Both the position numbers and the translations under genes were made by a program. DNA of 32,491 nt from Vulcanimicrobiota bacterium (GTDB taxonomy: Bacteria > Vulcanimicrobiota > Vulcanimicrobiia > Vulcanimicrobiales > Vulcanimicrobiaceae), in assembly GCA_028287525.1 (NCBI GenBank), contig JAQBPM010000266.1:1-32491 (forward strand). Direction: 5' to 3'. Below the pieces are notes generated by a model. It made no database searches, was not told where the DNA came from, and saw nothing but the letters and a program-made list of their open reading frames with translations. Positions 1 to 32,491 of this stretch are shown in pieces (position 1 is the first letter of the stretch; each line of letters starts with the position of its first letter).

Positions 1-2
1 TC

Positions 3-1808
3 GACATCAACGGCAGCGGCGCGCCGGTCGGCGTTCTGGTGCGCGCCGGCACGCTCGATCGCTCGCCGAGCGCGCGTCCCGCGCTGACGGTGACGGCGGA
101 CCGGCAAATTCGTTTCGATCCTTATCAGTTCGCGGGATCGGTCGACTTCGGCGTCGTGCATGTGCCGGTGACGTCCGTCAACACGTGGCCGCCCGAGGCA
201 GGAGCAACGGTGCTCACGCGCGCCTACGGCGTGCCGCCGCCGGCGCCGGCCGTCTCGGTGCTGGAACTCGTGCCGTTCGCGTCCGCCGGCGGAAGCGCGC
301 AGCGGTACCGCGTCGCATCGGTGACGCAAGGCGGTCCGTTCCCGGGCGGCTCCGCGCTGCGGCTCGCGTACGGTCCGTCCGCGCAAGGGTTCGGCGCGCT
401 CCCCGACGTCGGCGACGTCGTCACGCTGTCGTACGATACGAACCCGCCGCTGGCATCGGTCGCGATCGCGATCGGCGGCGGACCAATGCTGCTGCGCGGC
501 GGCGTCCCGGTCGACGATCCCGCGTCCCCGAACTACGCGGAGCGCGATCGCCGCATCCCCGCCGCGGCCGTCGCGCGCTTTGCGAGCGGAACGCTCGGCC
601 TGATCGTCGTCGACGGGCGGCATCCGGCGACGTCGATCGGCGTCAATCGCGCCGAGCTGATCGCGCTGCTGCAGGCGCTCGGCGCGACCGACGCGATGCT
701 GTTCGACAGCGGTGGTTCGGCGACGCTCGTCGCACGCGTCCTCGGCGACGCGGCGCCGAGCGTCGTCAACGAGCCTTCGGACGGCGTCGAGCGCGCCGTC
801 GCCGACGGATTGTTCGTGTACAGCGACGCTGCGGTCGGTCCGCCGTCGCGGTTGGTGGTTCGGCCCGAACGGATCGTGGCCGTCGCGGGCGCGCACTTGG
901 CGCTGCGCTCGCGGACGGTCGATGCGAACGGCCACGGTCTCGGCGATGCGGCGGGACCCTGGCGCCTCGACGCCGCACCGGACGTGGCAGCGATCGGCGC
1001 CGACGACGTGCTGCACGTCGGGACGCGCAGCGGAACGTACCTGCTGCACGTCGCGCGCGGCGGAATCTCATCCGATCTTCCACTCGAGATCGTCGGCCGC
1101 GTGGCGCGTCTGGCGATCGGGCCGGCGCGCGCCGGCGTCGAACCGCACGGCAGCGTCGCGCTGAAGGTCGACGCCTTCGACGCGCGCGATCGTCCCGTCG
1201 CGGTTGCCGGCACGGCGCGCTGGAGCGCGACCGGCGCGACGATCGACGAACGCGGGCGGCTGACCGCGGGCGACCGCGATGCGGTCGTCACCGTCGCGGC
1301 CGGCGGCGCCGTTGCGAGCGCGACGATACCGGTTGGCCACCACGACGTTCCGCTCGTACTGGTCGATGCCGCACATCAGCCCGGATGGACGCTCGCGACC
1401 GTGCCGGCCAACGGCGGCGGCGCCGTCGGCATCGACGGCGGACGGCTCACCATCAACTACGATTTCACGAGCGGCGTTCGGGCGGCATACGCGGTGGCAG
1501 CCGGCGATCTTCCGCTCGGCGACGCGAGCGCGCTGTCGTGCGCGATCGACGCCGACGGGACGGGCGCCGCGCTGCGCGCGACGCTGTCCGATCGCTACGG
1601 CGATCGCGCGACGATCACGTTCGCGCGCGCGCTCGACTTCCGCGCGACGCGCCGCTTGAGCGCCGCGGTTCCGCGTTCGCTCGCGCCGCCGGTCGCGCTG
1701 CACGCATTCTACGCGGTCGGCACGCTCGCGAACCCGCCGGTGACGGCGGCCGGTTCAGTCGGCGTGCACGACTGCACGACGACGGTTCCGGGGACTCAAA
1801 CGCCTTGA
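3..1808 (+). CDS. Phosphodiester glycosidase (NAGPA-like) domain protein with C-terminal Ig-like/beta-rich region; 5' truncated by the window edge
   Basis: Frame is open to the left edge (DINGSGAPVGVLVRAGT...). Motif GVNRAELIALLQALGATDAMLFDSGGSATLVAR is typical of the NAGPA/exopolysaccharide phosphodiester glycosidase family. Confidence 0.8.
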   Translation, partial: DINGSGAPVGVLVRAGTLDRSPSARPALTVTADRQIRFDPYQFAGSVDFGVVHVPVTSVNTWPPEAGATVLTRAYGVPPPAPAVSVLELVPFASAGGSAQRYRVASVTQGGPFPGGSALRLAYGPSAQGFGALPDVGDVVTLSYDTNPPLASVAIAIGGGPMLLRGGVPVDDPASPNYAERDRRIPAAAVARFASGTLGLIVVDGRHPATSIGVNRAELIALLQALGATDAMLFDSGGSATLVARVLGDAAPSVVNEPSDGVERAVADGLFVYSDAAVGPPSRLVVRPERIVAVAGAHLALRSRTVDANGHGLGDAAGPWRLDAAPDVAAIGADDVLHVGTRSGTYLLHVARGGISSDLPLEIVGRVARLAIGPARAGVEPHGSVALKVDAFDARDRPVAVAGTARWSATGATIDERGRLTAGDRDAVVTVAAGGAVASATIPVGHHDVPLVLVDAAHQPGWTLATVPANGGGAVGIDGGRLTINYDFTSGVRAAYAVAAGDLPLGDASALSCAIDADGTGAALRATLSDRYGDRATITFARALDFRATRRLSAAVPRSLAPPVALHAFYAVGTLANPPVTAAGSVGVHDCTTTVPGTQTP

Positions 1809-2723
1809 GGCTGCGGCGCTCCAGCCGATTCCGGCGACGAACAGCGCGACGCCGGCCACCAGCGCCCACGCCGGCGGCGCGGCCGCGATCGCAAGGGCGG
1901 GATACGTTCCAAGCGTCGCGCGCACGCGCACGCCGGCGATCGTGACGTCTTTGCCGGACGGCGCGAAGGTGATGCCGAGCTGTGCGCCGCGGTCGTCGGC
2001 GGCGTAGAGGATCACCGCCGGGTGCGTCTTGTCGTCGATTGCCCGCGGAAACGCGGCCAAGTCGCGCGGCGTGAAGTACAGCGCGCGGAACACGCGGTGC
2101 AGCGCCGGCGTCGCGAACGTGTCGTACGGCACGTCGAACTCGCCGATGCGCTGCTGCTGGCGGAACAGCAGGACCGGCGAGAGGAACGACGCGCTCGTCG
2201 GCTGCGTGATGGTCAGGTGCGCGCCGCGTTCGTCCCACGCTTCGAGGTAGGCGGCCGGACGCGGCTCGAGGTACAGCAGCGATTCGCCGAGCGGGCGTCC
2301 GCGCGCGCCGACCTCGAGTGCCGCACCATCGCGCCGGCGCAGCGTGACCGCCGCGTCGCCGCGAGCGACCGCGGCCGCATCCGCCGGTGCGAAGAACGCC
2401 GCGGCGCCGAGCGCCGGGATCGGCGCGACCGTCCCCGGCGTGCCGACCACGCTGGCGGTATCCGGGCCCAGCAAGCCGGCCGCGAGGCCGGCGCCGATCA
2501 CCACGCCCGCGCCCGCCAACGCGACGAGCAGCCGCTTCCCCACGACGCCGTCGTCGCCGCGGCGAACGCCGTTCGCATAGGCGAGCAGCACCGCGAACGC
2601 GATCGCCAGCGCGAGCGCGTACTGCCAGGTGTGGTAGAGCGGCGTGCGCGGCGCGAAGTCCTGAGCGAGCACGAGTCCGATCGCGATCGCGCCGACGGCA
2701 AGCGCCGCGATGCGTGAGTTCAC
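1755..2723 (-). CDS. Membrane protein, reduced ResB-like cytochrome c biogenesis protein
   Basis: C-terminal part of ORF 1755..4298; GTG start at 2723 (VNSRIAALAVGAIAIGLVLAQ). N-terminal TM segments with PLYHTWQYALALAIAF, extracytoplasmic domain, C-terminal TM; overlaps the 5' neighbour tlpA-like gene (2720) by 4 bp. Confidence 0.55.
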   Translation of the reverse strand: MNSRIAALAVGAIAIGLVLAQDFAPRTPLYHTWQYALALAIAFAVLLAYANGVRRGDDGVVGKRLLVALAGAGVVIGAGLAAGLLGPDTASVVGTPGTVAPIPALGAAAFFAPADAAAVARGDAAVTLRRRDGAALEVGARGRPLGESLLYLEPRPAAYLEAWDERGAHLTITQPTSASFLSPVLLFRQQQRIGEFDVPYDTFATPALHRVFRALYFTPRDLAAFPRAIDDKTHPAVILYAADDRGAQLGITFAPSGKDVTIAGVRVRATLGTYPALAIAAAPPAWALVAGVALFVAGIGWSAAASRRLSPRNRRRAVVHAD

Positions 2724-3256
2724 CGTGAGGCCCGGCGCGGCGCGAGCGGTGCGAGTGCCGGCGCGACCGCCACGCGCATCTGTTCCAACGTCATCGCGCC
2801 GTCGATGCCGCGCACGACGCGGCCGTCGCGTCCGACGATGACCGTGGTGGGCAAGCCGACGCCTTGGTACGTGCGGCCGTACTGCTGGCTCTCGTCGACG
2901 AGAATCGGAAACGTCACGCCTCGCTCGCTGGCGAACGCCGCGGCGACCGACGAGGCTTCGCCCTGGTCGACGCCGAGCACGACCACGCGGCCGGCGTATG
3001 CGCGCGCGAACGCTTGGAGCGCCGGCATCTCCTCGCGGCACGGCGGACACCACGTCGCCCACAGGTTCATCAGCACGACCTCGCCGCGATGCGCGGCGAG
3101 CGAATCGACGCGGCCGTCGGTGCGGCGCACGTCGAACGACTGGGCCGGTGCGCCTGCGAGCGTGCTCGGCCCACCGCCGGCGGCGGACTTCGGGTCGGGC
3201 GCCGAGTAGCATCCGGCGAGGAGCACGACCAACGCGATGACGAGAGACCTCCGCAC
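2720..3256 (-). CDS. TlpA/ResA-family thioredoxin-like lipoprotein
   Basis: Lipobox-like VVLLAGCYS; NLWATWCPPCREEMPALQAF redox motif; cis-Pro region GLPTTVIVGRDGRVV. GTG start at 3256. Confidence 0.85.
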   Translation of the reverse strand: MRRSLVIALVVLLAGCYSAPDPKSAAGGGPSTLAGAPAQSFDVRRTDGRVDSLAAHRGEVVLMNLWATWCPPCREEMPALQAFARAYAGRVVVLGVDQGEASSVAAAFASERGVTFPILVDESQQYGRTYQGVGLPTTVIVGRDGRVVRGIDGAMTLEQMRVAVAPALAPLAPRRASR

Positions 3257-4124
3257 GCGAAGCCCCTTCGGGGTGAAACGGACCGCTCCGCCCGCCTGGC
3301 GCGCGACGACGGTGGGCGCCGCGGGCGTGCAGCTTGCCGTCTTCGAAGCCGGCAGCACCTCGCCCGGCGCTCCGGCCGTCGTGCTCCTGCACGGCCTCGG
3401 GCACTGGAGCGAAGCAGCGTGGAGCAAGCTCGTCCTGCAGCTCGATCCGTCCTGCCGCTACGTCGCGTTCGATTTGCCCGGTTTCGGCGCGAGCGAAAAG
3501 CCCGACGCCCGCTACGATCTGCCGTTTTTCACCGCGACGTTCGATGCGGCCGTCGCGGCGCTCGGGCTCGACGATTTCGCGCTCATCGGTCATTCGCTCG
3601 GCGGGTGCATCGCCGCGCATTACGCCGGCACGTATCCCGGCCGCGTACGCCGGCTTGCCCTGCTCGCGCCGGCCGGCTTCGCCCACCCGGCCCGCTATCT
3701 CGTCTACGCGCTGGCCGGCGGGTGGGCGCGCTGGGCGTTCACCCGGCGCCCCTCGCGCCGGTTCGTGACCGGCATGCTGCGGCGCAGCGTCGCCGATCCC
3801 ACAACGCTCGACCCCGAGGCAATCGAACGCACCTTCGAACTCTCGCAGGACGTTCGTGTTCGCCGCGCGTTCGCCGGGGTGTACGCCGGCTCGATCGCGG
3901 CATTCGCCAACCGGAACGAGGTCAACGCGGGATTCCGCCGCTACGCGGGTCCCGTGTTCTGCGCCTGGGGCGCGCACGACCGCTTCATCCGCGTCGCGGC
4001 GCTGCGCGAGGTCGTGCGCGTGTATCCCCACGCGCACACGCTCGTGCTCGAGCGCAGCGGGCACTTGGGCATGGTCGAACAGCCCGAAGAGCTCGGCACC
4101 GCCCTGCGAGCATTCCTGGCCTGA
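3237..4124 (+). CDS. Alpha/beta hydrolase
   Basis: VVLLHGLGHWSE, LIGHSLGGCIAAHYA nucleophile elbow, C-terminal SGHLGMVEQPEE. GTG at 3270 is an alternative start that avoids overlap with the divergent tlpA-like gene. Confidence 0.85.
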   Translation: MTRDLRTRSPFGVKRTAPPAWRATTVGAAGVQLAVFEAGSTSPGAPAVVLLHGLGHWSEAAWSKLVLQLDPSCRYVAFDLPGFGASEKPDARYDLPFFTATFDAAVAALGLDDFALIGHSLGGCIAAHYAGTYPGRVRRLALLAPAGFAHPARYLVYALAGGWARWAFTRRPSRRFVTGMLRRSVADPTTLDPEAIERTFELSQDVRVRRAFAGVYAGSIAAFANRNEVNAGFRRYAGPVFCAWGAHDRFIRVAALREVVRVYPHAHTLVLERSGHLGMVEQPEELGTALRAFLA

Positions 4125-4125
4125 C

Positions 4126-4722
4126 GTGTCGAAGGACGCGCCGGTGCAGTACCGTTCATTGTTCGCGGTCGCGGCGGCATGTGCGCTCCTCGGCGCCGCG
4201 CCGCATGGCCCGAAACCCGTTGACGTCGCGATCGAAACGAGCGCCGGAACAATCGTCGTGCGCGTGGAGACGGCGAAGGCGCCGCTGACCAGCGCCAACT
4301 TTCTGCGCTACGTCGATGCGCACAAATACGACGGATCGTCGTTCTATCGGACCGTGCGCCCGGTGTTCGGTCAACCGATACCCCACATTCAGGTGATTCA
4401 GGGCGGTCTCGAGCAGACGCCGGGCGCGAAACCGTTCGCACCGATTCCGGTGGAAACGACGAAGCGAACGGGGCTGCACAACGTCGAAGGAACGCTCGCG
4501 ATGGCGCGCACCAGCGAGCCGAATTCGGCGACGGCGGAGTTCTTCATCAACGCCGCCGACGATCGCTGGCTCGACAGCGACCGGTTCGCCGATCACGAAG
4601 GGTACGCGGTGTTCGCCAAAGTGATCCGCGGCCGCGACGTCGCCGCGAAGATCCACTCCGCGCCGGCGAACGGCGAGACGCTCACCCCGCCGGTCCGGAT
4701 CCTGCGCATGCGCCGCGTGTAG
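4126..4722 (+). CDS. Peptidylprolyl isomerase, cyclophilin type (secreted)
   Basis: Signal peptide RSLFAVAAACALLGAAPHG; VAIETSAGTIVVRVETAKAPLTSANFLRYVDAHKYDGSSFYRTV, EFFINAADDRWLDSD. GTG start 4126 just after the hydrolase stop. Confidence 0.9.
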   Translation: MSKDAPVQYRSLFAVAAACALLGAAPHGPKPVDVAIETSAGTIVVRVETAKAPLTSANFLRYVDAHKYDGSSFYRTVRPVFGQPIPHIQVIQGGLEQTPGAKPFAPIPVETTKRTGLHNVEGTLAMARTSEPNSATAEFFINAADDRWLDSDRFADHEGYAVFAKVIRGRDVAAKIHSAPANGETLTPPVRILRMRRV

Positions 4723-4727
4723 CAGGC

Positions 4728-5003
4728 CTACCAGTCTCCCATCCGTTCTTCGTCGACCTCACCCTCGAAGACGATCGTTCCCGGCGCGAGGATCGCCGAG
4801 ACGACCGGTAAGCCGTCGTAGCGCATGTCGCGGCGGTGCGCGTCGTCGGACGAGCGTTCCATCAGCGCGGCGAAACGGCCGAGCACGTCGGGCGCGCACA
4901 GCACCCGCTCGGGCGCGACGTTGTAGAGTCGGCGAAAACCCGCCAATGCCCGCTCGAATGCGGCTTCGTCGAATGCGGTACCGAGCGTCACGGTCCATCG
5001 CAC
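4728..5003 (-). CDS. Hypothetical protein, 91 aa
   Basis: Compact ORF with high GC3, placed between the cyclophilin gene and folD with no competing ORF of known function. Confidence 0.55.
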   Translation of the reverse strand: MRWTVTLGTAFDEAAFERALAGFRRLYNVAPERVLCAPDVLGRFAALMERSSDDAHRRDMRYDGLPVVSAILAPGTIVFEGEVDEERMGDW

Positions 5004-5046
5004 GCGTTCCAGGGCTCGCGTCCTACCCGAACGAACGGGCCGGTCG

Positions 5047-5907
5047 ATGCCGGCTCACATACTGGATGGACGCGCGCTCGCGGCGGAATTGCGCGGCGAA
5101 GTCGCGGCGCGGGCCGCGCGCTTGCGCGAGCGCGGGATCGTTCCCCGGCTGATCGTCGCGATCGTCGGCGAGGATGAAGCCAGCCACGCGTACGTTCGCA
5201 GCATCGAGCGCGTCGGAGCGAAGGTGGGCGTCGACGTAGGCGTCGAGGCGCTGGACGCCGGCGTCGGCGAGGAAGAGCTTCGCGCCCGGCTGCGCGCGCT
5301 CGGCGACGATCCGCTGGTTCACGGTGTGATCCTGCAACAGCCGCTCCCCGTGCACCTGGGCATTCGCCAGATCGCCGAAGCCCTGCCGCCGCACAAAGAC
5401 GTCGACGGCGGCAACCCGGTCAACCTGGGCCGGCTCGCGTTCGCCAGCGGCACCGAGTTTGTCCCGGCGACGCCGCTCGCGGTGATGCTGCTGCTGGAGC
5501 GCAGCAGCCGGTGGCCATTGACCGGCGTCCGGTGCTGCGTGATCGGCCGCTCGAACGTCGTCGGGCTTCCAGTCTCGCTGCTGCTGATGGCGCGCAACGC
5601 CACGGTCACGGTCGTCCACCGCGAGACGCGCGATCTCGCGCACCACACGCGCGACGCCGAGGTGATCGTCACCGCGACCGGCGTGCCGGGTCTCGTGCGC
5701 GCGGAGATGGTCGCGCCAGGCGCGACGGTGATCGACGTCGGCACGACGTTCGTCGACGGCAAGCTCGCCGGCGACGTCGCCTACGACGAGGTCTCCGCCC
5801 TCGCCGGCGAGATCACGCCCGTTCCGGGCGGCGTCGGGCCGGTCACCAACGTCGCGCTCCTGCGCAACGTCGTGCTCGCCGCGGAACGCCTTTCGGCCTC
5901 GGCGTAA
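5047..5907 (+). CDS. folD: Bifunctional methylenetetrahydrofolate dehydrogenase / methenyltetrahydrofolate cyclohydrolase
   Basis: VHGVILQQPLPVHL, PPHKDVDGGNPVNLGRL, CCVIGRSNVVGLPVSLLL, GEITPVPGGVGPVTNVALLRNVV. Confidence 0.96.
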   Translation: MPAHILDGRALAAELRGEVAARAARLRERGIVPRLIVAIVGEDEASHAYVRSIERVGAKVGVDVGVEALDAGVGEEELRARLRALGDDPLVHGVILQQPLPVHLGIRQIAEALPPHKDVDGGNPVNLGRLAFASGTEFVPATPLAVMLLLERSSRWPLTGVRCCVIGRSNVVGLPVSLLLMARNATVTVVHRETRDLAHHTRDAEVIVTATGVPGLVRAEMVAPGATVIDVGTTFVDGKLAGDVAYDEVSALAGEITPVPGGVGPVTNVALLRNVVLAAERLSASA

Positions 5908-5908
5908 G

Positions 5909-6643
5909 CTAGTTCTGCGAGAAGTGCTTGCCGAAGAAGCGCTCTTGGTGCGCGCGGGACTCGCCGCCCGGCGCGTCGTCGCGGACGACGTCGTGCTGGG
6001 CCTTCTTGCGCTGCAGCAGCGAACGCATCTGCGGCAGGAGCCGGCGTAAGAAGCCGAGTTCGGCGCCGAGGCGCGCTTCCGCGGTGCGCAGCTCCAGCAG
6101 CCGCTGCTTGAGGTTGTCGGCGACCTGCAGCGCGTCGCCGACGACGTAGCTGGCGTCGACGGGGTCGTGCGGCACGTCGACGTCGTGCGCGGTCCCCGAA
6201 AACGCCACCAGCAGGCGAACGTATTCGCGGAATTCGCCGAGCACGCGATGGGTCAGCTCGCAGGCCCGTTCGTCGTCGTCCTCGACCTGCTCGTCGTCGA
6301 TGAATTCGACTTGTGCGAGGAGATACGGATCGCGGCTGACGATGCGCTCGATGCGAAAGCGGCGCTTTCCCGTCGTGCTGATGTAGTAGCGCCCCGCCGG
6401 CAGCGGGGTGACCTCCGAGATCTCCGCCGTCGTACCGACGTCGTGCGGCATCACGTCAGGATCGCCGGCTTCAGCACCGTCGCGGATCAAGACGACGCCG
6501 AATGCCTCGTGTGCATCGAGGCATTCGGCGATCATCGTGCGATAGCGTTCTTCGAAGACGTGGAGGTTGAGCACCGCGCCGGGAAACAGCACGGTGTTGA
6601 GCGGGAAGAGCCGGAGCACTCCCGTTTCGGCCACGTCAGGCAC
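5909..6643 (-). CDS. LON N-terminal (substrate-binding) domain protein
   Basis: VLRLFPLNTVLFPGAVLNLHVFEERYRTMIAECL...FGVVLIRDG is typical of stand-alone LON N-terminal domain proteins. GTG start; 3-bp gap to the sod gene. Confidence 0.9.
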   Translation of the reverse strand: MPDVAETGVLRLFPLNTVLFPGAVLNLHVFEERYRTMIAECLDAHEAFGVVLIRDGAEAGDPDVMPHDVGTTAEISEVTPLPAGRYYISTTGKRRFRIERIVSRDPYLLAQVEFIDDEQVEDDDERACELTHRVLGEFREYVRLLVAFSGTAHDVDVPHDPVDASYVVGDALQVADNLKQRLLELRTAEARLGAELGFLRRLLPQMRSLLQRKKAQHDVVRDDAPGGESRAHQERFFGKHFSQN

Positions 6644-6646
6644 CCA

Positions 6647-7273
6647 TCAGACGGTGCGCCCGGCTTTCGCGGCGGTGAGGCGCTCGTTGATCACGTTCCA
6701 ATCGATGTTGGCGAAAAACGCCTCGATGTATTTCGGACGCTCGGCCGGCTTGTAGTCGAGCAGGAAGGCGTGCTCCCACGCGTCCATGACGACCAGCGGC
6801 ACGAAGCCCGCGACGTTGCCGTCTTCGTGCAGCGTGATCCAATGGTTGGAGATGCGCCCGGTGTGGGGATCGAAGTACGCGATCGCCCAGCCGACGCCGC
6901 GCATGCCGCCGACCGCCGAGAACTCCTTCTTCCAGGTGTCGAAGTCGCCGTACGTTCCCGCGACCGCGTCTTTGATTGCGGCCGCCGGCTCTCCGCCGGC
7001 ATTTTTGGTCATGTTTCCGAAATAATATTCATGCAGGACCATCCCGTTGTACTCGAAGCCGAGCCGGCGGGTCAGTTCTGCAAAGCCCGGATTGGCGCCG
7101 GCGGCCTTGCCCTCGGCGATGAGTCCGGCGATCTGCTCGTTGAGCAGGTTGGTGTTTTTGACATAGCCCTCGTAGAGGCCGAAGTGGACCTGCAAGGTAT
7201 TGTCAGAAATTCCTTGGAGTCCGGCGAGATCGAACTTCTTCGGCGTATACGATTGTTGGGCGAGCGTTGCCAA
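6647..7273 (-). CDS. Superoxide dismutase, Fe/Mn family
   Basis: LVVMDAWEHAFLLDY signature; NMTKNAGGEP; predicted ligands His (LQVHFGLYEGYV), His (LHEYYFGN), Asp and His (DAWEH). TTG start preceded by AGGAGG. Confidence 0.93.
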   Translation of the reverse strand: MATLAQQSYTPKKFDLAGLQGISDNTLQVHFGLYEGYVKNTNLLNEQIAGLIAEGKAAGANPGFAELTRRLGFEYNGMVLHEYYFGNMTKNAGGEPAAAIKDAVAGTYGDFDTWKKEFSAVGGMRGVGWAIAYFDPHTGRISNHWITLHEDGNVAGFVPLVVMDAWEHAFLLDYKPAERPKYIEAFFANIDWNVINERLTAAKAGRTV

Positions 7274-7356
7274 CGGAAGCCTCCTACGGTTTCATTCTGG
7301 AAGAGCCAATGCTTCGACGACGCGCATGATGCCCCCGTCCCTCGGATGACACCCTG

Positions 7357-8037
7357 ATGACACGCGACAGGCAGGTTCCCGCTTGCGATGGGCGGCAAAC
7401 ATCGCCCATCGTGCGCGATCTGGCCTACCTCACGCGGCTCCACCGCGAGCCGTCGCCGCTGCTCCTGGAACTGGAACAGCACGGCCTCCGCGAAGGGATT
7501 CCTATCGTCGACCGGGCGGCTGGGCGCTTCCTCTCCGTCCTGGTGCACTGCATGCAGGCGAACCGGATCCTGGAGCTCGGCACCGCCTACGGCTACTCGA
7601 CGCTCTGGATGGCGATGGCGCTGCCGCCGGCCGGCCGGATCTGGACGATCGACCCGGACATGGAGCGGACCGCGATCGCGTCGAGCTACTTCCGCCGGGC
7701 GGGGGTCGAAGACCGCATCGAGATCATCAACCATTCGGCGCTCGAGGTGCTCGACTGGTTTCCGCAGCGCAACCTCGACATCGTCTTCATCGACGCCGTG
7801 AAGACGGAGTACGAAGCGTATTTGGAACTCGTCGTCCCGATGCTCAAACGCTCGGGGATCGTGGTCGTGGACAACCTGCTGTGGCACGGTGAGGCCGCCG
7901 AGCCGCCGCGCAGCACCGACAGCCCGGACGTCAAGGCGATCCGCGCGTTCAACAAGGCTTTCTTGAACCATCCGGATTTGGACGCGACCATCGTGCCGAT
8001 CGGTGACGGGATCGGCATCGGTGCACGCGTCGACTGA
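7357..8037 (+). CDS. Class I SAM-dependent O-methyltransferase
   Basis: RILELGTAYGYSTLWMAMALPPAGRIWTIDPD...DIVFIDAVKTEYEAYLELVVPMLKRSGIVVVDNLLWHG, typical of the COMT-like O-methyltransferase family. Confidence 0.92.
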   Translation: MTRDRQVPACDGRQTSPIVRDLAYLTRLHREPSPLLLELEQHGLREGIPIVDRAAGRFLSVLVHCMQANRILELGTAYGYSTLWMAMALPPAGRIWTIDPDMERTAIASSYFRRAGVEDRIEIINHSALEVLDWFPQRNLDIVFIDAVKTEYEAYLELVVPMLKRSGIVVVDNLLWHGEAAEPPRSTDSPDVKAIRAFNKAFLNHPDLDATIVPIGDGIGIGARVD

Positions 8038-8542
8038 TGACTTCCTGGCCGCGATGCGCCGCTTCGCGACCGGCGTCGCGATCGTCACGACGGAGCACGA
8101 AGGCCGCATCCACGGCTTCACGGTCAACGCGTTCGCGAGCGTGTCGGCCGAGCCGCCGACGGTGCTGATCTGCGTTAACCGCGAGGCGACCGCGCATCCG
8201 CTGATCGCGGAATCGCAGCGGTTTTGCGTCAACATCCTCTCGCTGGAGCAGCGCGATCTGGCGGTGCGCTTCGCGGGCGGCGAACCGCGCTCGCGCTTCG
8301 ACGGCGTGGAATACCGGATCGGGCACAGCGGTTCGCCGATTCTTGAGGGAACGCTCGCGCACGTCGACTGCACGCTCGCCGAAGAATTGACGGCGTCGAC
8401 GCACACCATCTTTCTCGGTACCGTCGTCGATGCGGGCTGGCGCGACGGCGAGCCGCTGGGCTACTTCAACCGCGCCTACCGCGATTTCGCGCTCGGGCCG
8501 CCGCGGGGCGGCGACGCGACGCGCCCGGGTGAGCACCGATGA
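8003..8542 (+). CDS. Flavin reductase family protein (FMN-binding)
   Basis: FLAAMRRFATGVAIVTTEHEGRIHGFTVNAFASVSAEPPTVLICVNREATAH...FCVNILSLEQRDLAVRFAG. GTG start; overlaps the methyltransferase 3' end. Confidence 0.9.
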   Translation: MTGSASVHASTDDFLAAMRRFATGVAIVTTEHEGRIHGFTVNAFASVSAEPPTVLICVNREATAHPLIAESQRFCVNILSLEQRDLAVRFAGGEPRSRFDGVEYRIGHSGSPILEGTLAHVDCTLAEELTASTHTIFLGTVVDAGWRDGEPLGYFNRAYRDFALGPPRGGDATRPGEHR

Positions 8543-9174
8543 TCGTCGAGACGTTTCCGGTCGGAGCGCTGCAGTGCAACTGCACGATCCTCGGCGATCC
8601 CGCGAGCGGGGAGGCGATCGTGATCGACGGCGGCGACGACGTGCCGGAGATCGCGCAGCGGCTCGCCGCGCACGGGTTGCGGCCGCGCTATCTTGTGCAC
8701 ACGCACGCGCACATCGATCACATCGGCGCGCTCGGGCCGTTGCGCGAACGGGTCGGCGGCGACGCGCTGCTGCATCCCGGCGACCTGCCGCTCTATGGGG
8801 CGCTCGCCGAGCAGGCGCTGTGGCTTCGGATGGCCAGCCCGCCTGACGTCGTCGCGCTCGACGGCGACCTCGTCGACGGGGACGTGCTGCGCGCCGGCGC
8901 GCTCGCGCTGCGCTGCCTGCACACGCCCGGCCACACGCCGGGCTCGACGTCGTTCGCGCTGGAAGACCCGGGCGGGACGCTGCTCTTCACCGGCGACACC
9001 CTCTTCGCGGGCGCGGTGGGCCGCTGGGATCTCGGCGGGACGTCGCTCGCCGACATCGTGCGCTCGATTCGCACGAAGCTGCTCGACCACGACGACGCGG
9101 CGGTGGTCGTGCCGGGCCATGGGCCGGCGACCACGATCGGCATCGAGCGGCGCACGAACCCGTACCTGCTCTGA
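8539..9174 (+). CDS. MBL-fold metallo-hydrolase (glyoxalase II-like)
   Basis: THAHIDHIGALG (HxHxDH), HTPGHTPGSTSFAL, LLFTGDTLFAGAVGRWD. Confidence 0.93.
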   Translation: MIVETFPVGALQCNCTILGDPASGEAIVIDGGDDVPEIAQRLAAHGLRPRYLVHTHAHIDHIGALGPLRERVGGDALLHPGDLPLYGALAEQALWLRMASPPDVVALDGDLVDGDVLRAGALALRCLHTPGHTPGSTSFALEDPGGTLLFTGDTLFAGAVGRWDLGGTSLADIVRSIRTKLLDHDDAAVVVPGHGPATTIGIERRTNPYLL

Positions 9175-9177
9175 CCC

Positions 9178-9603
9178 CTACTCGCGCTCGCGGCGCTTGC
9201 GGTCGTTCGCGTGGATCGCCTTTTCGATCGTGTCGGCGATCTCAGCTTTGGTCATGTGCGAGGTGACGTGCGCGCCGTTGCGGCCGGCCTCCTCGATCAG
9301 CTGCTGTTTGGTCTTCCCCTCGACGTCGACGCCGCCGAACGACCGGCCCGATGCGTTCGGTCCGCCTTGCGCGGCGCGCGGGTCGGAGGGACCGCGCTCG
9401 TCCTTGGGTTCCCAGTGATCGCCCGTGCGCTCGAACGAATGCTTTACCGCCGACCAGGCTACCCGGTGCGCCCGCTCCTCGTCGCCGCCGTACTCCGCTT
9501 CGGCGTGTTCGAGCGTCTTTTCGTAGGTGTCTTGCGCTTTTTTCGGCGAGCGTTCGAGCGTCGAAGGGAGCGGCGCGAACTCGTCTTTTTTTCCGCGTGG
9601 CAT
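9178..9603 (-). CDS. ChaB family protein with C-terminal Rho-N-like segment
   Basis: LPSTLERSPKKAQDTYEKTLEHAEAEYGGDEERAHRVAWSAVKHSFERTGDHWEPK is ChaB-like; C-terminal TKQQLIEEAGRNGAHVTSHMTKAEIADTIEKA resembles a Rho N-terminal/SAP-like helical domain. Confidence 0.85.
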   Translation of the reverse strand: MPRGKKDEFAPLPSTLERSPKKAQDTYEKTLEHAEAEYGGDEERAHRVAWSAVKHSFERTGDHWEPKDERGPSDPRAAQGGPNASGRSFGGVDVEGKTKQQLIEEAGRNGAHVTSHMTKAEIADTIEKAIHANDRKRRERE

Positions 9604-9651
9604 GGGCCGATCGTACCCAGCCCGGGCCCGGTCACCTCGCGGCAGTACCGT

Positions 9652-11418
9652 TCAGTCCGGGAGCACCTTGCCGTCGTCGTCGGCGCCCAGCAGCAGCGGG
9701 CGCAAGAGCGGCAGCGCGGGATCGCCGTACTGCAAGAGATCGTGGTGGAAGCGCGCGAGGGTGTACGCGCTCCCGAGCTTCTTCTTGTAGTCGTCACGCA
9801 ATTTGAGGATCGCGAGCTTGCCCAGCGTGTAGTAGCCGTAGGTCGCATCCTGCGTGCCGCGCTTCGCTTCGGCGCGCGCGCTGGCGGGGTCCAGGAAGGC
9901 CTGCGTGCGGAAGAACGCCTCGGCTTGCGCGACCGTCATTCCCTGCGTGTGCATCTTCACGCCGACGACGTAGCGCGCGTTGCGCCAGATCGCCTCGCGC
10001 AGCAGCATGATGCGCACGCGCGGGTCGCCGTTGCCCCAGCCTTCGTCGACCATCATCTGCTCGTCGTAGTGTGCCCAGCCTTCGACGAACGAGGTCGCGG
10101 TGACCAGCTTCTCGGTCAGCGTGAGCGGCAGGTGCTTGTCGATGGTGAAGTTGACGAAGTGTCCCGGATACACTTCATGCGCGGAGATGATCGGCCGTTC
10201 GAAATCGTTGAAGGCCTCGAGATACTGCTCCTGGACCTTCGGCGGATCGTGCGGATCGACCGGGGTGACGTTGTAATAGGCTTTCGTCGCGACCCGCTCG
10301 AGCGGGCCGGGCGCGTCCATCGACGCTTCGGTCGTGGCCCGCAGGAACTCGGGGGTCGGCGTGACGCTGATGTCGGCATCCGGCGGCAGATCGATGATGC
10401 GGCGGGCGACGATGAACGCGCGGAGTTTCACGAGGTCCGCTTGCGCGGCGGCGAGCAGGTGCGACGAGGTCGGATGAACCCGGTAGAGCCGCGCGAGGAC
10501 GGCTTCGGTCGAGGCGTGCGGGTCGATCAGCTTCGCCGTCGCCACCATCTGCGCGTGCGTCTGCGCGAACGCTTTCTCACCGATCGCCAGATAGCGGTCG
10601 AGCGGGATGTCGATCCCCTCTTCGTACTTCAGCCGCGCGCTGTAGTTCGCCGCGCCGATGGCATACGTGCCCGACGGATGCGCGATCCAGCGCGTCTTGA
10701 GATACGCGCCGAACGCCTTCGTCGCCGCGACGGCCATCGCTGTCGAGCGCAGGAAGCGCGCGCGCGTACGCGCGTCTCCGACGCCGGCGAAGGCCTGCGG
10801 AACCGTCTGGGTCAGCAGGACGACGCTGCCGGCGGCGTCCTCGACCGCGATCGCGGCGGTGTCGCGGTCAACCGCGCTCAGGTTCGCGCGCGCTTGCTCG
10901 AACAAGCGCGGGATCTGCTCCTCGCGCGCGATCGCGTCGTTCAGCCGTACGACCGGCGGCGCGAACTTTCGCGAGACCAGCAGAAACACCGCGCTGCTCG
11001 CCGTCTGCACGTAGCCGTCGGGCTGGCGGCGCCACATCCGCATCGACTCGTTCAGCAGCAGGTCGTCGCGCAGCGAGTTCTCGAGCATCCGGCGGTCGAG
11101 CGCGACCCGCGGCGAGAGCACGGCGGGGTCGAGTGCGGCGAGCCGGTCGAGGTAGCGGTGGTCGCGTGCGATCTGCGCCGCGTAGTCCGCGCTTCCGTAG
11201 GACCCGAGCCGCGCGTCGTACTCGTGCACGCCCGCCTGGGTCGCGTTGACCGGGTTGGCGCGGAAGTTCTCGTCGAAATACGCCTGCGCGAGCGCGCCGT
11301 AGGCCGCGTCCGGAACCGCCGTCGACCCGCCCGCGCTCGGTTCGGCCGACGGAGCGGGAGAGGCGCCCAGCAAAGCCGCGAGCGCAACGACGGCGAGGGA
11401 CCGGCTGTTCGGAAGCAT
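9652..11418 (-). CDS. DUF885 domain-containing secreted protein (putative peptidase/esterase)
   Basis: N-terminal signal MLPNSRSLAVVALAALLGASPAPSAEP; ISAHEVYPGHFVNFTIDKH (HExxPGH-type motif) and VEGWAHYDEQMMVDEG are typical of DUF885. Confidence 0.9.
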   Translation of the reverse strand: MLPNSRSLAVVALAALLGASPAPSAEPSAGGSTAVPDAAYGALAQAYFDENFRANPVNATQAGVHEYDARLGSYGSADYAAQIARDHRYLDRLAALDPAVLSPRVALDRRMLENSLRDDLLLNESMRMWRRQPDGYVQTASSAVFLLVSRKFAPPVVRLNDAIAREEQIPRLFEQARANLSAVDRDTAAIAVEDAAGSVVLLTQTVPQAFAGVGDARTRARFLRSTAMAVAATKAFGAYLKTRWIAHPSGTYAIGAANYSARLKYEEGIDIPLDRYLAIGEKAFAQTHAQMVATAKLIDPHASTEAVLARLYRVHPTSSHLLAAAQADLVKLRAFIVARRIIDLPPDADISVTPTPEFLRATTEASMDAPGPLERVATKAYYNVTPVDPHDPPKVQEQYLEAFNDFERPIISAHEVYPGHFVNFTIDKHLPLTLTEKLVTATSFVEGWAHYDEQMMVDEGWGNGDPRVRIMLLREAIWRNARYVVGVKMHTQGMTVAQAEAFFRTQAFLDPASARAEAKRGTQDATYGYYTLGKLAILKLRDDYKKKLGSAYTLARFHHDLLQYGDPALPLLRPLLLGADDDGKVLPD

Positions 11419-11523
11419 CGAGCGCCGCTTCCCTGCGGCCGTCCGCGCTCCTAGCTTGTGCCAGACTTCTCTCACGAACGCCGCCTACGATATCAGGTGA
11501 CGCTCATTCTCCGGAGGCCCGTT

Positions 11524-12099
11524 TTGCTTCGTTCGTTCTTCGCCACGGCGCTGTTCGCCGCGTGCACCGTTCCTGCTCTCGCCGCCGACTATGCAGTCGA
11601 CGCGAGCCACACGCAGGCCACGTTCACCGTGACGCACCTCGCGATCTCGCGCGTCACGGGGAAGATTCCGCTGATCGCAGGCACCGTCGCCCTCACCGAG
11701 GGCGGTCTCCCGACGTCGATCAATACGACACTGAGCGTCAAGGACATCGACACGCAGAGTGCCGATCGCGACCGCGATCTGCGCTCGGCGGACTGGTTCG
11801 AGACCGACAAGTATCCGACGATGACGTTCGTCTCGAAATCGGTGAGCGGAACGCCGCAGGCGTTCAGCGTGGTCGGCGATCTGACGTTTCACGGCGTGAC
11901 CAAATCGGTGACGCTGACGGGCAAAGAGCTCGGCAAGATCAGCGATGCGCGCGGGAAAACCCACGTCGGGTTTACGGCCGGAACGACGATCGACCGTCGC
12001 GACTGGGGCCTCAACTGGGGCAGGACCACGCCCGGCGGCGAGCTCATCGCCGGCTACGACGTGACGGTCGACCTCAACGTCGAAGTCGTCTCGAAGTAA
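11524..12099 (+). CDS. YceI family protein (secreted lipid-binding fold)
   Basis: YAVDASHTQATFTVTHLAISRVTGKIPLIAGTV...DRDLRSADWFETDKYPTMTFVSKSV...NWGRTTPGGELIAGYDVTVDLNVEVV. TTG start with GGAGG 6 nt upstream. Confidence 0.92.
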   Translation: MLRSFFATALFAACTVPALAADYAVDASHTQATFTVTHLAISRVTGKIPLIAGTVALTEGGLPTSINTTLSVKDIDTQSADRDRDLRSADWFETDKYPTMTFVSKSVSGTPQAFSVVGDLTFHGVTKSVTLTGKELGKISDARGKTHVGFTAGTTIDRRDWGLNWGRTTPGGELIAGYDVTVDLNVEVVSK

Positions 12100-12102
12100 C
12101 GT

Positions 12103-12453
12103 CTAGGGCGAGGGGATCGCGCACCGATCGCTGAGCCAGTAATGGCCCTTCAGTCCCGGCTCGACGATCACGACGTCGGTCTCGTAGAACTTGTTCCCCT
12201 CGAGCGTGGTGCGAGGGCCGCTGACCAGCGCGAAGCGCTGGCCGATCGTCGCGGCACCCGCCTCCGCGCGGCGCGGACGATCGTCCCCCGAGACGAAGAT
12301 CCAGAGCGGCGTGCGCTCGCACACGACCTGCAGCACGCGTGCGGCGCCCGGCGACGCATTCGGCGCCGGCGACGGCTCCGGCGACGGTGAGGCCGCGATC
12401 AGGGCCGCGAGTGCGAGAGGAGCGAACGTCAGGAGCCGGTTGAAAGGTCTCAC
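12103..12453 (-). CDS. Secreted hypothetical protein, 116 aa
   Basis: Signal peptide MRPFNRLLTFAPLALAALIAASP, Pro/Ser linker, then a small globular domain. Confidence 0.6.
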   Translation of the reverse strand: MRPFNRLLTFAPLALAALIAASPSPEPSPAPNASPGAARVLQVVCERTPLWIFVSGDDRPRRAEAGAATIGQRFALVSGPRTTLEGNKFYETDVVIVEPGLKGHYWLSDRCAIPSP

Positions 12454-12471
12454 GTTCGCATCCTCACGGCA

Positions 12472-12999
12472 CTAGTGGAGTTTGATCGTCAGAACCCCGG
12501 CGTCTTCGACGACCTTGGGGCCCGCGTTTTCGTCTTGCGAGGTCTTGCCGTTCCCTGGCTGATTCGCGGCCGCAGCGGCCGCCGCGATCCCCCGCGCTTC
12601 TTCGAGCATCACGTCGGTGATGCGGCCGTCGGTGCGGCCCTTGCGATAGTCCTCGATCGCCGCTTGCAGCGCGAAGCGCGAGCGCTCGGGATAGTCTTTT
12701 TTCTTGTCCGGGTAGCCGTCGAGCGCGGCTTCGATGTCGGCGTCGGTGATCGCCAGCGCCTCGTCGATCGTCTTGCCGCGAGCGAGTTCGACCAGCAGCG
12801 AGCACGTCGCGGTGCCGAAGCCGCAGCCGGTGGTGAAATACGAGATGTCCTCGATCACGTCACCCGGGCCGACCTTCAGGAAAAACGTATAGAGATCGCC
12901 GCACGAATCGCTGAAATACTCGCCCGTCGCTGTCGGCTTCTCCATCGTGCGGAAGCCGGTGCGGTGCTCGACGAGCGCCTGAAACTTAGCGAAGTTCAT
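12472..12999 (-). CDS. NifU/IscU-like Fe-S cluster assembly scaffold protein (variant)
   Basis: SDSCGDLYTFFLKV...FTTGCGFGTATCSLLVELARGKTIDEALAITDADIEAALDGYP...FALQAAIEDY. ATGA overlap with the upstream sufR-like gene. Confidence 0.85.
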   Translation of the reverse strand: MNFAKFQALVEHRTGFRTMEKPTATGEYFSDSCGDLYTFFLKVGPGDVIEDISYFTTGCGFGTATCSLLVELARGKTIDEALAITDADIEAALDGYPDKKKDYPERSRFALQAAIEDYRKGRTDGRITDVMLEEARGIAAAAAAANQPGNGKTSQDENAGPKVVEDAGVLTIKLH

Positions 13000-13655
13000 G
13001 ATGCGGTGACGGTCTCTCTCTCGGAAGGGTCGACGCTAATCTCGAACCGGCACTCGTTGCCGCCGGTTGCGAGGCTCTCCGTCTGCTGGGATTTGCCGGG
13101 CGCGACCGCCTCGAGAATCGTGTGGATCGCACTGCACGCTTCGGGATGTTCGGCGACGACGGCGGCATACGGGCAGCTGTGCTCGTGGAGCACCATCGTT
13201 TCCGGACCGGTACGCTGCAAATCGGCAGGGACGCCGGATGCCTTGAGGACCGAGACGACGGCCGCTAGGCGCGACTCCATCGTCAGGTCGACGAGCATCG
13301 GCTTCATGCGTTCGACCGAGCGCGCGCCGATTTTGTCGAACACGGCCTTGACGGCATCGTCGCCGCCGGCGGCCCGAATCTCGCGGAGCACGGCGTTGAG
13401 CATCTTGTCGTAGCGCTGCGGGAAATACCGTTCGGCATCGGGCGTCAGCGAGTACTCGACCGTGGGCTTGGTCTTACCGCGGCGCACGCTGCGCCCCGAG
13501 ATCAGGCCGTCGCGCTCGAGGACGACCAATTGCTGGCGAATCGCGTTGGGCGAGAGCCCGAAGAGTTCGGCGAGGTCGAAGGCCGAAGCCGCGTGCCGCT
13601 CACGCAGCGCCCCGACGATCTTCCCACGCGTCGACTCGAAAAACCGGTCGTGCAT
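12996..13655 (-). CDS. sufR: SufR-like Fe-S-sensing transcriptional repressor
   Basis: Winged-helix FDLAELFGLSPNAIRQQLVVLERDGLISGRSVRRGKTKPTVEYSLTPDAE; C-terminal cysteines CPYAAVVAEHPEAC...NECRFEI; divergent to sufC. ATG start 13655. Confidence 0.85.
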   Translation of the reverse strand: MHDRFFESTRGKIVGALRERHAASAFDLAELFGLSPNAIRQQLVVLERDGLISGRSVRRGKTKPTVEYSLTPDAERYFPQRYDKMLNAVLREIRAAGGDDAVKAVFDKIGARSVERMKPMLVDLTMESRLAAVVSVLKASGVPADLQRTGPETMVLHEHSCPYAAVVAEHPEACSAIHTILEAVAPGKSQQTESLATGGNECRFEISVDPSERETVTAS

Positions 13656-13663
13656 CCACCGCG

Positions 13664-13692
13664 AGGGTACCACGGAAGTCGCAGATAGTCCA
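13664..13692 (-). promoter_or_regulatory. Candidate sufR promoter: TGGACT-17 nt-TACCCT, 8 nt upstream of the sufR ATG
   Basis: Minus strand reads TGGACT ATCTGCGACTTCCGTGG TACCCT CGCGGTGG ATG. Confidence 0.5.
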
Positions 13693-13700
13693 GGCTTTCC

Positions 13701-13729
13701 TTGACTTTCTCCGGTAGGCCGCCTACGAT
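13701..13729 (+). promoter_or_regulatory. Candidate sufC promoter: TTGACT-17 nt-TACGAT, 8 nt upstream of the sufC ATG
   Basis: TTGACT TTCTCCGGTAGGCCGCC TACGAT ACCGTGGC ATG. Confidence 0.65.
13714..13726. promoter_or_regulatory. Candidate repressor operator, perfect inverted repeat GTAGGC-C-GCCTAC
   Basis: 6-1-6 palindrome overlapping the spacer and -10 box of the sufC promoter, beside the sufR gene. Confidence 0.5.
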
Positions 13730-13737
13730 ACCGTGGC

Positions 13738-14511
13738 ATGTCGACGCGCGGACTGATTACGAGCGACCTTCGAGTCGCCGTCCAAGGAAACGAGATCCTC
13801 AAGGGGATCGACCTGACCATCGAGCCGGGGCGCGTCCACGCGCTCATGGGACCGAACGGCAGCGGAAAGTCCACCCTGGCCTTCGCCATGGCGGGGCATC
13901 CCGGCTACGAGATCCAGAGCGGGTCGGTGACCCTGGACGGCGAGGAGCTCCTCAGCCTGCCGCCCGACAAGCGGGCGAAAGCCGGCTTGTTTCTCTCGTT
14001 CCAGTATCCGGCGGCGATCCCGGGCGTCTCGGTGGCGAACTTCCTGCGCACCGCGCGCATGGCCGTGCGGCCGGAAGACCTGAACCCGACGAAATTCCGC
14101 AAGCTCGTGTTCGAAAAGCTCGATACGCTGGACATGGACGCGGCGTTCCTCGGCCGCTACGTGAACGACGGCTTCTCCGGCGGCGAAAAGAAGCGCCTCG
14201 AGATGCTGCAGATGGCGCTGCTCGCGCCGAAGTACGCGGTGCTCGACGAGACCGACTCCGGCCTCGACGTCGATGCGCTGCAGGCGGTCGGTAAAAGCGT
14301 CAACGCGCTGCGCGAGAGCGATGAAGGCCGCGACATGGGCTTTCTCGTCATCACCCACTATCCGCGCATCCTCAAGCACGTCCCGGCCGACGTCGTGCAC
14401 ATCATGATCGACGGTCGCATCGTCAAGACCGGCGGCCCGGATCTGGCCGATCAGATCGAGCGCGAGGGCTACGACGGCGTCCGCGACGAGGTCGCGGCGG
14501 CTCGTGCCTAG
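13738..14511 (+). CDS. sufC: Fe-S cluster assembly ATPase SufC
   Basis: ALMGPNGSGKSTLAFAMAGHPGYEIQSGSVTLDGEELLSLPPDKRAKAGLFLSFQYPAAIPGVSVANFLR; GGEKKRLEMLQMALL; VLDETDSGLDVDAL. Confidence 0.97.
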   Translation: MSTRGLITSDLRVAVQGNEILKGIDLTIEPGRVHALMGPNGSGKSTLAFAMAGHPGYEIQSGSVTLDGEELLSLPPDKRAKAGLFLSFQYPAAIPGVSVANFLRTARMAVRPEDLNPTKFRKLVFEKLDTLDMDAAFLGRYVNDGFSGGEKKRLEMLQMALLAPKYAVLDETDSGLDVDALQAVGKSVNALRESDEGRDMGFLVITHYPRILKHVPADVVHIMIDGRIVKTGGPDLADQIEREGYDGVRDEVAAARA

Positions 14512-15877
14512 CGGCACCACCGAAACGGTCGCCGCGTTGCCGTTCGCCCCGACGGCGGCGATGCTCGAAGACGCGATCGCCCTGCTGGCGCGCACCGACA
14601 ACGGCGGCGCGATCGATCCGGGCGTCCGGCGCTCCGCGTTCGCCGCATTCGAAGCCCTGCCGGCCCCCGGCGCGCGGCCCGGCCGCGGCTGGAAGCACGA
14701 TTACGCCAAGCTCTCGTACGACGAGCTGCGCTGGACGAACGGCCGCATCACGATGCCGGCCGCGCCGCGCCGCCCGGCGGCCCCTCGCCCCGATCACGAC
14801 GTCGACGGGCCCGCACTCGCGACCGAGAACGCCGGCGGCATCTACCACGTCGGCGCCACGTTCGTCGACGCGCCTAGCGGCGTCGATCCGCGCGTCACGG
14901 TGAAACCGTTCGACGCCGCGACGGCGCGCGCGTTCGCCGCCGAGCTCGCCGGCGTGCACGGCACGCTCGTCGATTGGCGCGCCGACAAGTTCGCCGCGCT
15001 CGCCATGGCATTCCAGAACTGCGGCGCATTCGTGCGCATCCCGGCCGGCGTCGTCCTGGACGCGCCGATTCAACTGGTCTTCGCGACCGCCCCGGACGCC
15101 GAAGCCGTCTTCCCGCACGTCGTCGTCATCGTCGAAGCGGGCGCTCGCGCCACGATCATCGAGCGGCACGTCGGCGACGGCGACCCGTTCGTGTGCGGCA
15201 TCGTCGAAGCGCGCCTCGCCGACGGCGCGCAGCTCGACTACGTCGCGATCCAGCAGACCGGCGAGGCCGCGCGCGCGTTCGTCTCGCGCTCCGCATACTG
15301 CGGCCGCGACGCGACGATGAGCTGGCACCTCGCCGAACTCGGCGGCACGCTCGCCCGCACGGTGCTGAACGCTCGGCTCGACAACCCCGGCGCGCGTGCC
15401 GAAACCGCCGCGCTCTTCTTCAACACCGGCATGCAGCACGTCGACCTGACGACCGGAACCGACCACGCCGTCGGTCCGACCACGTCGGACACCGTCGTGC
15501 GCAGCGCCGCGACCGACCGCGGTCAAGGCCGCTACGTCGGCAACATCGTCATCCGACCGAAAGCGCACGGGAGCGACGCCTCGCTGCGCGATGACGCGCT
15601 GCTGCTCTCCAGACGCGCCCACATCGACTCGGTCCCGGCGCTCGAGATCGCCGCCAACGACGTCAAGGCGTTCCACGGCGCGACCGTCGGCTCGCTGGAT
15701 GAGGACGCGCTGTTCTACGTCGGCACCCGCGGGATTCCGCGTCCCGAGGCGCTGCGCCTCATCGCGCTGGGCTTCTTCGAGCCGGTGATCGCGCGCTTCC
15801 CCGGCGAGGCCCTGCGCGACGAGATCCGCACCGCGCTCGACGCGAAGATCGACGACGCGACGGAATTCGTCTCGTGA
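14504..15877 (+). CDS. sufD: Fe-S cluster assembly protein SufD
   Basis: HIDSVPALEIAANDVKAFHGATVGSLDEDALFYVGTRGIPRPEALRLIALGFFEPVI; GTG start overlapping sufC. Confidence 0.93.
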   Translation: MPSGTTETVAALPFAPTAAMLEDAIALLARTDNGGAIDPGVRRSAFAAFEALPAPGARPGRGWKHDYAKLSYDELRWTNGRITMPAAPRRPAAPRPDHDVDGPALATENAGGIYHVGATFVDAPSGVDPRVTVKPFDAATARAFAAELAGVHGTLVDWRADKFAALAMAFQNCGAFVRIPAGVVLDAPIQLVFATAPDAEAVFPHVVVIVEAGARATIIERHVGDGDPFVCGIVEARLADGAQLDYVAIQQTGEAARAFVSRSAYCGRDATMSWHLAELGGTLARTVLNARLDNPGARAETAALFFNTGMQHVDLTTGTDHAVGPTTSDTVVRSAATDRGQGRYVGNIVIRPKAHGSDASLRDDALLLSRRAHIDSVPALEIAANDVKAFHGATVGSLDEDALFYVGTRGIPRPEALRLIALGFFEPVIARFPGEALRDEIRTALDAKIDDATEFVS

Positions 15878-17124
15878 TCGCCGCCGCCGACCCGAAAGCG
15901 GCGCGGATCGTCGCCGACTTCCCGATTCTCGGGACGACCACGTCGCGCGGCAAGCGTCTGGTCTATCTCGACTCGGCCGCCTCGTCGCAGAAGCCGCGCG
16001 CGGTGATCGACAAGCTGGTCGACTACTACGAGAACTACAACGCGAACATCCATCGCGGCGTCTACGAGATCGCGGCGCGCGCGACCGACGCGTTCGAAGA
16101 GGCCCGCGCCAAAGTCGCGCGGTTCCTGAACGCCGCCGACACTGCCGAGATCATCTGGACCCGCAACACGACCGAGGCGATCAACCTCGTGTCGTTTTCG
16201 TGGGGGCTCTACAACCTCGCGCCGGGCGACGCGATCCTCACCACGCAGCTCGAGCATCACTCGAACTTGGTGCCCTGGCAGCTGCTGGCCGAGAAGACGG
16301 GCGCCGAGCTGCGCTACATCCCCTCCGACGCGCAGGGCAACCTCGTCCTCGACGGCCTCGACGACCTGCTGGAGGGCGTGAAGCTCGTCGCGCTGGCGCA
16401 CGTCTCGAACACGATCGGCTCGATCGCTCCGCTCGAGGTCATCATCCCGCGCGCGCACGCCGCCGGCGCGATCGTCCTGCTCGACGCCGCGCAGTCGGTA
16501 CCGCACATGCCGGTCGACGTGCAGGCGCTCGACGTCGATTTCCTCGCCGCCAGCGGCCACAAGATGTGCGGTCCGACCGGGATCGGCTTCCTGTACGGCA
16601 AGCGCGCGCTGCTCGAAGCGATGCCGCCGTTCCTGACCGGCGGCGACATGATCAAGCGCGTCTCGTACGAGACGACCTCGTTCAACGAGTTGCCCTGGAA
16701 GTTCGAAGCCGGAACCAGCAACATCGCCGACGCGATCGCGCTCGGCGCCGCGGTCGACTATCTCGAAGAGATCGGCCGGGACTGGATCCGCGCGCACGAA
16801 ATTCGTCTCACGGCGTACGCGCTCGAAGCGCTGCGGCCGCTCGAACCGCGCGGTCTGCAGGTCTACGGACCGCCGCGCGCCGAGGATCGCGCCGGCGTGA
16901 TCTCGTTCAACTTCGCCGACATCCACGCGCACGATCTGGCCTCGATCCTCGACACCGAAGGCGTCTGCGTCCGCGCCGGTCACCACTGCACGATGCCCCT
17001 AATGGAAAAAATGGGCTGGCCCGCGACCGCCCGCGCGTCGTTCTACCTCTACAACACCGAAGAAGACGTCGACGCCCTCGTCGCAGCCCTCGAAAAAGCC
17101 GCCACGGTCTTCGGGATTGCTTAG
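15874..17124 (+). CDS. sufS: Cysteine desulfurase SufS
   Basis: YLDSAASSQKPRAVIDKLVDYYENYNANIHRGVYEIA; PLP-Lys in DFLAASGHKMCGPTGIGFLYGK; active Cys in CVRAGHHCTMPLM. GTGA overlap with sufD. Confidence 0.97.
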   Translation: MIAAADPKAARIVADFPILGTTTSRGKRLVYLDSAASSQKPRAVIDKLVDYYENYNANIHRGVYEIAARATDAFEEARAKVARFLNAADTAEIIWTRNTTEAINLVSFSWGLYNLAPGDAILTTQLEHHSNLVPWQLLAEKTGAELRYIPSDAQGNLVLDGLDDLLEGVKLVALAHVSNTIGSIAPLEVIIPRAHAAGAIVLLDAAQSVPHMPVDVQALDVDFLAASGHKMCGPTGIGFLYGKRALLEAMPPFLTGGDMIKRVSYETTSFNELPWKFEAGTSNIADAIALGAAVDYLEEIGRDWIRAHEIRLTAYALEALRPLEPRGLQVYGPPRAEDRAGVISFNFADIHAHDLASILDTEGVCVRAGHHCTMPLMEKMGWPATARASFYLYNTEEDVDALVAALEKAATVFGIA

Positions 17125-17134
17125 CCTCGGCACC

Positions 17135-17530
17135 ATGGACGATTTCTACAAAGAATATATCCTCGACCACTACCGCAATCCGCGGAACTTCGGGCACCTG
17201 GATCGGGTCGACGCCCGTGCTGAGGACCTGAACCCGCTGTGCGGCGATACGATCACGATGGAGCTTTCGCTCGACGCTGATCGCCGCGTTACCGACGTGC
17301 GGTTCAGCGGCAAGGGGTGCGCGATCTCGCAGGCGTCCGCGTCGATGCTGACCGAGGGCATCAAGGGGATGAAACTCGAGGACGTCGCGAAGCTGCCGCA
17401 AGACGCCGTGCTCGAAAACGTCGGGATCGGGATCAGCCCGACGCGCATGAAGTGCGCGATGCTCGGCCTCAAGGTGCTCAAGAGCGCCGCCCTCGGCGAA
17501 ATCGCTTCTTGGCCGGACGAGACGCGCTAA
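17135..17530 (+). CDS. sufU: Fe-S cluster assembly sulfur acceptor/scaffold SufU
   Basis: YKEYILDHYRNPRNFGHL, NPLCGDTITMEL, FSGKGCAISQASASMLTEGIKG, RMKCAMLGLKVL: all three ligand Cys present. Confidence 0.95.
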   Translation: MDDFYKEYILDHYRNPRNFGHLDRVDARAEDLNPLCGDTITMELSLDADRRVTDVRFSGKGCAISQASASMLTEGIKGMKLEDVAKLPQDAVLENVGIGISPTRMKCAMLGLKVLKSAALGEIASWPDETR

Positions 17531-17532
17531 CC

Positions 17533-17578
17533 GTCCTTCGACAGGCTCAGGGTGACAACGTGAGTACGTTCAGGGTGA
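17533..17578. repeat. Short dispersed repeat, copy 1: GTCCTTCGACAGGCTCAGGGTGAC plus a partial second unit TTCAGGGTGAC
   Basis: Shares its core with 24604-24628 (opposite orientation) and, more loosely, with 30215-30240. Confidence 0.7.
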
Positions 17579-17582
17579 CGGG

Positions 17583-17906
17583 GTGAGCCTACTCGTGGTC
17601 GCGCGGTTTGCTTTTGCGATCGTGTTCGATGCGCTGGCGTTCGTCGTGTGGGACGTGGGGACGCGGCCGCCGCTGCGGCTCGCGCACGACGTCGCGCGCG
17701 GTGCCCGGGTGCCGCGTTCGCTGCTGCGCGGCGTCGCGCGGTTTTTCGCGGGCGCCGGATTGCTCGTTCTGGCCGGCGTGATCGCGCGCCCGGCGATGCC
17801 GTCGGTGCGCGCCTTCACGATCATCGAGACCGGCATGCTGATCGCGGCGCTGCTCGTCGAACAGCTGATCGGGAACGACTTACGGCGCGCCGTGCGCCGC
17901 ACCTAG
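17583..17906 (+). CDS. Small membrane protein, 107 aa, hypothetical
   Basis: Three or more hydrophobic segments (LLVVARFAFAIVFDALAFVVW, FFAGAGLLVLAGVIA, FTIIETGMLIAALLVEQLI). Confidence 0.6.
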   Translation: MSLLVVARFAFAIVFDALAFVVWDVGTRPPLRLAHDVARGARVPRSLLRGVARFFAGAGLLVLAGVIARPAMPSVRAFTIIETGMLIAALLVEQLIGNDLRRAVRRT

Positions 17907-17910
17907 CAGG

Positions 17911-18381
17911 CTAGACGTCGCGCCGGCCCTCGATGCAGACGTCCTGAATGTCGTACGCGCGCTCGAGCACGGTCACCGGACCCTGGGGCATCGCGAACGT
18001 CAGCCAGATCGGGCGCCAGTGCTCGGCAACGTGGACCTGATTGGTGATGACCGCGCGGGTGAGCGTCAGGTACTGATCGGTGCTGCCGAGTGTTTTCGCC
18101 GTGCGCGGGACCAGCAGCGGCTGGGCCTTCCAGTAGGCGAACACGCCGCCGCCGCCCTTGACGAGCTTCTTCATCACCGCGTCGCCGGGATAGGTTCCCT
18201 GGCGCACCGTATCGTCGGTCGAGGCGACGATCGAACCGATCGCGGTCTGCTTCACCGAACGGCTCTCGCAATTGGCCTCGGCCGCGCTTGGAATCGCGAT
18301 GCGCGGGGCGGTCGAAACGCAGGCAGTCAGCGCGAGGAGCGCGAGCGGGAAAAGACGCGACGGGTTCACGTCCCCTTTCAT
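17911..18381 (-). CDS. Secreted/lipoprotein hypothetical protein
   Basis: RLFPLALLALTACVST lipobox-like N-terminus followed by a globular domain. Confidence 0.6.
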   Translation of the reverse strand: MKGDVNPSRLFPLALLALTACVSTAPRIAIPSAAEANCESRSVKQTAIGSIVASTDDTVRQGTYPGDAVMKKLVKGGGGVFAYWKAQPLLVPRTAKTLGSTDQYLTLTRAVITNQVHVAEHWRPIWLTFAMPQGPVTVLERAYDIQDVCIEGRRDV

Positions 18382-18519
18382 TCGTCGCGTCAGGCCAGCT
18401 TCCCGGACGACTTTTTTAGCAACGCCCAGGCCGGCTCTCCGAACTTCGTTGTCGCCAGCCCGCGGCGGGCGAGCTTCTCCGAGAGCGAGTCGTTGCGCAG
18501 CTGCGTGTCGCGGCGCTGA

Positions 18520-19263
18520 TTAGTCGAACATCACGCCGCCGTCGACGGTGAGCGTTTCGCCTTGGACGTACGACGAACGAGGCGAGAGCAGCCACGCGAT
18601 CGCCTCGGCGATCTCGCTCGGTTCGGCGGCGCGGCGAAGCAGGATGCCGGCCGCGATTCGCGCCTTCCGGTCGGCGTCGGCGAACGCGGAATCAGTCATC
18701 GGCGTGAGGGTTGCACCGGGCGCGACGCAGTTCACCGCGATGCCGCGCTCCGAGAGCACGCGCGCGGCGTTGCGCGAGAGCGCGAGGACGGCGCCTTTGG
18801 TGGCCGCGTATGCCGCGGTGCCCGAGAGTCCGCCGCCGCGTTTTCCGGCGATGCTCGCGACGGTGCAGATGCGTCCCCCCGGCCGCATGCGCTTGGCCGC
18901 CTCGCGGATGCAGAGGAACGTACCGATCACGTTGACGTCGTGGATGCGGCGAAACGTCGCAAGGTCGATCTCCATGAACGGCGTCACGTCGCAGATCCCC
19001 GCGGAGGTCGCCAGCGCGTCGAGCGTTCCGTCAAACGCCTCGCACGCACGCTCGAACAGCGCGACGACCGACGCTTCGTCGGAAACGTCGACGTGAAACG
19101 CGAGCCCGTCGATGTGGTGCGCGACCGCTTCCGCCGCCGCGAGATCGCGGTCGGCGACCGCGACGTGGTAGCCGTCCTTCGCCAGCAGCTCGCACACCGC
19201 GCGCCCGATCCCGCTGCCCCCGCCGGTGACAATCGCGCTGGGCGGGTTCTCGCCGAACCAGAT
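18520..19263 (-). CDS. SDR family oxidoreductase; no canonical start codon covers the full N-terminus
   Basis: Frame reads IWFGENPPSAIVTGGGSGIGRAVCELLAKDGYHVAVADRDL...AAYAATKGAVLALSRNAARVL...SSYVQGETLTVDGGVMFD. The ORF track starts at GTG 19197, which removes the TGGGSGIGRA cofactor motif; an in-frame TAA lies at 19264-19266. Confidence 0.85.
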   Translation of the reverse strand: MWFGENPPSAIVTGGGSGIGRAVCELLAKDGYHVAVADRDLAAAEAVAHHIDGLAFHVDVSDEASVVALFERACEAFDGTLDALATSAGICDVTPFMEIDLATFRRIHDVNVIGTFLCIREAAKRMRPGGRICTVASIAGKRGGGLSGTAAYAATKGAVLALSRNAARVLSERGIAVNCVAPGATLTPMTDSAFADADRKARIAAGILLRRAAEPSEIAEAIAWLLSPRSSYVQGETLTVDGGVMFD

Positions 19264-19268
19264 TTAAC

Positions 19269-19377
19269 GGCGCTCCGCCCTAGGCTCCGCGCCCCCCACG
19301 CCTAGGGCGTGGGGCCCCCGGGTTCGACCTCGCAACAACGTGGTCGCACGTGAAGGAGTACCCTGCGCTCGGTCCAT
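19269..19377 (-). repeat. Hairpin-containing dispersed element, copy A (109 bp)
   Basis: GGCGCTCCGCCCTAGGCTCCGCGCCCCCCACGCC-TAG-GGCGTGGGGCCCCCGGG...CTGCGCTCGGTCCAT; matches 28083-28188 at both ends. Minus frame: MDRAQGTPSRATTLLRGRTRGPHALGVGGAEPRAERR then TAA. Confidence 0.85.
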
Positions 19378-19579
19378 GACCGGGGTCTTGGCTGCAGGCG
19401 GGCATTTCCATTGCGTTCTTGGGAGCAGTTGGGTCGGGGGGCTGGCCTTGCGCCCTGAGATGGGTGGGCTCGGGAGGCGTCAAGTCTTTTCACGGCCGGT
19501 GCTCGATCATGCAGGAACGTTTCCTGGAAGTGACTGAAGTCGCATTCAAAACTCAGCATCGTCCCAGGAGCATTAGCCC

Positions 19580-20827
19580 GTGAAGCAAGCTCTCTCGCGC
19601 GGTCGTTTTGTCGCCGGTACGGCCGGCGCGGCTGCGATCACGTTCGGTGCGGCGCCGTACGTCATCGCGGCGCCGACGAAGGAGGTCGTCATCGGCCTCA
19701 ACGTCCCGCAGTCCGGTCCATACGCCGAACAGGGTACCGACCAGCTGCGCGCCTATCATCTCGCGATCGACGAGATCAATGCCAAAGGCGGCATCATGGG
19801 CATGAAGATCAAGGCCACGGAAGGTGACGATCAGACCAAAGCCGGCGTCGCGACGGAAAACGCCCAACGCATGATCGAGCGCGACGGCGCGATCATGATC
19901 ACGGGCGGTTCTTCGACCGGCACCGCCGTCGCCGTCTCGGGGGTGTGCCAGCAGAAGGGCGTCATCTTCATGGCGGCGCTCACGCACGGCGACGAAACGA
20001 CGAACCAGAACTGCCACAAGCACACGTTCCGCCGCTACAACGACGCGTACATGAGCGCGCAGTCGTTGGCCAAGACACTCGTGACGAAATACGGCACCGG
20101 GAAGTGGTTTCACATCACCGCCGACTATGCGTGGGGGCATTCGGTCTACGACAACATCACGGCGGTCGTCGAGCCGAAGGGCGCCAAGACGATCAAGAAC
20201 GTCCTGACGCCGTTCCCGGGCACGAAGGACTTCTCGCCGATGCTTCAGCAGGCACAAGCGGCGAAACCGGACGTTCTCGTGCTCACCGAGTTCGGTGCCG
20301 ACATGGTGATTTGCCTCAATCAGGCCGCGCAATTCGGGTTGACGAAGTCGACGAAGATCCTCGTACCGCTGGTCGACGAGTACATGGCCAAAGGGACGAA
20401 AGATAACTTCGACAACGTCGTGTCCACCGCGCCGTTCTACTGGAAGTACCACGCGGCCAAATACCCCGGCGCAAAGAAGTTCGTCGACGCCTTCCAGAAG
20501 CGCTACGGTTTCCCGCCGTCCAATGGCGCAGAGACCGCGTATGCGGACATTTACATCTACAAGATGGCCGTCGAAAAAGCGGGCACCATCGACGCGGCAA
20601 AAGTGATCGACGTTCTCGAAACCACGAAGTTCCAGTTCACCAAGGAACAGGAGTGGTATCGGAAAGAGGATCACCAGGGCGTGAACTCGTGCCTCGTTCT
20701 CGAAGGCATTCCGGAGAGTCAGCGCGGCCCGGGAGGATTCGAGTACGCGAAAGTGCTCGAAGTGCACGAAGGGCCCCAGGTGGTCGCGCCGGTCGCGAAC
20801 CTCGTCTGCAAGATGGAGACGGCATAA
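19580..20827 (+). CDS. Branched-chain-amino-acid-type ABC transporter substrate-binding protein
   Basis: KEVVIGLNVPQSGPYAEQGTDQLRAYHLAIDEINAKGGIMGMKIKATEGDDQTKAGVATENAQRMI; N-terminal export signal SRGRFVAGTAGAAAITFGAAPYVIA. GTG start. Confidence 0.93.
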   Translation: MKQALSRGRFVAGTAGAAAITFGAAPYVIAAPTKEVVIGLNVPQSGPYAEQGTDQLRAYHLAIDEINAKGGIMGMKIKATEGDDQTKAGVATENAQRMIERDGAIMITGGSSTGTAVAVSGVCQQKGVIFMAALTHGDETTNQNCHKHTFRRYNDAYMSAQSLAKTLVTKYGTGKWFHITADYAWGHSVYDNITAVVEPKGAKTIKNVLTPFPGTKDFSPMLQQAQAAKPDVLVLTEFGADMVICLNQAAQFGLTKSTKILVPLVDEYMAKGTKDNFDNVVSTAPFYWKYHAAKYPGAKKFVDAFQKRYGFPPSNGAETAYADIYIYKMAVEKAGTIDAAKVIDVLETTKFQFTKEQEWYRKEDHQGVNSCLVLEGIPESQRGPGGFEYAKVLEVHEGPQVVAPVANLVCKMETA

Positions 20828-20851
20828 ACAGACCCACCGTCGAAACCAACG

Positions 20852-20881
20852 CGGACCGGCGCCCTTGGGCGCGCCGGTCCG
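20852..20881 (+). terminator. Strong hairpin between the substrate-binding protein gene and the permease gene; terminator/attenuator or mRNA-stabilising
   Basis: CGGACCGGCGC CCTTGGGC GCGCCGGTCCG followed by TTTCCTTATCTT; 11-bp perfect stem. Confidence 0.6.
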
Positions 20882-20909
20882 TTTCCTTATCTTACGTTCG
20901 AGGGTTCAC

Positions 20910-21779
20910 GTGGAAGCGTTTTTCCAAGCCTTGCTAGGCGGTCTCGTCCTCGGCCTCATATATGTAGCGATCGCCGTCGGACTGACGATCATCTTCGGAA
21001 CGTTGCGCCTGGTGAATTTCGCGCACGGCGCGTTCTACGCGATCGGCGCGTATGTCGGTTTGGTGATCGCCCAGCGCATCGGCGTCGGCTGGGCGTTCGT
21101 GGCGGCGCCCATCGCCGTCGCGCTCTTCGCGGTGCTGCTGGATCGCCTCGTCCTGCGTTCCTTCTACGATAAAGAGCCGACGGCGCAGCTGCTGGTCACG
21201 TTCGGCATCGCGCTGGTCGTCGAAGAGACGCTGCGGCTCATCTTCGGCGCGACCACGCAGCAGTACAGGATGCCCGAGGCGCTCCAAGGATCGGTAACGC
21301 TGGGCCCGATCACGTATCCGGCGTACCGCCTCCTGTTCGCCGGCGGCGTCATCGTCATGCTCGCGCTGGTGTGGCTGTTCATCGAGCGCACGAACTACGG
21401 CTTGATCGTTCGCGCCGGCATTCGCGATCGCGTCATGGTCCAGCTGCTCGGCGGAAACATCCGTCAGGCCTCGACGATCGTTTTTGCGCTGGGAGCGGCG
21501 ATCGCGGGGCTGGTCGGTGCGGCGGCGACGCCGATCTACAGCATCGACCCGGGGACCGGCTTCGCGTTCCTGGTTCCGTCGTTCGTGGTCGTGGTCGTGG
21601 GCGGCCTCGGCAGCTTTTGGGGGGCGGTGCTCGGCGGGCTGCTGATCGGAGAGCTGCAAAGCCTCACCAACCTCGCGTATGCTCCGGCGTCCAACGTCGT
21701 CATCTACTTGTGCATGGCGCTGGTGCTGCTGCTTCGTCCGCAAGGGCTGCTCGGCGAGAGCGAGGTCATCCGCCAGTGA
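20910..21779 (+). CDS. Branched-chain-amino-acid-type ABC transporter permease (LivH family)
   Basis: VEAFFQALLGGLVLGLIYVAIAVGLTIIFGTLRLVNFAHGAFYAIGAYVG...VPSFVVVVVGGLGSFWGAVLGGLLIG. Confidence 0.94.
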   Translation: MEAFFQALLGGLVLGLIYVAIAVGLTIIFGTLRLVNFAHGAFYAIGAYVGLVIAQRIGVGWAFVAAPIAVALFAVLLDRLVLRSFYDKEPTAQLLVTFGIALVVEETLRLIFGATTQQYRMPEALQGSVTLGPITYPAYRLLFAGGVIVMLALVWLFIERTNYGLIVRAGIRDRVMVQLLGGNIRQASTIVFALGAAIAGLVGAAATPIYSIDPGTGFAFLVPSFVVVVVGGLGSFWGAVLGGLLIGELQSLTNLAYAPASNVVIYLCMALVLLLRPQGLLGESEVIRQ

Positions 21780-23689
21780 CGACGTCGACCGCGACCGAGA
21801 CCGCTGCGGCGGCTCACGGATCAACCAGCATGCTGTGGGCCGATGTGCGCTTCACCGTCCTGTGCGCGCTCGGCATCGCCGCGTTCCCTTTCCTGCTGCA
21901 TCCGCTCGGCGGCTATTCGACGCTCGCGACTCAGATCGCCATCGTCAGCATCGCGTCGATCGCTTTCAACCTGCTGCTGGGATATGCCGGGACACTCTCG
22001 TACGGGCACGCGATGTTCTACGGCGGCGGCGGATACATCGCCGCGATCCTTGTGATGCGCGCGATGCCGCAGCATCCGAATCTTTGGCTCGCGGTCGCCG
22101 GCGCGACGGTTGGGACCGCGATCCTGGCAGTTCTCGTCGGCGCGGTCACCGTGCGGCTCTACGGCATCTACTTCGCGCTGCTGACGCTGGCGTTCGCCCA
22201 GATGGTGTTTTTCATCGTCGAGCAGGCGAAGGACTGGACCAACGGCGACGACGGATTGCAGGCGCTGCCGAACGCGCTGCTTCCGATCGGACCTTGGAAT
22301 ATCGACCTCACCACGCACCTGCCGACGATCAACCTCGGCCCCTTCGGCGACCTCGGCGAGCTCCGGCTGTGGTACATCTTCGCGGGGATCTGCCTGCTCC
22401 TGGTACTGATCCTGTTCCGCATGCTCACGCGTTCGCAGTTCGGTGAGGTCCTGGGAGCGATTCGCGAGAACGAGCAGCGCAGCACGCTGATCGGCTTCAA
22501 TGCCGCCGGGTACCGCCTCGCCGCCTTCGCGATCTCCGGCGGGCTGACCGGATTCGCGGGAGCGCTGCGCGGCCTGTTCGACGGAACGGTTCCGGTCGAT
22601 TCGCTCAGCATCGACCGCAGCGGCTCGTTCGTGATCTACACGGTCGTGGGCGGCGTGCAGACGCTGTTCGGGCCCGTCGCCGGCACGGCGGTCATCATGT
22701 TCCTCGAAAACGTGCTCTCGGCGAAGACGCCCGCCTGGCGGTTGATCGAAGGATTGATCTTCGTCGGCGTCATCGTCTTCTTGCCGCGCGGGCTAGCGAC
22801 GGTCCTCAAGCAGCAGCGCGACAAGAACCCGCGCGGCCTATTCGTCCGCTCGCTGCGGCCCTCGACCGAAGAGCCCGACCCCCTGTTGAAGCCCACCGGC
22901 GAGGGACGACGGAGCGGCCCGATGAGCATCATCGAGACGTTCAAACTCGGTAAGCTGTTCGGGCATTTCGCGGCCAACCGCGACATCGATTTTCGCGTAG
23001 ACCCGGGCGAGCTGCGAGCGGTGATCGGGCCGAACGGGGCCGGAAAGACGACATTCTTCAACCTCCTCGCCGGCACGATCGCGCCGAATTCGGGGACGAT
23101 CAACTACAAAGGCCGCGACGTGAGCCGCGTCAGCGGGACCCAGCGCGTTCACCTCGGCATCGCGAAGGCGTTCCAAACCGCAAGTCTCTATCCCGATCAG
23201 TCGGTGCGGCAGAACTGCCGCCTCGCCGCGCTGGCGCGAGTCCAGGGCCCGTTCGCGCTGCAGGTCTTTCGCCGCTCGATGCGGCTCGACGACGTCGACG
23301 CTCTCGCCGAGCGTGCGATGGACCGGCTCGAGTTGACCGGCGTCGCCGACGTGCGCGCCGGCGACCTTTCGCACGGCGACAAGAAGCGACTCGACATCGC
23401 GATCGCCCTCGCCACGCAGCCGCAGATCCTGCTGCTCGACGAGCCGATCGCCGGGATGTCGAAGGACGAAGCGCGCAAGACGGAGACGCTCATCCGCAAG
23501 CTGTCCACGGAAATGACGGTCCTGATCATCGAGCACGACATGGAGATGGTGATGGGAATCTCGGACTCGATCACCGTGCTGCACCAAGGGACGGTCCTCG
23601 CCACGGGTACCCCGGCGGAAATTCGGGATAATCCGCGCGTGCAGGAAGCGTACCTCGGCGGCCACTCCGAAGCGGAGCTCGCGCACTGA
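21776..23689 (+). CDS. Branched-chain-amino-acid-type ABC transporter permease (LivM) and ATPase (LivG) in one continuous frame
   Basis: LivM part LLLGYAGTLSYGHAMFYGGGGYIAAIL...; LivG part AVIGPNGAGKTTFFNLLAGTIAPNSG...LSHGDKKRLDIAIALATQPQILLLDEPIAGMS. No stop codon between them; an internal ATG at 22922 could start a separate LivG. Confidence 0.9.
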   Translation: MTTSTATETAAAAHGSTSMLWADVRFTVLCALGIAAFPFLLHPLGGYSTLATQIAIVSIASIAFNLLLGYAGTLSYGHAMFYGGGGYIAAILVMRAMPQHPNLWLAVAGATVGTAILAVLVGAVTVRLYGIYFALLTLAFAQMVFFIVEQAKDWTNGDDGLQALPNALLPIGPWNIDLTTHLPTINLGPFGDLGELRLWYIFAGICLLLVLILFRMLTRSQFGEVLGAIRENEQRSTLIGFNAAGYRLAAFAISGGLTGFAGALRGLFDGTVPVDSLSIDRSGSFVIYTVVGGVQTLFGPVAGTAVIMFLENVLSAKTPAWRLIEGLIFVGVIVFLPRGLATVLKQQRDKNPRGLFVRSLRPSTEEPDPLLKPTGEGRRSGPMSIIETFKLGKLFGHFAANRDIDFRVDPGELRAVIGPNGAGKTTFFNLLAGTIAPNSGTINYKGRDVSRVSGTQRVHLGIAKAFQTASLYPDQSVRQNCRLAALARVQGPFALQVFRRSMRLDDVDALAERAMDRLELTGVADVRAGDLSHGDKKRLDIAIALATQPQILLLDEPIAGMSKDEARKTETLIRKLSTEMTVLIIEHDMEMVMGISDSITVLHQGTVLATGTPAEIRDNPRVQEAYLGGHSEAELAH

Positions 23690-24423
23690 TGAGCGCACCG
23701 CCCAGCGTTCCGGCCGCAGTAACGACGCGATTGCGGCTCGACGGAATCAACACGTACTACGGCGACAGCCATGTCCTGCGCGACGTGTCCCTGCACATCG
23801 GTGCCGGCGAGACTGTCGCGCTGCTCGGCCGAAACGGCGTCGGCAAGACGACGACTCTCAAGAGCATCGTCGGCTGGCAAAAACCTCGCAGCGGCAGCGT
23901 GACGCTCGACGGCACCGAGCTCGTCGGTCGCGACATGATGTCGATCGCGCGCATGGGTGTCTCGCTCGTTCCGGAAGAGCGCCGCATCTTCACCAACCTG
24001 ACCGTGGCGGAGAACCTCAAGATCGCGCAGGTCACGGCGCGCAAGCCCGGCTGGACGCTCGAGCACGTCTACGAGAAGTTCCCCCGGCTGCGCGAACGCC
24101 TCACGCACAAGGGCGACGAGATCAGCGGCGGCGAGAAACAGATGCTCGCGATCGCGCGCGCCCTGCTCCAGGACGTGAAAGTGCTGCTCCTCGACGAGCC
24201 GACCGAAGGCCTCGCCCCGCTGATCGTGCGCGAAGTCGAGAACGTGATCCGCGAAATCAAAGCCGCCGGCATCACGACCCTGCTCGTCGAGCAAAACCTC
24301 TACAGCGCACTCTCGGTCGCCGACCGCTGCTACATCATCGACCAGGGCGAGATCAAGTTCGAAGGCACGCCCCAGCAAGTCCGCGACGACGCCGCGCTGC
24401 GGCAGCGCTACCTGCACGTCTGA
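23689..24423 (+). CDS. Branched-chain-amino-acid-type ABC transporter ATPase (LivF family)
   Basis: INTYYGDSHVLRDVSLHIGAGETVALLGRNGVGKTTTLKSIVG...SGGEKQMLAIARALLQDVKVLLLDEPTEGLAPLI. ATGA overlap with the previous gene. Confidence 0.95.
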   Translation: MSAPPSVPAAVTTRLRLDGINTYYGDSHVLRDVSLHIGAGETVALLGRNGVGKTTTLKSIVGWQKPRSGSVTLDGTELVGRDMMSIARMGVSLVPEERRIFTNLTVAENLKIAQVTARKPGWTLEHVYEKFPRLRERLTHKGDEISGGEKQMLAIARALLQDVKVLLLDEPTEGLAPLIVREVENVIREIKAAGITTLLVEQNLYSALSVADRCYIIDQGEIKFEGTPQQVRDDAALRQRYLHV

Positions 24424-24433
24424 GGGATCGCAT

Positions 24434-24613
24434 ATGCACCACGACGACGAAACCCCGGCCGAACAGATGACCCGCGAGCTCGGCATCGCGCCCGCGCTCG
24501 GCGAACGCATCGACGAGAGCCCCCTGCTGCGTCAAGCGCGCAAGAACGTCGACGAAACGGTTCGCCACGCACACGACGTCCAAGAGGTGGAGGACGAACC
24601 CCCGTCACCCTGA
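24434..24613 (+). CDS. Small hypothetical protein, 59 aa (absent from the supplied ORF track)
   Basis: ATG preceded by GAGGGA; MHHDDETPAEQMTRELGIAPALGERIDESPLLRQARKNVDETVRHAHDVQEVEDEPPSP; strong GC3 bias; stop codon lies inside the dispersed repeat. Confidence 0.6.
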   Translation: MHHDDETPAEQMTRELGIAPALGERIDESPLLRQARKNVDETVRHAHDVQEVEDEPPSP

Positions 24614-24628
24614 GCTTGCCGAAGGGCC
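24604..24628 (-). repeat. Short dispersed repeat, copy 2: GGCCCTTCGGCAAGCTCAGGGTGAC on the minus strand
   Basis: Same core as 17533-17556; translates as LRQAQGD. Confidence 0.7.
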
Positions 24629-24804
24629 GCTCGGATCGCCTCCGGCGGCGCGCTGAAGAGCGTGTGGATGCCGAGGACCGTCGCATCGTCCAGCGCGTTG
24701 CGCTTCTCCGGCCGCGCGAGCCCCAGAATGCCGACCTCGGCGTCGCGCCGGAAACGCAGCGTTGCGGGCACGGCCGGCGTGCCGGCGGGAGGGTTCGGCG
24801 ACAT
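24629..24804 (-). pseudogene. 5' fragment of an enoyl-CoA hydratase/isomerase gene, cut off at the dispersed repeat
   Basis: MSPNPPAGTPAVPATLRFRRDAEVGILGLARPEKRNALDDATVLGIHTLFSAPPEAIRAA matches the crotonase N-terminus (LxRPEKRNALD); the frame then runs into LRQAQGDGG repeat sequence and loses homology. Confidence 0.65.
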
Positions 24805-24825
24805 CGCGATGCGAACCTCAGCAAG

Positions 24826-24848
24826 AATGTTATGCTGTATAATTCTTT
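24826..24848. promoter_or_regulatory. AT-rich candidate promoter/operator with TATAAT and a TTAT-N5-ATAA imperfect palindrome
   Basis: GAATGTTATGCTGTATAATTCTT, a rare AT-rich island between the divergent enoyl-CoA hydratase fragment and the marR gene; style fits a MarR operator. Confidence 0.45.
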
Positions 24849-24891
24849 CGGCCAGCCGGGGTGATGCCCCCGCCGTTGGAAGGCGGCAGTC

Positions 24892-25365
24892 GTGAGAAGG
24901 AAGCAGGCGGAGCCGGCCGAGTTCGAGGGGCAGGCCGATCCGGCGCTGCAGGGCCCGCTCCAGCAGTACGTCGGCTACGCGCTGCGGCGCGCGCAGCTGG
25001 CAGTCTTTCAGGACGTCATCGCCACGCTGGCGGACGTCGACCTGCGGCCCGCGCAGTTCTCCGTCCTCATTCTGGTCGACGCCAACCCCGGGATCGTCCA
25101 GTCGCACGCCTCGGCGTCGCTCGGCATCCAGAAGGCGAATTTCGTCCCGCTGCTGACCGAACTGGAGCGGCGCGGGCTGATCGATCGGGTCGCGGTCGAC
25201 GGACGCACCAACGGCCTATTCCTCACCCGCAAGGGGCGCGCGACGCTCAAGCGCGCCAACGCGCTCCACACGGTCCATCACGCGCGCGTCGATGCGATCA
25301 TCGGCACGGAGAACCGCGAGCAGCTGATCGAGATCTGCCTCAAGCTGGCCGAACTCGCGCGTTAG
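24892..25365 (+). CDS. MarR family transcriptional regulator
   Basis: LRPAQFSVLILVDANPGIVQSHASASLGIQKANFVPLLTELERRGLIDRVAVDGRTNGLFLTRKGRATL. GTG start with upstream GGAAGG. Confidence 0.88.
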   Translation: MRRKQAEPAEFEGQADPALQGPLQQYVGYALRRAQLAVFQDVIATLADVDLRPAQFSVLILVDANPGIVQSHASASLGIQKANFVPLLTELERRGLIDRVAVDGRTNGLFLTRKGRATLKRANALHTVHHARVDAIIGTENREQLIEICLKLAELAR

Positions 25366-26210
25366 AGACCGAGCAGCCGGACGGCGTTTTCCTTGAGAAT
25401 CAGCGGGCGAACCTCGTCGCGGATCGGCAGCGCTTCGAAGTCTTTGAGCCAGCGATCCGGCGTGATCAGCGGGTAGTCGGAACCGAACAGCACCTTCTCG
25501 CGCAAAAGCGTGTTGGCGTACTGCACGAGCGTGGGCGAGAAGTATTTCGGCGACCAGCCGGAGAGGTCGATGTACACCTGCGGCTTGTGGAGGCACACCG
25601 AGATCGCTTCGTCCTGCCACGGAAACGACGGGTGCGCGAGGACGATCGGCAGATCGGGAAAGTCCACCGCGACGTCGTCGATCAGCATCGGCGCGCCGTA
25701 TTTGAGCCGCACGCCTCCGCCGCCGCGCGCGCCGGTTCCGATCCCGCTGTGCCCGGTGTGAAAGATCACCGGCAGGCGCGCCGCTTCGAGCACTTCGTAG
25801 AACGGGTAGACGCTGCGATCGTTCGGCGCGAATTGCTGCAGCGGCGGATGCAGTTTGAAACCGCGCACGCCGCCGGCCGTGATCAGCCGGCTCGCTTCTT
25901 CCACCGCCTCGCGCCCGCGCGTCGGATCGACGCTGACGAACGGCAGGAGCACGTCGGGATGCGCCGCGGCGGCCGCCAGAACGTCCCCGTTCGGAACGAC
26001 GCCGCGGCCCGAGAGCCGCTCGTCGACCGAGAACACGACGCACGCCATCTTGCGCGCACGATAGTACGCCGCGAGCTCATCCAGCGCGGTCGGTACCGTG
26101 CTCCTTCCGAAATACCGGCTCGCCGCCGCGCCGACGTCACCCTGCGCCGCATTCGCCGCCTCCGCGTGAACGTGCACGTCGATCGCGACGAGGCCGGCGA
26201 CGTCGAGCAT
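25362..26210 (-). CDS. Amidohydrolase family protein (Amidohydro_2 type)
   Basis: AIDVHVHAE metal motif; GVRGFKLHPPLQQFAPND; FHTGHSG; LPIVLAHPSFPWQDEAI; VLFGSDYPLITPDRWLKDF. Confidence 0.9.
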   Translation of the reverse strand: MLDVAGLVAIDVHVHAEAANAAQGDVGAAASRYFGRSTVPTALDELAAYYRARKMACVVFSVDERLSGRGVVPNGDVLAAAAAHPDVLLPFVSVDPTRGREAVEEASRLITAGGVRGFKLHPPLQQFAPNDRSVYPFYEVLEAARLPVIFHTGHSGIGTGARGGGGVRLKYGAPMLIDDVAVDFPDLPIVLAHPSFPWQDEAISVCLHKPQVYIDLSGWSPKYFSPTLVQYANTLLREKVLFGSDYPLITPDRWLKDFEALPIRDEVRPLILKENAVRLLGL

Positions 26211-26211
26211 G

Positions 26212-28188
26212 CTATTCCTCGAGGGTCGTCACGTCGCCGAGATCCTGACCGGTCTCCTGCGCTTTGAGCAGCCGGCGCATGATCTTGCCGCTGCGCGTCT
26301 TTGGGAGTTTCGCGGTGAAGCGTATCGCGGAGGGCGTCGCGATCGGGCCAAGCTCTTGGCGCACGTGCGCCACCAGCTCCGCCGCCAACGCGTCGGAGGC
26401 TTCGTATCCGCTGCGAACCACGACGTAAGCGACGATCGCTTCGCCTTTGATCTCGTCCGGGACGCCGCAGACGCCGGCTTCGCCGCAGGCGGGGTGCGAG
26501 ACGAGCGCGCTCTCGACGTCGGCCGTCGCGATGCGATGCGCCGCGACGTTGAGCACGTCGTCCGCGCGGCCGAGGATCGCGACAAAGCCGTCGGCGTCGA
26601 TCGTCGCGACGTCGCCCGCGACGTAGGTTCCCCACCGAAAATACTGCTTGTACCGGTCCTCGTCGTTCCAGACGGTGCTGAACATGTGCGGCTGGGCGTT
26701 CTCGATCACCAGCAGCCCGCCCAGACCGCCGCGCGGGATCGCGTTGCCCGCGCTGTCGCGCAGCGAGAAGGCATACGGTCCGAGCGCTTTCCCGCTGCGA
26801 TCCGGGCGCACGGCGGTGGTAGGGAAAAATCCGCACGCCGGCCCCGCGACCTCGGTCTGCCACCACTGGTTGTCGACGGCGACCCGGCCTCGGCCGATCG
26901 TCTCGTGGAGAAACCGCCACGCTTCGGGATTGAGGGGTTCGCCGGCGCAGAAGATCGCCTGCAGCGACGAGAGATCATACTGCGATGCCAGGTCGGGCCC
27001 GAGGCGCATCAGCATGCGCGCGAGCGTCGGCGCGGTGTAGAACTTGGTGACCCGGTAGCGCGCGATCGCGGCGTACACGGCGCCCGTGTCGGGAAAGTCG
27101 GCTGCCCCTTCGCGCAGGATGCAGCGATACCGGTTCGCGAGCGCGCCGTAGACCATCATCGTGTGACCGACGATCCAGCCGATGTCGCTCGTGCACCAAT
27201 AGGCGTCGTCCGGCGTGATCCCGGTCGTTTCGGCGAGCATCGCGCTGCAGCCGACCAGATATCCGCCGTGCGTCATCACGACGCCCTTCGGCTTCCCGGT
27301 GGTGCCGCTGGTGTAGAGCATGAACAGCGGATGTTCGGCGCCCACGATCTCGGGCTCGCACGCCGAAGGCTGAGCGTCGCAGTACGCGTCGAAATCGACT
27401 TCGCGTGCGTCGCCTGCGACCGTCGTTTCGCGGCGGTAGACGACGATGCGCCGCACGAGCGCGAGACCGCGCACCGCCTCGTCCGCGATCGACTTGAGAT
27501 CGAACGGGCGACCCTTGCGGTACGTGACGTCGCCGACGACGAGCACCTGCGCGCCCGCGTCGACGATGCGGTCGCGCAGCGCCGTAGCGCCGAGGCCCGC
27601 ATACACCACCGAGTGGATCGCGCCGATGCGCGCGCACGCGAGCATCGCGACGATCCCTTCGATCGTCAAGGGCATGTAGATGCAGACCCGGTCGCCGCGG
27701 CGCACGCCGTCGGCGCGCAACGCGTTCGCGAACTGTCCCACGCGCGCGAACAGCCCCGTGTAGGTGATCGAGCGCTCGGTGCCGTCCTCGCACAGGTAGT
27801 CGTACGCGACCGCATCGGGATGCGACGCGGCGTGACGATCCAGGCACGACACGGTCGCGTTCAGCCGCCCGTCCGCAAACCAATGCTGGTCGTCGATCGC
27901 GCCACTGAACACGGTTCGCGGCGGCGTCTCCCAAGCAATCCGCTTCGCACGCTCCGCCCAATACGCATCGGTGTCGCGCAGCGCGTCGGCGACATACGCG
28001 TCTTGATCCGCAATGGGAAACCACTGCTCCACGCCCGGCGGCGGCGGAACGATCTCACCCGTGGAAAGCAATCCAGTTACATGGCGCTCCGCCCCAGGCT
28101 CCGCGCCCCCCACGCTTTGCGTGGGGCCCCCGGTCCGACCTCGCAACGACCCCTCGGCAGCGGCACGATCGTTCTGCGCTCGGTCCAT
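26212..28188 (-). CDS. AcsA-like AMP-dependent acyl-CoA synthetase (start uncertain: ATG 28188 within the repeat, or TTG 28071)
   Basis: LFMLYTSGTTGKPKGVVMTHGGYLV; VDNQWWQTEVAGP; RWGTYVAGDVATIDADGFVAILGRADDVLNVAAHRIATADVE; PKTRSGKIMRRLLK. Confidence 0.9.
   Translation of the reverse strand: MDRAQNDRAAAEGSLRGRTGGPTQSVGGAEPGAERHVTGLLSTGEIVPPPPGVEQWFPIADQDAYVADALRDTDAYWAERAKRIAWETPPRTVFSGAIDDQHWFADGRLNATVSCLDRHAASHPDAVAYDYLCEDGTERSITYTGLFARVGQFANALRADGVRRGDRVCIYMPLTIEGIVAMLACARIGAIHSVVYAGLGATALRDRIVDAGAQVLVVGDVTYRKGRPFDLKSIADEAVRGLALVRRIVVYRRETTVAGDAREVDFDAYCDAQPSACEPEIVGAEHPLFMLYTSGTTGKPKGVVMTHGGYLVGCSAMLAETTGITPDDAYWCTSDIGWIVGHTMMVYGALANRYRCILREGAADFPDTGAVYAAIARYRVTKFYTAPTLARMLMRLGPDLASQYDLSSLQAIFCAGEPLNPEAWRFLHETIGRGRVAVDNQWWQTEVAGPACGFFPTTAVRPDRSGKALGPYAFSLRDSAGNAIPRGGLGGLLVIENAQPHMFSTVWNDEDRYKQYFRWGTYVAGDVATIDADGFVAILGRADDVLNVAAHRIATADVESALVSHPACGEAGVCGVPDEIKGEAIVAYVVVRSGYEASDALAAELVAHVRQELGPIATPSAIRFTAKLPKTRSGKIMRRLLKAQETGQDLGDVTTLEE
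28083..28188 (-). repeat. Hairpin-containing dispersed element, copy B (106 bp)
   Basis: GGCGCTCCGCCCCAGGCTCCGCGCCCCCCACGC-TTT-GCGTGGGGCCCCCGG...CTGCGCTCGGTCCAT; minus frame MDRAQNDRAAAEGSLRGRTGGPTQSVGGAEPGAERHV continues into the acyl-CoA synthetase. Confidence 0.85.
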
Positions 28189-28200
28189 CGCCTTTACGCC

Positions 28201-29055
28201 TTACACCTTGATGTAGTCGTGCTGGTCGATCACGGGGCCGTTCGGGCCGTTCGTGATGTGATAGGTGCCGAAGTACGAGCCCCGCGAGGAAGTCATCTCG
28301 ACTTCGACGGTCGCGCCGTTCTGATTCGCGGACGTCGTGCGCATCGACGTAATTCGCGTGCCGCGATCGATGAACGCTTCTTCGGAGAGTTGGGCGTTCG
28401 TATCGCCGGGCGACGCGCCGAGCGCGGCATACGCGGCGTTTTCGTTGCCGGCGATCAGCGCCCCGAGATAGCGCCGCACCGTCGCTTCCGCTTGCGTGGT
28501 CGGGGCGGCTTGGGCGACGCGCGCGGCAGTCGTCGGCGGTATGGTCGGCAGCAGCGTCGGGTGCGGCGTCGGATGAACCGTCGGCCTCGCCGTGGGCGGC
28601 GCCGTCACGCGCGGCGCGAGCGTCTGGGTCGGGCGCGGGGTCGCGGTCGGAGGCGGAATCGGCGTCGCGGCCGCCGCGAGCGCCGCACGCGGCGACGCCG
28701 TCGGACGAGCGGTCGCGGTCGCAGCGGGGATCGCGGTTGCCGCCGCGGTCGCGGTCGGTGCGGGCGTCGGTGTCGGATTCGGTGTCGGCGTCGGTGTCGG
28801 GTGCGCGACCATCGTCGCGATCGCAATCGGACCGCGCGTCGCTCGCGCGACCGGCGTCACGGCCGGGAGGCTGCTCGGCGTCGACGCGGCGGTCGTGGTC
28901 GACGACGGGCCGCGATTTTGCAGCGCCGAGAGGAACGCGCCGATGCCGAGGCCGGCGACGACGACCCCGATCCCGAGTGCGATCGTCGGCAGCAAGCTCG
29001 AGCCTGATGACGACGGCGGCGGTGTGGATCGACGACGGCGAGGGGGCTCCGGCAT
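28201..29055 (-). CDS. Membrane-anchored protein with Pro/Thr/Ala-rich stalk and C-terminal NTF2-like/unknown domain
   Basis: MPEPPRRRRSTPPPSSSGSSLLPTIALGIGVVVAGLGIGAFLSAL TM anchor; long PTPTPTPNPTPTPAPT stalk; C-terminal AEATVRRYLGALIAGNENAAYAALG...YHITNGPNGPVIDQHDYIKV. Confidence 0.75.
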   Translation of the reverse strand: MPEPPRRRRSTPPPSSSGSSLLPTIALGIGVVVAGLGIGAFLSALQNRGPSSTTTAASTPSSLPAVTPVARATRGPIAIATMVAHPTPTPTPNPTPTPAPTATAAATAIPAATATARPTASPRAALAAAATPIPPPTATPRPTQTLAPRVTAPPTARPTVHPTPHPTLLPTIPPTTAARVAQAAPTTQAEATVRRYLGALIAGNENAAYAALGASPGDTNAQLSEEAFIDRGTRITSMRTTSANQNGATVEVEMTSSRGSYFGTYHITNGPNGPVIDQHDYIKV

Positions 29056-29123
29056 TGCTTGCGGTGTTCGCGACGTCCGCCGCCGGTCCCGCGCCACACG
29101 GGAGGCGCGGCCCCGTTTCGGGA

Positions 29124-29441
29124 ATGAGCATCGTCGGTATGCTCCGGGTCGCTGTCCCGATCGATGTGTCCGCGGTCGCACAGACCGCCTCCACCGCCTT
29201 CGCGCTCGCGACACCGTTGCGCGTCGGCGATCTGCTTACGGTCGCCGTCGTGGAAGCGCTCGGTCCGCGCGCACCGCAGGACAAGCGCGATCGCGTCCTT
29301 CGCTCGACGATCGAAGGGCTGCTCGCCGGGACCTACGTCGTTGAAATCGACGGCCGCATGTATTCCGATCCGGACGACGTCGCGGTATGCGCGGGCACCG
29401 CGACGCTGCGCTTCTTCCTGCGCGCGTTGCGCGCGGCGTGA
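29124..29441 (+). CDS. Hypothetical protein, 105 aa
   Basis: MSIVGMLRVAVPIDVSAVAQTASTAFALATPLRVGDLLTVAVVEALGPRAPQDKRDRVLRSTIEGLLAGTYVVEIDG; coupled by GTGA overlap to the next gene. Confidence 0.5.
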   Translation: MSIVGMLRVAVPIDVSAVAQTASTAFALATPLRVGDLLTVAVVEALGPRAPQDKRDRVLRSTIEGLLAGTYVVEIDGRMYSDPDDVAVCAGTATLRFFLRALRAA

Positions 29442-30214
29442 TCGAGAGCGGCGACGAAAAGCGCCTCCCGACGACGATCGGGGGGCTAGTCGACCTCGCC
29501 GCCGCGGCGTACCTCGAGCGTGCCCCGCTCTACCTCGGCCTGGCGCTCGCGGCTTTCGCGCTGCAGGCGGCCGTCGAGTTTGCTTTGCCGGCCTGGAACG
29601 TCGACACGCGCGAGGGAACGATCAAGGAGCTCACGCTGCAGTACTTGGCCGTTCTGCTCGACTCGGTCATCATCGCCGCCGTCGCACTTGGTGTCGCGAC
29701 GCGGGTCGCCGGGAAAACCGCCGGACCGCGGGCAATCATCGTCGCGATGGCCGATCGTTGGCCGGCAGCGTTCATCGCGAACCTGGTCCAAACGATCATA
29801 TTCCTCTACACGGCGGCTTTCGGCGCTGCCGGACCGCTGCCCGATCCGCCCGCCATCCTGTTGCTGACCGCGCCGCTGTGCTGGCTCCTGTGGGGCGCGC
29901 TCTCGTTGGCGCCGCCGATTGCGGCGCTCAGCCCCGAACGCGCGACGTCCGCGGCGATGCACGGCATCGTGCGGGCGGTGACCCTGTCGTTTCACCGCTC
30001 CAACCTCGCCCGGCTCGTCGTCGTGGCGTTCGCATCCGTCGTTCCGTTGATGCTCGAGACGATCCTGAGCGATCCGCGCTTTCACGTGACGCGCCAATTC
30101 TGGCTCAGCACTCCGATCGACGTGCTGACCGTCGGGCCGCTGGCGGCGCTCCAAACGGTGTTCGCGCTGGACTTCGCCCGTCGCGCCGGCGTGCTGTCAG
30201 CGCCGCGCCAATAG
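29438..30214 (+). CDS. Multi-pass membrane protein, hypothetical
   Basis: Several TM segments (APLYLGLALAAFALQAAVEFAL, LAVLLDSVIIAAVALGVATRV, LLTAPLCWLLWGALSLAPPI). GTG start at 29438. Confidence 0.65.
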   Translation: MIESGDEKRLPTTIGGLVDLAAAAYLERAPLYLGLALAAFALQAAVEFALPAWNVDTREGTIKELTLQYLAVLLDSVIIAAVALGVATRVAGKTAGPRAIIVAMADRWPAAFIANLVQTIIFLYTAAFGAAGPLPDPPAILLLTAPLCWLLWGALSLAPPIAALSPERATSAAMHGIVRAVTLSFHRSNLARLVVVAFASVVPLMLETILSDPRFHVTRQFWLSTPIDVLTVGPLAALQTVFALDFARRAGVLSAPRQ

Positions 30215-30240
30215 CCCTGTCCTGAGCCGCTCGAAGGGGC
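30215..30240 (-). repeat. Short dispersed repeat, copy 3 (diverged): GCCCCTTCGAGCGGCTCAGGACAGGG on the minus strand
   Basis: Fills the gap between the convergent genes 29438..30214 and 30240..31547; CCT-tc-GAGC-g-GCTC-AGG forms an imperfect hairpin. Confidence 0.55.
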
Positions 30241-31547
30241 TACTTCGCGGCGAAGAATTGCCCGCGACGGGTCAGCACGAGCTCGGCGTAGAGCGCGTTC
30301 GGCCAGGCGAAGTCTTCGCGCGTGTACGATTCCGGCCAATCGGCGTTGAACGACTCGTGCAAGCGGTGGTCGCCGGTGTCGGAGACCGCGATCCAGGAGA
30401 ACACGCGATCGACTTCCCGGTCGTCGGTCGCGGTCAGCGCCTGCACGCAGAGCGCCAGCGGCCAAACGTACCCGTGCGGCGTGTGCGGACTCCCGATGCC
30501 TTGCGCGAACTTCCCCCGGAAATAGTACGGGTTGCGGTCGGAGAGCGCGAAACGCCGGGTCGCCAAGTAGAGCGAGTTCGTCTTGGGGAGATACCCGAAG
30601 TACGGGATCGACAGCAACGAGGGGACGTTGGCGTCGTCCATGACGTTGGCGTGGCCGAGACCGTCGACTTCGTAGGCGTAAATGCGCCCGAACGGTTTGA
30701 GCACAAGTGTCCCATACTGTTCGATTCCGCGCTGGATCTCCACCGAGAGGCCCCAGGCGTTGCGCGCCATCCCGTCGTCGCGCCACACGTCGCGCGCCAC
30801 GTTGGTGAGGTCCTTCATGACGACCACAGCGAACATGTTGACCGGAACGTTGAAGTGGTAGCGGACGGGATCGTCCGACGGACGGAATCCGCTCCAGACC
30901 ATGCCGGTGTAGCGCACCGGGCTGCCGCGGCCGTTGTTCGCGAGCTGTGAATGCGTGTAGTGCGAGCGCTGCGGGTGATGCTGCTCGTCGCGCAGCGTCG
31001 CCAGCACGCGCCCAAACGCGCGCCGGACCGTCGGCGTGAAGATGCTGCGATCGCCGGTCTGGCGATAGTATTCGTACGCGAACCAGATCGGATACAGCAG
31101 CGAATCGACCTCGAATTTGCGCTCGACGACCCCGTAGTTGCGCGAGAACGCGTTCGCGTACGGATCGATCAGGATGTACTTCGCCTGGCGTGCGACGACG
31201 CCGCGCAGGGTCGACTGCACGTCCCCGTCCCGCTGCGAGAGGCTGATGTAGGGCCGTACGGTCGCGCTGGCGTCCCGCAGCCACTCCGAGTCGATGTCGC
31301 CCGTCGAGACGTATGTCGTGCCGTCGCGCTGAACGAGCGCATGACGCTGGATCGTCTCGTCGAAGGCGGTCAGGTACAAACGGTCCAGCTTGGCGTTCAG
31401 CGTCGGGCTGAGCGTCAGCCCTTCGCCGGCACGGACCGGCATGGCTGCGCCGATGGCGATCGAAAAGATGATCGCCAGCGAGCAGATTCGGCCGATAAAT
31501 CGTTTCAGCAACTCAACATTCGTATCGGCACGTTTCCGTAGTACCAT
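30240..31547 (-). CDS. Glycoside hydrolase family 125 (exo-alpha-1,6-mannosidase-like), secreted
   Basis: TGDIDSEWLRDASATVRPYI; VDGLGHANVMDDANVPSLLSIPYFGYL; GIGSPHTPHGYVWPLAL; HESFNADWPESYTREDFAWPNALYAEL. ATG at 31547 followed by a signal peptide. Confidence 0.9.
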   Translation of the reverse strand: MVLRKRADTNVELLKRFIGRICSLAIIFSIAIGAAMPVRAGEGLTLSPTLNAKLDRLYLTAFDETIQRHALVQRDGTTYVSTGDIDSEWLRDASATVRPYISLSQRDGDVQSTLRGVVARQAKYILIDPYANAFSRNYGVVERKFEVDSLLYPIWFAYEYYRQTGDRSIFTPTVRRAFGRVLATLRDEQHHPQRSHYTHSQLANNGRGSPVRYTGMVWSGFRPSDDPVRYHFNVPVNMFAVVVMKDLTNVARDVWRDDGMARNAWGLSVEIQRGIEQYGTLVLKPFGRIYAYEVDGLGHANVMDDANVPSLLSIPYFGYLPKTNSLYLATRRFALSDRNPYYFRGKFAQGIGSPHTPHGYVWPLALCVQALTATDDREVDRVFSWIAVSDTGDHRLHESFNADWPESYTREDFAWPNALYAELVLTRRGQFFAAK

Positions 31548-31590
31548 AAACCGGGAACGTAAAACCCTCCACCCCCGTCCGAGGCTCCAG

Positions 31591-32373
31591 ATGAATTTCC
31601 GCCGCGCAGTCGTCGCCGGCACATTTGTGCTCCTGGCCGCCGTCGCGGCGTCCGCCGCGGCCGCCCGTGCGGACGAACCCTACTCGGTGACTGGGCGTGA
31701 TGTCTTCCGGGTCGGCAATGGCGAGGTGCACAGTGAAACGGTGTACCACGGCGTGCAACGCCTGTCCATAGCTCATTCTTCGAGCGGCACCACGTACGCG
31801 GCGCGGGTGGAATACGACAAGGACGGGGACGGCGGCAAGCAGCATGCGACGGCTTCATATACTTCGACGCTGCTGCCGTCCGGCGAGTTGCGCGATGGTC
31901 CGTCGCGCGATCCCGACTACCTCACAGTACTGAATCAGCCGTTCGCGGTGCAGCTCGACAAACCGACGATGCGTGACTTGAATCACGTCAAGCGGCCGGT
32001 TCCTTTCGATTTTCCCTCGCCGATGACGGGCGCGCCGTTGCGCGGCACCCTGCGGCGCCTGCCGGATGCCGTCGTCGCGGGCGTGCGCGCGATGGGCATC
32101 GCGTTCGAGGCGACCGGACCGCTCCACGGCGCACTGCCCGAGCGTCCTGCGATGGCGCTGGCCGGAACGATCAAAATGAAGGGGACCGCGTACTACGCGT
32201 ACGAGACGGCACTGCTGGTGTCGCTCGAAGCGACGCTTGCGATCGAGGGGAACATCGACGACAGCGCCCGCCGCGCCCCGGTCTCGATCGTATTCGCCCG
32301 CTCGATCCGAGCGGGGACCGGCCAGCAGGCCGGCGGCTCACCGGCCCCACGCCAGGCAGAGAAGCAGCACTAG
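31591..32373 (+). CDS. Secreted hypothetical protein, 260 aa
   Basis: Signal peptide MNFRRAVVAGTFVLLAAVAASAAAARADEP; no recognised domain. Confidence 0.65.
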   Translation: MNFRRAVVAGTFVLLAAVAASAAAARADEPYSVTGRDVFRVGNGEVHSETVYHGVQRLSIAHSSSGTTYAARVEYDKDGDGGKQHATASYTSTLLPSGELRDGPSRDPDYLTVLNQPFAVQLDKPTMRDLNHVKRPVPFDFPSPMTGAPLRGTLRRLPDAVVAGVRAMGIAFEATGPLHGALPERPAMALAGTIKMKGTAYYAYETALLVSLEATLAIEGNIDDSARRAPVSIVFARSIRAGTGQQAGGSPAPRQAEKQH

Positions 32374-32491
32374 GGGCGCCCGCCCGACCCGAGGGCGATC
32401 TCGACTCTATACGGAATGGGCGCAACCGGCACTCGGATGGGTCAGGTCTACGACCCTGATGAGTGCGCTAGCAGCACCGATCATCGGAGAC

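Follow-up and report, generated by a model that had tools for sequence, protein, structure and literature searches.

Short mobile repeats are normally tolerated by avoiding genes or, in Rickettsia, by extending proteins. The Rickettsia palindromic elements are inserted in frame (reviewed in PMC10969869). In class 1 integrons the stop codon of ORF-11 in attI1 lies inside the sequence GTTRRRY, and translation of the first cassette is coupled to it (PMC8876359); for the intrastrand triplex motif of E. coli no trend toward a specific distance from the ORF has been seen (PMC4666352). The element described here is present in two copies in the window, that is, the whole stretch of 32,491 nt of DNA that was analysed. 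Judged by analogy of behaviour, its nearest relatives would be the Rickettsia palindromic elements and the attI1 ORF-11 leader. The family, its structure, its position at genes, the pattern of gain and loss and the frame-matched stops were all shown by computation here.

Two copies in the window

The preliminary description reported two copies, 109 and 106 nt long, with common ends and hairpins, and in each of them a minus-strand frame that begins ATGGACCGAGCGCAG and is open through the element. When checked in the sequence all of this was confirmed, including the positions (Table 1). The frames, which had been taken as a clue, are indeed open, but this is weak on its own as most frames of such G+C-rich copies are open. 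On the minus strand both copies have the layout ATGGACCGAGCGCAG, a variable block, GTTGCGAGGTCG, GGGGG, the hairpins P2 and P3, and a short A/T-rich tail, and P3 is GGCGC-GGA-GCC-NNN-GGC-GGA-GCGCC in both.

The small ORF of copy A has 37 codons, and its stop codon, TAA at 19266-19264, is found just beyond the element. What follows, ATC TGG TTC GGC GAG, is the SDR gene. The orthologs of this gene in G001, G007 and G008 have the element at the equal position and an ATG start, reading ATG GAR TGG TTY. With ATC at 19261-19263, where the three congeners have ATG, the gene in the window possibly uses an AUC start, contains a sequencing error or is inactivated by a lost start. In copy B the frame meets no stop on its way from the element to acs and continues into the acetyl-CoA synthetase. 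The protein is either made from the fused frame (658 aa) or from a TTG start at 28071 (619 aa); relatives have a different N-terminus ahead of LLSTGE.

Table 1. Features of copies A and B and of their downstream genes in the window.
Feature	Position	Strand	Remark
Copy A, type A element, 5' of SDR gene	19269..19377	-	Model R1 match 19260-19382, E 1.8e-26
Small ORF of copy A, MDRAQGTPSRATTLLRGRTRGPHALGVGGAEPRAERR, TAA right before putative SDR start (ATC)	19264..19377	-	Coupling pattern
P1 of copy A, GACC/GGTC with tandem GA/GA internal loop	19326..19374	-	Column 11/56: C-G to G-C in 15/43
P2 hairpin of copy A, CCCCACGCC-TAG-GGCGTGGGG	19294..19314	-	
P3 hairpin of copy A, GGCGC-GGA-GCC-TAG-GGC-GGA-GCGCC, GNA/GNA internal loop	19269..19293	-	
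GGAG within P3 of copy A, Shine-Dalgarno-like	19273..19276	-	GGA predicted unpaired, last G paired
SDR-family oxidoreductase, 247 aa counted from ATC	18520..19263	-	
Copy B, type A element, 5' of acs	28083..28188	-	Model R1 match 28074-28193, E 3.4e-28
P2 hairpin of copy B, CCCCACGC-AAA-GCGTGGGG	28108..28126	-	
P3 hairpin of copy B, GGAG at 28087-28090	28083..28107	-	
Open frame, 658 aa, element ATG through acetyl-CoA synthetase	26212..28188	-	Small ORF fused in frame in copy B

Copy number and distribution

The element had been suspected to be a dispersed palindrome, and so it is, with many copies. In its own genome, an assembly of 4.5 Mb in 502 contigs that is 81% complete, the covariance models found 14 copies, nine of type A and five of type B, and blastn found 13 places. 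A pattern with 0–3 mismatches gave 12 places, as compared to 0 for the reversed control; the repetition is far beyond chance. Type B has NNCGCGCCCTCGGGGAATC...GAGCGCG in place of the 5' stem, and P2 and P3 are common to both types. Matches to model R2 are present in 68 of 149 Eremiobacterota genomes, 67 of the 68 belonging to the window's own family, a little-studied group of soil bacteria. The copy number is uneven, with a maximum of 36 in G005, 32 in G015 and none in the congener G002. When 84,980 bacterial and archaeal genomes were scanned with the exact pattern, 101 stretches were obtained, and among the matches listed all were from Eremiobacterota (WPS-2) except two contigs labelled only "bacterium". 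The viral contigs searched held no copies.

The Rfam search of the window gave no match above the gathering score, and at a permissive threshold no plausible family was obtained for 14 loci. We found neither a description of the element in the literature nor one of a covarying RNA family in Eremiobacterota. Since for each known family tested a defining feature is missing, we regard the element, about 110–125 bp long, as a new family, dispersed and non-autonomous, and as a new variant among small dispersed elements, one whose niche, the start codon, is unusual.

It was also possible to observe deviating copies. A third architecture, type C, has P2, P3 and GTTAAAC followed by another GGGGNCCCC hairpin, and is without P1. 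The type C loci (L102, L103, L121, L071, L085, L141, L153, L046 and L033) are mostly situated beside opposite-strand genes, and L103 has a tandem 96-bp repeat. In L044, L147 and L011 (C414:12147) a tandem duplication of the element's last ~15 bases (GGAGCGCCTTTAAAC) lies ahead of the start codon. In L065 the type B element is complete, and its own 5' end recurs behind it in inverted orientation; L097, L127 and L220 have kept P1 and P3 and carry a string of several unrelated hairpins in place of P2. The end of the copy at L131 adjoins a sequence that by eye resembles an opposite-strand tRNA gene (GAGAGATTCGAACTC), and not a protein gene.

Position at genes

Gene strands were called with a phase-specific Markov model, which replaced simple codon-table usage as this was too weak. 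The downstream gene was co-directional in 84 confident calls and opposite in 21, so the preferred orientation that the preliminary description had considered worth counting is there. In 62 of the 84 an in-frame ATG, GTG or TTG is found 0–9 nt past the end of P3, at exactly +6 in 40 and at +7 in 10. The junction is GCGCC-KTTARA-ATG, and the GGAG in P3 lies 10 nt ahead of the start. The genes behind the element in its own genome include fliG, ispD, moaA, thiL, cheR, ahcY, rpmJ, acs and those of an enoyl-CoA hydratase and the SDR protein.

The exceptions are convergent or antisense copies, and the opposite orientation makes up about 20% of the confidently called copies. The type B copy L016 (G000:C87 8064-8185) is antisense and lies in frame within dnaE, where it encodes RRSAPGSAPPTPTARGPQTPG...; the dnaE linker that holds it is 30–33 nt in four congeners. 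A second dnaE fragment, about 90% identical and without the element, was observed on G000:C54, and the assembly G000 may hold two strains or paralogs.

Structure and covariation

The structure alignments of 43 type A copies (A1) and 50 type B copies (A2) yield one common plan, P1-P2-P3. Covariation of the stems, which the preliminary description had suggested testing, was seen in both types. In type B 96.1% of the cells pair, and two-sided changes were found in 11 of the 20 pairs, including 6 of the 6 pairs in P1. The cells with two-sided changes were 109, as compared to 36 when shuffled; shuffles came up to the observed values for pair types alone (8 of 500), and the covariation signal was lost when the partner was slid. 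Type A has two-sided changes in 5 of 22 pairs, and its middle P1 pair (column 11/56) is C-G in 28 copies and G-C in 15, with no exception.

The internal loop of P3 is kept as GNA/GNA (GGA/GGA in 68, GCA/GGA in 44, and others), and in one copy the GCC/GGC of P3 is changed to GGC/GCC on both sides together. On the ATG strand G-U pairs are more frequent than C-A mismatches, for the most part at a single pair of P2, and this excess hints that the ATG strand is the transcript. The folding energy was no better than that of shuffled sequence (z -0.56 and -0.22), a measure that is uninformative at such G+C content.

The small ORF and its stop

In-frame fusion to the downstream gene was rejected as a rule, with 1 of the 24 type A copies that have an assignable start being open and in frame. 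An in-frame insertion translated within the host protein, which defines the Rickettsia palindromic elements and was the first reading of the preliminary description, is thus seen in single copies only, the acs fusion of copy B and dnaE. Nor do the copies differ in length by multiples of 3, as would be expected from that reading: the total lengths are spread over the three classes modulo 3, and the type A copies, 103–112 nt long, represent every class. The short reading frame appears biologically meaningful all the same, not as a general N-terminal extension but as a separate small ORF with its stop on the downstream start.

In copies that have a left start, and a downstream one at +6, the stop of the small ORF read from the left ATG is found 1–8 nt past the element in 14 of 17 type A copies and in 25 of 31 type B copies, as compared to 8.8 and 17.5 with shuffled right flanks. 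The coupling test was then widened to downstream starts at +5 to +9, using one copy per downstream gene (n=52). The stop was positioned at -5 to +1 of the downstream start in 39 of the 52, against 23.2 (sd 2.8) with shuffled flanks, and the two other frames, used as control, gave 7/52 each. For type A alone P was 0.0026, and for type B alone 0 of 5000 shuffles reached the value. A stop that overlaps or is adjacent to the next start, as in these 39, is one feature of a translationally coupled leader ORF. The type B start was picked by rule, as an ATG 9–24 nt 5' of the CC-GGGG motif with 15–16 preferred.

Stop and start meet in the forms TARAATG, AAATGA and TTTAAATG. The 3' half of the element is used in all three frames, with the endings GGAEPGAERR-TAG-A-ATG, GGRGAWGGAPSK (its stop within AAATGA) and AWGARSLGRSAV with TTTAAATG, and therefore it is the stop position that is conserved and not the peptide. 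A test of length modulo 3 gave P 0.002 for type A and was significant in a first, small type B subset. As no significance was reached once the type B set had been enlarged (111 copies, P 0.35), it was dropped as proof of the ORF, and the position of the stop, tested against shuffled flanks and control frames, was relied on in its place. About one fourth of the copies that have both a left and a right start are uncoupled, and no strong Shine-Dalgarno sequence was found ahead of the left ATG.

Gain and loss at orthologous sites

The junction between fliF and fliG is filled in G000 and G004, and empty in G002, G003, G005, G007, G008 and G009. At ispD there is a type A element in G000 and G001 and a type B element in G008; the other complete loci are empty and have an overlapping stop and start, e.g. 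GCGCGCATGATCTGG. The SDR site is filled in G000, G001, G007 and G008 and empty in G002, G004 and G006, and the rpmJ site is filled in G000, G003, G005 and G010, the rest being empty. Since sites are filled or empty among congeners, at these genes and at others, copies come and go. All four combinations of the SDR and rpmJ patterns are present, at odds with the genus tree and a single gain per site, and therefore recurrent gain or precise loss is needed.

In several of the filled sites there is still a start codon to the left of the element, at the place of the native start, as TAATG (SDR, G008), ATGA (ispD), GTGA (thiL, G000) and leader-ATG (rpmJ, G005). In front of glmS in G005 (L423, G005:C10:129600-130500) two complete type A elements follow in a row, with two consecutive small ORFs. 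ATGTGC was observed ahead of the second of these elements and again at the gene start after it; this is possibly a target duplication, and as such a single suggestive case. General target-site duplication was not supported, the agreement between left and right k-mers being not significant in two statistical tests.

Discussion

The element is probably best explained as a non-autonomous mobile element at start codons, which hands translation on by termination and reinitiation; we infer the translation of the small ORF, the reinitiation and the means of movement. Such an element would repeatedly come to sit at the start codons of genes within one Eremiobacterota family. When transcribed it would fold into P1, of which A and B are interchangeable forms, and into P2 and P3, with the GGAG of P3 near the downstream start. 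We propose that a ribosome starts at the left ATG, at several sites equal to the place of the native start codon, and reads the small ORF of ~35–40 codons, melting hairpins P1–P3 as it goes. It would then stop atop the start codon of the displaced gene, where the exposed GGAG of P3 may aid the restart. The translation of a gene cut off from its own leader would thereby be kept, or made conditional, and the element could be either a tolerated insertion or a regulatory device. Evenly balanced, in our judgement, is the more far-reaching claim of a mobile element that has the translation start as insertion niche, carries a structured, self-contained small ORF and passes the ribosome on to the gene it displaces; essential genes would thereby tolerate the insertion, and translation of many operons would come under one shared leader architecture.

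The preliminary description had offered a structured leader RNA as the alternative to an in-frame element, and on position and structure this was correct; the two readings are combined in the explanation preferred here. Taken alone, a class of cis-regulatory RNA, riboswitch-like or the target of a global RNA-binding protein, could have spread to many operons, with P3 hiding or presenting the GGAG and the ORF signal being secondary. The strong conservation of P3 with its GNA/GNA internal loop, the GGAG at the right distance and the covariation agree with such a class, as does the rpmJ site, where the element has been maintained vertically in four species and both sides of P3 have changed. We nevertheless consider it unlikely, as the downstream genes are unrelated (fliG, ispD, thiL, cheR, ahcY, rpmJ, acs, SDR), no Rfam family is matched, and it alone predicts neither stops matched to the frame of the small ORF nor antisense and intragenic copies. 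Somewhat less likely still is a plain mobile palindrome, a DNA hairpin of MITE or REP type that prefers AT-rich start-codon sites, its position and coupling reflecting only the purging of harmful insertions. The patchy filled and empty sites would be expected from it, and so would the variable copy number and the antisense, intergenic, partial and tandem copies. However, structure is kept after insertion by compensatory change, terminal inverted repeats are missing, and purging for coupling itself would be a form of the main explanation. The Y1 transposase of IS200/IS605 and RAYT (PF01797) was found in 1 of 11 congeners and is missing in the other 10, among them the own genome and the high-copy G001 and G005, and on the absence from these an origin from REP/RAYT was rejected. 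Membership among the MITEs does not agree with the consensus ends, which do not pair, nor with the non-significant k-mer agreement for a target duplication.

The tail also recalls integrons. Its consensus is KTTARAM, and as the stop of a small ORF it resembles the ORF-11 arrangement of attI1; if it is read as a recombination site of attC or attI type, the tail GTTARAY resembles GTTRRRY, with the stop at positions 3–5 and a start soon after. The first base of the tail, for which an integron core has G at the cleavage point, is T oftener than G (70 vs 56), the two ends of the element do not pair and there is no partner box. An integron integrase above cut-off was not found in the 11 congeners, the genes downstream are housekeeping genes, and no cassette arrays were seen. 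An integron origin is thereby largely refuted (mostly T as first base, no partner box, no IntI above cut-off), and we regard it as highly improbable.

If the coupled mobile element is the true explanation, it represents a third way of living in a compact genome, where the start-codon position of housekeeping genes is taken repeatedly and the stop is fitted to the frame of the element. This would also imply a natural, repeated experiment on termination-reinitiation. The element gives Eremiobacterota a new family of covarying RNAs, and it can serve to mark genome dynamics there.

With MITEs and REP/BIME sequences the element shares that it is short, non-autonomous, dispersed and palindromic, with variable copy number and with antisense and tandem copies. 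It differs from them in having no terminal inverted repeats, no demonstrated general target duplication and no RAYT/Y1 transposase, and in its fixed distance from start codons as compared to mainly extragenic 3' positions. The likeness to ORF-11 and ORF-17 of attI1 is in the stop of a small ORF, often a TAG in GTTRRRY, by the next start, which in attI1 raises downstream translation via coupling (PMC8876359). attI1 is one fixed site beside an integrase and cassettes, whereas the present element is dispersed over dozens of structured copies, which lie at housekeeping genes and lack an integron integrase. Like the Rickettsia palindromic elements, the copies are dispersed palindromes of similar length that are able to lie in frame in coding sequence, here in acs (copy B) and dnaE. 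Contrary to them, most copies in Eremiobacterota are unfused, and their small ORF stands by itself and terminates on the following start codon; phylum and placement differ too, and the two are compared by behaviour. The succession of G-run, C-run and G-run (GGGGGCCCC...GGGG) in a dispersed repeat is also known from the intrastrand triplex motifs (PMC4666352), but in the Eremiobacterota element the distance is fixed at 6–7 nt.
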